From the IMG/VR virus record IMGVR_UViG_3300049846_001597, positions 1 through 64,000 of that record: a stretch of DNA of 64,000 nt; one strand, given 5' to 3'. Positions 1-64,000 of the stretch are shown one piece after another. The notes under the pieces were generated by a model. That model ran no database searches and was not told the origin of the DNA. It saw only the letters and a program-made list of their open reading frames with translations. A program made the position numbers and the translations under genes. Numbering within the stretch: the first letter of the stretch is position 1; each line of letters opens with the position of its first letter. This DNA comes from a virus.

Positions 1-697
1 GGCGCGCCTCGCGCATGGCTTGAATTTCAGATGGACTTGAGCCCCTGACCAAAAGTCTCAATGCAATCGCCCCGCCTGAAGATTCCACCGGAGGCACAAG
101 CAATAGCGGCCTGCGCTCAAGCGGATCATCCAGCGGGGATAGGCTAACAGAAGCGACCGGCGCACCGATATAACGAGCTAAGTCAGGGTCGTCTGTGATC
201 GCCCTTACCGCTGGATGACCGAGATAGATGCTATCGGCTTCAGCTGCGGCGCGGGCCTCACGCGCCGCTTCTGTGTCGCCCTGCGCTTCGATCTCAATCG
301 CATAGCGCTCGTGAACCCAAGCGGGGAGGGTGTCATTCTTGCGGGTGCGGCCAACGGGAGCTGGAATGTGCTCGGCGGCGGCGGCGCGCTGCTCGCCGTA
401 AGAGACAAAATCACGCGCGAGGGCCGCCAGTGTTTCGAGCGCCGTGCGCCAGCCCGTGTAGCCCTCCAAGAAGCGAAACACCTTGAGCGCCTTGGTGACG
501 GTGGAGCGATCACGATTGAGCAGGCGGGCGGCGTCTTCCACCTGAATATCGAAGTGCTCAACCAAAAGGTGGGCGGCCAGATAGCGACCAAAGATGAGGC
601 CGCGCGCGCCGCGCCCCGGTGCGGCGAGTGCGCCCAGCGGCAAACCAGCATCCAGCTCAATCAAGCCGGTGACGCGACGGACTAGCTCGGTGCTCAT
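1..697 (-). CDS. Helix-turn-helix protein, DnaA-domain-IV-like (partial)
   Basis: An open frame runs leftward from ATG at 697 and leaves the window without a stop, so only about 232 residues are visible. Around residues 48-72 a helical segment contains IQVEDAARLLNRDRSTVTKAL, resembling the DNA-binding helix-turn-helix of DnaA domain IV or related replication regulators. The rest is Ala/Arg-rich and unrecognised. It is divergent from the amidoligase operon, and the intergenic region holds a promoter in the other direction. A DNA-binding role is likely; the precise family is not established. Confidence 0.7.
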   Translation of the reverse strand, partial: MSTELVRRVTGLIELDAGLPLGALAAPGRGARGLIFGRYLAAHLLVEHFDIQVEDAARLLNRDRSTVTKALKVFRFLEGYTGWRTALETLAALARDFVSYGEQRAAAAEHIPAPVGRTRKNDTLPAWVHERYAIEIEAQGDTEAAREARAAAEADSIYLGHPAVRAITDDPDLARYIGAPVASVSLSPLDDPLERRPLLLVPPVESSGGAIALRLLVRGSSPSEIQAMREAR

Positions 698-753
698 GTC
701 AAGCGCCGAGATACCGCTAGACCCTTAAAAAAGCGTGACATGCAGATTGCGTA

Positions 754-781
754 TTGACTACTAACGCGCGCCGACTATTTT
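754..781 (+). promoter_or_regulatory. Promoter of the amidoligase operon
   Basis: TTGACT (754-759), a 16-bp spacer and TATTTT (776-781) lie about 30 bp before the GTG start at 813. The same 16-bp spacing recurs at the other promoters in this window. The spacer contains GACTACTAACGC, also found at 17615-17626. Confidence 0.55.
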
Positions 782-812
782 GGCTTCCGTAAGCAATACG
801 AAGGGAACGACC

Positions 813-2858
813 GTGCCGCCTACACACACCCCTAATGGAGTTCTGATTGGGTCGCCGCCGCTTTGGCGCCAACGCGGAATATACGACGCTGAACTTGGGC
901 CTGCGCCAAATGACGGCGCGGAGCTGGCGCTCCGCGCCTTGCGCAACGAACCCACTTATACGGGCGTCCGCGACAACATTACCTACATGGTGGAATGGAG
1001 CGGCACGCCGCAAGGCGAGGTTCCGCACCCGACGATTGCGCGTGGCAGCTTTCCAACCGACTTCTGGCAAGAGGAGCATTACAACTATCAGGATGGCTAC
1101 CCGCTCTCCGCCGACGCCCGCATGATTTTGGAAGTGTGGCTTGGGCTCTATCAGGAGCCAGCTGCGCCTATCGACTACCCCGGCAACATGACCGCAGATT
1201 TGGCGCGCCAAATTTTGGCGGCCCCGAACGGCGCCGAATACGAGCGGCTTCTGATGTTGTGGCGCGACCCGGACGATAATTTCCCCTACTTTGGTTCCAG
1301 CCGCAGGCTGGAACACTATGCGGCGCCGAACCGCCCGCGCGGGTGGGCGAAGGCGGCGTTGCTGGCGGCCTACGAGGCGCGCCCGCGCGACCCCGGCGCC
1401 ATGCCGCCAGACTTCCGCGAGCTGCTTGAATATTGGGCGAGCGCGCCGCAGCCTGCCGCGCCTGCCGCGCCTGCCGCTTGGGCGCCGCAACCGTGGGCTG
1501 ACTCCGCCGAGGAGCGATACTTCCGCGATCACATGAACGCCGTTCTCGGTCGCGAAGGCCGCGACGCGCGCGACAACTACGGTGAAAACCATGAGTCTTG
1601 GCCGACTTGGGCGCGTGAGGTGCTGATGGGGCCGGATGAAGACTACGACGAGGAAGACGCCTGGGTTGCTTTTGACGCGAGCCCCGCCGCTGAAGCGGCG
1701 CGCGCGGCCAGCAACGGGTGGCCGATCTATTACACCCGCCGCCGCAACGCCATCCGTGTTCTCGTAATGGGCCGCGAGCCGCTGGCTTTGCCGTCTGTGG
1801 CGCGCCGGGTCGCGCCGGAGGTGGATGTCAGGAAGCCGCTGAAGCGGGTCAATGTCGAGCGCATCAAGGCGCGGCTGCCGGGCGTCAATGGTGCAACCGC
1901 TGGCTGCTCGTGCAACGTTTGCGCTAATCTGCGCAAAGCCGTTGATGGCAAAGACCCGCTGACGGCGCGCGACGCCAATCAAGTCGCTGCCGCTAAAGAG
2001 TACGCCGAAAAGGGGCGCACGTTTGGTGTCGAGATTGAGGGCTTCTTGCCGAAGGCCGAAGCGGCTGAAGCGGGCAGCCTCAACATGCACCAATATCTCA
2101 ATCTGAAGCTGGCTGAGGCGGGGTTGAAAGCGCGCGGCGCAGGCGGCGGCGCGGCCTGGGGCGTCAAGAACGATTCATCCTTGCGCGACGGCCCGCGCGG
2201 CGCGACTGCGATTGAGCTGGTGTCGCCGATCCTGCGGGGTGAAGATGGGCTTCAGCAAATCGCCAAGGCGGCGGCGGTGCTCAATGCGCTCGGCGGCTCC
2301 GTCAACAAGAGCGCTGGCCTCCACGTCCACGTGGGCGCGAAAGATTTGAACCTTGAGCAGCGTCGTAACTTGCTGTCGCAATTTGTGCGCTACGAGCGGT
2401 TCTTTGATCTGATCTTGCCTGCGTCACGCCGGTCAAACCGCTACGCCAATTCGCTGCGCGAGAAGGCCTCGGCCACCAAGAACAAGAGCTGGAAGGCGGC
2501 GGAGCACGCGATCCTCTCCATCCTGGCGGCAAAGACTGAGGATGAATTGCGCCGGGTCGCCGTCTGGGACGATCACCATGCGGCGCTTTCGGATGCGCGC
2601 GCTAAGCACGGCACGTTTGAGTTCCGCCAGCACTCTGGCTCGATGAACGGCGAGAAGATCATCAATTGGGTGCGCCTCGTGACCGCGTTTGTTGAGGCGG
2701 CCAAGGATAAGCCTGCGCTGCCCTTCTACTCGCGCAAGCTCTCGGATGAAGAGGAGATGGAGAAGTTTTTCGAGACGTTCTCCATCCCACGCGATCTGCG
2801 CGCTTACTACAGGAAGCGCCACGCGGCGCTCTACGCCAACCCGGAAGACGACAACTAG
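813..2858 (+). CDS. Amidoligase enzyme, large form with N-terminal extension
   Basis: The C-terminal 280 residues carry the marks of the Amidoligase_2 family (glutamine-synthetase-like fold, ATP-dependent peptide or amide bond formation): FGVEIEG near residue 404, HVHVG near 504 and EFRQHSGSMNG near 603. The first 390 residues are a proline/alanine-rich extension without a recognised domain, ending in a CSCNVC cysteine cluster that may bind zinc. Start GTG 813 is preferred over TTG 780 because AAGGGA precedes it at good spacing. It heads an operon with a second amidoligase and a GGCT-like gene. Substrate is unknown. Confidence 0.85.
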   Translation: MPPTHTPNGVLIGSPPLWRQRGIYDAELGPAPNDGAELALRALRNEPTYTGVRDNITYMVEWSGTPQGEVPHPTIARGSFPTDFWQEEHYNYQDGYPLSADARMILEVWLGLYQEPAAPIDYPGNMTADLARQILAAPNGAEYERLLMLWRDPDDNFPYFGSSRRLEHYAAPNRPRGWAKAALLAAYEARPRDPGAMPPDFRELLEYWASAPQPAAPAAPAAWAPQPWADSAEERYFRDHMNAVLGREGRDARDNYGENHESWPTWAREVLMGPDEDYDEEDAWVAFDASPAAEAARAASNGWPIYYTRRRNAIRVLVMGREPLALPSVARRVAPEVDVRKPLKRVNVERIKARLPGVNGATAGCSCNVCANLRKAVDGKDPLTARDANQVAAAKEYAEKGRTFGVEIEGFLPKAEAAEAGSLNMHQYLNLKLAEAGLKARGAGGGAAWGVKNDSSLRDGPRGATAIELVSPILRGEDGLQQIAKAAAVLNALGGSVNKSAGLHVHVGAKDLNLEQRRNLLSQFVRYERFFDLILPASRRSNRYANSLREKASATKNKSWKAAEHAILSILAAKTEDELRRVAVWDDHHAALSDARAKHGTFEFRQHSGSMNGEKIINWVRLVTAFVEAAKDKPALPFYSRKLSDEEEMEKFFETFSIPRDLRAYYRKRHAALYANPEDDN

Positions 2859-2884
2859 AAAGTCAAAACGGAGACTGTCCTACT

Positions 2885-3853
2885 ATGAAACTGCACAAAG
2901 ACTTGCTGCCTCAGCGCGGCTTCGGCGTCGAGATCGAGCACCACCAGCCACCCGGAACCCCCACGAATTTTATCGTGGATGCGCTCGCAGCCGTGGGCCT
3001 CGATGTCGATTACGGGCGCTCCAGCACCACCCAATGGCGCGTCAATCGCGAAGACCCCGATGTCGAGGTGAAGTCGCCCATCCTGCGCGGCGAGAAGGGC
3101 ATCGCTGAACTCCAGCGGGCGATGAATGCGCTTGTTGGCATCGGCGGCTACGTTAGCGCAGGCGCAGGCATGCACGTCCATTTCAGCCGCGACGATCTTA
3201 CGCCCGCGCAGTTGGCCAATTGGGCTTGGGGCTACATCCGCCACGAGCCGCAGATCGATCAGATCGTCTCAAAGATGCGGTCTGAGGAGGGGCGCATGTA
3301 TAATCGCTCCAATCTTACAAGCATCGAACGCCTGATGAGCAGGCCGACGCTCCAATGTACCTGCGGGTCTTGCGCGAGAGATTACCGCGAGCGCCTTGCG
3401 CGGTGGCAGGCCGCCACCGATGCTGGCGCGCTACCGACGCCAGCGCAATGGGTGCGTGGCGACACGCGCTCCCCAGCATCGGTGGCTGCGTGCATTGGCG
3501 ACATCAATCAAAAGGGGCCGAAGTTTTCGATCCGCGCGTTCCCGACTGTTGAAATCCGCCAACACCAAGGCACGCTCAATGGCGCACGCGCCGGTCACTG
3601 GATCAGGCTGATGCTGGCATTGGCCGAGGTCGCAAAGGATGACGGCGAGAGCGTCGAAATTGTGCGTGGGACGGATGAGAAGACGTTCAAGCGCTTCTTG
3701 GTCTACACGCGCGCGCCGCTGACGACGCAGAATTATTGGTTGGTGCAACGCCGCCTGCTGCGCAACGCAAACATTCCATTGACTGGACTTGAGCTAACCC
3801 GTTCATGCCCTGAGTGCGCGGTGAAGGCGCCGATGCTGGCGGAGGTCGCCTGA
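2885..3853 (+). CDS. Amidoligase enzyme, short form
   Basis: A 322-residue paralogue of the preceding gene. FGVEIEH lies at residues 14-20, MHVHF near 97 and VEIRQHQGTLNG near 222, the conserved Amidoligase_2 acid, histidine and Arg/Gln positions. A CTCGSC cluster near 158 mirrors the cysteine motif of the large paralogue but sits inside the core, and CPEC lies near the C-terminus. The start follows GGAGACTGTCCT, a leader also used at 46922. Its TGA overlaps the next ATG, so the ligase and the cyclotransferase-like protein are probably made together. Substrate unknown. Confidence 0.88.
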   Translation: MKLHKDLLPQRGFGVEIEHHQPPGTPTNFIVDALAAVGLDVDYGRSSTTQWRVNREDPDVEVKSPILRGEKGIAELQRAMNALVGIGGYVSAGAGMHVHFSRDDLTPAQLANWAWGYIRHEPQIDQIVSKMRSEEGRMYNRSNLTSIERLMSRPTLQCTCGSCARDYRERLARWQAATDAGALPTPAQWVRGDTRSPASVAACIGDINQKGPKFSIRAFPTVEIRQHQGTLNGARAGHWIRLMLALAEVAKDDGESVEIVRGTDEKTFKRFLVYTRAPLTTQNYWLVQRRLLRNANIPLTGLELTRSCPECAVKAPMLAEVA

Positions 3854-4836
3854 TGAGCTACCCCTATCAATCCATCGACTACAGCAAGATGCGTTGGGAC
3901 GTTCGCTTGCAAAAATTCGTGCCGAAGACGCTGCCGTCTGACGACAGCGGCATCGGCAAATCCAAAGAGCGACGCAACAAGAGCCAAAGGCAGCGTGAGA
4001 TGCGCAACAAGTTCAAGAACGCCTTCGGCAAGACCCCCTACCAAGCCTGGGACAGCCAGACCCGCTCCTGGCGCTGGTTTGGCGGCACCTGGGATAAGGC
4101 GCGCAAGCGTTGGCGTGAAGCACGTAAGAATTGGGAGGCGAGTGCGCCGCTCTATTTTGCCTACGGCTCCAATCTGAACATCAAGCAAATGGAAAAGCGC
4201 GCGCCAGAGGCGACGCTGTTTGCCTCGATGCGGATGCAGGATTGGAAGCTCGTCTTCCGTGGCGTGGCCGACATCGAGGCGGCTCCCGGCGACTACGTTG
4301 AAGGCGGCCTCTGGCGTATCACGGGCGCCGATGAGCTGGCGCTTGACCGTTACGAGGGGGTCAATAGCGGCATGTACATCAAAGATTACTTTACCGTGGG
4401 CTACACCAACAAAGCCGGTGAGCAGGTAGAGGAGCGGTGCTTGGTCTATTTAATGAACCGAGATCGTGGACAGAACGCGCCGTGGAAGTCATATTTCGAC
4501 TCAATTGTTGAAGGCTACGAGGACTTCGGTCTTGACCCAACCAAACTTCACGAGGCGCGGGCGGCGGCTGAAGCCATCGAGGCGGTTGCGAAAGCTGAGC
4601 GAGAAGCCAAGTACCGCGCCGCCTACCGCGCCAACCCGAAGCCAAAGACCGGGCGCGGCTTCTACGACGACCATCAGGACTACTACCCCAAGAGCTACTA
4701 CAACCACCAAGGCAACTACTATGACGGGCCGAGCTACGACCAAGACGAAGACGAAGCGCCCGGCAAGCGGGAGCCGAACAAAGTCGAGTTCGATGAGTGG
4801 GTCCGCGCGTTCTACGGGCTCGATGGGGCCGACTAA
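3853..4836 (+). CDS. Gamma-glutamylcyclotransferase-like (AIG2/GGACT) protein
   Basis: Residues 100-225 form an AIG2/gamma-glutamylcyclotransferase fold: FAYGSNL (102-108) is the family's substrate loop and LDRYEG near residue 170 supplies the usual catalytic glutamate position. Family members release 5-oxoproline from gamma-glutamyl amines or peptides. A basic N-terminal 95 residues with KERRNKSQRQRE and a Tyr/Asp-rich low-complexity tail (YYPKSYYNHQGNYY) flank the domain. ATG overlaps the upstream stop (TGATGA). Next to two amide ligases, a role in trimming or reversing a gamma-glutamyl-type modification is a reasonable inference. Confidence 0.85.
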   Translation: MSYPYQSIDYSKMRWDVRLQKFVPKTLPSDDSGIGKSKERRNKSQRQREMRNKFKNAFGKTPYQAWDSQTRSWRWFGGTWDKARKRWREARKNWEASAPLYFAYGSNLNIKQMEKRAPEATLFASMRMQDWKLVFRGVADIEAAPGDYVEGGLWRITGADELALDRYEGVNSGMYIKDYFTVGYTNKAGEQVEERCLVYLMNRDRGQNAPWKSYFDSIVEGYEDFGLDPTKLHEARAAAEAIEAVAKAEREAKYRAAYRANPKPKTGRGFYDDHQDYYPKSYYNHQGNYYDGPSYDQDEDEAPGKREPNKVEFDEWVRAFYGLDGAD

Positions 4837-5050
4837 AGCGCAGCAGCGTTGGCGGGACAGTTTCCCCGTCAACGCTGCGATCTTTGACGTAGCGGCTGAA
4901 ATGACGCCGGAGGAGATCGCAGCCGCGCTCCGGGTTAGCGTGCAAACGGTTTACTCCTGGCGGCGCACGAAGGCGGTGCGTGCGCCGAAGTCGGCTTTGG
5001 CGCTGCTCTGCCACGAGATCGGCGCGCCAAGTCACCCACTATCGCGCTAG
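4823..5050 (+). CDS. Small helix-turn-helix protein
   Basis: A 75-residue protein starting at ATG 4823, inside the last 14 bases of the cyclotransferase-like gene in another frame. MTPEEIAAALRVSVQTVYSW (residues 31-50) is a clear helix-turn-helix of the kind found in small phage regulators. As the last gene of the amidoligase operon it may feed back on this cassette, but the sequence does not show a target. It converges with the reverse gene ending at 5047. Confidence 0.72.
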   Translation: MGPTKAQQRWRDSFPVNAAIFDVAAEMTPEEIAAALRVSVQTVYSWRRTKAVRAPKSALALLCHEIGAPSHPLSR

Positions 5051-5589
5051 GTTTCGGCGGCTACTTTAAACTCATCTTCGTTTACGCCAAACGTCCAGGC
5101 TCTGGCCTGACGCACTGACCGCATCGACGGCGGCACGCAAAGCACGTGCTTGGTTTTCTTACTCGGACACGTCACGACCAGCACCGCCGCTGGGAACTCC
5201 GGGTGCGTAAAAACCAGCGAGTCAAACCTATAGAGCGCGCCTTCGCGCGTCTTATCGATCACCCACACGCGATAGTAGGGGCGATGATTCCGTACGCCGT
5301 AGTCGTGCATCCGAGGTGTTGAGAGTAAGCGATCCGCCATCTGATAGAGACGCCAAGCCCGTATATCGAGCGCGGTCGGTTGCCGTCCCCCACGTCGCGC
5401 CACGTGCAGGGAGGTCTTCGCACCTCGCTTTGTCATGGCGATCACCTCAGCCTCAAGCGTTTCTCGCAAATCGTTTATCTCTGCGGCCTTGAGTCCGCGA
5501 CACGGGCGTGGGCGGTCGCGCCACGCATCCAGATGCGCGTTCAGACTTCTGAACGGCGCATCCAGCCAGCGCGCCAGAAACCAACTCAT
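5047..5589 (-). CDS. Hypothetical protein, paralogue of its upstream neighbour
   Basis: 180 residues, unrecognised. The last 45 residues, including KHVLCVPPSM and RQARAWTFGVNEDEF, match the C-terminus of the next gene (KPHVLFVPVTM and KQARAWTFGLAPEDF), so the two share a C-terminal module on different N-termini. The start ATG at 5589 overlaps the TGA of the upstream gene (ATGA). The stop overlaps the convergent HTH gene by four bases. Confidence 0.75.
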   Translation of the reverse strand: MSWFLARWLDAPFRSLNAHLDAWRDRPRPCRGLKAAEINDLRETLEAEVIAMTKRGAKTSLHVARRGGRQPTALDIRAWRLYQMADRLLSTPRMHDYGVRNHRPYYRVWVIDKTREGALYRFDSLVFTHPEFPAAVLVVTCPSKKTKHVLCVPPSMRSVRQARAWTFGVNEDEFKVAAET

Positions 5590-6281
5590 GTTTCGATCTC
5601 CAGGGCTTCAAAATCTTCCGGCGCGAGGCCGAACGTCCAGGCGCGCGCTTGCTTGGCGGTCTGCATCGTGACCGGCACGAAGAGGACATGGGGTTTGTTC
5701 GTGGAAGGGCAGGCGACGAGAAGCGCGCGCGCCGGGGCGTCTCTAATCTCAAACAGCCGCCCATGATCGTCTTGGCCCCGCAGGGCAACCGCACCCATCC
5801 CGAAGTCACCGCGCGCCATACGCAGGCTGCGCCGCGTTAGCTCGTAGCGGCGCTCCAGGGCGGTTTCTTCTCTTATCGGTTCATAGACCGCCATGCCGTA
5901 TCGGCGTTGCTCTATGGCGAGGCCAATCTTGGTGTAGGATAGGCCGAGGTCGCCGTGCGGGGATTCAATCAGCTCGACGCGCCCGCTCATGTCCTTCAAT
6001 TCGCTAATGAGGGCGTCTACGAGGTCTGGGAAGACTGCAGTGCTGATGTGCGCCGTGGCGCGGAGGATGTCAGTCGCGCGGGCAAAACGGTAAGAGTCGT
6101 AGCCGTATAGTGTTGACGTGCGCACGTTGATGGAGGCCCAGCGGCGCTCGGCGTTGCGTATCAGCTCGCGCCTTGCTGCTTGACGTTGACGTTCGGCTTC
6201 TTGCTCCAGAAGCTGGCGCTCGCGGTAGTTGCGCATCCAGATGTCGCTCCAATCAACGTGGCCGCCGTAATCGTCATCCAT
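5586..6281 (-). CDS. Hypothetical protein with the same C-terminal module
   Basis: 231 residues beginning MDDDYGGHVDW, with an Arg/Glu-rich helix at residues 20-50 and the shared C-terminal module ARAWTFGLAPEDF. CGGAG precedes the ATG by about nine bases. A rho-independent terminator (6295-6330) separates it from the gene upstream, so it probably has some independent transcription. No known domain was recognised. Confidence 0.78.
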   Translation of the reverse strand: MDDDYGGHVDWSDIWMRNYRERQLLEQEAERQRQAARRELIRNAERRWASINVRTSTLYGYDSYRFARATDILRATAHISTAVFPDLVDALISELKDMSGRVELIESPHGDLGLSYTKIGLAIEQRRYGMAVYEPIREETALERRYELTRRSLRMARGDFGMGAVALRGQDDHGRLFEIRDAPARALLVACPSTNKPHVLFVPVTMQTAKQARAWTFGLAPEDFEALEIET

Positions 6282-6294
6282 TTCCGTGGCTCCG

Positions 6295-6330
6295 AAAAGA
6301 AAAGGGGGCAGGCGACTGGAGCCCGCCCCC
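6295..6330 (-). terminator. Rho-independent terminator
   Basis: On the reverse strand a GGGGGCGGGC / GCCTGCCCCC hairpin is followed by TTTTCTTTT. It lies just downstream of the gene ending at 6359. Confidence 0.75.
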
Positions 6331-6358
6331 TGGCAGTGTTTGACTTCGATGACGGCGT

Positions 6359-6742
6359 TTAATCGAAGGCGCGCACCGCCATCTCGTCGCCGATCTCTTC
6401 GCGTTGCTGGACGACGCGATATGCGCCGGGTTCGACGGTGATCGGGTTGTGGTCGGCTTGCTTGCCGCTTTCATATTCGTGGCGCAGTTCCGCGCCGCCG
6501 CCGCCAACAACAATGAAGTCGGTCATCGCACGCAGCTCAGGGCGGATGCCTGCGGCGGCGGCCAGCTCCGCCGTCTCGGCGCGGAAAGAGGTGACGTTGC
6601 TGGTGAAGCGATGGAGGTGGCCCGATTGCTCGCCTTCTGCGAGCACAACAGTCGAAGCGTCTTGTGCTTCGATGCCGTCTGGCACCTTGTCCACCGGGAC
6701 CAAGAGTACGTCGCCTTGGCGGATAAGCTTACGTGAGTTCAT
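6359..6742 (-). CDS. Conserved phage protein of unknown function
   Basis: 127 residues with RQGDVLLVPV near the start, then HLHRF, ELRHEYESG, DHNPITVEPGAYRVVQQRE near the end. I recognise this pattern from small proteins common in phages and plasmids of Proteobacteria; no function is known to me. GAGGAG precedes the ATG. The gene is preceded by an unusually structured 196-base leader (6743-6938) and followed by a strong terminator, so it may be expressed alone. Confidence 0.8.
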   Translation of the reverse strand: MNSRKLIRQGDVLLVPVDKVPDGIEAQDASTVVLAEGEQSGHLHRFTSNVTSFRAETAELAAAAGIRPELRAMTDFIVVGGGGAELRHEYESGKQADHNPITVEPGAYRVVQQREEIGDEMAVRAFD

Positions 6743-6938
6743 GCGATTCTCCTCGCGGTCTGAGATTTCGTAGTCTTTAGAAGATGCGCCTTGGCGTCAA
6801 GCTGACGTGGGGAGGATCACGCCGGGGGTGAGGGTGCTTGAGCCAAGGCGCGCGAACCCAAGGCGGGTGAGTGCGGTGAAACCCTGGGTTCGTTGTCGTA
6901 CATCGATAGTAATCGAGACGCTTTCGCTTTACAAGCGA
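6743..6938 (-). promoter_or_regulatory. Structured leader with three consecutive hairpins
   Basis: The 196 bases before the 6742 start hold no gene. Arms 6786-6802 and 6836-6851 pair over 16 bp with one bulged base. Arms 6853-6863 and 6883-6892 pair over 10 bp with one bulge. Bases 6924-6938 form a third tight stem. A promoter-like TTGACG with TAAAGA at 15 bp also lies between the first stem and the ATG. A cis-regulatory RNA is possible. Confidence 0.45.
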
Positions 6939-7169
6939 TTAGCGGCGAAGATTCTTGTTCACTGGCGGCGGCGCGCCATTGATGAGGTTTGACTTCACCA
7001 CGTAACGCTTCTCGACATCATCGTAAGTGGCCCACACGACGACATGGTGTTGGCGTTCTTCCTCGCGCCAATAGCGTTGCAGAATTTGCGCCTCGCGGAC
7101 GGCCTGGGCGCGCTGGGCGCGCGCATTAGCTTCACCGAGAGGGCGGGCGACATAGGCTCGTTTGGTCAT
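6939..7169 (-). CDS. Small basic hypothetical protein
   Basis: 76 residues from ATG 7169 (MTKRAYVARPLGEANARAQR). It has an Arg/Gln-rich helix followed by VVVWATYDDVEKRYVV, which looks like a short beta sheet. No Shine-Dalgarno is obvious; a long inverted repeat (7191-7234) lies 21 bases upstream. A longer frame from GTG 7241 would include the hairpin and is less likely. Unrecognised. Confidence 0.6.
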   Translation of the reverse strand: MTKRAYVARPLGEANARAQRAQAVREAQILQRYWREEERQHHVVVWATYDDVEKRYVVKSNLINGAPPPVNKNLRR

Positions 7170-7190
7170 GGGATTTAGTCTAGCGAACGC

Positions 7191-7234
7191 CTGCGTCTCG
7201 CTGCTTTTGGGAACGGCGTAGCAGCAAGACGCAG
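7191..7234 (-). promoter_or_regulatory. 15-bp inverted repeat before a start codon
   Basis: CTGCGTCTCGCTGCT (7191-7205) and AGCAGCAAGACGCAG (7220-7234) are complementary at 14 of 15 positions, the remaining pair being a G-T wobble, with a 14-base loop. There is no T-run, so it is not a standard terminator. It lies in the leader of the gene starting at 7169. Confidence 0.5.
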
Positions 7235-7279
7235 GTTCCACCCCGCGCGAGAGGGGTTAAATCGCGCGCGGGAGCCGGG

Positions 7280-7792
7280 TCACTTGCTTTCGTCTTCGTC
7301 GTTGGCGAAGTAGCGTGTGTTGTCCCACGCGCCGAGGCCGCCCATGATCTGCGGGTCGCCATACTTCACGGCGCGCGCGGGGAGGGCGTCGGCTGCCTGT
7401 GGCGCGGGCGGCGACACAAGCATCTTGTCCATGACCTTTTCAATGACCTGATCTGTGAACTCGCTGATCGGGCGCATTTCGCCACGGACGCTGACCTGAT
7501 CGGCGGCCACGTGCTTGGCGGTGATGCCGAGTTGCTCGGCGACTGCCGCGCGCAGCGCATCGTAGGCTAACTCGCTCAAGTCGCCGGTCGCATCGAAATC
7601 CTCGTCCTCGTCTTCCTCCTGTCCGTGATATGACAGATAGTAATCGTAAGAGAGGTTCTTCAGTTCGTTCATCCAAAACTTGCTGTCGCGCAGCGCGTCG
7701 TAGCCGATAGCGTCTTCAAGATGCGCGGCGTCTCCTTCTCCGTCCAGCAGCGCAACAGCTGCTGCCAGATCAGCAATGACAATGGTTTTCAT
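7280..7792 (-). CDS. Acidic hypothetical protein
   Basis: 170 residues. The centre has the acidic run EEDEDEDFD and the C-terminus ends in DEDESK. AAGGAGACTGAG precedes the ATG, the phage's strongest type of ribosome binding site. Predicted mostly helical; no domain recognised. A CG-rich hairpin without a T-run lies just downstream (7242-7272). Confidence 0.75.
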   Translation of the reverse strand: MKTIVIADLAAAVALLDGEGDAAHLEDAIGYDALRDSKFWMNELKNLSYDYYLSYHGQEEDEDEDFDATGDLSELAYDALRAAVAEQLGITAKHVAADQVSVRGEMRPISEFTDQVIEKVMDKMLVSPPAPQAADALPARAVKYGDPQIMGGLGAWDNTRYFANDEDESK

Positions 7793-7802
7793 CTCAGTCT
7801 CC

Positions 7803-8357
7803 TTACGTCGCTTCCGTATCGCTTACTAGCGTCGATTCGTCAAGCGCTTCTCGCTTGATGGCTCGGATCGCACAACGGAGAGCGTCGCGATTGAGTTGGT
7901 AGTTGCGCGCGGCTTGTGCAAGGGAAATGTCTTTGCCTTTCGCGCGCGCCTCCAAAACTTCGCGTGCGGCGAAGCGCGCTTTTAATTGGCGGAAGGTGAG
8001 GTCGCGCTTGGAGCGCTTGTTTGTCTGTGGGCCGAGATCGATTTTGACGCCTAGCTCGCGCTGGATCATGCGCTTTGCGCCGCGCGCAGAGACGCCAGCG
8101 CGGCGGCAAATCTCGTCAAACGGATCGTTGCGCAGGTAGGCGCGCACGAGGTCGCGTCGTCGTGCGGTGACAGCGTGAATACGCTTGTCGTGACACGGGC
8201 GGCGACGGATGATGTAGACGCCAGCCTTCAGGCAAGCCGAGCGGAGGGCGGCTTCTGTCACGCCGAGCTGCGTAGCGGCCACTACAACCGGGGAGCCGAG
8301 CCGCACCAGCTCCACGCCGCGCTCAAATTTATCCTTTAGCGCCTCGCGCTCGGTCAT
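7803..8357 (-). CDS. Protein with several helix-turn-helix segments
   Basis: 184 residues with at least three HTH-like stretches: VAATQLGVTEAALRSAC, DEICRRAGVSARGAKRMI and LAQAARNYQLNRDALRCAI. The protein is strongly basic in between. A DNA-binding or regulatory role is likely, similar to the multi-HTH proteins at 21025 and 26918. GAGGAG precedes the ATG, and the start overlaps the next gene upstream by 29 bases. Confidence 0.75.
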   Translation of the reverse strand: MTEREALKDKFERGVELVRLGSPVVVAATQLGVTEAALRSACLKAGVYIIRRRPCHDKRIHAVTARRRDLVRAYLRNDPFDEICRRAGVSARGAKRMIQRELGVKIDLGPQTNKRSKRDLTFRQLKARFAAREVLEARAKGKDISLAQAARNYQLNRDALRCAIRAIKREALDESTLVSDTEAT

Positions 8358-8544
8358 CCTGAAACTCCTCGGTCAAGGGTAGCTCCTGAGGGTTACTGTG
8401 GAATAAACGAGTGAGCTGCCGACCGCAGGCGGCGCACGGGTAAAACCAGCGGACGTTTACTTGAGGGAGTTCAGAATGCGCGGCGTAATAAGCCAGAACG
8501 GCGCGCCAGTTGCGTTCAGCTGGGCAGGGTAGGCGGTTGCACAT
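8329..8544 (-). CDS. Small zinc-finger-like hypothetical protein
   Basis: 71 residues with WFYPCAACGRQLTRLF, a single CxxC knuckle, and two further cysteines near the N-terminus (CNRLPC). It overlaps its neighbours by 29 bases on both sides, in other frames, in keeping with the compact operon. The ribosome binding site is weak, so the start is uncertain. Function unknown. Confidence 0.55.
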   Translation of the reverse strand: MCNRLPCPAERNWRAVLAYYAAHSELPQVNVRWFYPCAACGRQLTRLFHSNPQELPLTEEFQDDRARGAKG

Positions 8545-8713
8545 CCTGATCTGATGATGCGCTTGATTCGGTCTGTGCGCGATACGCCGCCTCTACGCAG
8601 AGGTCGCAGACGTAGGCATATTCCCGACGCTCGCAGCCCTCGCGCGCATTCGACCAAAGTTTACGCACTTCGTATCGAGTGCGCTCACAGAAGGAGCAGC
8701 GCGGCTCGGTCAC
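8516..8713 (-). CDS. Small zinc-ribbon protein
   Basis: 65 residues with CSFCERTRYEV and YVCDLCVEAA, i.e. CxxC-x29-CxxC. The arrangement is like a ClpX-type or treble-clef zinc finger in very short form. Function unknown; probably a zinc-stabilised binding module. Confidence 0.65.
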   Translation of the reverse strand: MTEPRCSFCERTRYEVRKLWSNAREGCERREYAYVCDLCVEAAYRAQTESSASSDQDVQPPTLPS

Positions 8714-8714
8714 A

Positions 8715-8990
8715 TCAATCCTCTCCCGTCGCCTGCTTGATGCGCTCCGCGAGATCGCAACCCATCTTGTTCATCCGTCCACCGAGCGCTAGCTCGATGT
8801 TCTCGACGCGACGGATTAGCGTCATTGTGTCGAGCGTAACGCTGTCAACGCCACCAGCGAACGCAGCGCGAGGCCGCAGGCCTTTAGCGTGAAGTCGAGC
8901 GATCATGCAGCAAGGGCAGAGTAGGCCGCTGTCGTCTCCGTTGGTGGAAATCTGCACGTAGGGGCGGTCGCAATCCTCGCACGCGCTCAT
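8715..8990 (-). CDS. Small zinc-ribbon protein
   Basis: 91 residues. CEDCDRPY and LLCPCCMIA provide a CxxC pair followed by a CPCC cluster; the rest is helical. The ATG at 8990 overlaps the TGA of the HNH gene (ATGA), so it is translated with it. Function unknown. Confidence 0.68.
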   Translation of the reverse strand: MSACEDCDRPYVQISTNGDDSGLLCPCCMIARLHAKGLRPRAAFAGGVDSVTLDTMTLIRRVENIELALGGRMNKMGCDLAERIKQATGED

Positions 8991-9283
8991 CCTTCCCTCC
9001 CATTCGCATCATCCTGACCGGCGCAAAGATCGCCGTTGTTCGATCCGCGCTGATTGCACGCGTAACAAGCCAGCCGCAGATTACCGAAAGCGCTCGTCCC
9101 GCCACGCGACAACTGCACCACGTGCTCAATCGTCAGGCGGCGAGGATTGTCGGAGCGACCGTGCTGGATCAGCTTGATCCCGCAGTGGTAGCACGTCTTG
9201 CCGTACTTGCGGATCAAGTCTTTTCGATAGCCGCGAGCGCGCTTCCGTTGCTGATGTCTGCGGGCCGTTACGCTTTTTGCCAT
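8987..9283 (-). CDS. HNH endonuclease
   Basis: 98 residues with the HNH nuclease layout: CYHCG (zinc knuckle), LTIEHVVQLSRGGTS (catalytic His and metal-binding His), NLRLACYACN (Asn and second zinc knuckle). The N-terminus is strongly basic (RRHQQRKRARGYRK). Such small HNH proteins nick or cut double-stranded DNA and are common beside phage packaging or accessory genes. ATG 9283 follows AGGATGATGCTTG; a TTG three bases earlier is an alternative. Confidence 0.85.
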   Translation of the reverse strand: MAKSVTARRHQQRKRARGYRKDLIRKYGKTCYHCGIKLIQHGRSDNPRRLTIEHVVQLSRGGTSAFGNLRLACYACNQRGSNNGDLCAGQDDANGREG

Positions 9284-9335
9284 CAAGCATCATCCTGACC
9301 GGACGTCGCTCTCGATAGGCCGTACTCTGGTGCGG

Positions 9336-9827
9336 TCATGCGCGCTTGTTCCACGGCTTGAACGCGGCGATGGCGTCATGGTCGGGCCACGTCCCATCAA
9401 ACTGGTGGGCACGATCATCGATGGTGTAGAGCGCAGGCGGCTTGAAGATTGGCCACATGATTGAGCGAACCACCAGCTTCGACGCGCTGTGCGTCTCGTG
9501 CCACCACGGCTCCATTGCCGACTGCTTGTGAATGAAGTCTGCCCACCAGCGCGGCAGTTCGAACTCAAATTGACCGCCCTGCGGATCGCAACCACCGAGC
9601 CCCATCAGATGCGTGTAGAGCCAGCGCTTCATTGCCGGGATGCCGCCCCACTGATGGCTGCGCGACGACAGGATTGCTGGCTGAAAGCGTTCTAGTGAGC
9701 GCACTAGGTGCTCTAGCGCCCCCGGCACAGGTGGATCATTGCAAACACCAGCGCCTTCCCAGCCGCGCGCATACGTGCTGAGGGTGCCGTCGAAATCGTA
9801 GACGATGATGGGCTTACGCTTCTTCAA
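9336..9827 (-). CDS. HAD-like hydrolase
   Basis: 163 residues. IIVYDFDGTLS at residues 8-18 is HAD motif I with both catalytic aspartates. AILSSRSHQWGG resembles motif II (ending in S/T) and YTIDDRAHQF motif IV. The protein lacks a large cap. Probably a phosphatase or nucleotidase, substrate unknown. The TTG start at 9827 overlaps the TGA of the gene upstream (TTGA) and is preceded by GGAGC, which favours it over the longer reading frame that would overlap the neighbour. Confidence 0.75.
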   Translation of the reverse strand: MKKRKPIIVYDFDGTLSTYARGWEGAGVCNDPPVPGALEHLVRSLERFQPAILSSRSHQWGGIPAMKRWLYTHLMGLGGCDPQGGQFEFELPRWWADFIHKQSAMEPWWHETHSASKLVVRSIMWPIFKPPALYTIDDRAHQFDGTWPDHDAIAAFKPWNKRA

Positions 9828-10114
9828 TTTGGAAGCTCCTGACAGGGGATCATGACAGATCGCGGATCGTCTGGGCGACCAGCGGTTGTGATCGCTACTC
9901 GGTAGCCACAGCGCTTGCATGTGACGATGTATGCGCCGCACCGACGCGCCGGGTAAGGGAGCGTGCTCCGGCATGCTGGCCGCTGGCCGAGCGTGACATC
10001 AGCGTCGATGCCCTTTGGAAAATCGGGGTTCGGTTTGCACTGTGGCTCGCGCTCGTGGTCGATCCAGATCAAATCGAAGCGCTCCTCATCCAGCTTCTGC
10101 GTGCGTTCTTTCAT
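9824..10114 (-). CDS. Small cysteine-containing hypothetical protein
   Basis: 96 residues. The C-terminal half has RRCGAYIVTCKRCGYRV, a zinc-knuckle-like CxxC with a preceding cysteine. The N-terminal part is charged (TQKLDEERFDLIWIDHE). It overlaps both neighbours by four bases. Function unknown. Confidence 0.65.
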   Translation of the reverse strand: MKERTQKLDEERFDLIWIDHEREPQCKPNPDFPKGIDADVTLGQRPACRSTLPYPARRCGAYIVTCKRCGYRVAITTAGRPDDPRSVMIPCQELPN

Positions 10115-10344
10115 GGCGACTTCTCTCCCTGTGTCCTTGGCTGCAGAAAAGCTGCGCAGTCAGAGCCGTGCGTTCCGTGCGTGAGCACGCATGGGTTCGA
10201 CGGCACAGGCAATTGCGTCGGGCTCCACGGCGTCATCCAGAATGGGTTCTCGGCAGGCTTCGCAACGCAGCGCCCGTAGCGCGGCTCTCTGCGATGCCAC
10301 GGCAGGCGAGGTTGGCGCGTCCACTGAGCGCAATCCTTACACAT
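10111..10344 (-). CDS. Small cysteine-rich hypothetical protein
   Basis: 77 residues from ATG 10344: MCKDCAQWTRQP, then YGRCVAKP, FWMTPW and SDCAAFLQP. The spacing C..C-W-G-C-W-C..F recalls small phage proteins seen in replication regions and suggests a compact metal-bound fold. The chosen ATG overlaps the upstream stop by eight bases; ATG 10359 is an alternative. Confidence 0.6.
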   Translation of the reverse strand: MCKDCAQWTRQPRLPWHRREPRYGRCVAKPAENPFWMTPWSPTQLPVPSNPCVLTHGTHGSDCAAFLQPRTQGEKSP

Positions 10345-10627
10345 CGCTTCCGCTTCCATCGTCAGCCTTGAGAGAGAACTTTTGGCGCAGGTTTTTGATA
10401 CGCCGGTTGCGCTTGATGATCGCTAAGTTCGCTAAGCGTAGCTGCTCGCGAAGGGTCGCCATTTCGGCATGGTGAGCATACGAAACGCGAACCTGTAGCT
10501 TGAAGTTGAAGTCGAGAAGTTCAAGTTTGCGCGCGGCCTCCTCATGGAGAGGGGATGGGTCAGCGCGGAGGTCTTTGACGATCCCTTCCGTACTGCGCTC
10601 TGACATGCATCCGTCAGCCATCGTCAT
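10337..10627 (-). CDS. Small coiled-coil protein
   Basis: 96 residues. From about residue 30 onward it is heptad-like (EAARKLELLDFNFKLQ ... LREQLRLANLAIIKRNRRI), predicting a coiled coil. Two ATGs lie at the start; GGAGAGGGTGA precedes the first, which overlaps the upstream TGA. Function unknown. Confidence 0.65.
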   Translation of the reverse strand: MTMADGCMSERSTEGIVKDLRADPSPLHEEAARKLELLDFNFKLQVRVSYAHHAEMATLREQLRLANLAIIKRNRRIKNLRQKFSLKADDGSGSDV

Positions 10628-10830
10628 TCACCCTCTCCGGGTGCAGCCTCGATAGAGACGTTGCCTGCGCCGCTGAACTTGTGCCGATAGTCAGCAAGAG
10701 CGCCGCCGCAACGTGGGCAATAGGCGGCTGTTGGCTCCACAAAAACCCACACGCTGCTCTTTGAGGATCGGCTAGATTCCTCTACCTGAAGGCATGAGTA
10801 GCGCCGCATAACTTCGGGCCAGTACATCAT
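10624..10830 (-). CDS. Small zinc-knuckle protein
   Basis: 68 residues from ATG 10830 (MMYWPEVMRRYSCLQV), containing AYCPRCGGALADY, a single CxxC zinc knuckle. GGAGAAGA precedes the ATG, and ATGA overlaps link it to both neighbours. Function unknown. Confidence 0.62.
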   Translation of the reverse strand: MMYWPEVMRRYSCLQVEESSRSSKSSVWVFVEPTAAYCPRCGGALADYRHKFSGAGNVSIEAAPGEGE

Positions 10831-11090
10831 TCTTCTCCGGGCGTTACTTCTGGAGAGCCATTCTCTTTCGCGAACGGATGGTGCTTGATGATGTCGTGCA
10901 CAGCATCTGCGCCGTGCGCTTTCGCTCGCTCCGGCCATGTGTGGCGCAGCACGAAATCTACGAAGGCTCTAGCGTCGTCACGCGCCGCTCGCTGCGTCAT
11001 GGCCAGAACTTCGGTTGTGATGGGGCCGATGCCGACCTCATTGCGAAGGCCGGATTTGATCAGCGCCTCGACACGATCTCTCAAAGCCAT
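10827..11090 (-). CDS. Hypothetical protein sharing a module with 12254-13120
   Basis: 87 residues. The segment AFVDFVLRHTWPERAKAHGA through HHPFA recurs with about 70% identity at the end of the gene at 12254-13120, showing duplication and fusion of a small domain. GGAGACTGAAC precedes the ATG. No domain name is known to me. Confidence 0.7.
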   Translation of the reverse strand: MALRDRVEALIKSGLRNEVGIGPITTEVLAMTQRAARDDARAFVDFVLRHTWPERAKAHGADAVHDIIKHHPFAKENGSPEVTPGEE

Positions 11091-11092
11091 GT

Positions 11093-11269
11093 TCAGTCTC
11101 CGTGCGTTACGTTATCCGGGCCGTGTACGGCTGCGATCAGCGCCTTGCGCGCCGTCAGGCATCTTTCCCGATCCTCATAAGTTTCGCGATCAATCGCGCT
11201 CAACGACATGAAGTTCTCGCGTGCCTCCAAGTACGCATCCAGCGCATCCACGAAATTGTCCGCATCCAT
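11093..11269 (-). CDS. Small hypothetical protein (58 aa)
   Basis: ATG 11269 opens a 58-residue frame (MDADNFVDALDAYLEARENF...HGD) ending at TGA 11093, three bases before the ATG of the next gene. It fills an otherwise empty slot in the operon, and GGAGCGGAAGTGA precedes its ATG. It is acidic and helical; function unknown. Confidence 0.65.
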   Translation of the reverse strand: MDADNFVDALDAYLEARENFMSLSAIDRETYEDRERCLTARKALIAAVHGPDNVTHGD

Positions 11270-11509
11270 TCACTTCCGCTCCTGTACGTTTACGCTCGCG
11301 TCTGCCGCCGCCTTGAAGTCGCTTCCAGCTTGAGCACGAAGCAGCGCGACGAGTTCGGCCAACGCGGTGACGAACAACTGAAACCCGCGCGGATCGGCGT
11401 TAAAATCGAGAGCGGCGAGAAAGGACCGCTGCATGCGCTTGTGCATGCTCGAAAGATGCGCGTTTGCGTCAAATTCGCGAAGCGCGCGCGTCACCATATC
11501 ATCACTCAC
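11270..11509 (-). CDS. Small helical hypothetical protein
   Basis: 79 residues from GTG 11509 (preceded by GGAG at six bases) or 81 from ATG 11515. Content is helical, with FLAALDFNADPRGFQLFVTALAEL in the middle. Its leader is a copy of the leader of the next gene upstream (repeat at 11507-11528 and 11614-11635). Function unknown. Confidence 0.6.
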   Translation of the reverse strand: MSDDMVTRALREFDANAHLSSMHKRMQRSFLAALDFNADPRGFQLFVTALAELVALLRAQAGSDFKAAADASVNVQERK

Positions 11510-11528
11510 GGCCATCTCCAGGGTTAGA
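11507..11528. repeat. 22-bp direct repeat, copy 1
   Basis: Identical to 11614-11635. Each copy contains the ribosome binding site and start codon of a different small reverse gene (starts 11509 and 11616). Confidence 0.75.
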
Positions 11529-11616
11529 ATACAGACCCGCACGCAAACGCGACGATGAGAACGACGAGCGCGACCAGACCAAGAACAGCCCCGCCAAAAC
11601 TAGGATCAGTCTCCAC
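11524..11616 (-). CDS. Very small membrane protein (30 aa)
   Basis: From GTG 11616 the frame encodes 30 residues, almost all one transmembrane helix (GGAVLGLVALVVLIVAFACG). GGAG lies six bases before the GTG; ATG 11622 would add two residues. It is too small for routine annotation but has a proper start and a hydrophobic design. It could act in the inner membrane; no function assigned. Confidence 0.55.
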   Translation of the reverse strand: METDPSFGGAVLGLVALVVLIVAFACGSVF

Positions 11617-11743
11617 GGCCATCTCCAGGGTTAGAGGGTTTCTTGGCGGCGCGTTTCTCGGTTGCGCGAAGGCGCTGCTCCAGCTCTTTGATGCGAGCTT
11701 CATTTGCGCGCTTCCATGCGTCATTGAACTCAGCGGTATTCAT
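11606..11743 (-). CDS. Small coiled-coil protein (45 aa)
   Basis: ATG 11743 overlaps the TGA of the upstream gene (ATGA). The 45-residue product is highly charged: FNDAWKRANEARIKELEQRL followed by RATEKRAAKKPSNPGDGRGD. It overlaps the next small membrane protein by 11 bases in another frame. A short coiled coil of unknown role. Confidence 0.6.
   Translation of the reverse strand: MNTAEFNDAWKRANEARIKELEQRLRATEKRAAKKPSNPGDGRGD
11614..11635. repeat. 22-bp direct repeat, copy 2
   Basis: Second copy of 11507-11528; see that entry. Confidence 0.75.
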
Positions 11744-11973
11744 TCGCCATCGCCCTTGAGAGAGCGGATGCGTTCCGCAATCCTGCGAGCAACAGTTACG
11801 CCGGATGCGTCTTCATGCGACCACAGCGTATACTCATCCGCGATCTTTGCAGCTTGCTCAGTCGCATCGGCGCGGGCGCTCTTGAGAAGCGCGCTAATCG
11901 CCAGCACATCCTTGTCGCTTTCGCTCAAACCACAATCGCCCTCAGCCATCTTCCCGATCTCCATTGTCCTCAC
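11740..11973 (-). CDS. Small hypothetical protein
   Basis: 77 residues from GTG 11973, whose GTGA overlaps the stop of the 29-residue gene upstream; ATG 11949 (MAEGDCGLSESDKDV) is an internal alternative. The protein is helical and acidic-basic mixed (ALLKSARADATEQAAKIADEY). Unrecognised. Confidence 0.6.
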   Translation of the reverse strand: MRTMEIGKMAEGDCGLSESDKDVLAISALLKSARADATEQAAKIADEYTLWSHEDASGVTVARRIAERIRSLKGDGE

Positions 11974-12059
11974 TCAGGCGATGCGAACACCAGCATCAAC
12001 GGGACCGCGATCATCGCAATCGACGCGCCCGGCGCACCAAGCGTAAGCAAGCAAATCAT
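11970..12059 (-). CDS. Very small membrane protein (29 aa)
   Basis: ATG 12059 opens MICLLTLGAPGASIAMIAVP followed by LMLVFASPE, a single hydrophobic helix. Its TGA overlaps the next GTG (GTGA), as at other joints of this operon, which is the main support. The ribosome binding site is weak. Function unknown. Confidence 0.45.
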   Translation of the reverse strand: MICLLTLGAPGASIAMIAVPLMLVFASPE

Positions 12060-12074
12060 GTGCGGTTGGCGTTC

Positions 12075-12257
12075 TCACGTTTCACCTGTCTGTTCTGGTT
12101 GCCAGAAGTCGTCGGTTTCTTTCTTGAAGCGTGCGTAGTCGCGCGCCGTCATGCGCCAGCTCAGATGCAAAAAGCCGATGTGCAACAGCGCGTCACCGCA
12201 GAAGGGGTGAATCTCGCGCCCCCATGACCATGGAAGTCCAATGTGAACGCGCATCAC
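12075..12257 (-). CDS. Small hypothetical protein
   Basis: 60 residues, rich in Trp/His/Phe (IGLPWSWGREIHPFCGDALL). GTG 12257 overlaps the upstream TGA (GTGA), and an ATG follows as the second codon. I have seen similar short Trp-rich proteins in phage genomes but know no function. Confidence 0.6.
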   Translation of the reverse strand: MMRVHIGLPWSWGREIHPFCGDALLHIGFLHLSWRMTARDYARFKKETDDFWQPEQTGET

Positions 12258-13120
12258 TCGGCCTCCGCCTTGCTCGGGCCATACGACTGCGCGAACGGAT
12301 GGTGCGCGATGATGCTGTAAACCTCTTCGGCCCCGTGTGCGGTCGCGCGTTCAGGGAGCGTGTGGCGCAGCACGAACTCCACGAACGTCCTCGCCTCTTC
12401 GCTCGCGCTTCTGATGTGCGCTGCCTGGGCCGTCGCAGAGCGATTTGAGCGCAGAAAAACTTTGAGGGTGCGCCCATCGTCTTGTAGTGAAAGTTCAAGC
12501 GTCGCATCTGGCTCAAGCCGTTTCGTCATGATCCGGCCGTCACCAGTCACATGGTCGATCACTTCAAAGCGCGTCACCTTGTCGAAGATCACTGCTTGCC
12601 CTCCACCTGTTTCGAGAGCGCGGGAGAGAGCGGCGCGTGCGGTTGACTTGGCAAACGCAGCAATCTGGACGTACGGGTCTTTCCCGCAATTCTGATCTGG
12701 CGCAAACTCCGCTATCGCGTTCAGCGCCTCGTACAGATCAGGCGCAGCGGCGATCAGAGCGGCGTTGGCTTGGATGCGCTCCCATGATGCGCGCGAGCCG
12801 CCGTGTGTCGCCATGAAGCAAACGCGGTTCGCGTCATCGCTATGAATGACAAGGCTGTCGCCGTCACCGTATGGGACGACAGACCACGGCCCATCTGCGT
12901 GCTTCATCTCACCCATCTCTTCTCTCCTTGCTTTCTTCTTACTGCCGCTCGCGTTCGCCTTCTTGAAAGATAACCCCACATCCCCTCGCGAGCGGGGATC
13001 AGTCCTGTGCTCAGGACGCGCGTACATTCGCGTGGCACGCGACGCAGAGGCGGGGGCCTTGTTCTGTTTCATGTCGTCGTCTTCGCGCCACTCCCACGGC
13101 CCCTTAGTGTGCCCGCTCAT
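12254..13120 (-). CDS. Hypothetical protein with duplicated GPW start and FVLRHT module
   Basis: 288 residues from ATG 13120 (GAGGA at good distance). It begins SGHTKGPWEWRED and then repeats the idea at residue 72 with MKHADGPWSVVPYG, followed by NAALIAAAPDLYEAL, a phrase common in small phage proteins. A strong site (AAGGAGAGAAG) before ATG 12916 means a 220-residue form may be the main product. The last 45 residues duplicate the module of the gene at 10827. Function unknown. Confidence 0.7.
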   Translation of the reverse strand: MSGHTKGPWEWREDDDMKQNKAPASASRATRMYARPEHRTDPRSRGDVGLSFKKANASGSKKKARREEMGEMKHADGPWSVVPYGDGDSLVIHSDDANRVCFMATHGGSRASWERIQANAALIAAAPDLYEALNAIAEFAPDQNCGKDPYVQIAAFAKSTARAALSRALETGGGQAVIFDKVTRFEVIDHVTGDGRIMTKRLEPDATLELSLQDDGRTLKVFLRSNRSATAQAAHIRSASEEARTFVEFVLRHTLPERATAHGAEEVYSIIAHHPFAQSYGPSKAEAE

Positions 13121-13146
13121 TCGTATTCCTCTTCTTGGTGAAGGGT

Positions 13147-13356
13147 TCAAACAGACAGAAGCACGTATTCGAGCGCTTCCATTGCGATCAGTCGGCGCTT
13201 GTGTTGCGAGCGCCCACAGTGCGGCGGGATGATGATTTTCACACCCGTCTCGCGATGCGTGACGACCATGATCCCGGCGTCCATGCCGACATGCTGACCG
13301 CCCGCAGAGTGCGCACGCTCAACAGTCACATCGAAATCTTCCACCGGGATCGCCAT
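13147..13356 (-). CDS. Release-factor-like GGQ domain protein
   Basis: 69 residues that align through most of their length with the peptidyl-tRNA hydrolase domain of bacterial release factors: DVTVERAHSAGGQHVG, VVTHRETGVKII and RSQHKRRLIAMEAL correspond to the GGQ loop, the beta strand and the RSQHK helix of RF1/RF2 and ArfB. The stop-codon recognition and PCRF domains are absent. Asn after GGQHV is replaced by Gly. GGAGAGGAA precedes the ATG. A ribosome-rescue or termination-modulating role is inferred. Confidence 0.78.
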   Translation of the reverse strand: MAIPVEDFDVTVERAHSAGGQHVGMDAGIMVVTHRETGVKIIIPPHCGRSQHKRRLIAMEALEYVLLSV

Positions 13357-13407
13357 TTCCTCTCCATTTCATTTTCTTGAAGCGCTAAGAGCGCTAGGGG
13401 TTAGGAG

Positions 13408-13824
13408 TCAGCCACCGAGAATGATCAGGCCTGAGCGGGAGCCGAACGTGACGTTCTTGCGAGCGCTCATGTCGGGGAAGTCGATTGGCTCTAGGCCAGT
13501 CGTGTTCTCGTAATCATCGTCTGGAATTGCCTTTGCGCACGGCATGTAATGGCCCGCGCGGTCGTCCCAGACCTCGCCGTCGAAGAACCAGTACGAGCAA
13601 TCAGTCGTGCCGCTGTCGTCCCACGGCCACGGCCAGCCTTGCTCGGGCGCCGTCCAGTCATCGCGGGTCGCTGCGAACGATGTCACCGCCGCGCGAAAGT
13701 CTTCCTCGGTCGTGGCATCCTTGATGGGATCGTCAATGCCATCGCGATAGCCATCCCACGCGATGCTCCCGAGCCATTCGGCGCCCGCGCCCTTGCCAAC
13801 GTAAAAGTCTGCTCGCGTTCCCAT
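13408..13824 (-). CDS. Conserved phage protein of unknown function
   Basis: 138 residues starting MGTRADFYVGKGAGAEWLGS, a beginning I recognise from a protein family widespread in phages of Proteobacteria. It is acidic and Trp-rich (GWPWPWDDSGTTDCSYWFF). GAGGAGATTTCG precedes the ATG. Function unknown. Confidence 0.8.
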   Translation of the reverse strand: MGTRADFYVGKGAGAEWLGSIAWDGYRDGIDDPIKDATTEEDFRAAVTSFAATRDDWTAPEQGWPWPWDDSGTTDCSYWFFDGEVWDDRAGHYMPCAKAIPDDDYENTTGLEPIDFPDMSARKNVTFGSRSGLIILGG

Positions 13825-13859
13825 CGAAATCTCCTCAGATCAAAGTTCAGTTGAAGCGG

Positions 13860-14063
13860 TTAGAAGCAGGCGTCACAGGTGCAGTGCGGACGCTTGCCGC
13901 TTTCGCAGTAGCGTGAGGCGGTGTGGCTCGGGTGGAAGGACGTGCCGACTGCGCGGTAGCGGTCGCACTCCGCACACTCACCCGGAGCGGCCAGTCGGCG
14001 CGACGCGGCCTCAGGCTTCAGCAGAGCGTTCGCTTGCGCCACAAGATCAGGTTCGTCGGTCAC
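13860..14063 (-). CDS. Small cysteine-rich protein
   Basis: 67 residues from GTG 14063, which follows AGAGGAAGCCC. It has CAECDRYRAVG, then SRYCESG and PHCTCDACF: six cysteines able to form one or two zinc sites. A longer in-frame start (14117) lacks a ribosome binding site. An AT-rich promoter-like stretch lies at 14080-14105. Confidence 0.6.
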   Translation of the reverse strand: MTDEPDLVAQANALLKPEAASRRLAAPGECAECDRYRAVGTSFHPSHTASRYCESGKRPHCTCDACF

Positions 14064-14128
14064 GGGCTTCCTCTGATAAGATATATTATGTGAAATCAAT
14101 GACTTAGCGCCCTCCACAGATGGGTTCG

Positions 14129-14350
14129 CTAGTCATAGCGATGACCTCTAATGTGCGGCCAGCGCATCGCGAACGTGTAAAGCACCTCGCGCGGCAGCGA
14201 CGGATGCGCCGCAAGAATTTCCTCCATCGTGTTTCCGGCGCGCAGGCATGCGACAATATCCACGCAGCGCACGCGCGTGTCGTAGAACACGGGATCGCCG
14301 CCAAGGATGTCCGGGTCGCTGTGGACTTCAGAGGTGGGGTCAGTGTTCAT
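14129..14350 (-). CDS. DUF433-family protein
   Basis: 73 residues matching DUF433: DPDILGGDPVFYDTRVRCVD followed by IVACLRAGNTMEEILAAHPSL and REVLYTFAMRW. DUF433 proteins have a small wHTH-like fold and are often antitoxins of PIN-domain toxins. No toxin gene is adjacent here. ATG 14350 follows GGAAGCG and overlaps the upstream TGA (ATGA). Confidence 0.8.
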   Translation of the reverse strand: MNTDPTSEVHSDPDILGGDPVFYDTRVRCVDIVACLRAGNTMEEILAAHPSLPREVLYTFAMRWPHIRGHRYD

Positions 14351-14556
14351 CGCTTCCATCCATTCGCAACGTAAGTCGTCACGTAATACTCGACCGGCAT
14401 GTTGCCGGGGTCGAGATAGGTTTTCTTCAGCCACGTGCGGTGACACTTCACGCACGAGACGCCCTCTGATGGCCCGGTGAACGAAACGTCCCACGGGCCG
14501 CCTTCGTGCTCACCGAAAGGGCAAGGATCATCGATGCCGAGTTCGGAGAGCTTCAT
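14347..14556 (-). CDS. Small zinc-knuckle protein
   Basis: 69 residues from ATG 14556 (ATGA overlap with the upstream stop, GAGG before it). It contains CPFGEHEGGPWDVSF and VSCVKCHRTW, cysteines consistent with a metal site. An upstream GTG (14577) is possible. Function unknown. Confidence 0.65.
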   Translation of the reverse strand: MKLSELGIDDPCPFGEHEGGPWDVSFTGPSEGVSCVKCHRTWLKKTYLDPGNMPVEYYVTTYVANGWKR

Positions 14557-14810
14557 GTCTGCCTCACTGTCGGACACTCGTGCGGGATTACGAACGCCTC
14601 AAACGTGCTCCCCAGCCCACTAGCCGGGCGGTCGCGAAGCGCGCGCGCAAGTGTTGAGTTCGCAAACCCCAGCGGGATGGCCGCACCCGAAATCTCAGCA
14701 TGCAACGCATCTTCAAGGTAACGTCCGCTCGACGCGCCGCACTCGCACTTGCGCTCAGTCATGGCGAGCTTCACTACGTCCTGACACTTGGGGCAGAAAA
14801 TCAGCTTCAC
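14553..14810 (-). CDS. Conserved phage protein with zinc ribbon
   Basis: 85 residues. FCPKCQDVV and CECGASSGRY form an N-terminal zinc ribbon, followed by AIPLGFANSTLARAL and FEAFVIPHECPTVR. I recognise the LGFANS...FVIP pattern from conserved phage hypothetical proteins. GTG 14810 overlaps the upstream TGA (GTGA) and has GAGGGG before it. Confidence 0.72.
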   Translation of the reverse strand: MKLIFCPKCQDVVKLAMTERKCECGASSGRYLEDALHAEISGAAIPLGFANSTLARALRDRPASGLGSTFEAFVIPHECPTVRQT

Positions 14811-15127
14811 AGCGCCCCTCCCCAATCGGTCATGGCGTAGTCGCGGTCGCGCTCGATCTCAGCGGCTTCCATCAAGATGCGCTCACGCCGCGCGGCGCTG
14901 TAGCACTCAAGACGCCCAATGTCGTCAGCCGCGTTGACTACCTGAAACCCCATCTGAGCGACGCGCTCTACCGCCGCATTACTGCCAATCGCTGCGTAGC
15001 CAGTCGTCACCTGCGGCAGCGGCGCGCCGCGATCAAACATCCAGACGTTGCCGATGCCGGGCATGGCTTCACCAACGGCGGCAGCGCCGCCTAGGCCGAA
15101 GAAGCGTAAGAGCGAGCGGCGGTTCAC
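14807..15127 (-). CDS. Small protein with Tat-like N-terminus
   Basis: 106 residues from GTG 15127 (GTGA overlap). It begins NRRSLLRFFGLGGAAAVG, which fits a twin-arginine signal (RR followed by a hydrophobic stretch), though an N-terminal anchor is equally possible. The rest (YAAIGSNAAVERVAQMGFQV ... AARRERILMEAAEIERDRDY) is helical. ATG 15136 would add three residues. Unrecognised. Confidence 0.62.
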   Translation of the reverse strand: MNRRSLLRFFGLGGAAAVGEAMPGIGNVWMFDRGAPLPQVTTGYAAIGSNAAVERVAQMGFQVVNAADDIGRLECYSAARRERILMEAAEIERDRDYAMTDWGGAL

Positions 15128-15327
15128 CGCTTCCATCCTAAGGCGCGGCGCAGCAGCTCGTTGGCGCGATGCAAATAAAGCACGCCGAATTGCGTAAACA
15201 AGATGACGACATAGGCCAGCGCGATGAGCAAAAGATCGAGCCAATTTTCCGGCTCAAGATAGTAACGCCAAGCGCACGCTCCAATCTGCGCTAGTGCAAT
15301 GACGATCATCGTCCAGGCGATTATCAT
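15124..15327 (-). CDS. Small membrane protein
   Basis: 67 residues with two transmembrane helices: IIAWTMIVIALAQIGACAW and LDLLLIALAYVVILFTQFGV, then a basic tail (HRANELLRRALGWKR). It overlaps both neighbours by four bases. A holin-like design cannot be excluded, but the lysis cassette lies at 28856-29725. Confidence 0.65.
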   Translation of the reverse strand: MIIAWTMIVIALAQIGACAWRYYLEPENWLDLLLIALAYVVILFTQFGVLYLHRANELLRRALGWKR

Positions 15328-15536
15328 GTGCTCTCCATCAGTGCGGTCACGAAGTCCATGATCTTGAGCGGCTGGCGCTTGGGCTTCGCGCGCGCCTTCT
15401 TCGCCAGCGCACGGCCTGCGTCGGTCATCGCCGCAATCGTGTCGCTGACGCCTTCGATGTAGCCTGCGGTGTGGCCTGCTTTGCGGCCACGCTCGTACAT
15501 CTCCAGCTCGCGCTCGTTGTAACTGCTATCGCTCAC
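15324..15536 (-). CDS. Small hypothetical protein
   Basis: 70 residues, MSDSSYNERELEMYERGRKA, then a lysine/arginine-rich stretch (ALAKKARAKPKRQP). The ELEMYERGRKAGH phrase suggests a short helical hairpin. ATGA-type overlaps on both sides. Function unknown. Confidence 0.62.
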   Translation of the reverse strand: MSDSSYNERELEMYERGRKAGHTAGYIEGVSDTIAAMTDAGRALAKKARAKPKRQPLKIMDFVTALMEST

Positions 15537-15805
15537 GGCTTCGCTTTCTTTAGCTCAACCTTGCCTACCGCTTGGTAAAGATCGTGCATCTCCGTGCTGA
15601 TTTTCTCGGCGCGCAGTTTGAGTTTCGCCTTCTGCGCCACAACCGGGTGATCCAGCATGTAGCCGTCGAAGACTTCGGCAAAGAAAAGCGCGCGCGACAG
15701 CGCCTCTTGTAAATCGAACTCGGTCAATTTCTGCGCTTTGACGCTGACTTGCGGCTCGATCTTCGCCATCCGTTTGGCGAGACGCTTCTTGGCTTTCTTG
15801 CCCAT
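15533..15805 (-). CDS. Small basic helical protein
   Basis: 90 residues with 17 or more lysines, helical throughout (EALSRALFFAEVFDGYMLDH). It directly abuts the next gene. Unrecognised. Confidence 0.62.
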   Translation of the reverse strand: MGKKAKKRLAKRMAKIEPQVSVKAQKLTEFDLQEALSRALFFAEVFDGYMLDHPVVAQKAKLKLRAEKISTEMHDLYQAVGKVELKKAKP

Positions 15806-16203
15806 CAGAACCCCTCCTCAATCGGCCCGCCAGCAGCGACACGCTCTTGTGTCTCGGCAGCCAGTTGCTTGGCGCGGCGGGCAATGAAGCTGAAGTCATC
15901 GGCCACCGGGTCGCCAGCCTTGCGGACGTGCGGCGGCGGCGGCGGCAGCGGTTGGCCGTCTTCACCACGCACGGGCGGCGGCAGATCGTGCGCGGAGCCG
16001 GGCTTCGGCGCGATAGCGCGGTGGCCGGTGCTCAGCGGGCCGCTAACATGCACAGGCGCACCCGGCTGCTTTACGCCATTGGCGAGGTAGTTGCGGCGCG
16101 AATCCGGCACGCTAATGCTGACCCGGCACGCGGGGCAAATGCAATGCTTGCTGTATTGGGTATCCCACTGATGCTGACAGCGAATACAACGAATGGTCTG
16201 CAC
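15805..16203 (-). CDS. Zinc-finger protein with proline-rich linker
   Basis: 132 residues. IRCIRCQHQWD and CICPACRVSISV make a CxxC-CxxC zinc ribbon at the N-terminus of the type used by nucleic-acid-binding proteins; a proline run (QPLPPPPPHVR) follows, then a helix (FIARRAKQLAAETQERV). It starts at the base next to the stop of the following gene. Confidence 0.7.
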   Translation of the reverse strand: MQTIRCIRCQHQWDTQYSKHCICPACRVSISVPDSRRNYLANGVKQPGAPVHVSGPLSTGHRAIAPKPGSAHDLPPPVRGEDGQPLPPPPPHVRKAGDPVADDFSFIARRAKQLAAETQERVAAGGPIEEGF

Positions 16204-17583
16204 TTACTTGTCTCCCTTATTCCGGCCTCGCGAGCGGCGCTTCGACCACCCGCGATACTTCGCCTCGCTTGCGAGGCCCATACTTTCCCCGGCGCTGCGC
16301 ATCCGCTGAAGCTCCTGCTCCACAAGATGTTCGGATGCGCCGGGTATTTTCGCGGCGGCCTCCTTGGCCGAGAAGCCTAATGTAGTACATAACACCACGG
16401 CTTCAAGAGATTTCTGCGCTTTCTCGCTCAGCGGCCTCTTGCCTCTCCGTCCGTCACCCTTTGTTGGCACGACTTTCACCTCACCTTTGTAGGCATCGAT
16501 GGCGGCGCGCTGCTCGGGTGTCATGCGACTGCGGGCGGCCTCTTCTTTCGTGTCGGCCACCGCCTCCATCTGCTCAGTCGTCATCTCTTCAATGCGCGGC
16601 AACTCGCCACTGCGGTTCATCTCCGCCAGTCGCTCTTGCGTGACAGGCTTCGTAAAGCGAGCGGCCTTCAGCAACGCCGCGAACCGGCGTGCGGCCTCTT
16701 CCGGTGGAAAGTAGTCGTCTGGATTGGCGACTTGATCTTTGGCGATTTCCGCATCGGCATCGATCTTGTCGATTTTCTTCACTTGCTCGCGCGTCAGCGC
16801 GGCAGCCTTCTTTGGGCGGCCAGCCTTCTTTTTGTTCGGTCGCATCTCATCCCAATAGAACGTGTCTCGTTTGCGCGCAGGCGGCGCAGGCGGCGCAGGC
16901 GGCGCGGAAAACGAGACTTGTTGACCTCGATAGGTGATGTCGCGCTGACACGCCTTGCAGCGGAAAGTTGGCCTCCGCTTGGCGATGCTTTCAGCGTGCA
17001 GCGTCCAAAACTCTTCGCCGCCGCACTTGCACTTAAGCCCAACAACACGCGCCTCACGCTTCGCAGCGGCAGCCGCCGCCAAGCGCTCTTTGTTTGCCTC
17101 CAAATGCGCGGCTTTTTCTCGGCGAACAGTGCGCAGCTCCGCCGCGCCGCGCTCAAGCAGAAGTTCAAGCATCGGCTCATTCCAGATCGTGCCGCGCTTT
17201 ATCGCGCTCGGGATCGAATGCCACCAGCGCGCCGCCACGCGCGCTGTGATGCCTCCTGCAAGCGCCAGCTTGCCTAGAGACGGCTGCGGCCCCAGGCAAG
17301 CTTGGCACATACGGATGATCTGGCTCCACGTCAGATTAGTGGCGCCCTGAAAGATGGTTCCCATCTTGGTGGAGAAGCTGGCGCGGCAATTACGATCCGC
17401 GCAGCGATAGACAGCAGCCCACTCAGACGTGGGGCGCGAAATGCGGTAGGCGTTGTTGACCCCGCCACACTTCACACAAACCGGCCCAGCGGGCCACAGC
17501 AGCCGCTCAACCGCCGCTACAGCTTCGGAATCGGTCGCCGCGACAATGGCGGCTAATTGAGCGACGGTGACGGCGGGGCGCAT
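16204..17583 (-). CDS. DNA-binding protein with transposase-like zinc ribbon
   Basis: 459 residues. The N-terminus (PVCVKCGGVNNAYRI ... YRCADRNCRASFSTKMGTIF) resembles the zinc-ribbon domain of IS1595-type transposases, including the phrase after the second Cys pair. A second zinc ribbon (LKCKCGGEEFW ... FRCKACQRDI) lies near residue 190. The rest is lysine-rich with a proline repeat (APPAPPAPPA) and an AT-hook-like RPNKKKAGRPKK. No DDE catalytic domain is visible, so a domesticated DNA-binding protein is more likely than a transposase. Confidence 0.7.
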   Translation of the reverse strand: MRPAVTVAQLAAIVAATDSEAVAAVERLLWPAGPVCVKCGGVNNAYRISRPTSEWAAVYRCADRNCRASFSTKMGTIFQGATNLTWSQIIRMCQACLGPQPSLGKLALAGGITARVAARWWHSIPSAIKRGTIWNEPMLELLLERGAAELRTVRREKAAHLEANKERLAAAAAAKREARVVGLKCKCGGEEFWTLHAESIAKRRPTFRCKACQRDITYRGQQVSFSAPPAPPAPPARKRDTFYWDEMRPNKKKAGRPKKAAALTREQVKKIDKIDADAEIAKDQVANPDDYFPPEEAARRFAALLKAARFTKPVTQERLAEMNRSGELPRIEEMTTEQMEAVADTKEEAARSRMTPEQRAAIDAYKGEVKVVPTKGDGRRGKRPLSEKAQKSLEAVVLCTTLGFSAKEAAAKIPGASEHLVEQELQRMRSAGESMGLASEAKYRGWSKRRSRGRNKGDK

Positions 17584-17607
17584 GGGTAGGACAATTCTCC
17601 ATCCCCA

Positions 17608-17635
17608 TAGTAGCGACTACTAACGCCGCCGACAA
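17608..17635 (-). promoter_or_regulatory. Reverse promoter with palindromic -10 region
   Basis: TTGTCG (17635-17630), 16 bp, CTACTA (17613-17608). The -10 is half of a perfect inverted repeat TAGTAG-CGA-CTACTA (17608-17622), and GACTACTAACGC (17615-17626) also occurs at 756-767. It would drive the gene starting at 17583. Confidence 0.55.
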
Positions 17636-17639
17636 CCCC

Positions 17640-18008
17640 TCATGCGACGAGAGTGAGTTCCGTTCCAGCCGCCGTCTCCGCCAGCAGATGGTCAACAACG
17701 GCTAAGCCCTTGCTGGTGATTTCGATGTCGCGCAACCTGAGGTCGCCCTTGCGACCCTCGCGGGGGCGGCGCGCTTCGCTACGGATGAGGCCGTGGCGGG
17801 CCATCGTCGTCATAGCGCGGGTGATGGTCGGCTTCTGCACCTTCAGCGCCCGCGCCAACTCGCCCGTTCCCCACGGCTCGTCGCGGCCTTTGCGCTGCTC
17901 GTTGGTCATCATCACCAACAGCGCCAGATCGCGCACCGTGAGCAGCGTCGTCGCCTTGTCCTCGGCGGCGCGCAGCAACAGCATCGTCAGCGGTTCAAGT
18001 TTGCTCAC
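17640..18008 (-). CDS. MarR-like winged-helix regulator
   Basis: 122 residues with a winged helix-turn-helix: GTGELARALKVQKPTITRAM followed by TTMARHGLIRSEARRPREGR and a wing (RDIEITSKGLAVVDHLL). This matches MarR-family architecture in reduced form. ATG 18008 overlaps the TGA of the replication initiator. It could control the replication block or the promoter at 17608-17635 next to it. Confidence 0.75.
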   Translation of the reverse strand: MSKLEPLTMLLLRAAEDKATTLLTVRDLALLVMMTNEQRKGRDEPWGTGELARALKVQKPTITRAMTTMARHGLIRSEARRPREGRKGDLRLRDIEITSKGLAVVDHLLAETAAGTELTLVA

Positions 18009-18916
18009 GGGTTCAGCCCCTTCGGTTCAACCGGACGCGGCCCCCACTCTTCGCGCCACTTGCCGGTTAGCTCGTAGTAGCGACGTTTCTGCGATTCGGG
18101 CATCCCGTCACCAACTGATTTTCCGTTTTCCAAATACGCTTCGACGGCGGCGTCAAGCTTGCCGTTCAAAAACACCTCCGCCAGCACGCAGTAGCGCCAG
18201 CCATCCTTGGTGACGTCTGGCCGCGACAGGTAGTGGCGCGCCGCGCCCATCAGCGTCGGCGCATCCCACTCAGCCCGCGACCAACGCTCAAACGCCTTGC
18301 GCTTATCGCTCAACTCGCGCCGCGCCTTCGGCCAAGATTTCCAGAACGCTTCAAACTCGGGCGTGTAGGCCGCCCGCTTGTGGGCGCCAGATTTAGGTTT
18401 CGATGGCGTTAGCGTCTCGCCAAACAACTCGCCTGTCGTCCCAAACGGCGCAGCCGCTTTGGGACAAGAGTCTTTAGGTTCAATGGTTGGTTCTAACGAA
18501 GTGAGTCCGGCAAGATTTGCCGCTGGGTTTGGTCGTATCTTGCCGTTGGCAGGATTTGCCGCTGGCAAGATTTGCCGCTGGCGACGTGGATTTTTCGCCT
18601 TCGGCAAATCTTGCCGCTGGACACTATTAGTGGTGTTTTGGACCGACAGGTTGAGGACGATGCCGTCTGTGGAGAAGCTACCGTTTGGACGCTTTCTTTG
18701 CGTCCGCGTGATGAGGCCAGCCGCCTCCAAATCCGCCAGCACAGTACGCACGGTGCGGTCGCCGCAACGCGCCTCGGCTGCAATGGTTTTTTGCGACGGC
18801 CAGCAATAGGCGTTCTCGTCGGCGTAGTTGCCGAGCAGAATCAGAATGCATTTGTGCGTGGGCGACTTCACGACATCACGCAGGCCAATGGCCCAGGTTA
18901 CAGCTTGAACGCTCAT
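18005..18916 (-). CDS. Replication initiator, O-like with N-terminal winged helix
   Basis: 303 residues. Residues 1-90 form a winged-helix DNA-binding domain of the HTH_36 type (SPTHKCILILLGNYADENAY, then CWPSQKTIAAEARCGDRTV). The centre is basic, proline-rich linker, and the C-terminal half contains FEAFWKSWPKARR, seen in phage O/DnaD-like helicase-loading proteins. The gene lies directly after dnaB, and its linker-coding DNA contains the iteron array at 18509-18620. It probably binds those repeats and recruits DnaB. Confidence 0.8.
   Translation of the reverse strand: MSVQAVTWAIGLRDVVKSPTHKCILILLGNYADENAYCWPSQKTIAAEARCGDRTVRTVLADLEAAGLITRTQRKRPNGSFSTDGIVLNLSVQNTTNSVQRQDLPKAKNPRRQRQILPAANPANGKIRPNPAANLAGLTSLEPTIEPKDSCPKAAAPFGTTGELFGETLTPSKPKSGAHKRAAYTPEFEAFWKSWPKARRELSDKRKAFERWSRAEWDAPTLMGAARHYLSRPDVTKDGWRYCVLAEVFLNGKLDAAVEAYLENGKSVGDGMPESQKRRYYELTGKWREEWGPRPVEPKGLNP
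18509..18620. other. Candidate replication origin: iteron array in the initiator gene
   Basis: Repeats of GGCAAGATTTGCCGCTGG lie at 18509-18526, 18548-18565 (one mismatch), 18564-18581, and 18603-18620 with the core inverted (GGCAAATCTTGCCGCTGG); a partial copy lies at 18532-18549. Each contains a GGCAA-nnn-TTGCC dyad. As in lambda, the array sits inside the gene for the O-like protein. Confidence 0.65.
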
Positions 18917-18917
18917 T

Positions 18918-20336
18918 TCAGCCCCCGCTCACGTCCAAGATCAAATCGTACTGCACAAGCGCCTTGAAGCTGTCGCTGCCTACGGGGCCTTGGCGCTGCT
19001 TGGCCGTAATGATCTCCATCACGTCGCGCGCGCGTTCTTTGCGTTCCATCCATTCGTGCAGTTTGCCTCCGCCGCCATCGTCGCGGGGCTCACTGCGGTC
19101 GAGATAATATTCCTCACGGTAAGCGAACAGCACCACATCGGCGTCCTGCTCGATATTTCCGCTTTCGCGCAGATCGGAAAGTTGTGGACGCTTATCGTCG
19201 CGACTTTCGAGCTGGCGCGACAATTGACTGAGCACCAGCACGGCGACATTGAGCTTGCGCGCCATCACCTTCAGCGCCTTCGTCGCCTCGCCAATCACCG
19301 CTGACAAGTTGAGGCCGCGCGCGTGTGGCAAATCGAGAATTTGCAAATAATCGATCACGACAAGATCGAGGCCGCCGAGTTTGCGACGTATCGCGCGCGC
19401 AGCATGCTCAATCTGCGCCACACTGAGGCCAGCGCGATCATCGATCTCAAGCTTCAAGCCCAGCAAATCTTTTGCCGCCGCCGCCAAGTGCGAGCGATTG
19501 ATGTTGGGCGCGCCTTGGCGTAAGTGCGCGTACGCGAAGCGATCAAACGCAAATTCTGTGCGCCAGTATTGCGCCGCCGCCAGCGCCCGCATGGCGAGGC
19601 TTTCCGCCGTCATTTCCGCCGAAAACATCGCCACTCGCAGCCCGCTCTTGGCGGCGCAGCGGGCGATATTGTTGGCGAGCGCAGTCTTCCCCATGCTGGG
19701 TCTGCCGCCAAGGATTACGAGGTCGCCGCGAAACAGACCCCCGCCCAGGCGCTTATCGAGCTTCGGCAGCCCGGTGGTGATGGCTTGCGCTTTTGGCTCA
19801 TCAAGCGAAAGCAGAAAATTCTCCGCCGCTTCGGCCAGCGAGCATGAGTGCGCGGCAGACGGCGGCTGCGCCGTATCGAACCCCGCGACGGCGCGCGCGA
19901 CCAGCGCATCACACGAAACCTCATGCGGGGGGTGTTTGCCAAGCATGATGGCGTTCTCCCCCGCTTCAACAATGCGACGGCGCACCGCCAAATCACGGAT
20001 AAGCTCGGCGTAGTTGAAAGCGTGCGTGGAAAGCACCGCTGCGTTTTCTAGCAGCGTCATCAGATATTTTGCGCCGCCAATTTCTGCGATGCCGCCATCT
20101 TTGGCGAAGTGCTCTTTTAGCGTGATGGCATCGGCCAATTCGCCTTGCGCGATCATTGCGCGCAGTTGCGCGAAGATGCGGCCATGCACAGGATCGTAAA
20201 ATTCTTCCGGCGCAAGATCGATGACGCGGTTAATCGTCTCGTTGTCGAACAGGATCGCGCCTAGCAGCGCTTGTTCGGCCTCAAGTGAGGCAATCTTGTT
20301 GTGCGCAGGCGCGGTGCGCGCTATATCGTGTGTCAC
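18918..20336 (-). CDS. dnaB: Replicative DNA helicase DnaB
   Basis: 472 residues, full DnaB length. The N-terminal domain begins at KIASLEAEQALLGAILFD. The RecA-like domain has Walker A GGRPSMGKTAL near residue 210, SAEMTAESL, Walker B LVVIDYLQIL and the arginine-finger region. The hexameric helicase unwinds the phage fork 5' to 3'. GTG 20336 is the first suitable start, with GGAG about 11 bases upstream. A short forward RNA probably overlaps its leader (20333-20474). Confidence 0.92.
   Translation of the reverse strand: MTHDIARTAPAHNKIASLEAEQALLGAILFDNETINRVIDLAPEEFYDPVHGRIFAQLRAMIAQGELADAITLKEHFAKDGGIAEIGGAKYLMTLLENAAVLSTHAFNYAELIRDLAVRRRIVEAGENAIMLGKHPPHEVSCDALVARAVAGFDTAQPPSAAHSCSLAEAAENFLLSLDEPKAQAITTGLPKLDKRLGGGLFRGDLVILGGRPSMGKTALANNIARCAAKSGLRVAMFSAEMTAESLAMRALAAAQYWRTEFAFDRFAYAHLRQGAPNINRSHLAAAAKDLLGLKLEIDDRAGLSVAQIEHAARAIRRKLGGLDLVVIDYLQILDLPHARGLNLSAVIGEATKALKVMARKLNVAVLVLSQLSRQLESRDDKRPQLSDLRESGNIEQDADVVLFAYREEYYLDRSEPRDDGGGGKLHEWMERKERARDVMEIITAKQRQGPVGSDSFKALVQYDLILDVSGG
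20299..20326 (+). promoter_or_regulatory. Forward promoter inside the dnaB start region
   Basis: TTGTGC (20299-20304), 16 bp, CTATAT (20321-20326), the same geometry as other promoters here. It points away from dnaB, toward the terminator at 20431-20474. Confidence 0.5.
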
Positions 20337-20474
20337 GAGGGTTCGTTCTCCAGCTGGCCCTCGTCGCGAGGGGGCTTAGTCTCCACCCTCGCCCCGCAAA
20401 GCGACTTCCAAGGGAAGCGCCAAGCAAATCAGAGGGGCCGGTGCATAGGACACACCGGCCCCTCTTTCTTTTTC
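20333..20474 (+). ncRNA. Candidate antisense RNA over the dnaB leader
   Basis: A promoter at 20299-20326 and a strong terminator at 20431-20474 bracket about 140 bases with no forward gene. The transcript would be complementary to the dnaB leader and start codon region. Its position near the origin block recalls the short OOP RNA of lambda. Inferred from signals only. Confidence 0.45.
20431..20474 (+). terminator. Strong forward rho-independent terminator
   Basis: A 13-bp perfect stem (20431-20443 with 20453-20465) is followed by TTTCTTTTTC. There is no T-run on the reverse strand, so it works forward, where no protein gene precedes it. Confidence 0.8.
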
Positions 20475-20503
20475 GTTACGGCTGAGTCGCGCAAGCGCGG
20501 GTT

Positions 20504-21025
20504 CTAGTTGTTCACAGCAAGCGCATAAACGCGATGGCGCATTTGGCCGTGCGTCGTCACTTTGCCTATTTGATACATATGAATAAGCGCACGGCGAGTG
20601 CGTGGGTTGGCGGCAATGCGCGGCGGCAGTTGCGCACGCAGTTGTGGCCACGTCAGCGGCTCCGGCGACGCCGCAAGCGCCCTGGTAATGGCAAGCGCGG
20701 CGGGCGACGATAGTCTGAAGCCCCTGCCGCGCGGTTTCAAACGGAGGCGTTTTGCCGCTACCGATACCGATGATGTATTCGAGAAATCAAACTCGTCACG
20801 CAATACGCGCAGCGGCGCGCCGCTGCGCCAGCGCGCTGTAAACGCCGCAACCCGCTCTGGCGTCCAGCGCAAATACCTCCTCTTGATGCCGCGCACCTGA
20901 CAGCGTTGATCGATTTGCTGCCTCGTGCGCCCAGGCAGGCGCGTTGCAGCAATCTCCGCCGAAGTTTCGTTCGCTGCCAAGCCTTCATCCAGAGCCGCGT
21001 CTTCAGCCGCCGTCCAGCGTCTCAT
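20504..21025 (-). CDS. SANT/Myb-like DNA-binding protein
   Basis: 173 residues. RRWTAAEDAALDEGLAANET at the start is a SANT/Myb-like helix pattern with ATRLPGRTRQQIDQRC as its recognition part. A second copy begins YLRWTPERVAAF. The C-terminal region (SPEPLTWPQLRAQLPPRI) looks like another small winged helix. Stop and start overlap with the neighbour at 21025. Likely a regulator. Confidence 0.72.
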   Translation of the reverse strand: MRRWTAAEDAALDEGLAANETSAEIAATRLPGRTRQQIDQRCQVRGIKRRYLRWTPERVAAFTARWRSGAPLRVLRDEFDFSNTSSVSVAAKRLRLKPRGRGFRLSSPAALAITRALAASPEPLTWPQLRAQLPPRIAANPRTRRALIHMYQIGKVTTHGQMRHRVYALAVNN

Positions 21026-21870
21026 CAGCGCACCAATTGGTAAGCGCCACGCGCGGGCGAGGTGATCGTGTTGGCTCGCCGCAGCTGCTTGATCGCCGCG
21101 CGTACGAGGTCGCTGTCGCGGATATTCAAGCGATTGCGGATCAACTCAAACGAAACCGGCTCCGTCTGTGTCGCTAAAAAAGCGGCGATTTGAGGCGCGA
21201 TGGTTTCCGGCAGCACCCGCCCGCGCTTGGCGGCGCGCGACAAGCCGAGTGCGCGAATACGTTGATCTATGCCGCCCTTATCGCGCAAGGCGAGTTTCGG
21301 CGAGTTAGCAATTTGCGCTGCGGTTGCGCCCTTCATGTAGAGGCGGCGAATTTCCGCATCTTCTTCGGGTGAATAATGTGCGCCTTTGGGTATGTCGGCG
21401 GCGCGCCGTGGCCACCCCGCGCGACGGCGATAGTATTCCAAATTCTCTGCTGAACGCCCATACTTTTTGACAAGTTCGTTCATGGGAACATCAGCACGCC
21501 AATCTGCTTCAAACTCGGCGCGCCGTGTATCATCCCAATGAACCTTTTTGGTTTCAAAATCGATGTTGCGGAGCGGCAGCTCTAAAGCGCGGATGCGGTC
21601 GCGGATGGAAGACGGTGAACATTGCGTGCGCGCGATGATTTCGTCCAAGGGAACCCCTTCAGCCCACCACGCGCGCAATTGTGGCGCCCATGTCGCATTG
21701 ACGCCGGAGCCCACGTAATTCACGCCGACACTATTGGCGAGCCGCTTTATGAGCCTGGGGGAATTTGCGGCGAACCCGTACTTTTCCGCGAGTGCCCGTA
21801 TATTGAGCCCTATCAAGAGGTCTTGTTTGAACTCAGCGTGTTTCTTCTTTGGAAGGACAAACTTAGCCAC
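21025..21870 (-). CDS. Multi-helix-turn-helix regulator
   Basis: 281 residues with repeated HTH-like units: LNIRALAEKYGFAANSPRLI, VPLDEIIARTQCSPSSIRDR, VPMNELVKKYGRSAENLEYY and a SANT-like HYSPEEDAEIRRLYMKG. The C-terminus holds a winged-helix-like SFELIRNRLNIRDSDLVRAA. GTG 21870 follows AAGGAGACAGTCGGAC. As the first reverse gene after the divergent switch it is a good candidate for the protein binding the palindrome at 21893. Confidence 0.75.
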   Translation of the reverse strand: MAKFVLPKKKHAEFKQDLLIGLNIRALAEKYGFAANSPRLIKRLANSVGVNYVGSGVNATWAPQLRAWWAEGVPLDEIIARTQCSPSSIRDRIRALELPLRNIDFETKKVHWDDTRRAEFEADWRADVPMNELVKKYGRSAENLEYYRRRAGWPRRAADIPKGAHYSPEEDAEIRRLYMKGATAAQIANSPKLALRDKGGIDQRIRALGLSRAAKRGRVLPETIAPQIAAFLATQTEPVSFELIRNRLNIRDSDLVRAAIKQLRRANTITSPARGAYQLVR

Positions 21871-21887
21871 GTCCGACTGTCTCCTTG

Positions 21888-21915
21888 TTGACGAACGATC
21901 AATCGTTCTCTAAAT
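21888..21915 (+). promoter_or_regulatory. Forward promoter of the recombination operon
   Basis: TTGACG (21888-21893), 16 bp, CTAAAT (21910-21915). The palindrome GAACGAT-CA-ATCGTTC lies in its spacer. It drives 21980 onward. Confidence 0.65.
21893..21908. promoter_or_regulatory. Palindromic operator of the divergent switch
   Basis: GAACGATCAATCGTTC: perfect 7-bp arms around CA. It fills the spacer of the forward promoter and covers the likely start point of the reverse one, so a single bound protein could block both. Confidence 0.6.
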
Positions 21916-21939
21916 ATGCGGCTTCCGCAATCCCGACAA
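21912..21939 (-). promoter_or_regulatory. Reverse promoter of the replication operon
   Basis: TTGTCG (21939-21934), 16 bp, ATATTT (21917-21912), overlapping the forward -10. It drives 21870 and the replication genes. Confidence 0.6.
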
Positions 21940-21979
21940 GCCCCGGCTCGCGTCGGCATCGATTGCCTAAGGAGACTTG

Positions 21980-22921
21980 ATGAAAACGTTTGTGACCCCG
22001 GAGATGGCTCGCGATTGGCTATCCCGCAATGATGCAAATCGCAACCTCAGCCTCGCCCGCGCCCGTGAGTATTCGGGCGATATGCTTGCTGGACGCTGGA
22101 ACTCTGACAACCGCCAAGGCATCCAGCTCGGCAGCGACGGCACCCTGGTGGATGGCCAACACCGCCTTATGGCGGTCTGTCTGGCCGCCAACGAAGACCC
22201 CGGTTTCAAGGGTATCGATATGTGGGTTTACGAGAACGTCCCGCCCTCTGTGCGCGGCGTCGTAGACTTCAATCGCGTCCGCTCTGTGGGTGACGTTCTT
22301 CACATCGAAGGCCACAAGCACGGTCAGCTGGCTGGCGCAGCTTCTGGCTACGTTCTGAACTGGCTCAACGGCGAGAAGATCAACGCGATGCGGTCAAAGA
22401 CCGAGAAGCACGAGTTTATTCTCAACAACCTCGATCTCATCAACTACGCCGCCCTCGCCTCTGCGACGCGCGGGTATGCGGTGCCATCCGCTCTGGCGGC
22501 GATCCTGTTCCTCGCCAGCCGCAGCAAAGACCGCGAGGGCGCAAGCCTGCTCGACACCCACGCTGAGGCATTTGTGGACGGCATCGCCAATGGCGCCATG
22601 CTGAAAGCGCGTGATCCACGCTTGGCGCTGCGCACGTGGATGTTCAACCAGCGCAATGGCAAACAGGTGCAAGCTGCGGCGTTTGCAGCGACGGTGCAAG
22701 CCTGGAACAACTTCGTTGCTGGTCACGAGGTCGCGCAAATCCGCACGGTCGTCGGCGATGACGGTCAAATCGACATCAAGCCAATCGTCGGCGCGCCAGA
22801 TCGCGGCGCAGGCTTGGGCGCACTGAAGGGCGTTACCTTGCCCGGCCCCGTGCGTACCCTGATCGAAGAGGCGCGCCAAGCCCTCTTGCGTGAACGCGCC
22901 GCCGCGACCGCCGCCGAATGA
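21980..22921 (+). CDS. ParB/Srx-fold-like DGQHR protein
   Basis: 313 residues. AGRWNSDNRQGIQLGSDGTL followed by VDGQHRLMAV (residues 34-65) is the DGQHR loop of the ParB/sulfiredoxin-like fold found in phage and plasmid proteins, some of which bind DNA or nucleotides. The rest is helical and unrecognised. ATG 21980 follows AAGGAGACTTG. It is the first gene after the divergent switch, translated together with an HNH protein and RecT. Confidence 0.75.
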   Translation: MKTFVTPEMARDWLSRNDANRNLSLARAREYSGDMLAGRWNSDNRQGIQLGSDGTLVDGQHRLMAVCLAANEDPGFKGIDMWVYENVPPSVRGVVDFNRVRSVGDVLHIEGHKHGQLAGAASGYVLNWLNGEKINAMRSKTEKHEFILNNLDLINYAALASATRGYAVPSALAAILFLASRSKDREGASLLDTHAEAFVDGIANGAMLKARDPRLALRTWMFNQRNGKQVQAAAFAATVQAWNNFVAGHEVAQIRTVVGDDGQIDIKPIVGAPDRGAGLGALKGVTLPGPVRTLIEEARQALLRERAAATAAE

Positions 22922-23310
22922 CAACGCGCCGGGCGCTCACGCCGACTGAGAAATCGATTGTGCGTGAGCGCCAGGGCGGATTGTGCGGGTGCGGGTGCAA
23001 ACGCCTGCTTGCTGAGCACCCGCATGACTTCGATCACGAACTGGAAGTCTGGGAATTTGGCCCCGAGGCCGACCCGGCTGAAGTCAACGCTCTCTCAAAT
23101 TTTCGGGCGCTGGTCAAAAAACCTTGCCATCAAGCCAAGACTGCACGAAAAGCAAAGGAGCGCGCCAAGGTGCGGCGCAACGCCAAGAAGCACGCAGGCA
23201 CGTTCAAAAAATCCCCTTCTCGTTGGGGTAATCGCAAGTTGGAAAGCAGGAGTTCATTCGACCAATGGCTGAACATGAGGGGCGAGAAGAAAACGAAGAA
23301 GAAAACGTGA
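22918..23310 (+). CDS. HNH endonuclease-like protein
   Basis: 130 residues. GLCGCGCKR, HPHDFDHELEVWEFG and NFRALVKKPCHQAKTARKAK form an HNH-type metal site (zinc cysteines, DFDHE catalytic pair, CHQAKT helix). The C-terminal half is lysine/arginine-rich. I have seen similar proteins beside RecT-like genes. ATG overlaps the upstream TGA (ATGA). Confidence 0.78.
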   Translation: MTTRRALTPTEKSIVRERQGGLCGCGCKRLLAEHPHDFDHELEVWEFGPEADPAEVNALSNFRALVKKPCHQAKTARKAKERAKVRRNAKKHAGTFKKSPSRWGNRKLESRSSFDQWLNMRGEKKTKKKT

Positions 23311-24236
23311 CAAACACGCAAATTGCGACGCCCTCGGCGCAACGCAGCATCGTCGCTGCAACAGCTGCTTTCTACGGCATGGAACCTGGGCCGTTTGAGC
23401 AGACGCTGCGCGCAACAGTGTTTCCGGCCAACGGCACGCGCGAGCAATTCGCCGCGTTCTTGATCGTCGCCAAAAACCACAACCTCAACCCCGTCACGCG
23501 CGAGATGTTCGCGTTCCCAACAAAGGGCGGCGGCATCGCGCCGGTTGTCTCTGTGGACGGCTGGTTGAAGCTCATCAACTGCAATCCGGCCATGGACGGC
23601 CTGACCTTCGTCGATGAGACGGACGACAAGGGCAACCTTGTGTCTGTTACGGCCAATCTCTATCGCAAGGATCGCGAGCATCCGATCTCGGTTACGGAAT
23701 ATCTGGCCGAGTGCAAACGCGACACCGACACGTGGCGGCAGTGGCCGAAGCGCATGCTGCGTCACAAGGCAACGATCCAAGCGGCGCGCTATGCGTTCGG
23801 CTTCGCGGGCATCTACGACATCGATGAAGCCGAGCGGATGAAAAACATTCAGGGCGCAGGCCTCGGCGGCGGCACGTGGGAAGAGATCGCGCCCGCAGAA
23901 AATGACGATACCTCTGGGCAATTCCTGAACGGCGAAGTCGCTGACCTGCTGCGCGCCGATTACATCCGCCAGATGAGCGCCTGCACCACACTGGAGGAGC
24001 TGGCGAAAGTCTGGAAGTCGTTCCACCGTCGCTACTACAACAACACCCGCAAGCGCATCTCAGACGCCTTCTACGGCGGGTTGGAGGAAGAACACGCCCG
24101 CATCGAAGAAAAATTGAGTGAGCAAGAGTTTGAGGCGCACCAAGCCAAGACCGACATCACGGCGCATATCGCCGCGAAAACACCCAAGACGAAAGCTGCG
24201 CAAAGGCGCGCCCGCAAGATTGTGAAGCGCAAGTGA
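23307..24236 (+). CDS. recT: RecT single-strand annealing protein
   Basis: 309 residues with the RecT family core: FLIVAKNHNLNPVTREMFAF, VSVDGWLKLINCNP and the arginine-rich MLRHKATIQAARYAFG with FAGIYDIDEAERM. RecT anneals complementary single strands during phage recombination and repair; no RecE-like exonuclease is adjacent. GTG 23307 overlaps the upstream TGA (GTGA), as at other joints here; ATG 23265 would add 14 acidic residues. The C-terminus is lysine-rich. Confidence 0.9.
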   Translation: MTNTQIATPSAQRSIVAATAAFYGMEPGPFEQTLRATVFPANGTREQFAAFLIVAKNHNLNPVTREMFAFPTKGGGIAPVVSVDGWLKLINCNPAMDGLTFVDETDDKGNLVSVTANLYRKDREHPISVTEYLAECKRDTDTWRQWPKRMLRHKATIQAARYAFGFAGIYDIDEAERMKNIQGAGLGGGTWEEIAPAENDDTSGQFLNGEVADLLRADYIRQMSACTTLEELAKVWKSFHRRYYNNTRKRISDAFYGGLEEEHARIEEKLSEQEFEAHQAKTDITAHIAAKTPKTKAAQRRARKIVKRK

Positions 24237-24643
24237 GTAAGCGTCGCTCCTATCGCATCACCGACAAGACCCGCGCCGCTATCGAACAGGCGGTGCGGGA
24301 GGCGTCAAACGGTGCGTTCGTAGACATCACCACGGAGGAGCGACGCACCGAGGAGCAAAACGAGCGCATGTGGTCGATGCTGGACGATATTGCCGAGCAG
24401 CTGCCGTGGCGCGATTGGCAGGGCCGCGTGATCCGTATGGACAGTGAAGAGTGGAAGAATTTTTTTCTCGCCCTCCTCTGGCGTGAACAGAAGATGGTGA
24501 TGAACCCTGAAGGCACAGGCATGGTGCTTGTGGATCGACGGAGCGGCAGCTCGACGCTTCGCATCAGTGAGATGAGCGATCTGATGGCGCTTATCGAGGC
24601 GTTCGCAGCCGAGCGTAATGTAAGGCTCAAAGTGTGGAGCTGA
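24233..24643 (+). CDS. ninB: NinB-like recombination protein
   Basis: 136 residues matching lambda NinB (Orf): RTEEQNERMWSMLDDIAEQL, EEWKNFFLALL and RISEMSDLMALIEAFAAERN. NinB/Orf substitutes for RecFOR and loads annealing functions on SSB-coated DNA. GTG 24233 overlaps the RecT stop (GTGA), in keeping with joint action. Confidence 0.9.
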   Translation: MSKRRSYRITDKTRAAIEQAVREASNGAFVDITTEERRTEEQNERMWSMLDDIAEQLPWRDWQGRVIRMDSEEWKNFFLALLWREQKMVMNPEGTGMVLVDRRSGSSTLRISEMSDLMALIEAFAAERNVRLKVWS

Positions 24644-24655
24644 AGGAGAAGGAAG

Positions 24656-25279
24656 ATGCCGAAACCAAGTTTAAGTGACCCAAAGATTCAGGCTAAGGCG
24701 GCGACCGCACGCAAAGCCGCCAGTCAGGCGCGTGGCGGCCTCGGCTACGGCAGCCTCGTAACCGCCATTGTCGCGCTCGCGGCGGCGGCGCGCGGCCACG
24801 TGCCGACCGCGCGTTTGATGGCGGAGCTGCTGGGCGGAGACTTGGTGAAGCACCAAGCCCGCCTCGCCAAGCTAACGTCGCTTGGCTTCCTGACGCGCCC
24901 TGGACGCGGCATCTATGCCCTGACCGACAAGCGCGTGGATGAAGGGCTGCTGCGTCCTAAGGATCGCAGGGACGTGGCCGCAGCCATCTCCAAACTGGAC
25001 GCGCCGCAGTCACAAGTGATCCCGGCCTCGCCGCCCGCCAACATCGAACGCGCCCTGCAACAGGCGTTGAAGGCGCTCGCGCCTTTTGCCCGCTATGGTG
25101 CGCGCCTTAAGGATGCGAAGCCGGAGGCGGTGCCGATGCTCTTGCGTAGCGACGGGTTGTGCAACGAGGACTTCCAAAACGCGCATGCAGCGCGCGTCGA
25201 GGTGCTGAGGTTGAGCGCGCCGGAGACGGAGGCTAAGCCCCAGACAGAGGCGGTAGACTTTAGCCGCTTTATCAGCTGA
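24656..25279 (+). CDS. Winged-helix regulator
   Basis: 207 residues. Residues 30-100 hold a winged helix: ALAAAARGHVPTARLMAELL followed by KHQARLAKLTSLGFLTRPG and the wing RGIYALTDKRV. The C-terminal half is low-complexity. GGAGAAGGAAG precedes the ATG. It ends the recombination operon just before a terminator. Target unknown. Confidence 0.72.
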   Translation: MPKPSLSDPKIQAKAATARKAASQARGGLGYGSLVTAIVALAAAARGHVPTARLMAELLGGDLVKHQARLAKLTSLGFLTRPGRGIYALTDKRVDEGLLRPKDRRDVAAAISKLDAPQSQVIPASPPANIERALQQALKALAPFARYGARLKDAKPEAVPMLLRSDGLCNEDFQNAHAARVEVLRLSAPETEAKPQTEAVDFSRFIS

Positions 25280-25283
25280 ACCC

Positions 25284-25487
25284 CTATGAACGCCGCCCTC
25301 CGGGGCGGCGTTTCTTTAGCGGACGCTCGTCGTCGTGGCGCTCCAGCAGCGTGCGGAAGAACTCGCTAATCCCCATCCCCTCCTCTTTGGCGTGCGCCAG
25401 CGCCAGCGCCTTCATATTAGGCGACAGGCGGATCGATACAGGCAGAGTTCCGGTGGTACTGTCGCCGGGCGGCAAGATTCGCTTCAT
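25284..25487 (-). CDS. Ribbon-helix-helix (CopG-like) repressor candidate
   Basis: 67 residues from ATG 25487. TGTLPVSIRLSPNMKALALA is the beta strand and first helix, GMGISEFFRTLLERHD the second: a CopG/Arc-type ribbon-helix-helix DNA-binding fold, followed by a basic tail (LKKRRPGGRRS). A promoter (25522-25495) ends only seven bases before the ATG, so the mRNA would be leaderless, as for lambda cI from PRM. Three GTANTAC boxes lie upstream. Candidate master repressor. Confidence 0.72.
   Translation of the reverse strand: MKRILPPGDSTTGTLPVSIRLSPNMKALALAHAKEEGMGISEFFRTLLERHDDERPLKKRRPGGRRS
25291..25317 (+). terminator. Forward terminator after the recombination operon
   Basis: CGCCGCCC-TCCG-GGGCGGCG followed by TTTCTTT. 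It overlaps the end of the convergent ribbon-helix-helix gene. Confidence 0.8.
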
Positions 25488-25494
25488 GGCGCGT

Positions 25495-25522
25495 ATGTAA
25501 TACCTGATGCGCCCGCCGACAA
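25495..25522 (-). promoter_or_regulatory. Leaderless-type promoter of the RHH gene
   Basis: TTGTCG (25522-25517), 16 bp, TTACAT (25500-25495), with GTAATAC overlapping the -10. Only seven bases separate the -10 from the ATG. Confidence 0.6.
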
Positions 25523-25545
25523 GGGCGATAAGCTTCTTGCATCGG

Positions 25546-25554
25546 GTACTACAT
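25546..25554. promoter_or_regulatory. GTANTAC operator-like box without a clear promoter
   Basis: GTACTACAT midway between the two divergent promoters. No TTG lies 16 bp upstream on the forward strand; on the reverse strand TTGGGC-16-GTAGTA is possible. It may be an extra binding site. Confidence 0.4.
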
Positions 25555-25561
25555 TTTCCCA

Positions 25562-25589
25562 TTGCAACGCCCAACACCGTGTAGTACAT
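25562..25589 (+). promoter_or_regulatory. GTANTAC-box promoter
   Basis: TTGCAA, 16 bp, GTACAT with TGTAGTACA spanning the -10 (25582 on). Drives the gene at 25641. Confidence 0.65.
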
Positions 25590-25640
25590 AGGTCTTGTCC
25601 TAACCCGGAGATGGCGCGCGGTTTGGAGGAGGAGACTGAG

Positions 25641-25865
25641 ATGCAAGAACCGACTGACAAGGAGCGTCTAACGATCTGGAGCGCGCTCGATGTAGCAGCC
25701 CAGGCTTACGATAAGGACGCCGCCACCTTTGGTGAACTGGAGGAGGCTGCTCGCGCGAATGGCGGCGAAACCGGCGAGCGGCAAGCCGAGATGATGGGCC
25801 GCTTACGCCAGACGTTTGAAGAACAAGCGGCGGATGCACGCAAACTGATGGAGCGGTACGAATGA
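25641..25865 (+). CDS. Small helical hypothetical protein
   Basis: 74 residues from ATG 25641, which follows GGAGGAGACTGAG. Predicted coiled-coil-like (FGELEEAARANGGETGERQ). An upstream in-frame ATG at 25611 lacks a good binding site. Its TGA overlaps the next ATG. Being first behind a GTANTAC promoter it is likely an early gene; function unknown. Confidence 0.68.
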   Translation: MQEPTDKERLTIWSALDVAAQAYDKDAATFGELEEAARANGGETGERQAEMMGRLRQTFEEQAADARKLMERYE

Positions 25866-26089
25866 CCCGCATCAAACGCGACATCCAACGCGCCCTCTGG
25901 CGCGCTTACCCTGGCGCGGCGATCACCTTTGAGAAAGGCAAGAAGCATGATTTCGTCGTCGTGCGGCTGCCGGATAATCGCGCCGCCCGCGTCAGCTACG
26001 CGGGCTCGCCGTCCGCACCGGACATCACGGTGAAAAACGTGGTGCGAGACATCCGCTCTCTCTTTCAGGCGCCGCTGCGGCATTCGTAA
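25862..26089 (+). CDS. Small hypothetical protein
   Basis: 75 residues: basic N-terminus RIKRDIQRALWRAYPGAAIT, then strands FVVVRLPDNRAARVSYAG and a helix. It looks like a small alpha/beta fold. ATGA overlap with the preceding gene. Unrecognised. Confidence 0.66.
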   Translation: MTRIKRDIQRALWRAYPGAAITFEKGKKHDFVVVRLPDNRAARVSYAGSPSAPDITVKNVVRDIRSLFQAPLRHS

Positions 26090-26096
26090 TAACTAC

Positions 26097-26124
26097 TTGC
26101 ACGGCGCGAGATGCCGTACTACAT
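26097..26124 (+). promoter_or_regulatory. GTANTAC-box promoter
   Basis: TTGCAC, 16 bp, CTACAT with GTACTAC at the -10. Drives the membrane-protein genes at 26145. Confidence 0.65.
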
Positions 26125-26144
26125 CGCTTTCAACGGAGACTGAA

Positions 26145-26531
26145 ATGACAACCGCAGCAACTCCCGCCCCGCCCCCGTGGCAAGATACCGTTGCACAGGA
26201 GGGCTCGCGCCTGCTCGACGCCATGCGCGAAGTGGCGCCGCAAATTACTGAGGCGGTGGTCCGCTATGTGTGGGCGCAGGGTGTGGCGGGGCTCGTCGTC
26301 GCCGGTAGCTTGGGCGTCGTAACCCTCATTGCGTGGTGGATTTGCTGCAAGGTAGCAACAAAAATACACCCAGGAGACGATGAGATGGGGATTGTCGTGA
26401 TTTCTGGCTTCATTGGCCTCGCTTGCCCGATTGCGATTATCTTTCTTGTTCAAGACAATCTCCCTAAGGTGCTCGCCCCTGAGGGCGCAGCTGCGATGAT
26501 GGCGTTGCAAGCGTTGGGAGGCGGCCAATGA
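26145..26531 (+). CDS. Membrane protein with two helices
   Basis: 128 residues from ATG 26145 after GGAGACTGAA. Two transmembrane helices: GVAGLVVAGSLGVVTLIAWW and IVVISGFIGLACPIAIIFLV. The soluble N-terminus is amphipathic. Possibly an early membrane-acting protein (for example against superinfection), but nothing fixes the role. Confidence 0.7.
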   Translation: MTTAATPAPPPWQDTVAQEGSRLLDAMREVAPQITEAVVRYVWAQGVAGLVVAGSLGVVTLIAWWICCKVATKIHPGDDEMGIVVISGFIGLACPIAIIFLVQDNLPKVLAPEGAAAMMALQALGGGQ

Positions 26532-26917
26532 TCCGGCTCCTCGCCCTCTTCGCGACGTGCATACTGGCGGCGGCGGCTTCCGCCGAGGCGTTCGACCGAC
26601 CCGTATCGTTGATTGTCAGCGGCGCCTTCGGCCTCGCCCTCGGGGTGTTCTGGGATGACATCTGGCCGCGCAAGCGCGACAATGAAAATGTCGAGTACGT
26701 CGATCTCTCCGGCCTGAGCCGCGAGGCCAATTTGCCGGAGGGCTACATCGTACTCTGGGTTGAAACCCAGATGCGTAAAGACACCCATGAAATCGTCGGT
26801 TGCAAGGCCATGATCGGCTCCCTGCGCGAAAGCAAGCGCTACGAAGGCAACGGCGCCACTATCGAGGCCGCCATTCAGCATGCGGCGATGCGCGCCAGAT
26901 TTGCAGGCGCAAAATGA
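26528..26917 (+). CDS. Membrane-anchored or secreted hypothetical protein
   Basis: 129 residues. MIRLLALFATCILAAAASAE looks like a signal sequence, followed by a second hydrophobic stretch SLIVSGAFGLALGVFWDDIW. The C-terminal 80 residues are soluble alpha/beta (GYIVLWVETQMRKDTHEIV). ATGA overlap with the preceding membrane gene. Unrecognised. Confidence 0.68.
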   Translation: MIRLLALFATCILAAAASAEAFDRPVSLIVSGAFGLALGVFWDDIWPRKRDNENVEYVDLSGLSREANLPEGYIVLWVETQMRKDTHEIVGCKAMIGSLRESKRYEGNGATIEAAIQHAAMRARFAGAK

Positions 26918-27526
26918 ATGGCGCGCGATTGGATCATCCTTCCGTCTAGTCCCGCGCCCGGCGTCAGCCGATCTCTTTCAGGCGCAGCCAAGGTGCGGAT
27001 GCTGGCCGACGGTTCGCGTACGGCCAGAGAAATCGCCGAGATGACCGGCTGCCACCTAAACTATATTTACGTTTTAGCGCGCACTGAGGGGTTGACGCTG
27101 AAGCGCGGTCAGCGCGGTGTTCAGCCGGGATCGAAGCTTGGCTCCGAGCCGCTTGTGGCGCGAAACAGTGAAATCGTGCGCCGGGTGATTGAAGGCGAAG
27201 AAACGTTGGAGGCGGTCGCTAAAGACTACAAGCTCACGCGCGAGCGAGTACGGCAAATCGTCTGGCGCGCCACCCGCATCTCACTGATAGGTCGCAAGAA
27301 CAAGATGGCGGCGAAGGCCAAGCTCGCCACAGAAAAACGCGCGGCCAAAGCGGCTCAGGAAAAAGAATGGGGCGAGAAGATGCTGGCCCTTGTGAGTCTG
27401 GGCGTCTCGATTCGCGCCGCCGCTAAGCGTGCGGGCGTCACCAAGCAAAGCATGGCGGACAAGCTGTCGCGCCGCTATGGCTTGGGGAAGCTCACCCATC
27501 ATGGCCGCTGGCGCAAGAAGCGTTAG
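26918..27526 (+). CDS. Sigma-region-4-like DNA-binding protein
   Basis: 202 residues with three HTH units. TAREIAEMTGCHLNYIYVLA is the first. LEAVAKDYKLTRERVRQIVW (residues 97-116) closely resembles sigma-70 region 4.2, including the LTRERVRQI recognition phrase. SIRAAAKRAGVTKQSMADKL is the third. There is no region 2, so it is not a complete sigma factor; it may redirect or anti-regulate host polymerase or act as an ordinary activator. Confidence 0.75.
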   Translation: MARDWIILPSSPAPGVSRSLSGAAKVRMLADGSRTAREIAEMTGCHLNYIYVLARTEGLTLKRGQRGVQPGSKLGSEPLVARNSEIVRRVIEGEETLEAVAKDYKLTRERVRQIVWRATRISLIGRKNKMAAKAKLATEKRAAKAAQEKEWGEKMLALVSLGVSIRAAAKRAGVTKQSMADKLSRRYGLGKLTHHGRWRKKR

Positions 27527-27566
27527 TGGGTTTTTAACCGTCCCGGCTCACATGCTGTAAGCTCCT

Positions 27567-28262
27567 ATGAGCTACACGACGAGCCTCGATTACGAACCGG
27601 CCCAGGAGCCGGATGAACTCGCCTCCTGGCTCGCCTGGGCCATCGTGGCGGCGTTCGCCATCTGGGCTGGCTGGGGCTGGCTCAATGACGGGATGACGGC
27701 CCTGAGCCTCCTCCTGGCCGTGGTCTTCGGCCTCTTTCAGGTTGCCACCAACATTTTGGCGGTGAAGGTGCGTGAGCTGGCGCGGCGCGGCGCGTTCTTG
27801 ACCATGTTGGCCGCCTTTGCGGCCATGATTGCAACCGGCCTCTTGACCCACGAGAGCTTAAACCACGCCTACGCTGAGGCGGTCGAGGACGGCCACGTCA
27901 CCGCTGACGCCGAGCTGATGAGCTGGCTGCTGCTTGGGGTGCCGTTTCTTGAGCCGCTTTTGTTTTGGATCAACAAGCTGCTGACTGAGCCCGCCCATAC
28001 CGCGCCAGCTGGCTTAGGGCTCATCCCGACGCTGATGATAATCTTGTTTGGGCCGTCAGCTGTCGCGCAGCCGCCTCAAACGCCGCCGCCGCGAACCGAT
28101 CCTGTAGTCCGCACGCTGCCTAAGCCTCAGGCGCGCAATCTAGATGAGCCAGCCCGCGCGCAAGCTAAGCTCCTGGCGTCTCAGGGCATGAAGGCTGGAG
28201 ACATCCATCGCGCAACCGGGGTGCCGCTGGCTACCTGTAAGCGTTGGGTGAAGGCAGCGTAA
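27567..28262 (+). CDS. Membrane protein with C-terminal helix-turn-helix
   Basis: 231 residues. Hydrophobic segments near 20-40, 45-65, 78-95, 120-138 and 150-165 suggest four or five transmembrane helices. A proline-rich linker (AQPPQTPPPRTDP) leads to KLLASQGMKAGDIHRATGVP followed by LATCKRWVKAA, a resolvase-like HTH. A membrane-tethered DNA-binding protein is suggested. The ribosome binding site is weak. Confidence 0.65.
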   Translation: MSYTTSLDYEPAQEPDELASWLAWAIVAAFAIWAGWGWLNDGMTALSLLLAVVFGLFQVATNILAVKVRELARRGAFLTMLAAFAAMIATGLLTHESLNHAYAEAVEDGHVTADAELMSWLLLGVPFLEPLLFWINKLLTEPAHTAPAGLGLIPTLMIILFGPSAVAQPPQTPPPRTDPVVRTLPKPQARNLDEPARAQAKLLASQGMKAGDIHRATGVPLATCKRWVKAA

Positions 28263-28410
28263 GCTCGCGCTCGTCATCGAGCCAATCGTCTTCGTCGTAG
28301 CAGCCTTCTTTTAATTTGCGCTCGATCTCGCGCAGTTGCCGCTTGCGCTGCTTGCGCAGACGCAGGCGCTCATGGCGTTCAATGGCGCGCTGGACATCTG
28401 TATCGGCCAC
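28231..28410 (-). CDS. Small charged protein (59 aa)
   Basis: GTG 28410 opens a 59-residue frame: an arginine/lysine-rich helix (RLRLRKQRKRQLREIERKL) followed by an acidic tail (GCYDEDDWLDDERE). AAGGACG precedes the GTG. It converges with and overlaps the end of the forward membrane gene by 32 bases. Function unknown. Confidence 0.55.
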   Translation of the reverse strand: MADTDVQRAIERHERLRLRKQRKRQLREIERKLKEGCYDEDDWLDDERELTLPSPNAYR

Positions 28411-28416
28411 CGTCCT

Positions 28417-28854
28417 TCACTCCCTGTAGGTTTTTCCTGAGCGTATCTCTGAGATTGTTGAGCTGCTGACGCCGTACTGGCGAGCCAAGGCTGAACCCGT
28501 TGCAGGAGAGACACGGATGGATAGGGCGTCCTTGTATGAGAGTTTTTCAGCGCCAAACTTTCCAACAGCACGGTTGTGCTGCGCGTACCGTTGATCGTTG
28601 TTTTCCGCGACCGTCGCCCAGCGCAAATGAAGCGGATTGACGCAGGAACGAACGCCACAGCCGTGCGCCGCGACATGCTTTATCGTGGGCCTCGATCCGT
28701 TGGCGCGGAGGCAAACATAAGCATGAGCGTTCACGCCTTGCGAAATCGACCCGTAGCCATGTTTGTTGAGCTTGTAGGGCCAGATGAGGCAAGTGCTTCC
28801 GCGATGGCGGAGCGCTATCTCTTCAACAAATTCCAGCCGGTCGATCACAGACAT
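28417..28854 (-). CDS. HNH homing-type endonuclease
   Basis: 145 residues with the HNH_3 pattern of free-standing phage homing endonucleases: CLIWPYKLNKHGYGSI, VAAHGCGVRSCVNPLHLRWA and TVAENNDQR, followed by a C-terminal HTH of the NUMOD type (SALARQYGVSSSTISEIRSG). GAGGATTGAG precedes the ATG. It sits between the lysis genes and the block end, and is probably an autonomous mobile gene. Confidence 0.85.
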   Translation of the reverse strand: MSVIDRLEFVEEIALRHRGSTCLIWPYKLNKHGYGSISQGVNAHAYVCLRANGSRPTIKHVAAHGCGVRSCVNPLHLRWATVAENNDQRYAQHNRAVGKFGAEKLSYKDALSIRVSPATGSALARQYGVSSSTISEIRSGKTYRE

Positions 28855-28855
28855 C

Positions 28856-29185
28856 TCAATCCTCGCGAATCAAAACGTTGTGAGCTTGCACTACGGAGAC
28901 GATCTCGTCGCGCTGACGACACGCAAGCCGCGTCACCGCGCTCGCCTCAACAATTTCACCCGCCCAAAAGCGACGCTCGACAAGCTGGGCTTCCCCGGCT
29001 TCGCCTTCGGCCAACGGCGGCAACTCACTCTCAGCCGGTAGCTGATAGCGCGCGCACGGATCGATAAGCTCCTGCCGGATTGGGATTTCGAGGCCGAGCG
29101 GATCAACGTCCGGTTTCGGGATCAGCCCACACGCCGTCAACCCCAGCAACGAGGGCAGCATAAATATCAGCGGCGGTTTCAGCAT
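28856..29185 (-). CDS. Outer-membrane spanin (Rz1-like lipoprotein)
   Basis: 109 residues from ATG 29185. MLKPPLIFMLPSLLGLTACG is a lipoprotein signal with a LTAC lipobox, followed by a proline-rich region (PKPDVDPLGLEIP), the usual o-spanin features. It begins inside the i-spanin gene in another frame (83-base overlap), the Rz/Rz1 arrangement. It would bridge to the i-spanin to fuse the membranes at lysis. Confidence 0.78.
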   Translation of the reverse strand: MLKPPLIFMLPSLLGLTACGLIPKPDVDPLGLEIPIRQELIDPCARYQLPAESELPPLAEGEAGEAQLVERRFWAGEIVEASAVTRLACRQRDEIVSVVQAHNVLIRED

Positions 29186-29447
29186 TGGCGATCTCTCGTT
29201 GCGCGGCCTCAACAGCTTCGCGCGTTTGATCTTCGATACGCTCGGTAGTTTGCGCCTCAGTGCTTGCCACTTCGTTTAAGGCCAATTTATCTTCGGCGGA
29301 GGCCCGCAGCGCACGTTCGCTGTCCAGTGAACTTTGCAGCTTCTCGGCGTCGGCCTCCAGAAGCTGAAATCGCACCCACACTGACGCCACGATGGCGAGC
29401 ACGAACATGCCGCTGATGACGCGCCAGTTGCCAAGCAACGCCAGCAT
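29103..29447 (-). CDS. Inner-membrane spanin (Rz-like)
   Basis: 114 residues: one N-terminal transmembrane helix (VISGMFVLAIVASVWVRF) then a long coiled coil (LEADAEKLQSSLDSERALRA ... AEDKLALNEVAS), the i-spanin design. It overlaps the Rz1-like lipoprotein gene and starts at the stop of the holin gene (TAATG). The C-terminus DGVWADPETGR would meet the o-spanin. Confidence 0.78.
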   Translation of the reverse strand: MLALLGNWRVISGMFVLAIVASVWVRFQLLEADAEKLQSSLDSERALRASAEDKLALNEVASTEAQTTERIEDQTREAVEAAQREIANAETAADIYAALVAGVDGVWADPETGR

Positions 29448-29725
29448 TATGAGAGCGCAACATTGTTGACGAGGCCGCCACCTGCGGCACGATCTCGTGC
29501 GACCTGCTCAACGCCCCGGCTGACAAACGTGGTGACGACGAGGCCGAGATAGACGTTCACCGCCGTGTAATCGACGGCGATCTGATGCAGCGGCGCATAG
29601 ACGAACGAGAACATGGCGACAATGAAGCCGCTCCAGCCGAGTGCGCGTCGCCAGCCTTTTTCGCTGAGGCGGTCCAGGCGATTGATGATGTGGTTGTAGA
29701 TCGGAAGAAAAGCGGCGGCTTGCAT
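29447..29725 (-). CDS. Holin
   Basis: 92 residues. A short basic N-terminal part is followed by hydrophobic helices ALGWSGFIVAMFSFVYAP and VDYTAVNVYLGLVVTTFVSR. Together with its place directly before the spanins this fits a 3TM-type holin that permeabilises the inner membrane. No endolysin gene adjoins it in this window. Confidence 0.65.
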   Translation of the reverse strand: MQAAAFLPIYNHIINRLDRLSEKGWRRALGWSGFIVAMFSFVYAPLHQIAVDYTAVNVYLGLVVTTFVSRGVEQVARDRAAGGGLVNNVALS

Positions 29726-29761
29726 GCGATAATGATGCGCGCAGCGCCACGCATGCGGGGC

Positions 29762-30247
29762 TCAGTTTTCTTCGCGCTCGCCGCCTTTCGGCACAAGGTC
29801 AATCGGATCGGTGGAGTTGCCGCCTGAATAGACATATTGCGCCGCGAACGTGAACGTATCTATGGCGGCCCCGCCGTCGCTGTCGTTGGTGACAGTGACG
29901 GTGCCGGTGTCGTAGTTGCCGGATGGGAACGTGTAGGCGACATAGACGGCAAAGTAGAGTTGGTCGCCCACGCTTGCGTTGACAGTGATTGGCGTCAGTG
30001 TCGGCGACTGCACCGCAACACCGTTCTTAAACCACTGACCCTTGGCGGGGTTGCCGGATGTTGAGGTCCACGCCGCGCGCAGCGTAATGACGTTATCGAT
30101 AGCGGCGAGCGTTTGCACGGAGGCCGAATTGTTTTCGTAGCCGGTGCTGGTGTCGGTGACGCTGATGTTGCCCCAATTGAGCGCGCTTGGGGTGAAGTCG
30201 GAGCCGCCGCCTGCGGCGCGGCTTTGCACAAAGATAATTGTCGCCAT
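29762..30247 (-). CDS. Putative tail or fibre-associated protein
   Basis: 161 residues, Thr/Ser/Gly/Asn-rich and beta-like throughout (NISVTDTSTGYENNSASVQT), with alternating patterns typical of virion surface proteins. TGATG overlap with the fibre gene upstream suggests joint synthesis. It ends in the charged KGGEREEN. Not recognised as a specific family. Confidence 0.6.
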   Translation of the reverse strand: MATIIFVQSRAAGGGSDFTPSALNWGNISVTDTSTGYENNSASVQTLAAIDNVITLRAAWTSTSGNPAKGQWFKNGVAVQSPTLTPITVNASVGDQLYFAVYVAYTFPSGNYDTGTVTVTNDSDGGAAIDTFTFAAQYVYSGGNSTDPIDLVPKGGEREEN

Positions 30248-31263
30248 CAGCTGTTTCGCTTGTAACCGATGAGCGCAAGCTTGACGCCGGTTGCGCCAGA
30301 GGTGCCGACTTGATCGAAATCCACGGTGATGAGCGAGTCATCCGTCACCGACACAACTGAGCTGGTGAGCACCGCTGCGGTCGCCGCTGTGGTTGACGTG
30401 GTTTCGTTGTTGTCAATTGTGAGCCGGGTGGAGAATACGGATGCAGAAGCGATATTGACGTCAAAGGTCAGGATGGAGCCGCCCGGCTGCGCTGTCGTCA
30501 GCGAGCCGCGCACTTCGGTCAACTCAAACGCGCACGGCGCGCGGGTGGTGATCTTGGCGTTGCCGCTGGTGATGGCGGTGCTCTCGTCGCCGATGCCCAT
30601 CTGATAGATGAAGCTCTCGAAAATCGCCTTGCCGGTGGCGGTCATGCCGCCGATCAAACGGGTGACGCCGCCGCCTTCGCCGATGAAACGCAGGATCATG
30701 CCCGCTTGCGTGGTGATGTTTGCGCCGCCGAGGAGGAGGTTAGCGGAATGTGCTATCGTCAGGACGCCATCGAACACCACGATGCGCTCTGCGCCTTGCG
30801 CCAACGTGATGGTGGAAATGTTTGTCGTGCCGGTGATGTGCAAGAAGTTGCCGGTGGCGGCGTCGAGATCGATAGCGGACGCGGACGCGATAGCTGCGCC
30901 TTCCGCCCAGCGCAGCGGCCCCGTCATCGCGCCGCCCGCTTTTTGCAAGTACCCCGAGAGGTCGCTGGCGACGAGGAAGCCCGCAGCTTTGTAGATTGGA
31001 TTGATGGTGACGATGGTTGAGCCGCCAGAATCCTTCAACACCGCCTTGTAGTCGAGGTCGTCTTTGAAGAAGGCTTTCGGAAAACGCCCGGCGCTGTTGG
31101 CGGTCAACACGCCTGCGGTTGAGGCGGGCGTCACCCAATCAATGTCGGTGTAGACCTCTTGCAGCACATCGGCGAGCGAATAGAAGGTGAGGGTGCAGCC
31201 GCTCTCCACTTCGCTGGAGGCGTCAATAACGGAGGCGAGGGCGTCGGCGACCGGACGATGCAT
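30247..31263 (-). CDS. Tail fibre protein
   Basis: 338 residues. The N-terminus LTFYSLADVLQEVYTDIDWV resembles fibre-attachment domains. The middle has GAMTGPLRWAEGAAIASASAIDL, HITGTTNISTITLAQGAERI and VVFDGVLTIAHSANLLLGG, a repeat-like motif I recognise from many phage tail fibres, and the C-terminus is beta-rich. It probably binds the host receptor. The ribosome binding site is weak, so the start is uncertain. Confidence 0.75.
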   Translation of the reverse strand: MHRPVADALASVIDASSEVESGCTLTFYSLADVLQEVYTDIDWVTPASTAGVLTANSAGRFPKAFFKDDLDYKAVLKDSGGSTIVTINPIYKAAGFLVASDLSGYLQKAGGAMTGPLRWAEGAAIASASAIDLDAATGNFLHITGTTNISTITLAQGAERIVVFDGVLTIAHSANLLLGGANITTQAGMILRFIGEGGGVTRLIGGMTATGKAIFESFIYQMGIGDESTAITSGNAKITTRAPCAFELTEVRGSLTTAQPGGSILTFDVNIASASVFSTRLTIDNNETTSTTAATAAVLTSSVVSVTDDSLITVDFDQVGTSGATGVKLALIGYKRNS

Positions 31264-31277
31264 GCCCAGATTATCGG

Positions 31278-32333
31278 CTACGCCGCCTCATCGCGGCCTT
31301 CCGCCGCCAGAGCCGCTTGCAGCGCCGCCAGGAGGCCAAGCAGCGGGCCTTTGCCACGGATCATCTCGCTCAGAGCTTGCTCGAAAGATTGGCCGCGCTG
31401 CTCAGCCGTTTCGCGAATGCGATCCACAAGATGCTTCAAGAACGGGTCTGCGCCAGATTGGACGCCCGTGATGTCGCCGCCGCCAACCCATGCTGCGGCC
31501 TGCGCCTGGGGGCCGGTGAGGCCGCGCTCTTTGCCGAGTGACTTGTAGTAATCGGCAAGCGCGCCATACTCGCTGTCTAAGCCTTTGCCGCCCCACCATG
31601 ACGGCTGCTCTAGCGCCTCATCTATGTCGATGAGGCCCATGTGGTAAGCTTGGCGCGGATTGAATTGCTCGCCCTCAAACGTCACCGGATTTTTGCCGTT
31701 CTTCAAAAAACGCGGGTCGGCAGAAAAGATCGACGGCAGCGCCAGCGCGTGACTGTCTATGGTCACTGGTTCATGGTTGCCTGCAAGGTTCTCAGCGTAG
31801 CTTGCGGTCTTCGGTCCAGTGATCGGAGAGAAGCCGCCATCGTCCATGCGGTCCATCAGTTGCCGGTGGACGCCGCCTGCAAAGTGACCGTAGCCTTCAG
31901 GCGGGACCGGGCGCGACTCACCTGCGCGATCTGCGCCATAAAACAGTGAGGCGCGTTTGATCTGAGTCGCTACATCAGAGCGCGGACTGGTGGCGGCGTT
32001 GAAGTCGATAAAGCGCCGAAACGCCGTTTGTCCTTCCTCGGGGCCAAGCTCAGCGATGAACGCTGCTAGAAGCGGGCGCGTGTCGTACCATTGATCTGCG
32101 CCCATCTCGACGCCGCGATCAATAGTGTCGAGCATGCGGGAGCGAACGTTTGAATTGTTGATGAGGTCGAGCATGCGATCCGGCACGCGGCGCGGACTCG
32201 CATAAGCCAGCGCCTTTTGTTCGCCGAAGGCTTGGCCGGTGAGATTGTCGAGCAGCGCCGTGTCGGCGCCGCCATACTCAATAGCCTCACGCAACGCGGC
32301 TACGAGGCGCGGGAGGGAGGGGGCTTTAGGCAT
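31278..32333 (-). CDS. Probable virion cargo protein
   Basis: 351 residues from ATG 32333. It begins with SLPRLVAALREAIEYGG, the LRxAL-type N-terminal helix shared with eight other proteins here. The body (QWYDTRPLLAAFIAELGP, FIDFNAATSPRSDVATQIKR) is conserved-looking but unnamed to me. It overlaps the upstream stop by eight bases. A role as an internal or injected virion protein is inferred from the motif and location. Confidence 0.6.
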   Translation of the reverse strand: MPKAPSLPRLVAALREAIEYGGADTALLDNLTGQAFGEQKALAYASPRRVPDRMLDLINNSNVRSRMLDTIDRGVEMGADQWYDTRPLLAAFIAELGPEEGQTAFRRFIDFNAATSPRSDVATQIKRASLFYGADRAGESRPVPPEGYGHFAGGVHRQLMDRMDDGGFSPITGPKTASYAENLAGNHEPVTIDSHALALPSIFSADPRFLKNGKNPVTFEGEQFNPRQAYHMGLIDIDEALEQPSWWGGKGLDSEYGALADYYKSLGKERGLTGPQAQAAAWVGGGDITGVQSGADPFLKHLVDRIRETAEQRGQSFEQALSEMIRGKGPLLGLLAALQAALAAEGRDEAA

Positions 32334-33231
32334 CTTCGCTCGCTTTCGCGCCAACGCCTGCGCCCGCCAACGCGATCAGCAACATCGCGAGGCGCTTGCG
32401 CAATTCCTCAAGCGAGATTTTGCGACCGTCTACACCTTCGTTGTAAACCCATTCGGGCAGGAGGCCGACTTTCTGATCGGCATAAACCGTATCTTCCTGA
32501 CTGGCGGTGCGGTTCTTTGCGCCGAAGGGGCCGTAATTCACCCACGAGTTTTGCCCGCGCGTTTCAGCGGTCAGCGCAGGCAGCGCCATATCGGAGAACA
32601 TGCCGCGATGATGGCGGAAGGCGTTCTCTTCGCCGCCAGCGCGGAAAGTCGCGCCAATCGGCGCGTGACCGAAGGCGTCATGCACGGCGCGGAACGCATC
32701 GTTTCGGGTAAACGGCGCGCCGCCGAATGCGCGCCGCCCAAAACCGCGCACCGGCTCCAACAGCGGATTGAGCACCGCCTCATTGATCGAACCGAAACCG
32801 TCTTCGCTGGGAAAGACAGAAAGATGCTGGTTCTCGCGCAAATCCGCGAGCGCTGCTGCTGGCGTGTCGTAGGGGCTGCCGCCCTTCGGGATGAAGTCGA
32901 ATTTGTAACCTTTGTCGAGCAACAGATCGAGCTGATCCAAGGTTTCGTCGCCCATCGCGCCCCAGGAAGCGCGCACCAGCGGGTCGGATGGATCGTTGAC
33001 CATCGCGTCATAGGCGGCGGCGATGCGCGCGCCGCGTTCAGGATCAGCCGCAGCCCAATGCGTCGGGCGCTCGCCGCCGAGGCCCATGCCATCGGCGTAG
33101 CTGTCTGCAATCAAGCGTAGCCGTGCATTTGGACGCACATGCGTAGGCGAGCCAACGAGCGGCGCCTTGGCCGCCAGGACAGCTTCCAGCGCCGCCCTGA
33201 GGCTAGACCCGGAGGGACGCATACCAACCAC
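32326..33231 (-). CDS. Probable virion cargo protein with His-rich domain
   Basis: 301 residues. SGSSLRAALEAVLAAK at the start is the shared N-terminal helix. The centre has FRAVHDAFGHAPIGATFRAG followed by ENAFRHHRGMFSDMALPALT and RGQNSWVNYGP; I recognise this conserved histidine pattern from large phage polyvalent proteins, where a metal-dependent activity has been suspected. GTG 33231 (TAGTG overlap) or ATG 33222. Activity unknown. Confidence 0.62.
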   Translation of the reverse strand: MVGMRPSGSSLRAALEAVLAAKAPLVGSPTHVRPNARLRLIADSYADGMGLGGERPTHWAAADPERGARIAAAYDAMVNDPSDPLVRASWGAMGDETLDQLDLLLDKGYKFDFIPKGGSPYDTPAAALADLRENQHLSVFPSEDGFGSINEAVLNPLLEPVRGFGRRAFGGAPFTRNDAFRAVHDAFGHAPIGATFRAGGEENAFRHHRGMFSDMALPALTAETRGQNSWVNYGPFGAKNRTASQEDTVYADQKVGLLPEWVYNEGVDGRKISLEELRKRLAMLLIALAGAGVGAKASEDA

Positions 33232-34274
33232 TAGGTCGCCTCGCTTTCCATCTCACGCTGAAGCGCTTGGCGCACTGCGCCCATCGAGAGGCCGAGGCCG
33301 CCCATAGCGGTGGCGATCTTGAAGAAATTGGCGAGACGCTGCACCTCGCTATTGTTGCGGCGGTCGCGATACTTGCCCCACAAGCCCTCGCCGCGCACCA
33401 GCGTCTTGGCGAGCGGCGTATCGAGTGCGGAGAAGGGGGCGGGGCCAGAGCGAATGTCGGCCAGCGACTTATAGGCGTTTTTCTCGGCCCAACGCGCCAG
33501 CGCCTCGCCAAGCTCGCGCTTGTAGACGCTCAACGCGGCGTGATCGCGGATAACTTCTGGGTTGCTGAGGGCGTAGTCGTAATACTGACGCATCTCAACC
33601 ATCGCCGCTTTATTGGCGGGCGTCGGGTCGCTCCAGTAGGCTTCCTCGGCGTCGGCAAGCATCCGCTTCAGCGCGGGCATCTTGTCGTCCACCGACTCGG
33701 TGACGATGCGGGAAGCGCGAGCGCTATCGATGGAGGTTCCCCACGGAACGCCTTTGCGATTGTACGCGACGGCGTGCTGGGCCTCATGCGCAAGCTGATA
33801 AGGCACTTGTTCGCCGGGCTCCAAGCGCGCACGCTCGGTGCCAAGGCGAATGTTGATGTCACCATTGTCGTACACCTCGGCTACGCCGCCGCCGCGTTGC
33901 TCTGGATCGAGAATGAGCTGAATGCGGTCCCGTAAGCTCTTAGGCAGCGGCGCGCCCGTCACAAACGCATCGAGGTCGCCTGCATTGAAGCCTGCGAGAT
34001 CGGCCTCCGACATATCGGTTGTCATCCGCGCATCGGCCCACGAGCGCGGGCCTAGCCAGACGCCGGTATTGTCGAGGTCGGGCGACAGCGTGAGGCCGGT
34101 TTCATCCCAGACGCGATCTTGGTCCCAGCCGCTTTCCAGCATGCTTTGCGCCCGCTGGGCGGCGCGCGAACGCGGGCTCACCGGATAAAGCATGCCTGCG
34201 GCGTTGGGATCGACCGTGGTCGCCTCCAACAGCGCACGCAGGGCGCTCATAAGCGGACGAGGGGCGGCGGCCAC
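33231..34274 (-). CDS. Virion cargo protein with HExxH metallopeptidase motif
   Basis: 347 residues. PLMSALRALLEATT is the shared N-terminal helix. YQLAHEAQHAVAYNRKG near residue 160 contains HEAQH, the HExxH zinc motif of metallopeptidases, in the context seen in phage polyvalent proteins. GTG 34274 directly follows the upstream TAA with GGAGG at seven bases. It could cleave a virion or host protein; a non-catalytic role is possible. Confidence 0.68.
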   Translation of the reverse strand: MAAAPRPLMSALRALLEATTVDPNAAGMLYPVSPRSRAAQRAQSMLESGWDQDRVWDETGLTLSPDLDNTGVWLGPRSWADARMTTDMSEADLAGFNAGDLDAFVTGAPLPKSLRDRIQLILDPEQRGGGVAEVYDNGDINIRLGTERARLEPGEQVPYQLAHEAQHAVAYNRKGVPWGTSIDSARASRIVTESVDDKMPALKRMLADAEEAYWSDPTPANKAAMVEMRQYYDYALSNPEVIRDHAALSVYKRELGEALARWAEKNAYKSLADIRSGPAPFSALDTPLAKTLVRGEGLWGKYRDRRNNSEVQRLANFFKIATAMGGLGLSMGAVRQALQREMESEAT

Positions 34275-34784
34275 TTACGCGCCTCCAGTTGGCGGCGCAG
34301 GCTCGACATAGAGCGCGCCAATGACCCTGCGCCCGGCTGCTGTAACCACCGATACATCGGTCGAGGCGAGGTAGGTCTGCGACCCGCCCGCGTTCCCGGC
34401 GTCGTCGTAATAGACGTAATAGGTCTGGCCTCGGGTCACGCCGGTCACACTCCCAGCCGCCAGTGTAGCAGCGGCGGTCGAGCGGGTGTGCTCGGCCACG
34501 GTGATGGTGGCGGAGCTGGCGGAGGTGGCCTCGTAATCCAAAATCTGGCTCTCAGCCGGGGTGTGATAGTAGCCGGTGGTCATGCCAAACATCGCCGCGC
34601 GCAGCATCGCTTCCGCTTCAAACGCAGTCGCGCGCGCTTCGCGCACATGATCTTCGCGCTGGCCGCCGAGGCGGCGGATGATGTCTGTAAACAGACGCAC
34701 GACATGGCGCTCAAATTTGCCGCCTCTATCCACCACGCGAATAGCGGCGTTCGGGATGTCGAGGTTGATGAGGGGGTTACTCAC
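34275..34784 (-). CDS. Putative tail or virion protein
   Basis: 169 residues from GTG 34784. The N-terminal half is helical (VRLFTDIIRRLGGQREDHVR), the C-terminal half beta-rich with a fibronectin-like flavour (QTYYVYYDDAGNAGGSQTYL). It overlaps the preceding 56-residue gene by eight bases. Probably structural; not recognised. Confidence 0.6.
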   Translation of the reverse strand: MSNPLINLDIPNAAIRVVDRGGKFERHVVRLFTDIIRRLGGQREDHVREARATAFEAEAMLRAAMFGMTTGYYHTPAESQILDYEATSASSATITVAEHTRSTAAATLAAGSVTGVTRGQTYYVYYDDAGNAGGSQTYLASTDVSVVTAAGRRVIGALYVEPAPPTGGA

Positions 34785-34947
34785 TGGCGCGCTCGGCAGC
34801 ATAGGCGGCGAGGCCTGCGGGTGCGCCAGCGGAAATCAGGCTCGCAAGATCAAAAACTCTCTCTACGCCGCGCGGCAACGGCACTTCGGGCGCAAGCCGC
34901 CCAAGCATATCGCGCAAGGCGACGCGGAGGAGATCACTGCGGCTCAT
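34777..34947 (-). CDS. Small protein with the shared N-terminal helix (56 aa)
   Basis: ATG 34947 overlaps the stop of the ADP-ribosyltransferase-like gene (TAATG). The 56 residues begin MSRSDLLRVALRDMLGRLAP and end in an Ala-rich helix. It is essentially the cargo motif with a short tail, which makes it useful for testing that motif. Confidence 0.62.
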   Translation of the reverse strand: MSRSDLLRVALRDMLGRLAPEVPLPRGVERVFDLASLISAGAPAGLAAYAAERASE

Positions 34948-35567
34948 TAGTAACGAAACGCTCCGAACTTAGCGGGTTTAAGCTTCACTGTTTTCGCCGC
35001 GCGCGGCTGCTTTAGAAGCGCGCGCTCGGTGCGCGCCTGCTCAATCGTTGTCTCCATCACGCCAGATGGCTCGCGTGTGTGGCTGCGCAAAATCTCTACG
35101 CTGTCAGCGACACGATCAGGAAACACGACCCTGTGGGTGGCGCGGTTTCGCGACACAAGCGGGTCATCGAGGATATTGACGAAATCGACGCCATCGTACC
35201 CCTCGCGGCGGGCGGCGGATGTTTCTCTCAACATCCAGTCGCGCTGCTTGCCGAGGCTGCCGCGCTGCTTTTCCAGCGCCGGAACATCTACTGCTTTGAA
35301 CCGGCCACGGATGCGCGCCTCGATCACGCGCCCATCGTTTTTATCGCGCGGCGTGTCGCTGTATTTGAGCGCCAAGCGACGGAAGTTGTCGCCTTGCTGA
35401 CGCGAATTGGTGAAGAAGACGCCAGCAACAGACCCCGTTCCCATGCGCTTGTCAGCGAGGTTGGGGTCGAAGCTAGTGAACTCCGTATCGCCCGTGCCGT
35501 GATACCACGGGCCGCCATCATCAAGCGCGTCAGCCAGTGCGCGGCGCAGGGGGGCGCTGTCGCTCAT
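34947..35567 (-). CDS. ADP-ribosyltransferase-like protein (ART-PolyVal type)
   Basis: 206 residues. PLRRALADALDDGG is the shared N-terminal helix. PWYHGTGDTEFTSFDPNLAD followed by GVFFTNSRQQGDNFRRLA and EGYDGVDFVNILDD fit the ADP-ribosyltransferase family of phage polyvalent proteins (YHGT substrate loop, a strand with F-F-T, later GxDG region). Such enzymes modify host or phage proteins with NAD+. Carried next to ejection proteins, it is a candidate injected effector. ATGA overlap with gp10. Confidence 0.75.
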   Translation of the reverse strand: MSDSAPLRRALADALDDGGPWYHGTGDTEFTSFDPNLADKRMGTGSVAGVFFTNSRQQGDNFRRLALKYSDTPRDKNDGRVIEARIRGRFKAVDVPALEKQRGSLGKQRDWMLRETSAARREGYDGVDFVNILDDPLVSRNRATHRVVFPDRVADSVEILRSHTREPSGVMETTIEQARTERALLKQPRAAKTVKLKPAKFGAFRY

Positions 35568-37018
35568 GTCGGGTCTTCGTTGATCCAGACGCCAGAGAAG
35601 GCGAAGTTGATGGGGTCGGTGATGCGGATTTTGAGAATGACGCCATCTGCGGCGCGCGCCATACCCATACGCCAGAGCGTCGGACGCTCATCAAAAGCCC
35701 CGCGCTTGCCGAGCTGCACACGCCGCTCGACCCCGCGTTCGGAGAGACTGTCACGCGAGCCGCCATCAGTGTAGAACGTGAGGGTCGCCACCGGATCGTA
35801 GCCGCGCTGGCTCTCCGCCAGAGGCACATCCGTGCATTTCAAGTCGAGCGTGACGGAGTTAATGATGGTGCGCGCAGCCACCGGCACATGCAACGTCACA
35901 ATGCGCTCGTGCGGGTCGCCATCGTCGCTATAGACGTTTTCTTCCCAGCTCCACACCACGTCGCTCTCATCGGAGGCGACAACGTGTTTTCCAGCGGCGT
36001 GGAAGAACGTGTAATAGGTCGGCGCATAGCGCATAGCGACGCCTGGGTCGCTCCAGCTGGTGCGCTCGCTCCACGTTTGCGTCAGCGTGTCGTAAGCATA
36101 AGCTTTGCCAATCGGGAAGCGCAGCACCCAGGTAAGGTGCGAGCCTTGTGCGTAAGCAAAACACTGCAGCGCCTGCGCTTCGGTGTCGGAGAGGGCGGCC
36201 AGCGCCATTTCGATCTCGCGGTTCGACACGCGCACAGGGGTGTAGCCATTGAGCATGTAGACGACACGATCATCGGCCACCCACATAGCGGAGCTGTCGA
36301 GCTTAGCAATGGCGTCGCGACCGACGATGCCGCGATCTATGACGATGGTGAGGATGTCGAAGGCGTCGGCGTCGTCGCCGCCCATAGCGCGCCAGACTTG
36401 AGTGGAGTTTGCGCCAAAGTGCCAGAGATCGCCGCCGATCACGATCTGGCTGCGGATTTCATCCGGTAGACGAGCTGATGAGGCAAACCCTGACGGGGGC
36501 CAATCAAGCGGGTTACCGACGCTTGACCAATCGAACTGATCTGATCCTTCGGCGTTGGTGATTGCGCGATCCGCGAGCGACGCAAGTGTGTAAGCATTGA
36601 GTGGGAAGTCTTCGTCGGTGCAAATTGAGAGGTCGGTCCCGTCATATTTGTAGAGGGAGCCGCCCGCGAGCAGCACCAAGTTGGCGCCGACGCTATCAAA
36701 CAACACCGTGCCGGTTGCGCCCTGAATGGGGCCAAGCGCGGTCGCCGTCCAGCTGCTGGTGACGCGATAGAGTTGTGAGCCAGCCGCAACGAAGAGGTCG
36801 CCGTCGAGTACGCCAGGACGCGAGAAGACGCCGCGCACGAGGTCGCCCGCAGAGGGCGTCACCCGCTCTTGGCGGCCCATGCACGGCGCGATCAGATATT
36901 TGCTGCGCTTGGCGTTGCCGAGCGGCTGCGGCTCGACAACGCAGTTGCGCAGCACCAAAGGCGTACAACCCTTCGTGCTGCGGTCGTCAGAAGAGGGGGC
37001 GACCGGAAAAAATGGCAC
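35564..37018 (-). CDS. P22 gp10-like packaged-DNA stabilisation protein
   Basis: 484 residues, close to P22 gp10 in length. GVFSRPGVLDGDLFVAAGSQ, YRVTSSWTATALGPIQG and WVADDRVVYMLNGYTPVRVS fit the gp10 beta-propeller family that forms part of the tail hub and closes the portal channel. GTG 37018 is the apparent start. It belongs with gp4-like (44352) and the ejection proteins between them. Confidence 0.82.
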   Translation of the reverse strand: MPFFPVAPSSDDRSTKGCTPLVLRNCVVEPQPLGNAKRSKYLIAPCMGRQERVTPSAGDLVRGVFSRPGVLDGDLFVAAGSQLYRVTSSWTATALGPIQGATGTVLFDSVGANLVLLAGGSLYKYDGTDLSICTDEDFPLNAYTLASLADRAITNAEGSDQFDWSSVGNPLDWPPSGFASSARLPDEIRSQIVIGGDLWHFGANSTQVWRAMGGDDADAFDILTIVIDRGIVGRDAIAKLDSSAMWVADDRVVYMLNGYTPVRVSNREIEMALAALSDTEAQALQCFAYAQGSHLTWVLRFPIGKAYAYDTLTQTWSERTSWSDPGVAMRYAPTYYTFFHAAGKHVVASDESDVVWSWEENVYSDDGDPHERIVTLHVPVAARTIINSVTLDLKCTDVPLAESQRGYDPVATLTFYTDGGSRDSLSERGVERRVQLGKRGAFDERPTLWRMGMARAADGVILKIRITDPINFAFSGVWINEDPT

Positions 37019-37024
37019 GGCTTA

Positions 37025-37123
37025 TTATGCCGGAGCGCTGCATAGTGCGATGATGAGCGCCAGACCGGCGAGCATCAGCCACTTCCACGGAACCAGCTGA
37101 TGCCACGGATACCTAGTACCCAT
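37025..37123 (-). CDS. Very small membrane protein (32 aa)
   Basis: ATG 37123 lies inside the end of the upstream ejection-protein gene. The 32 residues are MGTRYPWHQLVPWKWLMLAG followed by LALIIALCSAPA, a single transmembrane helix. It ends at TAA 37025 just before the gp10 start. The ribosome binding site is weak. Function unknown. Confidence 0.5.
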   Translation of the reverse strand: MGTRYPWHQLVPWKWLMLAGLALIIALCSAPA

Positions 37124-38387
37124 AAGCATCCATCAGCTCACGCTCGTAGTCGTTTTCGCGGCGTGCAAGAATTGGGGTGTCACCGAAGAAAGCAGCGTTG
37201 CTGAAGCCTTCGCCCACGGCTTCGGGACCGGCGCGACCGAGGCGGCCAGTCTCGCGATGCGAGAGGAGGCGAATAAGCTCCTGCGTGAGCTTGGAATTGG
37301 CTGGCGCATTAAGCGCGTCGAGGACACCTTGGTTTTCGGCGACATCAATGCTCGTGAGCGGACGGAAGTTGCCGCGTCCGCGCCGAATGATGTTTGAGGC
37401 AGCCGAACCGTAATTGTGCATCAGCACGTCGCGCACCAATTCGAGATTGTTGTCGCCGGTTGTGTTGCGCAGCCGCGCCGCCTGCGCCGCGCCTTGTGGC
37501 AAGTCGCCGCCAGCCGCCTGCCATTGCGCGCGATAAGACGGCGGCGCATTGGGCATTTCGAGCGCCTCTATCACGCGCGCGCCCTCAGGGGCGCGATTGA
37601 TGCGTTGTGCGACGCCAGCGATGTCGTCGCCTGCCGCGCCCATTGCGCGGTCCAGTGCATTGACGGTGTGACCGTTCACGCGCGGCGCGCCGGGCGTACG
37701 ACCAAGCCCTATTTTCATGCCGATAGCGTGAGCCGGAATGCGCGCTAGTGCGTTGATGGCGGGGCCGAGCAACGCAGCGCTCCCGCCTGAAAACGCTGCG
37801 TTGAGCGGCATATTGGCGAGCCTATTATCGAAGCCTCGCTGACCCGGCAGCATGCCGCCTTCGGCGGAGCCGTAGCCATAAAGTGCGCCCATTGGCGCGC
37901 CAACCAACCCCGCCGTCAACGCTTGCCGACGCCAGCCCGCGAACCCACGTTGCGCGCCGCGCGACAGAAAGTTGGCAATTGGGCGACCTAGCCGCCCAGC
38001 TTGCGCCGCGCGCCCTAACGCTGCGCCAGGAAACACAAAGCTTCCCGCTGCGCCAATAAAGGCGCCAGCGTTCGTCCACCCCTCTCGTGTTGCGCGGTAG
38101 TGAGCAAGATCATTGCGCGCGCGACGGACGCCATCGCGGAAACCGCTTTGGAAGTCGCCGCCAGACGCCATCGAGAGGAGGCCATTAAGTCCGCCCATAG
38201 CTTCGTCGCCTAAACCGAAGCTAAAGGCATCCATCGCGCCAGCGCGAACAGCGTGCGCGCGATCAACCCATTCGGAGCGACGGGGGGTAGGTGGGCCGCC
38301 GTCATCAAGCCACTGCGTTTGCGCAGGTCCGCGCGCTGGCGGCGCAACCTGCGGTGGCTGCTGTTGATCCAACCATTCCGTTGTCAT
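37113..38387 (-). CDS. Ejection (internal virion) protein with WLD repeats
   Basis: 424 residues. The first 45 contain TEWLDQQ, TQWLDDG and SEWVDRA: three spaced [TS]-[EQ]-W-[LV]-D motifs. Then come glycine/alanine-rich hydrophobic segments (GWTNAGAFIGAAGSFVFPGA, SAEGGMLPGQRGF), as in DNA ejection proteins that insert in membranes. ATG overlaps the upstream TGA. Position between gp4-like and gp10-like genes supports an ejection role. Confidence 0.7.
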   Translation of the reverse strand: MTTEWLDQQQPPQVAPPARGPAQTQWLDDGGPPTPRRSEWVDRAHAVRAGAMDAFSFGLGDEAMGGLNGLLSMASGGDFQSGFRDGVRRARNDLAHYRATREGWTNAGAFIGAAGSFVFPGAALGRAAQAGRLGRPIANFLSRGAQRGFAGWRRQALTAGLVGAPMGALYGYGSAEGGMLPGQRGFDNRLANMPLNAAFSGGSAALLGPAINALARIPAHAIGMKIGLGRTPGAPRVNGHTVNALDRAMGAAGDDIAGVAQRINRAPEGARVIEALEMPNAPPSYRAQWQAAGGDLPQGAAQAARLRNTTGDNNLELVRDVLMHNYGSAASNIIRRGRGNFRPLTSIDVAENQGVLDALNAPANSKLTQELIRLLSHRETGRLGRAGPEAVGEGFSNAAFFGDTPILARRENDYERELMDAYGY

Positions 38388-40477
38388 CGGCTGCGCGCCC
38401 CGTTCGCGCGCACGACGCCCCGGCGACCGTCGCGGGTGCGGAAATAGATGTCACGCCCGCTGCGATTGGCGCGCGCCTGCATATCGCGTTCTTCGCGGCT
38501 GCCTGCCCATGCATCGGCATTGACCGGCACCTCAACCGGGTAGCCCTCAACCGCGCCTTGCTCTTGTGCGTCGCCGTGACGAACGAAGGCCCAATGCGGT
38601 TCCGATGATTGCGCATCGAAACGGAAGAAATCGCCGGTTTGCGGAACCTGTACTTCACGACCGTCTTGCGGCGCATCCGCCAAAATCGCCCAATTGGCTT
38701 GCGTGTATGGACGCAGCGCCGTGCGTTCGACCTCTGACCAGCGGCGACCTTGCGCATCAACGCCGCGCTGAAGCGAGCCCGCTTCGTAGATGAACTGACG
38801 ACGCGCGGAAGATAGCGCGCGCGAACCGAGGAGGGCGGCGCGTGATTTACGCAAGAAATTGATCGCAGACTCCAGCGTCCATTGGCCGGAAACGATGCCG
38901 CGCAAAGCCGCCTGACGTTCGCCTTCTGAGATCGGCTGCAAGCCTTGCAGTGCTTGCAGCAACAGCGGCCACGTATTAGATTGAATGTCTTCCAGTAGCG
39001 CTTGGCGGCCCGTTGAGCCAGCAAGGCGCGCCAAATCTGTGTTCATGTTATCCGGCAGGATAGTGCCGTTTTCGCTATTACGGGCGAGCGACATAAAAGC
39101 CGCCTCAAGCGAGTCAAGGCTGTAAAGCGCCTGTTCACGCTGATCTTCCGCCGCGAAATTTCGTTCGTAAATTTGAATTTCACCCGGCGTCGGCTCCGCG
39201 TACCCAGGCGACTGACCGGCGCGGGCGCGCTGCCCTTCCCGATTGCGGTAGTTCTCATCGAGGCGCTGCGCGTAGGTCAGCGTCATCTGCTCAAGCGCAT
39301 CGAGTTCGCTGTCTTGGATGCCGTCGCGACCAAGGTTTTGCAGCATCGGCATGATGTCATCGGCGAGCAGCGGTTGACCGTTGGTGTCATAAGCATACGG
39401 CGTGTTTTGCAGCCAATGCATCGCCACCGGCAGACGCTGCTGCTCGGGGATGCGACGCAACGCCGTCACCATCTGTTGCGAGAACTGTAAGCGCGCGCCG
39501 AAAAGATCGACAGCGGTGGCGCGCTCATCGTCCATCAGCGCCGAGATGCGCTCTAGGCCATCCAGGTCGCCCATCGACATGGCTTCCTCGCGCAATCCAG
39601 CGAGGATGCTCATGTTTTGAGTGAGCTGCGGCGGAGCCGCCTGCATGATAGCTTGCTCTAAACCTTGGAAGCCACCATCAGCAGGCGGGCCGGTGGGTGC
39701 GGGTGCGGCTGCGGCGGCAGGCGTCGGCCCGCCTGTAATGGGGCCGGTCGGCGCGACGGCTTGCGCTTCCAGGGGTCGAGCGTTGTCCAGCAGTATGCGC
39801 GCAGCATCGTCGCCGTTATATGTGCTTGGGCCAGCTTCTGGCTCATAAGGGTTTGCATACGGCGTGGGGTCGGGCTGAGCGGCGCCCGGTGACGCCGTGT
39901 TCACGCCGGAGCGCGCCCGCAAAGCCGCCGCAGAGGGCGTGTCAAAGACCATGCCGTCGCCGCGTGCGCCGCCCGGCTGGTAAGCCTCATTGAACTGCAT
40001 TAGCCCGAGGCGCTCCGTCCATGACGGCGCAAGCGGCGTCTGCTGAATATCGGTTTGCGGCGGCGGCGCAGTCACGACTTGCGGCTGCGCCGAGGGTTGC
40101 GGTTGCTGCGGCAAGCCGGGGCCACCCGGTTGGCCGGGTGCGATTTGCATCTCGGGGCCAGAGTAGGGCGTGGCCGGGACTTGCGGCAGCTGCGGGGCCT
40201 GCGGGGCAGGCGCCGTCTTCAGCAACGCATTGCGCTCATTATCCGCGCGCCAGTCATAGCGGTTCGGCAGGAACACATTCTGGCGCGCCCAGGCATAATG
40301 ATCGGGCTCGTTGACGTCCAAGAAGCTGTTGAGGCTGTCTTCCAGTTGACGCGGGTCGCGCGAAGCGAGCGCGTTGCGCATGCTGCGCATGGCGCGACCC
40401 TGGTTGGCGCGTCGTTGACGCCGCTCGCCGTGGTCGTAACCTTCGCGGAAGGCGCGGCCATAATCATAGACTGCCAT
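38384..40477 (-). CDS. Large internal virion (ejection) protein
   Basis: 697 residues. It begins AVYDYGRAFREGYDHGERRQ, has a long Pro/Gln-rich stretch (PAPQAPQLPQVPATPYSGPE) around residues 90-260, then helical domain. Its size, composition and place fit the largest P22-type ejection protein (gp16/gp20 position), though no clear homology is visible. TAATG overlap with the upstream gene. Confidence 0.7.
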   Translation of the reverse strand: MAVYDYGRAFREGYDHGERRQRRANQGRAMRSMRNALASRDPRQLEDSLNSFLDVNEPDHYAWARQNVFLPNRYDWRADNERNALLKTAPAPQAPQLPQVPATPYSGPEMQIAPGQPGGPGLPQQPQPSAQPQVVTAPPPQTDIQQTPLAPSWTERLGLMQFNEAYQPGGARGDGMVFDTPSAAALRARSGVNTASPGAAQPDPTPYANPYEPEAGPSTYNGDDAARILLDNARPLEAQAVAPTGPITGGPTPAAAAAPAPTGPPADGGFQGLEQAIMQAAPPQLTQNMSILAGLREEAMSMGDLDGLERISALMDDERATAVDLFGARLQFSQQMVTALRRIPEQQRLPVAMHWLQNTPYAYDTNGQPLLADDIMPMLQNLGRDGIQDSELDALEQMTLTYAQRLDENYRNREGQRARAGQSPGYAEPTPGEIQIYERNFAAEDQREQALYSLDSLEAAFMSLARNSENGTILPDNMNTDLARLAGSTGRQALLEDIQSNTWPLLLQALQGLQPISEGERQAALRGIVSGQWTLESAINFLRKSRAALLGSRALSSARRQFIYEAGSLQRGVDAQGRRWSEVERTALRPYTQANWAILADAPQDGREVQVPQTGDFFRFDAQSSEPHWAFVRHGDAQEQGAVEGYPVEVPVNADAWAGSREERDMQARANRSGRDIYFRTRDGRRGVVRANGARSR

Positions 40478-41250
40478 TAGATGCGCCCAGGTTTAGGCGT
40501 GACGCCCTTGGTGGACGTGACGGTTTGCGTGGGGCCGCCGCCAAAGAAGTTGCCGACCGCCTTGCGGGTGTTATTCCAATTGAAGCCGCCATTGGCGATC
40601 TTGGCGCTGATGCCGCCCAGCGCATTCGAGATCGCCATGCCGCCAGTGGCGGCGGCGTCCTGCAAGCCTTGGCCGCGTTGCAGCGCAATTTGACTAAGCG
40701 CGTTGCCCTGATTGGCGAAAGCATTGGCGGCCTGACTACCGACACCCATTGCCGCGTTAGCGATGCCGGTGCGTGCGGCGTCGCCGCGATCCACGTAGCC
40801 CTTGAGGCCAGTCAGGTGCGCTTCACGGCCAGCCATCGCCAACTCGTAACCTTGTTGGCCCGCCGCGCGCAGCGCCTTGCCTGAATTGATTGCGCCGCCT
40901 TTGCCAAGTGCGGCGTTGGTGGAAACCAGCGCGTTGTGCGCTTTGGCCGTGTTGTAGTCGGCTTCGTTCTTGTAGAAGGAGCCGTTGTAAGCCGTATTGT
41001 ACGCGCCCGCTTGCGAGGGATCGATGCCGAGCGCGCCACGCACCAAATTGTTGGGCGTGGTGCTATCGTTCACCATCGGCTGCATTTGCGCGGTGGCGCG
41101 GTCGTAGCCGAGATTGAGTTGTTCGATTTGCTTGTCGGTGGCGTACTTCTGCGCATCCGCCGCCATTGCAGCAGAGTCTTTGACGGCGTTGGCTTGGGTC
41201 TTGGCGTTAGCCGCGCCGAAGATGCCCTGGATTACGTCCCCGATGCACAT
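40477..41250 (-). CDS. Ejection-type internal virion protein (gp7-like position)
   Basis: 257 residues, Ala/Gly/Asn/Gln-rich helical protein (AANAKTQANAVKDSAAMAAD) beginning MCIGDVIQGIFGAANA, a start I recognise from internal virion proteins of podoviruses. It overlaps the end of the gp13-like gene by 44 bases. Likely ejected with DNA. Confidence 0.7.
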   Translation of the reverse strand: MCIGDVIQGIFGAANAKTQANAVKDSAAMAADAQKYATDKQIEQLNLGYDRATAQMQPMVNDSTTPNNLVRGALGIDPSQAGAYNTAYNGSFYKNEADYNTAKAHNALVSTNAALGKGGAINSGKALRAAGQQGYELAMAGREAHLTGLKGYVDRGDAARTGIANAAMGVGSQAANAFANQGNALSQIALQRGQGLQDAAATGGMAISNALGGISAKIANGGFNWNNTRKAVGNFFGGGPTQTVTSTKGVTPKPGRI

Positions 41251-41695
41251 AAGAAAACAGTCTAAAGGGGTGGCCGTTTATGCTGGCTTCGCCTAGCCAG
41301 CTGAAGCCGCAGGCCTCAATAAAGCGATGATGCATGACGTTACGCTTGTCGGAGGCATTGAGCAGGCAACCCCATTTGCACCCCCACGCACGCACCCAAC
41401 GCGGCACATGCTTGAGGGTGAAGTAGCGGGCGCGGCTGACATCATCCGCGCAGAGCATCCAGGGACTTGCGCCGTAAGCGGTTTGCTTCGCGCCAAGAAT
41501 GGCCAGCACCCGGCCCGTGGCCACTTCAACCATTGCGCGCGCGTCGCCGGGTTTGGCGAGGTCATCGGTCAGGCGCGCGTAGATGTCGCTCGCGCCAGCC
41601 GCTTCTGCTTCGCGCGCATCTTCAGGCCGCAGCCGCAAAAGCAGATTGACGACATCTTCTTGGTTGGCGCGCCGGAAGGTGAACTTAGCCGCCAA
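41207..41695 (-). CDS. GNAT-like T7 gp13-type protein
   Basis: 162 residues with an acetyltransferase-like fold: ATGRVLAILGAKQTAYGASP, LKHVPRWVRAWGCKWGCLLN and HHRFIEACGFSWLGEASING. The pattern matches the T7 gp13/DUF2833 family of virion assembly proteins that keep a GNAT scaffold. It precedes the ejection proteins, as in T7 and P22-like relatives. Catalysis is not implied. Confidence 0.75.
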   Translation of the reverse strand: MAAKFTFRRANQEDVVNLLLRLRPEDAREAEAAGASDIYARLTDDLAKPGDARAMVEVATGRVLAILGAKQTAYGASPWMLCADDVSRARYFTLKHVPRWVRAWGCKWGCLLNASDKRNVMHHRFIEACGFSWLGEASINGHPFRLFSYVHRGRNPGHLRRG

Positions 41696-42194
41696 GCTGC
41701 TGGAGCTGCTGCTGGAGCTGCTGGATCATCATGTCGATTTGCTGGGCGCGCGGATCGTCTTCTGGCAGAGATTGGCGCATCTGCGTCAAACGCTCTAGTT
41801 GCTCCATGAGCTGCATCGGGCGTTGCATGACGGTCTGCTGAGGGCGCTGCTCGCGCAAGGCGCGCTCAATCGCCACGCGCAGAGCGCGTGCGCCGCCGCG
41901 TGCGCCGCCTGCGAGCGTACCACCCGCCACACCTAAGACGCCACCCGTCGCGCCGCCCGCGATGGCGTTGCCCATCGTGTCGGTTTCGGAGCCGCCGTTC
42001 ATGGCGTTGACATCAGAGTAGCCCGCGCCCATCGCTGCGCCTAAGCCGACGCCGCCTGCGGCTAAGCCGCGCCCGTTGCGACCCATGAACTCTTCTGCGC
42101 CGCCGCGCACGCCGCGCGTGGTTTGTTCACCAATATCGCCCATTGCTTCACGCAGGAAGCGCAGGAACGTTGAGGATGGAACTGTATCAGCCAT
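41685..42194 (-). CDS. Virion-associated protein with shared N-terminal helix
   Basis: 169 residues. STFLRFLREAMGDIGE near the start fits the shared leucine/arginine helix. The centre is glycine-rich (GAMGAGYSDVNAMNGG, GGATGGVLGVAGGTLAGGA) and the C-terminus a glutamine-rich helix (IDMMIQQLQQQLQQLGG). TAATG overlap with the gene upstream. Likely a virion or ejection component. Confidence 0.62.
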   Translation of the reverse strand: MADTVPSSTFLRFLREAMGDIGEQTTRGVRGGAEEFMGRNGRGLAAGGVGLGAAMGAGYSDVNAMNGGSETDTMGNAIAGGATGGVLGVAGGTLAGGARGGARALRVAIERALREQRPQQTVMQRPMQLMEQLERLTQMRQSLPEDDPRAQQIDMMIQQLQQQLQQLGG

Positions 42195-43759
42195 TAGGCA
42201 CCCATTTCACGCATGATAGCGCCACGACGCGCCTCGCGGTCTGCAACCGTTGAAATCGCTGCGCCGACCCCGCCCGTTACGAGATAGGGGAGGACAATCG
42301 AGAGGGCGTCAGGCTTCCGCGCCTTTTTGCCTAACCCCGCCTCGCGCAGCGCCGCGTAGACGGTTTGCTCGATGCTGTTGTCGGTTGAGTCGCGGAAGGA
42401 TGGGTCGCGGCGCAATTCAGCAATCAGACGCCGCGCGTCGGTCATGCCGCCAGCAATCAGACGCCGCGCTTGATTTTTGGTTGAGAGCTTGTTTCCGCGC
42501 CACGGGCGCTGCGCAAACAGACGCACGCGATCTGGCGTGACATTCCATAGCTTCGCAAGGATGGCCACCGCAGGTTCGCCCGCCGCAACAGCGCGGTCAG
42601 CGTACTTAAGCAGCCGATCCAACTGGACGCCGATAATATTTGCGCCTTCACCCTCATCGTCTCGCAACGATGCTGAGATGTCGGCGCGCTTCGGGTAGAA
42701 GCCGCGCTCGTTCATTGTCGTGGCTTCGTTGACAATATCGGCTTCGTTATACTGCCCGCGTGTTAGCTTGAAGACTTTTTTGACCCCAATCGCCTCGCCA
42801 AGTTGCGCCCGCTCAGCCCGATCTTGCGCTCGCCCTTGTGCGCGCGCGTAACGCTGTTGCGCGGCCTCCGAGTGAGAGGCGCGCTTGGCTTCGATACGCG
42901 CAAGTCTGGCGCGCGCGGCTTCCAGCGCCGCCGCATCGGACGGCGGTCGGTTGTCAAATGCAGGACTTCTGGGTCGATCTGGGATCGGGATGCCCAAGCG
43001 CTTGCGCGCATACGTCATCGCACCTTTTAGCGCCTCCATCGTCGGAAGCTCGGTGGCGTTGAGCACCTGCTCCATTGTATAAACAGGCCGCCCATCGGGG
43101 TGGCGGGCGCTATACATGATGATCGCGCGCGCTTTGTTGGCCTTACCTTTCAGCGAAGGATAGCGGTCGAGTAAGACCTTAAAGTCTTCGGGATTGGAGG
43201 GTAGCGGCTCCGCCTGTCGCCCAAGGCCAGCCGCACGCCGCATGCGGCGCGGATCAAACGCAGCGCCGCCAAACAGCACGGAGCCCGCCGAATCTTCATC
43301 GAGGTCTTGGCGCGCAGAGTAGGGGCCAAGATACTCATCGAACATCTCGTCCGATCCGCGCTGGCCTGACTCAAGCACGTCCGCCATGCGAACGGGCGGC
43401 AAACCCTTGAGGGTGTTGACGTCATCCAGCATGCGGCTGGTGTGCTGCGCGAGCGGGCGCGTGGCGTCAGCGACCCGCCGCTGGACGCGCGACATCGATT
43501 GTGCTTCCGGGTCACGGATGTGCATCGCAGGCGAGCGGATGTCAGCTGGCAACGAAGGGCGCAGCGCATTGCGGGCGAGACGCGACAAAACTTGCCGCGC
43601 GCCATAGCCGCCCATCGCTCCGATCATTGCGCCGCCAAGCGCGCCGCTTGCATCGTTCTCGCCAAGCGCGACGCCACCGGTTGCGCCAGCGAGGCCGCCA
43701 AGAAGAGGAAACGCCGCCTCATCGATTGCGCGGAGGAGCGCGGAACGCAGCGGGTTCAT
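42194..43759 (-). CDS. Virion-associated protein with shared N-terminal helix
   Basis: 521 residues. MNPLRSALLRAIDEA is the shared helix, followed by a glycine-rich hydrophobic stretch (LLGGLAGATGGVALGE) like the neighbours. Then a helical, arginine-rich body (ARARLARIEAKRASHSEAAQ) and a final hydrophobic LPYLVTGGVGAAISTV. ATGA overlap with the following gene. Probably an ejection or cargo protein. Confidence 0.62.
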   Translation of the reverse strand: MNPLRSALLRAIDEAAFPLLGGLAGATGGVALGENDASGALGGAMIGAMGGYGARQVLSRLARNALRPSLPADIRSPAMHIRDPEAQSMSRVQRRVADATRPLAQHTSRMLDDVNTLKGLPPVRMADVLESGQRGSDEMFDEYLGPYSARQDLDEDSAGSVLFGGAAFDPRRMRRAAGLGRQAEPLPSNPEDFKVLLDRYPSLKGKANKARAIIMYSARHPDGRPVYTMEQVLNATELPTMEALKGAMTYARKRLGIPIPDRPRSPAFDNRPPSDAAALEAARARLARIEAKRASHSEAAQQRYARAQGRAQDRAERAQLGEAIGVKKVFKLTRGQYNEADIVNEATTMNERGFYPKRADISASLRDDEGEGANIIGVQLDRLLKYADRAVAAGEPAVAILAKLWNVTPDRVRLFAQRPWRGNKLSTKNQARRLIAGGMTDARRLIAELRRDPSFRDSTDNSIEQTVYAALREAGLGKKARKPDALSIVLPYLVTGGVGAAISTVADREARRGAIMREMGA

Positions 43760-44355
43760 TGGCGACCTCCACGATTCCGCATCTGCCGCAGCATCGCTTC
43801 CGCGATGAGGCGGGTTTCCTCTTCACCAAGCCGCTCAGCGCGCGCAATACGACGACGAACATCAGCGTGATGCGGCGCACGCTCCATGCGCTCAAGAGTG
43901 CGGGCGGCATTAAAGCTGTCGCCTTTGCCGATGGCCCACGCCGCCTCCGCGCGCGCCGCCTCTTCGCGTAAGCCGATGCGGCGCAAATGGCGGATGTATT
44001 TCTGAAAAGCTTTGACGCTCTCTTTTGCACCCATGCGCAAAAACGAGCTGCGACCAGCCGCCATCCCGCTTAGCGCGCCCAAGGCGGCGGCCCCGCCCAC
44101 TGTCGCGCCAGCAAAATTGCGGAAGCCTTCATGCTCGCCCTCAGTCAAATCATAATCAGACAAAGCGCTAACGCCGCCTGCGATGGCGTAGGGGTAAAGC
44201 CCAACGGGCAATCCGAGCATGCCTCCAACTTGTGCGCCGCCCGCGAGCGCGCCTTCGGCCCGGTCTAGCGCGCCAGACGCCGTGCGTTGCACGCCGCGCA
44301 TGGCGGCGCGGGCGCCGTCTTGCAACGCCAATTGGAGGGCGGCCCGCAGACTCAT
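43756..44355 (-). CDS. Virion-associated protein with shared N-terminal helix
   Basis: 199 residues beginning MSLRAALQLALQDG, the clearest case of the motif. Glycine-rich membrane-like segments follow (GGMLGLPVGLYPYAIAGGVS, FAGATVGGAAALGALSGMAA), then a basic helical tail. It overlaps the gp4-like gene by four bases. Probably packaged and ejected. Confidence 0.64.
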   Translation of the reverse strand: MSLRAALQLALQDGARAAMRGVQRTASGALDRAEGALAGGAQVGGMLGLPVGLYPYAIAGGVSALSDYDLTEGEHEGFRNFAGATVGGAAALGALSGMAAGRSSFLRMGAKESVKAFQKYIRHLRRIGLREEAARAEAAWAIGKGDSFNAARTLERMERAPHHADVRRRIARAERLGEEETRLIAEAMLRQMRNRGGRQ

Positions 44356-45029
44356 CGCATCACATTCAAATCGACGTCGCCCCAGCGGTCGAAGCCCATG
44401 ACTTGCTCGTAGAGGGTTTGGGCGCGCTCACGGATGCGCTGGCTGTTGGTGTCGATCAGCTGATAATCTTCACACAGACGCGCCGCGAGGCAGATGACAA
44501 TCGCCTCAGCAAACTCCTCAGGGACGTCGATCTCGTCGTTGCCGGAATCGACAGTCTCGATCACCCGCTCGTAGCCAACTTTGAGCGTGTAGGTTCCGCT
44601 GCTAAAGGAGGGGATGGGCCACAGTGTTACTGTTGTTGAGGTGCGCTGCTTGTCGAGCACGTAAGCGACAGGTTGGCCGGTATTGGCTTTGAAGATAAAC
44701 CGATCCCAATCCTGACGATCCCATTCGGTGAGCGGCAGCCGCTCCTCGCCATCCTCCAGCCAGCGCACATTGTAGACGAGGCGCGGGCGCGGGTTGAGCG
44801 TGTAGGTCTGCGTCCCAGAGACAAGCGTCACCGTTTGCTCGGCGCGCGTCCACAGATTGGGGCCTTCCGTTGACCACGACTTCAACATCTCGTTGAAGAC
44901 ATCGAGGCCGTTGCTCAGCTCATCAGCTGACGCCTCAAAACCTTGGCCGAGGACGCCAAGCTTCTGCAACGCGCGCGACACGTAATGGGCGGCGGTTTTT
45001 TGATAATCGATGACGCCAGAGAGGGCCAC
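44352..45029 (-). CDS. P22 gp4-like tail accessory protein
   Basis: 225 residues. KLGVLGQGFEASADELSNGL followed by LDVFNEMLKSWSTEGPNLW and FAEAIVICLAARLCEDYQL are typical of P22 gp4 and related head-to-tail connector proteins, which bind beneath the portal and start tail assembly. GTG 45029 is the start. It lies upstream of the ejection genes as in P22-like genomes. Confidence 0.85.
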   Translation of the reverse strand: MALSGVIDYQKTAAHYVSRALQKLGVLGQGFEASADELSNGLDVFNEMLKSWSTEGPNLWTRAEQTVTLVSGTQTYTLNPRPRLVYNVRWLEDGEERLPLTEWDRQDWDRFIFKANTGQPVAYVLDKQRTSTTVTLWPIPSFSSGTYTLKVGYERVIETVDSGNDEIDVPEEFAEAIVICLAARLCEDYQLIDTNSQRIRERAQTLYEQVMGFDRWGDVDLNVMR

Positions 45030-45032
45030 GGC

Positions 45033-45242
45033 TTACATGCCTCCCTTGCCGCCAAAGAGGCCCTTGGGGTTCATAAAAGCGTTCTGCGTCACGCCGGTCG
45101 TTGGGCCGCGCGGATTGGCGCTGGGCGGCTTGATTGCGCCCCCGCCATTACGGCGCTTGCCGCCTTGCGACGGCGCGCCAAACATCTCCGGGTTCTGCAT
45201 CCAGAATTGGCGCAGCAGGTGAGGCGGCCACTGATACATCAT
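45033..45242 (-). CDS. Small hypothetical virion-region protein
   Basis: 69 residues, MMYQWPPHLLRQFWMQNPEM, then Gly/Pro/Asn-rich (GGKRRNGGGAIKPPSANPRG). Low complexity suggests a flexible linker or tail protein. ATGA overlap with the gene upstream. Function unknown. Confidence 0.6.
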   Translation of the reverse strand: MMYQWPPHLLRQFWMQNPEMFGAPSQGGKRRNGGGAIKPPSANPRGPTTGVTQNAFMNPKGLFGGKGGM

Positions 45243-45781
45243 GGACGCTCATCCCATTCATCGGGGTGGTCGTTGCCGGAGTAGCCAACGTAGTCGGTGT
45301 TCAGTCTGCTGATGATGTCGCGCATGCGTTGTTCGCGCGCGTGCTGGCGGCGGAAGTTGTCGAAGCGCATGCGCCACGTTGAGCGCGAGAAATTCGGCGC
45401 ATCGTCGGAGAGATGCTCGGTCACCGCCTCGTTGCCGCTATTGGCGACGGACAGCTCCGTCATAAGCGCCTCAAGCAAACGGCGTTGCTCGCGGACGGCG
45501 CGGCGCTGTTCGCGCAACGGATCATTGCGCTGTCGCGCATACTCAAGCGCGGCGGTTTGGCCTAAAACCGTCCCGCCAAGAGCAACCGCGAGCGTCGGGC
45601 GGATGTCGCGCTCGAAACTATAGACGCCTCGCTCGCGCTCCATATCGGCAACCGCACGGGCGCGATCTCTTTCGGTGATGTGTCTGCGCCAGCCGCGCCC
45701 GAAAGCGCCTCGGCCATAAGCGCGACGCGGCATATTAGAAAGCGCGTTGTCGGCGGCGGAGCGAAGCAGGCGGCCAATCAC
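45239..45781 (-). CDS. Arginine-rich hypothetical virion-region protein
   Basis: 180 residues beginning MIGRLLRSAADNALSNMP, a weaker form of the shared helix. A helical region rich in Arg/Glu follows (ERDRARAVADMERERGVYSF), then REQRRAVREQRRLLEALM. GTG 45781 overlaps the upstream TGA. Function unknown. Confidence 0.6.
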   Translation of the reverse strand: MIGRLLRSAADNALSNMPRRAYGRGAFGRGWRRHITERDRARAVADMERERGVYSFERDIRPTLAVALGGTVLGQTAALEYARQRNDPLREQRRAVREQRRLLEALMTELSVANSGNEAVTEHLSDDAPNFSRSTWRMRFDNFRRQHAREQRMRDIISRLNTDYVGYSGNDHPDEWDERP

Positions 45782-46008
45782 AGGTCGTCTCCGGTGATCG
45801 GGTCGTTATCGTCAGTGAAGGTGTAGTTGGTGTTGTCGAGACGCACGTTCTTGACCGGCGCGCCCTCGGCTGGGTTTACATAAGGCGTCGTCAAATAGAC
45901 AAGCGGCGGGTCATAGCACTGGCGGCACACAAACAATTGCGTCCACTCAATGCGGCAGTCGTCGTGCTTTACGGTGAACCCGCAGCGGTCGCAGATCGCC
46001 TTTACCAT
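45778..46008 (-). CDS. Conserved small zinc-finger phage protein
   Basis: 76 residues. CDRCGFTVKHDDCRIEWTQL and FVCRQCYDPP form a treble-clef-like zinc site. I recognise this family from the virion gene region of many phages. Function unknown; probably structural or assembly-related. Confidence 0.75.
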   Translation of the reverse strand: MVKAICDRCGFTVKHDDCRIEWTQLFVCRQCYDPPLVYLTTPYVNPAEGAPVKNVRLDNTNYTFTDDNDPITGDDL

Positions 46009-46058
46009 CGCATCAGTGTAGGCGAGAGCAGCTTTCTGCTGCCCTCAAACCCACCGGG

Positions 46059-46781
46059 TTAGCGTTCAAACAGGATTTCGAGGAAATCCACAGAAAGCGT
46101 GCGGGCGTTGGCGTCACCAGCCTGCACCGCGATGGTGACGGCAAGTTCTTCATCGTCAACAATATTGGTGGTGGAGGTGATGTCTGTACCAACCGGCACG
46201 CCATCAAGCATCGCGGTAAGCGTGCTCTTGCCGTCGAAGTACATTTCGGCAGTGACGTAAGTGTCATCGACCATCGAGCCCATCGTGATCGTGGATGCGG
46301 TCGAGTTCTTGGCCGCAGCCGCAACCAAAGTCGTCGCGCCATCAGCCTTGTAAAAGGCGATATAGTCGCTCGGAAGCGACTGCAGTGGCGAAGTGTCGGT
46401 GATTGCGAGGCCGATGATGACATCTGACTCGGTCGCGTTGGATACCTTGAAGCGGGCGCGTATCCAGAACTTCTTGGTGGCCGTGAACTTGAAACTCTCG
46501 ACGGTTGCGCCTGAGCCGCCAGCCCATTGCAGCGAGTTGACATCGTTGTCGGTTGACGTGTTGACGAGCGAGAGGATGCCGCCGTGACCCGCAGCAGCAG
46601 CAGCCTGAGTTGCGCCAGCTTGGGTTTCAGTGACAACCCAATCGCCTGAAGTGTAGCCGTGGAAGTCATCGAACCAGCGCACGTAACGCGTCGGGTCAGG
46701 TTGAGGGTAGAAGCGGCCCATGCCTGCGTTGCCGGAGGCATGGTCATTGATCCCGTTTGGATAACGGACAGGTGTCGTCAT
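46059..46781 (-). CDS. Putative virion surface (decoration-like) protein
   Basis: 240 residues with an all-beta, LamG/concanavalin-like composition: VRWFDDFHGYTSGDWVVTET, FKFTATKKFWIRARFKVSNA and YFDGKSTLTAMLDGVPVG. Similar proteins occur with capsid genes in tailed phages. GGAGTTCGCGCC precedes the ATG. Divergent from the forward island at 46922. Confidence 0.7.
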   Translation of the reverse strand: MTTPVRYPNGINDHASGNAGMGRFYPQPDPTRYVRWFDDFHGYTSGDWVVTETQAGATQAAAAAGHGGILSLVNTSTDNDVNSLQWAGGSGATVESFKFTATKKFWIRARFKVSNATESDVIIGLAITDTSPLQSLPSDYIAFYKADGATTLVAAAAKNSTASTITMGSMVDDTYVTAEMYFDGKSTLTAMLDGVPVGTDITSTTNIVDDEELAVTIAVQAGDANARTLSVDFLEILFER

Positions 46782-46867
46782 GGCGCGAACTCCATAGTGG
46801 TTCCCCGGAATGGGGCTTTCGCAAAAACGACACTCCGCTATCGATGTGAATAAATTGCTAAAGGGGC

Positions 46868-46895
46868 TTGCGTCTTCGTCTTCAATGTACTACAT
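46868..46895 (+). promoter_or_regulatory. GTANTAC-box promoter with perfect palindrome
   Basis: TTGCGT, 16 bp, CTACAT. The -10 lies in CAATGTACTACATTG (46883-46897), a perfect 15-bp inverted repeat. Drives the forward island at 46922. Confidence 0.7.
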
Positions 46896-46921
46896 TGAAC
46901 TTATCGAAGGAGACTGTCCTC

Positions 46922-47140
46922 ATGTTTGACGTACAAGTTATCAATCACGGCTCGCTCATCGGCTTCCTGCCGATGACCCAGGAGGCCAAGGATTGGATCG
47001 ATGAGAAGGTCGATCCTGACGCCCAATATCTGGGCCGCCAACTCATGGTCGAGCCGCGCTACGCGGGCGACATCGTGCTTGGCATGGCCGCCGATGGCCT
47101 GGAGATCGACGGCGATTTTGTCGGCGGAACGGGAGACTGA
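46922..47140 (+). CDS. Small hypothetical protein (forward island)
   Basis: 72 residues from ATG 46922 after GAAGGAGACTGTCCTC. FDVQVINHGSLIGFLPMTQE and AKDWIDEKVDPDAQYLG suggest a small alpha/beta protein of a kind seen in phage early regions. It is transcribed against the surrounding late genes. Function unknown. Confidence 0.72.
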   Translation: MFDVQVINHGSLIGFLPMTQEAKDWIDEKVDPDAQYLGRQLMVEPRYAGDIVLGMAADGLEIDGDFVGGTGD

Positions 47141-47143
47141 GCC

Positions 47144-47515
47144 GTGGCTGCGAAGAAGACCAAGAAGCGCGCGCAACCTCTGCTCATGGCGACCGCGCCG
47201 ACCCTGCGCCAGCAGCTGGAAGACTCGCTCGTCATCACCGAGCTGGCTCCCCGCGCTCTGAAGGCGAAAGTGGATCGCCTGGGTGACCTCAACGCCGAGA
47301 TCGCCCGCCTGACGGAGAAGGCTGACGAGCTGAAGGCGGAGCTGAAGGCGACGGGCCGCACCGAGATCGTCGGTAGCCGCTTCCGTGCTGTCATCAGCAC
47401 CCGCGAAAGCACCCGCCTCGATACCGCGATAGTGAAGGGCTTCCTCACCGTCGAGCAGATCATCGCGGCGTCGAAGACACAAACCTCAACCGCGATCAGC
47501 CTCTACGACCGCTAG
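47144..47515 (+). CDS. Coiled-coil phage protein (forward island)
   Basis: 123 residues from GTG 47144. A basic start (AAKKTKKRAQ) is followed by a coiled coil (LGDLNAEIARLTEKADELKA) and a C-terminal strand region (TEIVGSRFRAVISTRESTRL). I recognise the layout from small phage proteins with unknown function. Followed by a terminator. Confidence 0.72.
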   Translation: MAAKKTKKRAQPLLMATAPTLRQQLEDSLVITELAPRALKAKVDRLGDLNAEIARLTEKADELKAELKATGRTEIVGSRFRAVISTRESTRLDTAIVKGFLTVEQIIAASKTQTSTAISLYDR

Positions 47516-47537
47516 AAAGAGAAGGAGAAACGCAAAA

Positions 47538-47559
47538 GGCCCCGGAGTGATCCGGGGCC
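47538..47559. terminator. Bidirectional terminator between convergent genes
   Basis: GGCCCCGGA-GTGA-TCCGGGGCC with a short T-run on both sides. It separates the forward island from the reverse outer-membrane gene. Confidence 0.72.
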
Positions 47560-47621
47560 TTCCGTTATCGCCACGCCCGAGACTTAAGGTTTGAGCATGG
47601 GTGAGGGGTGGCGAAATTGCG

Positions 47622-48158
47622 TTACAGACGGAAGCGCACGCCCACCGTCAACTCGTCAGCGGCGACGTCGAAGCCGCCGAAGTCGCTATCCATATCGGCT
47701 TCGATGCGGCGGAACTGCACCTCGCCAATCATGCGCTCGCTGAGCCGGTAAGCTCCGCCAACCGCCCAATGATAACCTTCACCGGAGGCGTTCACGGAGC
47801 CGAAGCCGAAACTGGCTTCGCCATCCACGTAATCGATGCCGACGCCGCCAAACACCGAAGCGTTGTCGCCGACAGGCAGATCGAGGTAGGCGGTGGCGTG
47901 ATAATCAAGCGCATCGGCGTTGATCGCGCCCGCGAAGTCGCCGGAGAGGCGCGCGACGCCAGCCTCAACACGCACCGGCCCGACGCCCGTGCCGATAGCC
48001 GCCCCGTAGGCCAGCCCGTCATTCAGTGTAAGGCCGCCTACATCCGCCGAGGATTGGCCGATGGAGAGCTTGCCATACCACTCGTCGGCGTGCGCGTTGG
48101 GTGCGATAAAGACCGGCCCAAGCAACGCCGATGCGATCAGGAGTTGAGAGATTTTCAT
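47622..48158 (-). CDS. Outer-membrane beta-barrel protein with signal peptide
   Basis: 178 residues from ATG 48158 (MKISQLLIASALLGPVFIAP, then NAHA as a signal peptidase I site; TTG 48173 is an alternative). The mature part alternates polar and hydrophobic residues in Gly/Asp-turn strands (GYHWAVGGAYRLSERMIGEV) and ends VGVRFRL, like OmpA-type porin-family barrels. Encoded among the late genes, it may be placed in the host outer membrane to alter receptors or block superinfection. Confidence 0.75.
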   Translation of the reverse strand: MKISQLLIASALLGPVFIAPNAHADEWYGKLSIGQSSADVGGLTLNDGLAYGAAIGTGVGPVRVEAGVARLSGDFAGAINADALDYHATAYLDLPVGDNASVFGGVGIDYVDGEASFGFGSVNASGEGYHWAVGGAYRLSERMIGEVQFRRIEADMDSDFGGFDVAADELTVGVRFRL

Positions 48159-48197
48159 GGTTCCCCGCTTCAATTGAAGTCCGGGGAGGGTTGAGCG

Positions 48198-48213
48198 GGT
48201 TCGGTTAAGAAGA
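48198..48213. repeat. 16-bp direct repeat, copy 1
   Basis: GGTTCGGTTAAGAAGA, repeated at 48911-48926. This copy lies about 40 bp before the outer-membrane protein gene. Confidence 0.5.
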
Positions 48214-48220
48214 GGTTACG

Positions 48221-48463
48221 TCACCAATAATAGCTATGTGGCTTATGATTTCCAAGCGGCCACGCAATGCTATCTGGATCAGCGCCAGCGCGCAGTTTTG
48301 CCAAGAGCATGCGGTTATGCGCGCGCTTTGGTCTTGTGTGATAAACGATGTCCCACCAGCGCGGCCAGTTGCCCATCCAGTTGTAATATTTCGCGCGGTC
48401 GTGCTTATCCAGGCTGCGGCCTGATGAAGACGTGCGCGGGCGGCGGCGTTTGAAGTTCGCCAT
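48221..48463 (-). CDS. Small conserved basic protein
   Basis: 80 residues, ANFKRRRPRTSSSGRSLDKH then YYNWMGNWPRWWDIVYHTRP: Trp/Arg/Tyr-rich. I have seen the WMGNWPRWWDIV phrase in phage genomes near capsid genes. The ATG lies in the second arm of a perfect inverted repeat (48458-48501) with the GGAG binding site in the loop, so translation may be controlled by RNA folding. Confidence 0.7.
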   Translation of the reverse strand: MANFKRRRPRTSSSGRSLDKHDRAKYYNWMGNWPRWWDIVYHTRPKRAHNRMLLAKLRAGADPDSIAWPLGNHKPHSYYW

Positions 48464-48501
48464 GACAATGTGGCTCCGTTGTTACCTACATTGTCATGGC
48501 G
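48458..48501 (-). promoter_or_regulatory. Translation-control hairpin with a three-codon upstream ORF
   Basis: CGCCATGACAATGT (48458-48471) and its exact complement (48488-48501) enclose the ribosome binding site of the gene starting at 48463. On the reverse strand the first arm carries ATG ACA ATG TAG, preceded by AGGAG. Confidence 0.5.
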
Positions 48502-48514
48502 TTCTCCTGTGAAT

Positions 48515-48590
48515 TGGGGATAAGGGTTGGATTCGCACCAACGGCCTCCGGGGTATGAACCCGGCGCTCTAACTGCTGAGCTACCTTATC
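48515..48590 (-). tRNA. tRNA with CAT anticodon (Met or modified Ile)
   Basis: A full cloverleaf: 7-bp acceptor GATAAGG/CCTTATC, D stem GCTC/GAGC, anticodon stem CCGGG/CCCGG with loop TTCATAC, T stem GTTGG/CCAAC with loop TGCGAAT. CCA is encoded (48515-48517). The discriminator is C, which is unusual. It is not initiator-like at the first base pair. Confidence 0.9.
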
Positions 48591-48672
48591 AAAACCGCCA
48601 GTCTTTTCCCCTGCCGGGGTTCATGTTCGGGGCGCTGGCTTCCCCTAGCGGTTGGCTAGGCCGCGCGGAGGG

Positions 48673-48759
48673 TTAACCCCAGCCTTCGATGCCAGCAGAA
48701 CCGCCGTCGTCAATCTTCACGGTGCCGCCCCAGCCCTCAATCAAATAACCTTTGCGCAT
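48673..48759 (-). CDS. Micro-protein with repeated GWG motif (28 aa)
   Basis: ATG 48759 is preceded by GGAGG at ideal spacing. It encodes MRKGYLIEGWGGTVKIDDGG followed by SAGIEGWG. The phrase IEGWG occurs twice in 28 residues. Its strong binding site in an otherwise non-coding stretch argues that it is translated. Function unknown. Confidence 0.6.
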   Translation of the reverse strand: MRKGYLIEGWGGTVKIDDGGSAGIEGWG

Positions 48760-48807
48760 GCGCTGCCTCCGATAACACGCGACGCTGCCGCCGCGTGTCC
48801 GACATAG

Positions 48808-48838
48808 AAAAACTCCCCCGCCTTTACAAGCGGGGGAG
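48808..48838 (-). terminator. Reverse rho-independent terminator
   Basis: CTCCCCCGC and GCGGGGGAG pair around an eight-base loop, followed by TTTTT. Confidence 0.8.
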
Positions 48839-48910
48839 AAGTAGACGTTGGGTTACTAGGAAGGGAAGAAAGCAAAAGATAGAGTCTCTTGCAAGATCAA
48901 CCCTTGCGCC

Positions 48911-48926
48911 GGTTCGGTTAAGAAGA
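48911..48926. repeat. 16-bp direct repeat, copy 2
   Basis: Second copy of 48198-48213, located between the two reverse terminators at 48838 and 48993. Confidence 0.5.
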
Positions 48927-48960
48927 CGTAAACGCGACAGGCGACTTGTCATAAGTAGGT

Positions 48961-48993
48961 AAAAAGAAGGAGCCCCGCCGTTTCCAGCGGGGC
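48961..48993 (-). terminator. Terminator after the major capsid gene
   Basis: GCCCCGC and GCGGGGC (7-bp stem), then TCCTTCTTTTT. It ends transcription of the capsid block. Confidence 0.72.
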
Positions 48994-49053
48994 GCCTAAG
49001 TATTGCGTATCGCAGCCAAGCGATAACCGAGCGCCCGTAGGCGTCAGCTAGAC

Positions 49054-49971
49054 TTAGCCTGCGCCTTGCGTGCCGTAAATGGCGCGCCAGTCGCTCCAGC
49101 CGGTCGAGAAGCGCATCGTGCTTTTGGCGCGGGCGTTCTCGGTGCCGAAGTCTTCGTCTTTGCCGAAGTCGAGCTTACGGCGCTCAAACAACTTCAGACC
49201 CTTGTCGCCGCCGATGTCCACCGTGATGAACCACGCATCAGCGTCCGTAAGATACGGGCTGACGAGCGGGCCATCCGAGAAGATGCCCATCGACTTGATG
49301 GCGTTGAGGTCGTTGTTGCCGGTGCCGGGACGCAGCGTCGAGTTCAGGTAGCGCTCGGCGTTGAACATCTCGTTGACCGGGATGACCAGCCGCTTCGGCG
49401 ACGCTTGGATGCGCAGACCACGCGCATTCTTCATGTTGGTGATGTCCTTCACCGCGTCTTCAAGCGATGCTTCAGACAAGTCAGCGTCGGTCGCTGGGCG
49501 GTTGGCTTGGTTGCCAGAGCGGGTGACGTGCGCCGTCGAGCAGAGCACAACACCGTCGCCGCCAAGGTAAGACGAGTTGAACGCGCGGTTGAGCACGTTC
49601 CAGCACACCGTCTCTTTCGTTTTGCGCATCGAGAAGGCGAGGGCGCGAGCACGTCCGCGCGAAAGCGCGTCGTACTGGCTGTCTTCCATCTCTTCGCGCG
49701 TGACGATGTAACCGAGCGCGTAAGACGAGTGGATGAACGAAGACTTGATGCCTTCGCGCGCTTCGTCGTACGTGATCGGCGCGCCTTCCGCCTTCAGCGG
49801 CGCGAGGCCGAACTGAGTGCTTTCAGCGATGACTTCCATGTGCTTGCTTGACGAGTTGACGTCAAACAGCTCTTTGTAGGTTTCCGGCTGCTCCTTGTAG
49901 GAGAGGCCAAACCATTCGTACACGCCCGGCCAGAGAGCATCTGGGTGGGCTGAACGGGTAATAACTGACAT
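49054..49971 (-). CDS. Major capsid protein (Mu gpT-like)
   Basis: 305 residues. WFGLSYKEQPETYKELFDVN, SSFIHSSYALGYIVTREEME and SGNQANRPATDADLSEASLE followed by GLRIQASPKRLVIPVNEMFN are typical of the gpT-like major head subunits with an HK97 fold. AGGGGGATTGAACG precedes the ATG. A terminator follows directly and the decoration-like gene lies 14 bases upstream, the usual head-gene order. Confidence 0.88.
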   Translation of the reverse strand: MSVITRSAHPDALWPGVYEWFGLSYKEQPETYKELFDVNSSSKHMEVIAESTQFGLAPLKAEGAPITYDEAREGIKSSFIHSSYALGYIVTREEMEDSQYDALSRGRARALAFSMRKTKETVCWNVLNRAFNSSYLGGDGVVLCSTAHVTRSGNQANRPATDADLSEASLEDAVKDITNMKNARGLRIQASPKRLVIPVNEMFNAERYLNSTLRPGTGNNDLNAIKSMGIFSDGPLVSPYLTDADAWFITVDIGGDKGLKLFERRKLDFGKDEDFGTENARAKSTMRFSTGWSDWRAIYGTQGAG

Positions 49972-49984
49972 CGTTCAATCCCCC

Positions 49985-50566
49985 TTAGACGCCAGCTGAG
50001 CCAGGACGGTAGCTGTGCATGTTGATCTTCACGATCACATCCACGCCGGTCGCGTTGATCTCGTTGTCGGGCCGCCCTTCTGGGAAGCCGATAACGAGCA
50101 ACTGATCGGTGTTTGTGGTTGCGAGTTCGGAAGCGTCGAGCTGGAAGCCCGACAGACCCGTGTAGGCGTTGAGGGAGCCAGAAACGATTTGGCAGGTGTT
50201 GCCTACGTTGGTGACATCAACAGCCGCGTCAGCTTTGACGAGATAAAGCTGCTCGGGGTCGTCAGAGACGAGCAAGTTATAGGCGGTCGAGGCCGCGCCA
50301 TACTTGAGCGAAGGGATCGGTTCGGTCGGCACGAAACCAACGACGACGCCCGTGATGTAATCCGTGGTCACAGCGGTGCCGACCGTCGCGCGGATTACAG
50401 TGGGGTAGCCGTTCGTATCGGCTGAGCCAGCGAGAACTACCGGGTCGCCAACCGCGAGAGCCGTGCCGTCGCCAGACGCATGCGCGTATTGACGGACACG
50501 ACCAACAAAGTTGCCGCCCAGAAGATCAACCGGCTTGAAACCGAAGGCCGTAGTAGAGTTAGCCAT
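49985..50566 (-). CDS. Head decoration-like protein
   Basis: 193 residues, NSTTAFGFKPVDLLGGNFVG then VGDPVVLAGSADTNGYPTVI and ITGVVVGFVP. I recognise this beta-rich family as structural proteins encoded before gpT/P22-like capsid genes, probably sitting on the capsid surface. GGAGAAATCCTG precedes the ATG. Confidence 0.75.
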   Translation of the reverse strand: MANSTTAFGFKPVDLLGGNFVGRVRQYAHASGDGTALAVGDPVVLAGSADTNGYPTVIRATVGTAVTTDYITGVVVGFVPTEPIPSLKYGAASTAYNLLVSDDPEQLYLVKADAAVDVTNVGNTCQIVSGSLNAYTGLSGFQLDASELATTNTDQLLVIGFPEGRPDNEINATGVDVIVKINMHSYRPGSAGV

Positions 50567-50590
50567 CAGGATTTCTCCAGATCAAAAGGG

Positions 50591-51070
50591 TTAGAGCTTG
50601 TTGTCTGCGTCGCGCGGCGTGTAGACGCGGGGGTCGCCCGCTTCCAAACCCGCGCCGTTAGGTCCGTTCAAAACCTTCTGGCCCAATTCGGCGGCCTTCA
50701 TTTCCTCGTCCAACCGTTTCTGATTGGCGGCATGGTCTGCTTCAAAAAACTCTACCGGCTTCTTCATTAACCGAGTGTTTAGAGCGAGACGATTTTGCGC
50801 CACGTCTGCGTGGCGCGTAGCTGGGACGGCTGCGCCGAGTTCGTCGTCGGTCACCAAGTCCCAATCTTGACGATAGAGCTGATCGATGCGGCCCGGCTGA
50901 TCCACGACCCAGCGGTAGCGGAAGTTCGGGTCTTTCGATTCAGGCGGCACGTGCAGGCGCTTGACGATGCCGTTGTCGTTTGGATCACGGCGGCGGCGCA
51001 CGTTTGCATCTTCAACCGCGCGCGCGACGCGGCCACGTGAAGCCGGTTTCGGCGCTTCAGTCGAGGACAT
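50591..51070 (-). CDS. Conserved head-region protein
   Basis: 159 residues from ATG 51070 (GGAGATACTGGCA before it). VRRRRDPNDNGIVKRLHVPP, FRYRWVVDQPGRIDQLYRQD and WDLVTD belong to a family conserved between scaffold and capsid genes in many phages; role unknown, perhaps assembly. It overlaps the scaffold gene end by 14 bases. Confidence 0.75.
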   Translation of the reverse strand: MSSTEAPKPASRGRVARAVEDANVRRRRDPNDNGIVKRLHVPPESKDPNFRYRWVVDQPGRIDQLYRQDWDLVTDDELGAAVPATRHADVAQNRLALNTRLMKKPVEFFEADHAANQKRLDEEMKAAELGQKVLNGPNGAGLEAGDPRVYTPRDADNKL

Positions 51071-52157
51071 TGCCAGTATCTCCATTGTAGATTTTTGCGA
51101 AGCGAACGATGTCGCCTTTGAAGGAGCCGTTTTTCTTTTGCTCTTGGTAAACGGCGCGCGCCTCGGGCGGCAGCGCGTTCCAAGCTTGCGCTTCGGGGCT
51201 CGCCATGCGGGAGCTGGACGGCATGCGGGAGCCGCTCTGGACGTTGGCAGCCGGGCGACGCTGTTGCTGGACCGGCTGCTCAAAGGCTTCGTCTTTTTTG
51301 ACGAACTTGCCTGTCACCGGGTCTTGCGGCTGCGCCGCGCGCGGCTGACGCTCGCTCTCCATCTCCCACGGCGCATCCTCAAGCTCATCGTCTTGCGGAG
51401 CAACTTGCGGGGCAGGGCGCGCTTGGGATTGCGCGCGACCCTTAAAGTAGTCGGGGTACTCTTCGCGCAGCGCCGCCTTGACGGCTTGAATCTGCATGCT
51501 CTTTGGGTAGCCCGCGTCGGCGTAATCTTGCGCGATGGAGAAGGCGTAGGAGTACGCCTCTTCGTCTTGTACGACCCACGGATGCTCTTTCAGGAACTTG
51601 CCGACAATCGGATCGGCCAGCATCTCTTGCGCTTGCTGGGTGTAGTTGATTTCCGGCTCCTGCCGGAATTTCTCATCGAGCGCGGCCTGCGCCTGATGCT
51701 TTTGGGCGTCGAGTTCTTCGTAGAGTTCGTCGTTGCCGTCTTTGGCCGCCTTGCGCTTCTCCGACTCGAAGTAGCGCTCGATCTCGGCGCGGTGGCGGGC
51801 CTCTTGCTCTTGCGCCAGCTGCGAGGTGGTGCGCGTTAAGCGCTCCATCCGCTGCTGCAACTCATCGTAGGAGCGCTGGCTGGCGCGCAAGTGGCGGGTC
51901 GCCTCTCTGGCGCGCTCAGCAGCAGCTTGTTGTTTGGCGTGTGTGGTGCGCAGATACTGATCTGCGGGGGTCCAGCCTTCTTTCGGACCCTTCCACTGGC
52001 TCTCGGGCTTCCAGCCTAGTTCGCTGGCGAGCTTCTCGATCTCATTGAGTTCTGGCGCTTCGATGGCCGCCCCGTCATCAGCGGGGAGATTCGGATCGGG
52101 CTGATTTTCAGCAGCCCCGGTATCAAGCGCCCACTCTTCTTCGTGGGCTGCACTCAT
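51057..52157 (-). CDS. Scaffold-like protein
   Basis: 366 residues: acidic N-terminus (LPADDGAAIEAPELNEIEKL), a long Glu/Gln/Arg coiled coil (REATRHLRASQRSYDELQQR), then a flexible basic C-terminal end (FKGDIVRFAKIYNGDTGNVL). Position between portal-side genes and the capsid, plus composition, indicate the head scaffold. A GTGTT-AG-AAACAC mini-hairpin lies between GGAG and ATG and may bring them closer. Confidence 0.78.
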   Translation of the reverse strand: MSAAHEEEWALDTGAAENQPDPNLPADDGAAIEAPELNEIEKLASELGWKPESQWKGPKEGWTPADQYLRTTHAKQQAAAERAREATRHLRASQRSYDELQQRMERLTRTTSQLAQEQEARHRAEIERYFESEKRKAAKDGNDELYEELDAQKHQAQAALDEKFRQEPEINYTQQAQEMLADPIVGKFLKEHPWVVQDEEAYSYAFSIAQDYADAGYPKSMQIQAVKAALREEYPDYFKGRAQSQARPAPQVAPQDDELEDAPWEMESERQPRAAQPQDPVTGKFVKKDEAFEQPVQQQRRPAANVQSGSRMPSSSRMASPEAQAWNALPPEARAVYQEQKKNGSFKGDIVRFAKIYNGDTGNVLD

Positions 52158-52255
52158 TGTGTTTCTAACACGCTCCTCAAGGCACGCGGAATGCGTGCTG
52201 GATTGTGAGAGAATACGAGAGGCTTAAAGCACGCTGGCTTCAGCGTTATTGACGC

Positions 52256-52495
52256 TCAGTCGAGATCGCGCGCAAGCGCCTCGCACGCCTCTTGGACATA
52301 TTGACGTGGTTCATTGCGAACTGCGCTTACATGATCGAGGAGGGCGTTATAGAGGCCGGGATTTCCAGCGCGCAGCGGATGCGAGAGCGGCAGCTTCAAC
52401 AGCGTGACGTAGGCGTGGACAACCTTCACGTCATGGGCGGCGAGGCCGCCCATCAGGCCGTTAGCCTTGTGCGTGATGGCGTAGTCGTCGCTCAT
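52256..52495 (-). CDS. Small hypothetical protein
   Basis: 79 residues, ITHKANGLMGGLAAHDVKVV then helical. ATGA overlap with the zinc-ribbon gene. Unrecognised; a gap of about 100 bases without features separates it from the scaffold gene. Confidence 0.65.
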   Translation of the reverse strand: MSDDYAITHKANGLMGGLAAHDVKVVHAYVTLLKLPLSHPLRAGNPGLYNALLDHVSAVRNEPRQYVQEACEALARDLD

Positions 52496-52674
52496 CGGCT
52501 TCGCACCAAAGCAAGGCGCGCCGCATGCGGCTGGCAGGGCGGCGCTTCAGCCCGCATCGCGTCTTTGAAGCGGCTGATCTTGGTGGCGCGGAATGGGATG
52601 GCGGAGTAGTCGCGGCAGGTCTTGCCAGCGGCTTCGCCGCAGGTTGGGCATTTAGGAAGCGGCTGGTCGTTCAA
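52492..52674 (-). CDS. Small zinc-ribbon protein
   Basis: 60 residues from TTG 52674, which overlaps the upstream TGA (TTGA), as in the HAD-like gene. LPKCPTCGEAAGKTCRDYSA has CxxC plus a further Cys, followed by a basic helix. Function unknown. Confidence 0.62.
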   Translation of the reverse strand: MNDQPLPKCPTCGEAAGKTCRDYSAIPFRATKISRFKDAMRAEAPPCQPHAARLALVRSR

Positions 52675-53000
52675 AACACTTCGCCTTTGGCCATTGCGAC
52701 AGCTTCCTGAAAGCGCTCGTCGCGCTCCAGCATCTGACACAGCATCTCGTCGGCTTGGCGATTGTAGCGGTTCAACACCCGCAAATGCGGCGCGATGAAC
52801 TGCTCCTCCACGATGGCGTAAAGCTCGCGATCTGGCGCGCTAGGGAAGCCGCCAACCTTAGCGACGCCCTTGGCGATGCGGAACAGATGCTCGCGCGCGC
52901 CGAGCGGGCTCTCGATGTGCTCAGGATCGGAAGATGTCGCCGGGGCTTTCTTCCCAGCTGCGGACTTGCGCTTCGGCTTCGATGATGGTGCTTCGGTCAT
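52671..53000 (-). CDS. Small hypothetical protein
   Basis: 109 residues from ATG 53000 (AGAGG before it). The N-terminus is lysine-rich (PSSKPKRKSAAGKKAPATSS), then helical: EHLFRIAKGVAKVGGFPSAP and LNRYNRQADEMLCQMLERDE. Unrecognised; lies inside the portal-to-scaffold interval. Confidence 0.66.
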   Translation of the reverse strand: MTEAPSSKPKRKSAAGKKAPATSSDPEHIESPLGAREHLFRIAKGVAKVGGFPSAPDRELYAIVEEQFIAPHLRVLNRYNRQADEMLCQMLERDERFQEAVAMAKGEVF

Positions 53001-53190
53001 GTGTGCCTCTGGCGACAGTGATAAGATTGTTGCGCGCGGTGTAGAGCGCCGCAAGCGCATCCCGCGTCTCACTTTTGATTTCATGCATGCGCCGCTCAAT
53101 CGCGCGCCCTTCTGCGTTCAGCGCATTGAGATCATCAAGCGCCGTGCGCAGTGTCGCCACCGCCTGCAGGAGAGCGGGCAACTCGCTCAT
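52921..53190 (-). CDS. Small helical protein
   Basis: 89 residues from ATG 53190, overlapping the GroES-like stop (ATGA). Helical (LLQAVATLRTALDDLNALNA). It overlaps the following gene by 80 bases in another frame, a long overlap that makes one of the two ends less certain. Confidence 0.6.
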   Translation of the reverse strand: MSELPALLQAVATLRTALDDLNALNAEGRAIERRMHEIKSETRDALAALYTARNNLITVARGTHDRSTIIEAEAQVRSWEESPGDIFRS

Positions 53191-53582
53191 GCGGCCTGCG
53201 CTTTCGCCCAAGCCGCTTCGATACGGCGACCGCCGATCTCTTTGTCTTTGACGGCCATGTAGGTGCGTCCGTCTGCGCCCACGATGTATGAGCCCGCTGG
53301 ATAACGTTTGGTGTAAACGAGGTCGCCGGGTTGATATTGCGGCTTCTGATCGATGGCGTCCCAATCGGCGGAGCGAAAAGCGACGGGTGACATGGCGACG
53401 ATGCGCGCAAGCACGGACGCGCCCGTCTCATCAGCCTTGGTGCTGTCATGCAGAATAATGCTGCCGATCTTGTCGTCAGGCACGGCCTGCAAGATGATGA
53501 CATCGAAGTCCCAACCGGGCTCGTAGCCGAAATTCAGCTCCGAGAGCGGCGGGATGGGTTTGTAGCGTTGGAGTGTTGTCAC
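53187..53582 (-). CDS. GroES-like co-chaperonin
   Basis: 131 residues. FDVIILQAVPDDKIGSIILH resembles the roof and mobile-loop start of GroES (the HDSTKADETGASVLARIVAM stretch corresponds to the loop and following strand); YQPGDLVYTKRYPAG and YMAVKDKEIGGRRI match the C-terminal strands. Phage GroES-like proteins, such as T4 gp31, help fold the capsid protein with host GroEL. Location upstream of scaffold and capsid supports this. Confidence 0.8.
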   Translation of the reverse strand: MTTLQRYKPIPPLSELNFGYEPGWDFDVIILQAVPDDKIGSIILHDSTKADETGASVLARIVAMSPVAFRSADWDAIDQKPQYQPGDLVYTKRYPAGSYIVGADGRTYMAVKDKEIGGRRIEAAWAKAQAA

Positions 53583-53592
53583 TGAAAACTCT

Positions 53593-53838
53593 TCACCGTT
53601 TGCCGTACAGAAATTGCATCGTTTTGGCGCGACCCGCTTTGCACCACTTCAAACGCTGCTCGGTGCTGACGGGCTCCAGCCCCATGCGATTAGCCTTGCC
53701 GATGCAGGCCATGTTGGTCTTACCGACGATGTCGGCGATCTCAGGCGAGGGGAGCTTGCCCCAATAACGTACAAGACCCTTAACTTGGGTAAGCGACCAC
53801 TTGTCATTAACATGGTCGATCAATTCTTGCTCGGTCAT
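53593..53838 (-). CDS. GcrA-like DNA-binding protein
   Basis: 81 residues from ATG 53838. KWSLTQVKGLVRYWGKLPSP followed by EIADIVGKTNMACIGKANRM fits the N-terminal DNA-binding part of GcrA, the alphaproteobacterial cell-cycle regulator that works with sigma-70 at methylated promoters. The sigma-binding C-terminal domain is missing. It could tune host or phage promoters. ATGA overlap with the gene upstream. Confidence 0.7.
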   Translation of the reverse strand: MTEQELIDHVNDKWSLTQVKGLVRYWGKLPSPEIADIVGKTNMACIGKANRMGLEPVSTEQRLKWCKAGRAKTMQFLYGKR

Positions 53839-54128
53839 TGCGTGCTTCCCGCTCTCGCGACCCAAGTGCCGTCGAGATCGTGCTCAAGCTCACCTGATTC
53901 GTGCATGTTGACTACACTCTCGTAGGTCAGCTCCTGCGGGGTGAGCCGCATCAGCGCAAAGAATTGGCCGCGCAAGTAACCTGCATCGTGGGTGTCGCGC
54001 TCGCTGCCATAGAAGAAGCGGCCAAGATATTGGTCGCGCGCGTCGTCAGCGGCGGCGACGATGGCGTCGAGCACCCATTGTGTGATGGGGGAGCTGCGCC
54101 ATTGTTCAAATTCTTCTTTGTCGATCAT
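53835..54128 (-). CDS. Conserved small phage protein
   Basis: 97 residues: FEQWRSSPITQWVLDAIVAA, DQYLGRFFYGSERDTHDAGY. Acidic, helical. I recognise a similar family from tailed phages (near portal or head genes) without known function. Confidence 0.68.
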   Translation of the reverse strand: MIDKEEFEQWRSSPITQWVLDAIVAAADDARDQYLGRFFYGSERDTHDAGYLRGQFFALMRLTPQELTYESVVNMHESGELEHDLDGTWVARAGSTQ

Positions 54129-54547
54129 TGGCTGCGTGTGTGAGAGGGGGCGAGGCGGATACGCCCGTGTCGGATTTGGCTTAGGGTGGAGCGCACCACG
54201 TTGTCGGTGGTGGGTTCCAGGCCGATGGATTGGCGATAGGCGTTCAGACGCTCACGCAGCACCTGGGAGGGGAGGCCTTTGCCCATCATGCTGGCGAGGA
54301 AATCGCGGTTGACCGGGCGCCCCGGCAGGCCGCGCAGGCGTTTCGCTCGTTCAGCCGCCTCCGGCCCGATGCGTCCGCTGCGAATATTGGTCATCATTGT
54401 TTTGACGGAGCCCGAGGTGTAGCCGGTGATCTCGGCCAACGCCTTCGGGTAGCCGCGCAAGTCGCCTTTGCGCAGCTCCGCCCAAGCCTCCGCCGCCTCC
54501 AGCAGACGCCAGAAGCCGCCGTCGCCCCAGGTTTTCTTGTGGCTCAC
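54125..54547 (-). CDS. Helix-turn-helix protein
   Basis: 140 residues. ALAEITGYTSGSVKTMMTNI (residues 36-55) and LPSQVLRERLNAYRQSIGLE suggest DNA-binding helices; the C-terminus repeats a TSQIRHGRIRL phrase after SGRIG earlier. GTG 54547 overlaps the stop of the 37-residue gene upstream. Could act as a small terminase-like DNA-recognition subunit or a regulator; no terminase large subunit is in view. Confidence 0.6.
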   Translation of the reverse strand: MSHKKTWGDGGFWRLLEAAEAWAELRKGDLRGYPKALAEITGYTSGSVKTMMTNIRSGRIGPEAAERAKRLRGLPGRPVNRDFLASMMGKGLPSQVLRERLNAYRQSIGLEPTTDNVVRSTLSQIRHGRIRLAPSHTRSQ

Positions 54548-54657
54548 GGCTTCGGCTTCTTAAGCCGGGGGAGGGTCGGCCACTTGCCGGTTACGACCCT
54601 GTAGCCGCCAATACAGATGGCGGCGAGGCCGAGGAGGATGGCGAAAGTCTCGATCAT
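54544..54657 (-). CDS. Very small membrane protein (37 aa)
   Basis: ATG 54657 overlaps the upstream TGA (ATGA), and the TGA overlaps the next GTG (GTGA). One transmembrane helix, MIETFAILLGLAAICIGGYR, then a basic proline-rich tail. The double coupling supports it as a real gene. Function unknown. Confidence 0.62.
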   Translation of the reverse strand: MIETFAILLGLAAICIGGYRVVTGKWPTLPRLKKPKP

Positions 54658-54938
54658 GGCAACTTCTCGTAGTCGGCGAGGCGAGTTGTCGCCCGCTCCT
54701 CGGGTTTAGGGATGTCGATCTCTTCTGGATCGGGCGGCTGCAGTTTCGACGTTTTGTCGATTAGTTCTTCTAAATCAATGACATCCGGCGCAGAACTCGG
54801 GCTCGGCTGCGTCAGGTGATTTTCACCAAAGACCCACGCCTCGTAGGACTTGGCCGCCGACAAAATCGCTGTCGGCGTGCTGGCGTGGCGGCAGGCGATC
54901 TCCAGCAGGTAGATGCGTTGGCTTGGGTCGGCAGTCAT
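54654..54938 (-). CDS. Small hypothetical protein
   Basis: 94 residues from ATG 54938 after AAGGAGTTTTG. Helical start (RIYLLEIACRHASTPTAILS), then an acidic proline-rich linker (LQPPDPEEIDIPKPEERATT). I recognise this layout from proteins upstream of head genes in phages; function unknown. Confidence 0.68.
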   Translation of the reverse strand: MTADPSQRIYLLEIACRHASTPTAILSAAKSYEAWVFGENHLTQPSPSSAPDVIDLEELIDKTSKLQPPDPEEIDIPKPEERATTRLADYEKLP

Positions 54939-55075
54939 CAAAACTCCTTGCTGACTTTTTGCACGCCCCGCAGCCAGCGGCGGGTAGACGCGCGCACGGG
55001 GCGACCCTGGCGGGAAAACCGTAAGCGTCGTGCAGGCGAAAGCATCCGCGATTCGGCGTTAAAAAAGTCTTGCAT
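54938..55075 (-). CDS. Possible small basic protein (45 codons)
   Basis: ATG 55075 to TGA 54938, sharing one base with the next ATG. The product is arginine-rich (LSPARRLRFSRQGRPVRAST). No ribosome binding site is visible and the start lies under the opposite promoter at 55081, so this is tentative. Confidence 0.3.
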   Translation of the reverse strand: MQDFFNAESRMLSPARRLRFSRQGRPVRASTRRWLRGVQKVSKEF

Positions 55076-55080
55076 AGGGG

Positions 55081-55108
55081 TTGTCAGCCGATCTTCAATG
55101 TACTACAT
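55081..55108 (+). promoter_or_regulatory. GTANTAC-box promoter
   Basis: TTGTCA, 16 bp, CTACAT with ATGTACTACAT at the -10. Drives the forward gene at 55136. Confidence 0.7.
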
Positions 55109-55135
55109 GAATAATACGGAAGACGGAGACGGAAG

Positions 55136-56020
55136 ATGACCAACGCCTGGGATCGCCTGATGGAGCAATCGACGCTGGAGGACGACGCCGCCCCCACGCA
55201 AGCGCCGCTTGAGCGTTTCGCCCGGTTGCAGGCAGAAGTCACCACCTCGGAAACCTATAAGGAAACCTGCCCGAAGTGCCGTGGCACGGGCCGCTTCCGC
55301 AGCTACGGCGCGTGCTACACCTGCAAGGGCGTCGGCCACCGCGAGTACAAGACCTCGCCGCAAACCCGCCAAGCTAACCGCGACCGCGCGCACGCCCGCC
55401 ACGCCGCCAAAATCGAAGGTTTTGCCCGCACGTATCCCAATGAGGTGGCTTGGATGAACGCCAAGCAAGCCACCTTCGGCTTCGCAGGCAAGATGCTGCA
55501 AGCGCTGATGCAATACGGCGAGCTGACCGAGCGCCAACTCGAAACCGTGCAGCGCCTGATGACCCAAGACGCCGAGCGCGCCGCCGCCCGCAAGGTCGAA
55601 GCGGAAACCCGCGCCGCCGCCGCCTCGACGGTTTCGGTCGAAGCTCTGGAAACCGCTTACGCCACCGCGCGTGAAAACGGCATCCGTTTCCCGAAGCTGC
55701 CGCTGACGTGGCAGAACCCGGAAGACAAGGATGACGCGCAGACCTTCCTGTTCAAAACGTCGCAGAAGGGGCCGATCTACGTCACCGAGTCGGGCGAGTA
55801 CCTGGGCAAGATCACCGAGGGCAAGTTCTTCGGCGTGCGCGCCTGCTCGAAGCAAACCGAGGAGCGCATTGTCGCCATCTGCGCCGATCCTAAGCAAGCC
55901 GCTATCGCCTATGGCCGCCGCTTTGGCGTCTGCTGCAAGTGCGGTCGCGAGCTGACCAACAAGGCCAGCATCGAACTCGGCATCGGCCCGATCTGCGCAG
56001 CAAAGTACGGGTGGGCTTGA
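55136..56020 (+). CDS. Zinc-finger protein with DnaJ-like and DUF6011-like ends
   Basis: 294 residues. CPKCRGTGRFRSYGACYTCK followed by GVGHRE is a DnaJ-type CxxCxGxG zinc finger near residue 45. The centre is helical. The end, FGVCCKCGRELTNKASIELG followed by IGPICAAKYG, is the DUF6011 zinc module seen in many phage and actinobacterial proteins. GGAGACGGAAG precedes the ATG. First gene of a forward island within late genes; function unknown. Confidence 0.8.
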   Translation: MTNAWDRLMEQSTLEDDAAPTQAPLERFARLQAEVTTSETYKETCPKCRGTGRFRSYGACYTCKGVGHREYKTSPQTRQANRDRAHARHAAKIEGFARTYPNEVAWMNAKQATFGFAGKMLQALMQYGELTERQLETVQRLMTQDAERAAARKVEAETRAAAASTVSVEALETAYATARENGIRFPKLPLTWQNPEDKDDAQTFLFKTSQKGPIYVTESGEYLGKITEGKFFGVRACSKQTEERIVAICADPKQAAIAYGRRFGVCCKCGRELTNKASIELGIGPICAAKYGWA

Positions 56021-56044
56021 CGCTCCAGCATCCGTGTACTACAT
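56017..56044 (+). promoter_or_regulatory. GTANTAC-box promoter
   Basis: TTGACG, 16 bp, CTACAT with GTGTACTACAT at the -10. It begins in the last codons of the preceding gene and drives 56071. Confidence 0.7.
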
Positions 56045-56070
56045 TCATCTCATCGGAACGGAGACGCCTT

Positions 56071-56403
56071 ATGACCCACACCGCCGCTCAACTCGCCGCC
56101 ATCGAAGCGTTCGTGCAAGCGCTGCAAACTAAGTTCGACGCCGAAGGCCCAGGCTACGGCCCAGGCGAGCTGCACCACACGGTTTTCTCGGTCGAGTACG
56201 GCCCGAAATACGCGCGCATCGTTGAGACGAAGTACGCTGGCAGCCGCTCGGTCTATTGCTTCGTTGAGATCGCAACCGGCGACATCCTGAAGTCGGCGAG
56301 CTGGAAGGCTCCGGCCAAGGGCGCGCGCGGCACCATCCTGACGCCGACCTTCGGCGTCGAGTTCTGCGACCGCTTCGGCGGCTCGCTCTACAAGCGCCGC
56401 TAG
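56071..56403 (+). CDS. Conserved phage protein of unknown function
   Basis: 110 residues from ATG 56071 after GGAGACGCCTT. TVFSVEYGPKYARIVETKYA then ATGDILKSASWKAPAKGARG and TILTPTFGVEF form a beta-rich domain I recognise as a widespread phage family, often early-expressed. Function unknown. Confidence 0.78.
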   Translation: MTHTAAQLAAIEAFVQALQTKFDAEGPGYGPGELHHTVFSVEYGPKYARIVETKYAGSRSVYCFVEIATGDILKSASWKAPAKGARGTILTPTFGVEFCDRFGGSLYKRR

Positions 56404-56414
56404 GAGGAACTGAC

Positions 56415-56723
56415 ATGCCTAAACTTTGGATCAAACGTGACGCGCCGGGCGCGTATTTCAGCCCGCTCATTGACGGCAAGCGCTATTGGGCTTGGCGCAA
56501 CAACGAAGAGGGCGGCTGGTGGCGCGTTGATATGGTTGATGAGCGCCTCGACGGCAAGCCGGTGATCGGTACGGCGTGCTTCCGTCTTCTCAAAGACGCC
56601 GACGACTTCATCCGCGCCATTCCTGTGCGCCGCCGCAACATCATGTCGGGCGACTACTTCATCGAGCGCGTCGACACCCCGTATTATCTCTCGCCGTCGA
56701 GCGAGACGTATTGGAGTTCGTAG
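56415..56723 (+). CDS. Small hypothetical protein
   Basis: 102 residues rich in Trp/Tyr/Arg (FSPLIDGKRYWAWRNNEEGG). A likely small beta-barrel or sheet. AGGAGGAACTGAC precedes the ATG. Cotranscribed with 56071. Unrecognised. Confidence 0.7.
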   Translation: MPKLWIKRDAPGAYFSPLIDGKRYWAWRNNEEGGWWRVDMVDERLDGKPVIGTACFRLLKDADDFIRAIPVRRRNIMSGDYFIERVDTPYYLSPSSETYWSS

Positions 56724-56726
56724 AGC

Positions 56727-56754
56727 TTGCGCTAGCACTATTCGTGTAGTGCAT
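56727..56754 (+). promoter_or_regulatory. Degenerate GTANTAC-box promoter
   Basis: TTGCGC, 16 bp, GTGCAT; the box is GTGTAGTGCAT with one change from the consensus. Drives 56780. Confidence 0.6.
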
Positions 56755-56779
56755 ATCTTGCTGGGAACGGAGGCTGAAA

Positions 56780-57151
56780 ATGATCGACACACGCAAACCC
56801 TATCGCCAATTCGACCGTAAAGACGAATATGGCGGCGGCGAAGACCGCGTCACCGTTGGCCTGAATTACGGCAACGACACGCGGCTCATCGTAGAGTCCA
56901 GCCACAAAGGCCGGGTCGAACGCTATCGCAGCGACTCGAAGCTCGAAATCCACCCGTGCTGGCGCGATGACGGCAGTGTGCTGATCGAACTCAGCGTCAC
57001 CAATTACTCGCGCAATGGCGCGCGCCGCACGTCCTACCAATCGTTGGTGCTGCCACGCGATGCGGCTGACGCCATCGCCAAGGTGCTCAACAACCGGCCC
57101 GCCAACGAAGCCTTGGCGGAAATGCCAAACACAACGAAGATCGAACGATGA
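56780..57151 (+). CDS. Small hypothetical protein
   Basis: 123 residues. Acidic-basic, beta-rich (DRVTVGLNYGNDTRLIVESS, SVLIELSVTNYSRNGARRTS), ending in a helix (AADAIAKVLNNRPANEALAE). GGAGGCTGAAA precedes the ATG. Unrecognised; its stop overlaps the next start (ATGA). Confidence 0.7.
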   Translation: MIDTRKPYRQFDRKDEYGGGEDRVTVGLNYGNDTRLIVESSHKGRVERYRSDSKLEIHPCWRDDGSVLIELSVTNYSRNGARRTSYQSLVLPRDAADAIAKVLNNRPANEALAEMPNTTKIER

Positions 57152-57324
57152 GCTACGTCCTACGCCACCTCAAGACCGGCGAATACTTGAAGCGCCCGTT
57201 TGCGCGCACCACTGATATTGCCGAAGCGCAGCGCTTTTCCAACGCAGGCGAGGCCGCGCGCTACAAGCGCACGCAGGTGCGCATGCCGCAGAACTGGACT
57301 GAGGACAAAGCCGACGATGAGTGA
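57148..57324 (+). CDS. Small hypothetical protein (58 aa)
   Basis: ATG 57148 overlaps the upstream TGA. The frame encodes SYVLRHLKTGEYLKRPFART then AEAQRFSNAGEAARYKRTQV, a small basic protein, ending eight bases into the next gene. Good coupling on both sides supports it. Function unknown. Confidence 0.66.
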   Translation: MSYVLRHLKTGEYLKRPFARTTDIAEAQRFSNAGEAARYKRTQVRMPQNWTEDKADDE

Positions 57325-57640
57325 CGTAAAAGAGAAGACCAAGCCCGGCGACTCCATCACCGACCTCATCCGCAAGCATGGTGCGGACACCAAGCGCGAG
57401 GAAGAAAAGACCGAGACGCCGAAGAAGAAGTGGCGCAACGTCTTTCAAGCGATGGAGGATGGGCTAGTGTGGCAAGGCCCGCCGACGCCGGGCGAGCCGC
57501 TCAAGTCTGGCGACATCGTGTTCGGCAAGAACACCTATCGCACGGCGGAGGCGGCGCGCAAGGCTTGCATCGCTGGCATCATGGCTGGCCGCTGGCACCC
57601 GCTGGCGTTCTTCTATCTTGGACCGGAGGAAGTGGAGTGA
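57317..57640 (+). CDS. Small hypothetical protein
   Basis: 107 residues from ATG 57317. A charged N-terminus (SDVKEKTKPGDSITDLIRKH, EEEKTETPKKKWRN) precedes a small domain (GDIVFGKNTYRTAEAARKAC). Overlaps the preceding gene by eight bases and the following by four. Unrecognised. Confidence 0.66.
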   Translation: MSDVKEKTKPGDSITDLIRKHGADTKREEEKTETPKKKWRNVFQAMEDGLVWQGPPTPGEPLKSGDIVFGKNTYRTAEAARKACIAGIMAGRWHPLAFFYLGPEEVE

Positions 57641-57804
57641 GCCCGATCACGCTCTACTTCGCCATCCAATTCTTCATCATGGCGCAGAGCATGTCCGAAG
57701 ACGCCGCCGTGCCAGAGGGAGAGCGCCTGTGGTGGTTCCTCGGGCTCAACGTACTTGGCTTGCTGCTGCTTGTCGCCGCCAATGAGCGGAGGGAGAAGAA
57801 ATAA
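57637..57804 (+). CDS. Small membrane protein (55 aa)
   Basis: GTG 57637 overlaps the upstream TGA. Hydrophobic N-terminal part (ITLYFAIQFFIMAQSM) and a transmembrane helix WWFLGLNVLGLLLLVAANER. Last gene of the forward island. Function unknown. Confidence 0.62.
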   Translation: MSPITLYFAIQFFIMAQSMSEDAAVPEGERLWWFLGLNVLGLLLLVAANERREKK

Positions 57805-57812
57805 GCCTCAGC

Positions 57813-58259
57813 TTAAGCCGCCAACAGCAACGCAATCGCCTCGTCATCATCATTGGCGGGGCGCTTAGCGGCGCGCTGGTGGGCGCTGATCGCAGCCTCT
57901 AGGCGGACCAACTCGGCCACCGCCGCTTCGCGCGTCATCTCTTGCGTTGGCGCTGGAGCGCCAACAGCCTCGACCACACCGGCGCTGACGGAAGCACGCT
58001 GCGCCACCGCAAGCACCGCCATCAACCCCGCCATCGAGACGCGCCGGTCGTCTTGCTCGTAAACCAATGAGCCAGCGAGGCGCACCACGCCAGAGCGCGT
58101 CGTGACCGCAACCGCTGCGTCTTCAAGTGTACCCGTCGCCGTGGCGACGCCAGCCGCCGATCCGGCCAGCGCACCCACGATTGCACCGCCGCCGCCGCTT
58201 GGGCGGAAAAACTGGTTGAAGTAATCTTCAGGCCAGTAGGGGGTGTTGAACGTGCTCAT
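57813..58259 (-). CDS. Putative virion protein with GVAT motif
   Basis: 148 residues. GSAAGVATATGTLEDAAVAV near residue 33 is one copy of the repeat motif in the next gene; the C-terminal half is helical (VVEAVGAPAPTQEMTREAAV). TGATG overlap with the gene upstream. Likely part of the same tail or fibre structure. Confidence 0.62.
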   Translation of the reverse strand: MSTFNTPYWPEDYFNQFFRPSGGGGAIVGALAGSAAGVATATGTLEDAAVAVTTRSGVVRLAGSLVYEQDDRRVSMAGLMAVLAVAQRASVSAGVVEAVGAPAPTQEMTREAAVAELVRLEAAISAHQRAAKRPANDDDEAIALLLAA

Positions 58260-59023
58260 CAGTCGAGATCATAACTCAAGCTGGTGCGGTTGCCGTCCAC
58301 ATCGACGGTCGCCGTGATCCGATCTTGGTCATCAGCCACAGCATTGCGGAACGTGATGGTGGTCGTGCCGCCGCCAGAAACCTTGCCACCTGTAGCCGCC
58401 GCAATGAGACGCAGTGCTTGGCGAAGCGTCAGGCCCGTCTCAACGTCTTCCTCGTCCAACAGGTAGGTTGAGAAGATGGCCGCATCCAACTCAACCGCTG
58501 GCGCAATCGAGCCTATAAGCTCGCCTGTGGCGTAACGCACCGCCGAGGTAGTAGCGACGCCCGCGCTCGCGCCGACGCCCCACGCCTTAGCTGTGATCGA
58601 TCCAGACGCAGTAGCGACGCCTGCCGCCGCAGCGGAGCCAGAGAGCGCCGCGATGACGTTGCCTGAAACCGTCGCGACGCCCGCCGCCGATCCGACGCCA
58701 GAGGTGACAAGCTGACCGCTGCCGGTGGCGGTTGCGACCCCATCGGCGGTTGCGGCGATGTTGCGGCCAGACGCCATCGCGCCACTGGCGGTGGCGACGC
58801 CTTGGGCTGAGTTGTGCGAGGAGAGGCCGCCCGTCTTGAGCGGCAGCACCCAGCTTGACGGCGCAAGGTTGCCTGATGGGATGCCAGATTTCGCCGCCCA
58901 GCCGCCTGCGCCCGCAAACACATTGCGCCGGTTGCCGCGCGCGACAAACGCGCGCTCTTGCGTCGCACCGCGCGGGTGAAGCGGATACTGCGCTGCGATG
59001 GCGTTATTTTGAAGCAGCGCCAC
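58259..59023 (-). CDS. Fibre-like protein with tandem GVATASG repeats
   Basis: 254 residues. Between residues 72 and 170 the phrase G-V-A-T-x-S/T-G recurs about every 20 residues (GVATASG, GVATATG, GVATVSG, GVATASG, GVATTSA), typical of beta-helical or fibrous virion proteins. The C-terminus is a non-repetitive domain (TLRQALRLIAAATGGKVSGG). GTG 59023 start. Probably an adhesin or tail appendage. Confidence 0.65.
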   Translation of the reverse strand: MALLQNNAIAAQYPLHPRGATQERAFVARGNRRNVFAGAGGWAAKSGIPSGNLAPSSWVLPLKTGGLSSHNSAQGVATASGAMASGRNIAATADGVATATGSGQLVTSGVGSAAGVATVSGNVIAALSGSAAAAGVATASGSITAKAWGVGASAGVATTSAVRYATGELIGSIAPAVELDAAIFSTYLLDEEDVETGLTLRQALRLIAAATGGKVSGGGTTTITFRNAVADDQDRITATVDVDGNRTSLSYDLD

Positions 59024-59026
59024 GCA

Positions 59027-59920
59027 TCAGCCCCAACCGAAATCGACGGAGCCGTAGAAGTTGGTCGAGGCCGCGACCGCCGCGCCCGTGAACAGAAGCC
59101 ACGTCAAGCACGCATCATCCGGTATCTTCGGCAAGCTTGGCAGCTGGTTCATCAAGTCGCGCTCTGCGCCAACTGACACGGTGGTCAGAGGCAGCGTCAG
59201 AATCGGGCGGCACAGAACAAGCGCGGCGAGCGGCGCGGTGCCAGCCGATGAGGCCGACATTGTAACCGACGCCACGTTGCGGATGCCGTAGTCGCCGTTC
59301 GCCAACGGCAGGAAGGGGCCGTAGTTGTTGGCGGCGGTGCCTGAGTGCGTGATGTGCGGGGTGATCGCTGACGCGGTGCAAGCCACAGTCACAGGCAGCG
59401 TGTTGCCGGTGTTGCCGTCTTGGTCGGTGTAGCTGATGTTGATGTTGTGCGCGGTCGCGCCCACCGTGCCCGAGTACGGCACGAGATATGCGCGCACGCC
59501 GACGCCATTGGTGTAGCGCAGCGACGGCGTACCCGAGAGGTTTTGCGCCACGGCGGAGTTGAGCGAGATGTTATTCCAGTAGCCGCACATATCGACCAGC
59601 ATCAGCACCGATGGAACGCCGGTCGCAACGCCCGTAACTGCGGCGACGTTCAAGACGTGCTTGGTGTCGGTTGACACGTTGCCGCCATGACGGAGGCCAA
59701 AAATCTGCGTGCCGTTGCCGCTGGTTTCCGTGCAGGCCGTCCACGTCAGCGACGTGCCAGCCCAGGCGTTTGCAACCGGCGTGCCGCCAAGTGCGCTCAT
59801 ATCGTACCAGCGGCCAGCAGTGTAGGCGGCAGCGCCCGTGATCTTGTTCCAGTCGTTGCGCCAGAACTTGCCGTTGGTGGTGACTTCGGTGATGAAGTCG
59901 TCGTGCGATGACCAGCCCAT
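59027..59920 (-). CDS. Putative structural protein, paralogue of 59924
   Basis: 297 residues, beta-rich with Thr/Ser/Gly/Asn. GKFWRNDWNKITGAAAYTAG aligns with SWTSFIHKTTSPVLGAAANW of the next gene; both end in a -F-x-W-G sequence (SVDFGWG / HVTFAWG). The pair seems to be a duplicated virion protein, perhaps of the capsid surface or fibre base. Confidence 0.66.
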   Translation of the reverse strand: MGWSSHDDFITEVTTNGKFWRNDWNKITGAAAYTAGRWYDMSALGGTPVANAWAGTSLTWTACTETSGNGTQIFGLRHGGNVSTDTKHVLNVAAVTGVATGVPSVLMLVDMCGYWNNISLNSAVAQNLSGTPSLRYTNGVGVRAYLVPYSGTVGATAHNINISYTDQDGNTGNTLPVTVACTASAITPHITHSGTAANNYGPFLPLANGDYGIRNVASVTMSASSAGTAPLAALVLCRPILTLPLTTVSVGAERDLMNQLPSLPKIPDDACLTWLLFTGAAVAASTNFYGSVDFGWG

Positions 59921-59923
59921 GTG

Positions 59924-60790
59924 TTAGCCCCAAGCAAAGGTGACGTGGCCGCGCACCACGGATGATGTTGATGACGCGCCAGACGTGAAGATATGATTGA
60001 GGCACGCGCCGGATTGGACTTCCAGCGTGCGGCCATCGTGAATGTATGGCGTCTTTTCAGAAGCCGTCGAAGTCTCGCGCAAGATTTGCTGAATAAGCGG
60101 CTTCACCAAAACCAGCGAGATGAACCCGCCAGCCGATGCGCTCAGCGTGATCGATTGCACAGAGCGCACGCCCGCGTCGTTATCCGCAAGCGGAATGAAC
60201 GGCGTGCGCTGGCCTGCGCCAGCCGTTGAGTTTGCCGCGCAATTGATCGTGCCAAGGTTTGCGGTGTTGAGGTAAAACGTCGCCGTGCGACCCGAGACGC
60301 CAGCGCTGTTGGTGTAGCTCACCGTCGCTGTTGCCGTCGCCGTTTGCGGCACGGTGCAGACGGCCATTATTTGCACGCCTTCGCCGCTCGTATAGCGGGT
60401 GAGGCTTGCCGTGTTGTCCAAGTCCTGCTGATCGGTCGAGTCCATATCGAGCAGCGGATAGTGACCGAGGTAGTCGCAGAGAATGTAATAGGCCGGGGCC
60501 ATGTTGGCCGTGGAGCACTGAAGCTGCGCGTCCACGATCACCTTATCTTCGCCGGAGGCGGGCGAGGGGCCAGCATAGATGCCGAAGTTGCCTGCGCCCG
60601 TGAGCGGCGTAAATTCGCCCTGGACGCCAACGTAGGCGTTGTAGCGCGGGATGCCTGCGCCGACGCTTAGGTCAGCCCAATTGGCCGCCGCGCCAAGCAC
60701 GGGCGAGGTTGTCTTGTGAATGAAGCTCGTCCAGCTCTTGCCGCCATCACTGGCTGAATTGGCAAGCTCGACAAGGCGATCAAAGGACAC
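59924..60790 (-). CDS. Putative structural protein, paralogue of 59027
   Basis: 288 residues. SFDRLVELANSASDGGKSWT start, beta-rich body and HVTFAWG end as in its paralogue. I recognise similar proteins following portal genes in podoviruses, unnamed. GTG 60790 follows the upstream TAA (TAAGTG). Confidence 0.68.
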   Translation of the reverse strand: MSFDRLVELANSASDGGKSWTSFIHKTTSPVLGAAANWADLSVGAGIPRYNAYVGVQGEFTPLTGAGNFGIYAGPSPASGEDKVIVDAQLQCSTANMAPAYYILCDYLGHYPLLDMDSTDQQDLDNTASLTRYTSGEGVQIMAVCTVPQTATATATVSYTNSAGVSGRTATFYLNTANLGTINCAANSTAGAGQRTPFIPLADNDAGVRSVQSITLSASAGGFISLVLVKPLIQQILRETSTASEKTPYIHDGRTLEVQSGACLNHIFTSGASSTSSVVRGHVTFAWG

Positions 60791-61222
60791 TTAGTCCTCC
60801 GTGATGTCGAGGTCGCCCGCTGCAAACTGAGGCTGGATGCCAGACGAGACAGCAAGCGATGACGTCAGCGCGCCCTTGTAAAGCACCTTGCCGGTCGAGC
60901 TTGAAGCCGTGCCGACTGCGAAGTGCGTGACCGTCTCCGAACCCCCCGTGCATTGGGGAAACTGAATGATTGCCGTGTTGCTGACGGCGTTGCCGCTAAC
61001 CGTCCAACCGCCGCTGTCTCGCGTCACCGCCACGCGCGCATAGGACGTGTAAGCACACTCGCTGGTGGTTTGCGAGCCAGCTTCACCTGGGTCAGCGGTG
61101 TGCAAGCTCACATAGAGGCTCGTCAGTGGCGACGATGCCGCATTGTCTGCGATGTTGGCGATGGCTGTGCCATTGAAGATCAGCTTCAGCAGATCGTTCT
61201 CGAATGTATTGCCCTTGCTCAT
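60791..61222 (-). CDS. Conserved phage tail-region protein
   Basis: 143 residues. TSLYVSLHTADPGEAGSQTT followed by SECAYTSYARVAVTRDSGGW and TVSGNAVSN is a very common phage structural family. It directly follows the portal and precedes fibre-like genes. AGGATCAAGACGT precedes the ATG. Confidence 0.78.
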   Translation of the reverse strand: MSKGNTFENDLLKLIFNGTAIANIADNAASSPLTSLYVSLHTADPGEAGSQTTSECAYTSYARVAVTRDSGGWTVSGNAVSNTAIIQFPQCTGGSETVTHFAVGTASSSTGKVLYKGALTSSLAVSSGIQPQFAAGDLDITED

Positions 61223-61233
61223 ACGTCTTGATC

Positions 61234-63996
61234 CTATGCCGGTTCTGCGCCGATGATCTTACCTTCATCATCACGCACGATGCGCTTGGGGCCGCTGCTG
61301 CGCTCAACCGCTTTCGCCATAGCCTTGATGGCTTCCGCCGTTGCGGATTGAGCTGAGGCTTGAGCTGAGGAGGACGCAGCGTTGGATGAGGCGGCGGCCT
61401 TCTTTTCCCCATCCTTTTTGGCCGCAGCTGCGGCCTGCGCTTTGGCTTTCTCTTTGTCAGCCTTGATACGCTCCGCCTCTAGCGTGGCGTTGACCCTGAT
61501 CTCCTCGGCTTGGAGCAGGCGATCTTTGTCGCCTTCGCGGGCGCTGTGCTCGCGCTCGGCCTTCTTGTCTTCGGCGTCTTGCACAATCTTACGCAGCTGG
61601 GCGAGAAGGTTATCCTTCGACGTCGCTTGCTCGTGCGCTAAGCGCAAGCGCTCCAGCGTCGTCTTCTCCGCCTCGCGTGCGTGCGTTTCGCCGCGATCCG
61701 CTTCATCGACAGCGGCTTTGTGCGCCTCGATGTCTACGCGACGGCTCTCAATGTTGACCCGCTCCGATTCGAGCATGGCGTTGTGCTCGTTGAGCTGCAT
61801 CGCCGCTTGCGCCTGCAGCTCAGCGGCGGCCACTTCACGCTCACGCAGCGCCAGCTCCTTGGCGCGAAATTGCGTTTCGGCCATCGCCGCTTGCGCCTTG
61901 GCTTGCTCGGCTTGGAGCCGCTGCTGGATTTCTTGCTGCTTGGTCGTTGCTTCCTGCATGCGGAGTTGCGGCTCCTGCGCCGCGCCTCCTACTTGCGCTT
62001 CCAACAACGCCGCTTCAGCATGCACCTTGCGTGCTTCGCCTTGCTCTAGATTGAGCTGCGCTTGGGCTTGCGCATCCATCATCGGGTTCGGCTTCGCCAT
62101 CAGCTTCTCAGGCTCAGTCATGCGGCTATCGACAAACGCGCGCTTCAGCAGCTCCGCTTGATCGACGCCGGGGTTGCCCAAGAATTGGAGCGCAAATTGC
62201 AGCTTCGCCAGACGCTGCGTCTCAGTCACCGCGCTCGGGTCGGCGACTGGACGGATGTCCATGTCAGAGAGATCGAAATCCTTGGCCGGATCGAACATCT
62301 CTTGTTGCGGCTGCTGCGGCATCTGCGCCGCAAGCGCCGCCTGCATCTGCGAGGGATCGAAACCCGGCGCGCCTTGTTGTGCGTTCTGTGCGCCCTGCGG
62401 GACCGGCAATTGGGATGGGTCTGATCCAACCGGCAAACCCATCCCAACGCCAGCGCCGGGTGAAGGAGAAACACCCGGCTGAGGCCCCCCGGCCCCAACT
62501 TGCCCCGCTGCACCCTGAGAGGCTGGAGTAGGGAACGGCAGCACTTGACCCATCTGCGGCTGCGGTGCAGCTGGGCCTTGTTGCGGCGCGCCCACTTGCT
62601 CTGCGCCCGGCAAGTTAGTCGGCGCTTGGCCTGCGCCCGTGTCGTTGCCAAACTCCGGCAACGGCGGCTGCGCATCCAAGAATCGGTTGTAGTCTTCGAC
62701 GCTGAGATAGCGTGCGTTGAGCCGATACAGCAACTCAAATTCGCGCGTCATCGAACGATAGATGCGCTTGTAGATTGCCGAGAACACCTGCAAGCCTTGT
62801 TCGATCAAAGCGAGCGTGGAGGTTGCGGGCTGCGTGCCGGGCGCGTCGCCTGTGAGCACGTCTTTAACGCTGGTGATGTCCTTGGCGGAGCCGATCAGAA
62901 ACTCAAGCAGCGAGAAGAGTGTCGGGTTCGGCCCCGGAAACTCCATCATATACACAACGTCTTTGACGTTGTGTGCGCCGGGGATCATCTTGAGTTTATT
63001 GGGCTCAAGGTCAAGCTGACCCGAGCGGGTTTTCACCTGCGCGCCGAGGAAGCCGGTCATCGTGTTGGCGAGGTGGCCTGCGTCGATCAGCTCATTGATG
63101 GTGGTGTCGATCACCGCCGAGATCGGCGCGAGCAGCTGCCCGAAACCCATGCCGTAGTAGTTGCCCTCAGGATCGGGCAGGAAGTTGTAGTCAATCCAGG
63201 GGATCACCCGCTTGATCGAGAGAATGTGTGGATAAGTTTGGCCGCTGGCTTGATCGAACGCCTCGACCACCTCGACATCTTCAATGTCGTACGCCGGGTC
63301 GATCCGCACCACCTTGCCGGTGTCTTTGTGGACAGTGACGATGTAGGGCTCAGCGAGGTGATCTTCATCGAGGTCTTCGTAACGGCACTGTTCGAGGTAG
63401 TCGCACGGCTTCTGGCTGTCGCCGTCATCGTGCGGGTAATCGTGCTCCAGCCAAATCGGTTGCTCGCCGCGCGTCAGGCGCTGGACTTCGTAGGGGTACT
63501 TCTTGAGGATGTGGGTGATGCGCGGCGCAAGCTCCAAGCTCGGCGCATCACACGGCACGCACACATCGATGGCCGAAACGAAATCGAGACGCACGCGATT
63601 GAGCGTCGTGTCCCAATAGACTTTGCGGAAGCCGTGACCAACAGCGGGGAGGGCGTGCAGCAGCGTGTCGGTGCCGGGCTCCCATTCGGTGCAGCGGTAC
63701 ACCAGCTGATCGTTGGCGAAGGCCGCCGAACGCTGCGCGCGCTTGGTCTTCTCGCCCGCTGCATCGTCACCCACCACTTTGGCTTCGATCACTTCGTCGC
63801 CGCGCATCAGTTGCGGCGCTGCGCGCGCAGCGAATTGCATGCAGGCCGTGGTTAACAGCGGGTACTTGATATTTGAGGCGCCTTTGTAGGGCGTGTTCTT
63901 GGCTTCAGGTTTGCGCTGGGTCGCCGTCTTCAAATATTCCTTGGCGGCGTCGCGCCAGTCGCTGCGACTGGCTTCATCGATCTCAAACTCGCGCAC
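61234..63996 (-). CDS. Portal protein with long coiled C-terminus (start outside window)
   Basis: At least 920 residues. The body fits P22-type portals (DWRDAAKEYLKTATQRKPEA, YVPCDAPS-like dodecamer core, HILSIKRVIPWIDYNFLPDP, and a central domain with LIGSAKDITSVKDVLTGDAP). From residue 480 it is Pro/Gln-rich, then a 300-residue charged coiled coil, a barrel-like extension into the head. GTG 63996 is the first start visible, but the frame is open to the edge, so the true N-terminus probably lies beyond. Confidence 0.82.
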   Translation of the reverse strand: MREFEIDEASRSDWRDAAKEYLKTATQRKPEAKNTPYKGASNIKYPLLTTACMQFAARAAPQLMRGDEVIEAKVVGDDAAGEKTKRAQRSAAFANDQLVYRCTEWEPGTDTLLHALPAVGHGFRKVYWDTTLNRVRLDFVSAIDVCVPCDAPSLELAPRITHILKKYPYEVQRLTRGEQPIWLEHDYPHDDGDSQKPCDYLEQCRYEDLDEDHLAEPYIVTVHKDTGKVVRIDPAYDIEDVEVVEAFDQASGQTYPHILSIKRVIPWIDYNFLPDPEGNYYGMGFGQLLAPISAVIDTTINELIDAGHLANTMTGFLGAQVKTRSGQLDLEPNKLKMIPGAHNVKDVVYMMEFPGPNPTLFSLLEFLIGSAKDITSVKDVLTGDAPGTQPATSTLALIEQGLQVFSAIYKRIYRSMTREFELLYRLNARYLSVEDYNRFLDAQPPLPEFGNDTGAGQAPTNLPGAEQVGAPQQGPAAPQPQMGQVLPFPTPASQGAAGQVGAGGPQPGVSPSPGAGVGMGLPVGSDPSQLPVPQGAQNAQQGAPGFDPSQMQAALAAQMPQQPQQEMFDPAKDFDLSDMDIRPVADPSAVTETQRLAKLQFALQFLGNPGVDQAELLKRAFVDSRMTEPEKLMAKPNPMMDAQAQAQLNLEQGEARKVHAEAALLEAQVGGAAQEPQLRMQEATTKQQEIQQRLQAEQAKAQAAMAETQFRAKELALREREVAAAELQAQAAMQLNEHNAMLESERVNIESRRVDIEAHKAAVDEADRGETHAREAEKTTLERLRLAHEQATSKDNLLAQLRKIVQDAEDKKAEREHSAREGDKDRLLQAEEIRVNATLEAERIKADKEKAKAQAAAAAKKDGEKKAAASSNAASSSAQASAQSATAEAIKAMAKAVERSSGPKRIVRDDEGKIIGAEPA

Positions 63997-64000
63997 GACA

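What the first reader, a model, noticed from the sequence alone, without database searches (positions are those of the whole stretch)
754..5050. Phage cassette of two amidoligases and a gamma-glutamylcyclotransferase-like protein
Two paralogous Amidoligase_2 proteins, each with a CxCxxC cluster, are coupled by stop/start overlap to a GGCT-like protein and a small HTH gene under one promoter. Amidoligase/GGCT associations have been proposed in comparative genomics for peptide or metabolite tagging. Here it would be a phage-encoded modify-and-trim pair, perhaps acting on a phage or host protein or on glutathione-like compounds. The Tyr/Asp-rich tail of the GGCT-like protein and the long extension of the first ligase are unusual.
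Basis: partly seen in the sequence, partly recalled or inferred. Interest (0 to 1): 0.75.

Follow-up and report, generated by a model that had tools for sequence, protein, structure and literature searches.

The report
Phage twin amidoligase and glutamyl-cyclotransferase cassette
This uncultured phage carries a variant of a widespread and already described phage gene pair, an enzyme predicted to make glutamyl-type amide bonds and one predicted to cut them, with a rare second copy of the bond-making enzyme; what it modifies is unknown for this phage and, as far as I found, has not been shown for any relative.

Summary
On the + strand lie four genes: amidoligase AL1 (780 or 813-2858), amidoligase AL2 (2885-3853), a GGCT (3853-4836) and a small HTH (4823-5050). 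Both ALs exceed the Pfam Amidoligase_2 cut-off, keep the family-invariant E, H and R residues, and their models match YbdK, glutamine synthetase and GshA. The GGCT aligns with human GGCT and keeps the catalytic Glu (E168). The pairing itself is known: phage AL+GGCT modules were proposed in 2009 (Iyer et al., as cited by later papers), and in my scans 38 of 41 GGCT loci have an AL within 1.5 kb on the same strand. Uncommon here: two catalytically complete ALs side by side (50 of 50 other AL-bearing virus records have one; one more tandem pair, L263, turned up later), Cys clusters in both, a 400-residue extension on AL1, and strong divergence of AL2. Corrections: AL1/AL2 are separated by 26 bp, not overlapped; the two CxCxxC clusters are not at homologous positions; the promoter match is at chance level. 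Most likely role: ATP-dependent gamma-glutamyl-type amide formation with GGCT turnover, target unproven. New variant of a known kind.

The parts
754..781 (+). sigma-70-like promoter match (TTGACT-16-TATTTT), unproven
   Evidence: 2 found against 1.2 expected in shuffles, so not more than chance
780..2858 (+). AL1, amidoligase 1 (692 aa from TTG 780; 681 aa from the more likely GTG 813), with a ~400-residue N-terminal extension without relatives
   Evidence: PF12224 E 3.3e-27 at residues 412-637; model matches 1tt4/YbdK/GS; extension has no Pfam hit and is only in the window
1905..1922 (+). CSCNVC cluster of AL1, about 35 residues before the amidoligase domain
2013..2690 (+). Amidoligase_2 domain of AL1
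2885..3853 (+). AL2, amidoligase 2 (322 aa), highly diverged
   Evidence: PF12224 E 6.4e-14; AlphaFold model pLDDT 74.5 matches YbdK, GmaS and glutamine synthetases; longest branch of the tree
3356..3373 (+). CTCGSC cluster of AL2, in an insertion inside the domain
3806..3817 (+). CPEC near the C-terminus of AL2
3853..4836 (+). GGCT (327 aa) with a basic/aromatic N-terminal extension (1-97) and an Asp/Tyr-rich tail
   Evidence: PF06094/PF13772, human GGCT E 1e-13; phrog_2520 4.5e-24
4354..4356 (+). codon of E168, aligned with catalytic Glu98 of human GGCT
   Evidence: conserved 155/155
4823..5050 (+). small HTH protein (75 aa), overlapping the end of the GGCT gene; same family follows GGCT in L098, L225, L270 and AL in L023, L199, L213
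   Evidence: PF13384 E 2.8e-7

Best explanation
It is an operon-like variant of the phage amidoligase-GGCT module. Shown: two GS/GCS-fold (by prediction) carboxylate-amine ligases of family Amidoligase_2 and a GGCT with its catalytic Glu are encoded in tandem with a small HTH protein. Inferred from the families: AL1 (and AL2, or the two together) use ATP to activate a carboxylate, probably the gamma-carboxyl of a glutamate, and join it to an amine of a cytosolic acceptor; the GGCT removes a gamma-glutamyl group as 5-oxoproline, so it trims, recycles or reverses the product; the HTH protein regulates the operon or the host. My guess for the acceptor is a peptide-like macromolecule (cell-wall precursor peptide or a host protein), docked by the AL1 extension and Cys clusters, rather than glutathione. 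AL2 is either a second ligase of altered specificity or a partner subunit of AL1.
For: Family hits; ten invariant residues G, ExE, E, P, G, HxH, E, R kept by both ALs among 74 proteins and in the 212-sequence alignment; the significant fold matches are all gamma-glutamyl/carboxylate-amine ligases; GGCT similarity to human GGCT with E168; same-strand linkage within 1.5 kb in 38/41 GGCT-anchored and 32/55 AL-anchored loci; AL2, GGCT and HTH all have close relatives in L098 and in L023/L199.
Against: No activity, substrate or expression data here, and none found in the papers I read. The glutamine amidotransferase and ATP-grasp partners of several known modules are not detected in this record, though it is linear and may be incomplete. 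AL2 departs from 9 near-invariant positions, tied for the most of any relative, and may be inactive. Both ALs appear to lack the RYxKxN motif whose Asn is held by about 93% of relatives, with alignment uncertainty in AL2. Foldseek TM-scores are modest (0.2-0.45).
Confidence: 0.55

Rival explanations
1. Peptidoglycan-modification and superinfection-exclusion module: the ligases add unusual peptide links to cell-wall precursors and the GGCT trims them, blocking later phages.
For: This is the published proposal for related phage modules (PMC5498523, PMC11945000, PMC11253131, PMC11318856). L263 pairs two ALs with an R2K/RimK-like ATP-grasp.
Against: Predicted only; the papers I read report no chemical evidence. 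No ATP-grasp or GATase found in this record; nothing in the sequence points to the envelope.
Confidence: 0.3
2. Protein or peptide tagging: the ALs attach an amino acid to a phage or host protein; the extension, Cys clusters and HTH protein help choose the target.
For: Cys clusters or long extensions sit beside or in the AL domain in the window, L237, L260, L263, L268; a zinc-ribbon-like small protein follows GGCT in gut phages.
Against: Most ALs have no such additions; no target known.
Confidence: 0.25
3. Small-metabolite chemistry: the ALs make gamma-glutamyl amines or peptides and the GGCT recycles glutamate and nitrogen, an auxiliary metabolic role.
For: Nearest folds are YbdK, gamma-glutamylmethylamide synthetase and glutamine synthetase; human-type GGCT acts on gamma-glutamyl amino acids (general knowledge); proposed for Phage-ZRK32 (PMC10945688).
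Against: Long extensions and the HTH partner are not needed for small substrates; no growth or metabolite data for this phage.
Confidence: 0.25
4. AL2 is a decaying or non-catalytic duplicate that only supports AL1.
For: Branch length 2.46 against a median of 0.48; 9 of 29 near-invariant positions changed, including D134E, loss of S136 and R374S (alignment columns).
Against: The ORF is intact, coupled to GGCT, and keeps E16, E18, E61, H97, H99, E223, R225.
Confidence: 0.3

Closest known systems
Phage amidoligase + GGCT module (Iyer et al. 2009 as cited by later papers; Arthrobacter cluster AL phages, Waltz; Pseudoalteromonas PSA-HP1; LUZ24-like phages)
   Same: Amidoligase_2 and GGCT encoded on the same strand in a small cluster
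   Different: No glutamine amidotransferase or ATP-grasp detected here; two ALs; HTH at the end
Terrisporobacter phage TPDSL_ph1 and C. clostridioforme LM41 phi13 prophages, reported with two amidoligases and a GGCT (PMC11253131, PMC11318856)
   Same: Published gene order amidoligase, amidoligase, GGCT; in TPDSL_ph1 also a small ORF overlapping the GGCT end
   Different: In TPDSL_ph1 the first 'amidoligase' (242 aa) shows none of the catalytic motifs on reading, so only one looks complete; the small ORF is zinc-ribbon-like, not HTH. The LM41 proteins were not examined here
IMG/VR contig L098
   Same: AL, GGCT and overlapping homologous HTH in the same order
   Different: One AL, no Cys cluster, short GGCT
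IMG/VR contig L263
   Same: Two adjacent PF12224 genes; the small partner shares a reduced W/D.S region with AL2 and ends in CxxC; Cys-rich extension on the long partner
   Different: Opposite order, no GGCT found nearby, an ATP-grasp gene present
PafA/Dop pair (pupylation)
   Same: Paralogous ligase and reverse-acting enzyme of the GS/GCS-fold group (general knowledge; PMC7947786 abstract)
   Different: No Pup_ligase (PF03136) match in the record

Membership tests
Amidoligase_2 (PF12224) | Match above curated cut-off | tested here: met
   96.4 and 52.8 bits against a cut-off of 22
Amidoligase_2 (PF12224) | Family-invariant residues G, ExE, E, P, GxHxH, ExR | tested here: met
   Kept in both ALs
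Amidoligase_2 (PF12224) | GS/GCS-like fold | tested here: met
   Foldseek best hits YbdK, GmaS, GS, GshA; models of moderate quality
Amidoligase_2 (PF12224) | ATP-dependent carboxylate-amine ligation | not testable with these tools
   needs enzymology
Gamma-glutamylcyclotransferase | Family match and YGSN motif | tested here: met
   PF06094, PF13772, human GGCT E 1e-13; Y104-G105-S106-N107
Gamma-glutamylcyclotransferase | Catalytic glutamate | tested here: met
   E168, 155/155 relatives
Gamma-glutamylcyclotransferase | Release of 5-oxoproline | not testable with these tools
   needs enzymology
Phage AL+GGCT module | AL and GGCT adjacent on one strand | tested here: met
Phage AL+GGCT module (extended form) | Class II glutamine amidotransferase and ATP-grasp partner | tested here: not met
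   No PF13522, PF08443 or PF14243 match in the 72 kb record; other ATP-grasp families not searched genome-wide; record may be incomplete. Many minimal AL+GGCT loci also lack a detected GATase
PafA/Dop pupylation | Pup_ligase family match | tested here: not met

The most novel reading that the evidence does not exclude
The twin amidoligases form a dedicated pair, for example a two-subunit ligase or a writer and eraser as in PafA/Dop, in which the long Cys-bearing AL1 selects a macromolecular target and the diverged AL2 and the GGCT edit the product: a phage protein- or peptide-tagging system not described before.
Probability: 0.1. Interest if true: 0.75.

Novelty: new variant of a known kind. 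Interest (0 to 1): 0.36.

Why it matters
AL+GGCT pairs are common in uncultured phages, yet I found no demonstrated substrate. The scans give a strong linkage statistic, conserved residues for mutants, and a set of minimal loci (such as L098: one AL, GGCT, HTH) simpler to test than this one. If a target were found it would explain a module carried by many phage groups.

Tried and rejected
Single-protein scans of IMG/VR with P0001, P0002 and P0003 found nothing; alignment-based scans worked. A nine-sequence alignment was too diverse to scan with. Sequence search of solved structures found no relative for the ALs. The phylogeny cannot place AL2: long branch; AL1+AL2 as one clade is not rejected, but that does not show a local duplication; the AL2+L098+L023 test did not finish. 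PADLOC and NCBIfam gave no defence system; the MAD1 hits of the HTH are weak HTH cross-matches. The shared CxCxxC was considered as a common ancestral feature and rejected because the positions differ. A plain glutathione role was considered and ranked lower.

Full report
Setting. The window is bases 1-64000 of a 72,312-base IMG/VR virus record. It encodes a portal protein, a head-closure protein and a DnaB helicase, a capsid protein, and a replication initiator; the rest of the record holds a terminase, so it is a tailed phage. Its terminase is closest to Rhizobium phage RHph_N2 (59%), which hints at an alphaproteobacterial host (inference). The cassette lies near one end, on the + strand, while its neighbours on both sides are on the - strand. 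Third-codon G+C is like that of other phage genes.

Genes. AL1 780-2858, AL2 2885-3853, GGCT 3853-4836 and HTH 4823-5050. Pfam assigns Amidoligase_2 to both ALs, AIG2/GGACT to the third and HTH_23 to the fourth; PHROGs agrees for the enzymes. AL2 and GGCT, and GGCT and HTH, overlap; AL1 and AL2 are 26 bp apart. The promoter match is at chance level and its -10 covers the TTG start, so GTG 813 behind AAGGGA is the likelier start of AL1.

Are the enzymes intact? In an alignment of 74 amidoligases, ten columns are invariant and both window proteins keep them. In 212 domains AL2 differs at 9 of 29 near-invariant columns, tied for the most of any sequence; AL1 differs at only a few. Both seem to lack the RYxKxN motif, although a small shift could save the Asn in AL2. 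AlphaFold models match YbdK, gamma-glutamylmethylamide synthetase, glutamine synthetase and GshA/GshF. The first 400 residues of AL1 are modelled poorly and have no relatives found. The GGCT aligns with human GGCT over 150 residues, with E168 at the catalytic Glu98 (the role of Glu98 is general knowledge) and conserved in 155 of 155 relatives.

The module is common. Scans of IMG/VR gave hundreds of relatives. Among loci with at least 2 kb on both sides, 38 of 41 GGCT-anchored loci have an amidoligase domain within 1.5 kb and 32 of 55 AL-anchored loci have a GGCT, always on the same strand. Published phages show the same: Arthrobacter cluster AL (PMC5513430), PSA-HP1 (PMC5498523), LUZ24-like phages (PMC3890496, PMC11945000), Clostridium prophages (PMC11318856), Terrisporobacter TPDSL_ph1 (PMC11253131) and Phage-ZRK32 (PMC10945688). 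Several cite Iyer et al. 2009 for a predicted cell-wall role; that paper itself was not available.

What is unusual here. (1) Two catalytically complete ALs side by side: 50 of 50 other AL-bearing virus records have one. A later scan found one more pair, L263, with a short AL and a long Cys-rich AL, both above the Pfam cut-off. Published 'two amidoligase' cassettes exist, but in TPDSL_ph1 the first protein shows no catalytic motif on reading. (2) CxCxxC was found in both window ALs and in no other AL of the first set; later L237, L260, L263 and L268 showed Cys clusters too. (3) The HTH protein belongs to a small family that follows GGCT in L098, L225 and L270 and AL in L023, L199 and L213. AL2, GGCT and HTH all find close relatives in L098 and in L023/L199, which suggests that AL2-GGCT-HTH is an inherited unit to which AL1 was added; AL1 groups with L099 (96% SH-aLRT in one quick tree; not starred in a second). 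This is a suggestion, not a result.

Mechanism. The families imply ATP-dependent amide formation on a carboxylate, and removal of gamma-glutamyl groups as 5-oxoproline. That both lie in one operon-like cluster makes a make-and-trim or make-and-recycle pair likely. The acceptor is open: cell-wall peptide, protein or small molecule. I lean to a peptide-like macromolecule because of the extensions and Cys clusters. No glutamine amidotransferase, COOH-NH2_lig, RimK or R2K_3 ATP-grasp gene was detected in the record, so this is a reduced form of the larger published modules, with the caution that the record may be incomplete.

Verdict. Real, coherent and enzymatically plausible, but a variant of a known and widespread phage module; the twin amidoligase is the part worth following.

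Noticed in passing
window 5047-5589 and 5586-6281 (- strand): Two neighbouring genes whose C-termini both resemble DUF6745 weakly; convergent with the cassette.
   Followed up: no
window 16204-17583 (- strand): 459-aa protein with an IS1595-type transposase zinc ribbon near its N-terminus, inside a phage genome.
   Followed up: no
L006:5728-5961, L092:8806, L094:8786 and relatives, 48 loci in all: A conserved ~80-aa protein without a Pfam family directly follows the amidoligase in 47 loci (often before GGCT); it is absent from the window.
   Followed up: partly
L008:5536, L009:5449, L011:4443: Zinc-ribbon-like small protein overlapping the end of GGCT in gut phages, in the position of the HTH here.
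   Followed up: partly
L263:5977-8712 and 10306-11130: Tandem amidoligases, the long one with many CxxC pairs, near an R2K/RimK-like ATP-grasp gene.
   Followed up: partly
L237:5110-6885: Amidoligase fused to a YdcK-type beta-solenoid with a CxxC...CxxC element just before the domain.
   Followed up: no
L099:7935-10529: Amidoligase with a ~580-residue C-terminal extension, the nearest relative of AL1 in the tree.
   Followed up: partly
L009:2866-3594: Protein annotated 'amidoligase' in Terrisporobacter phage TPDSL_ph1 that shows none of the catalytic motifs on reading.
   Followed up: partly
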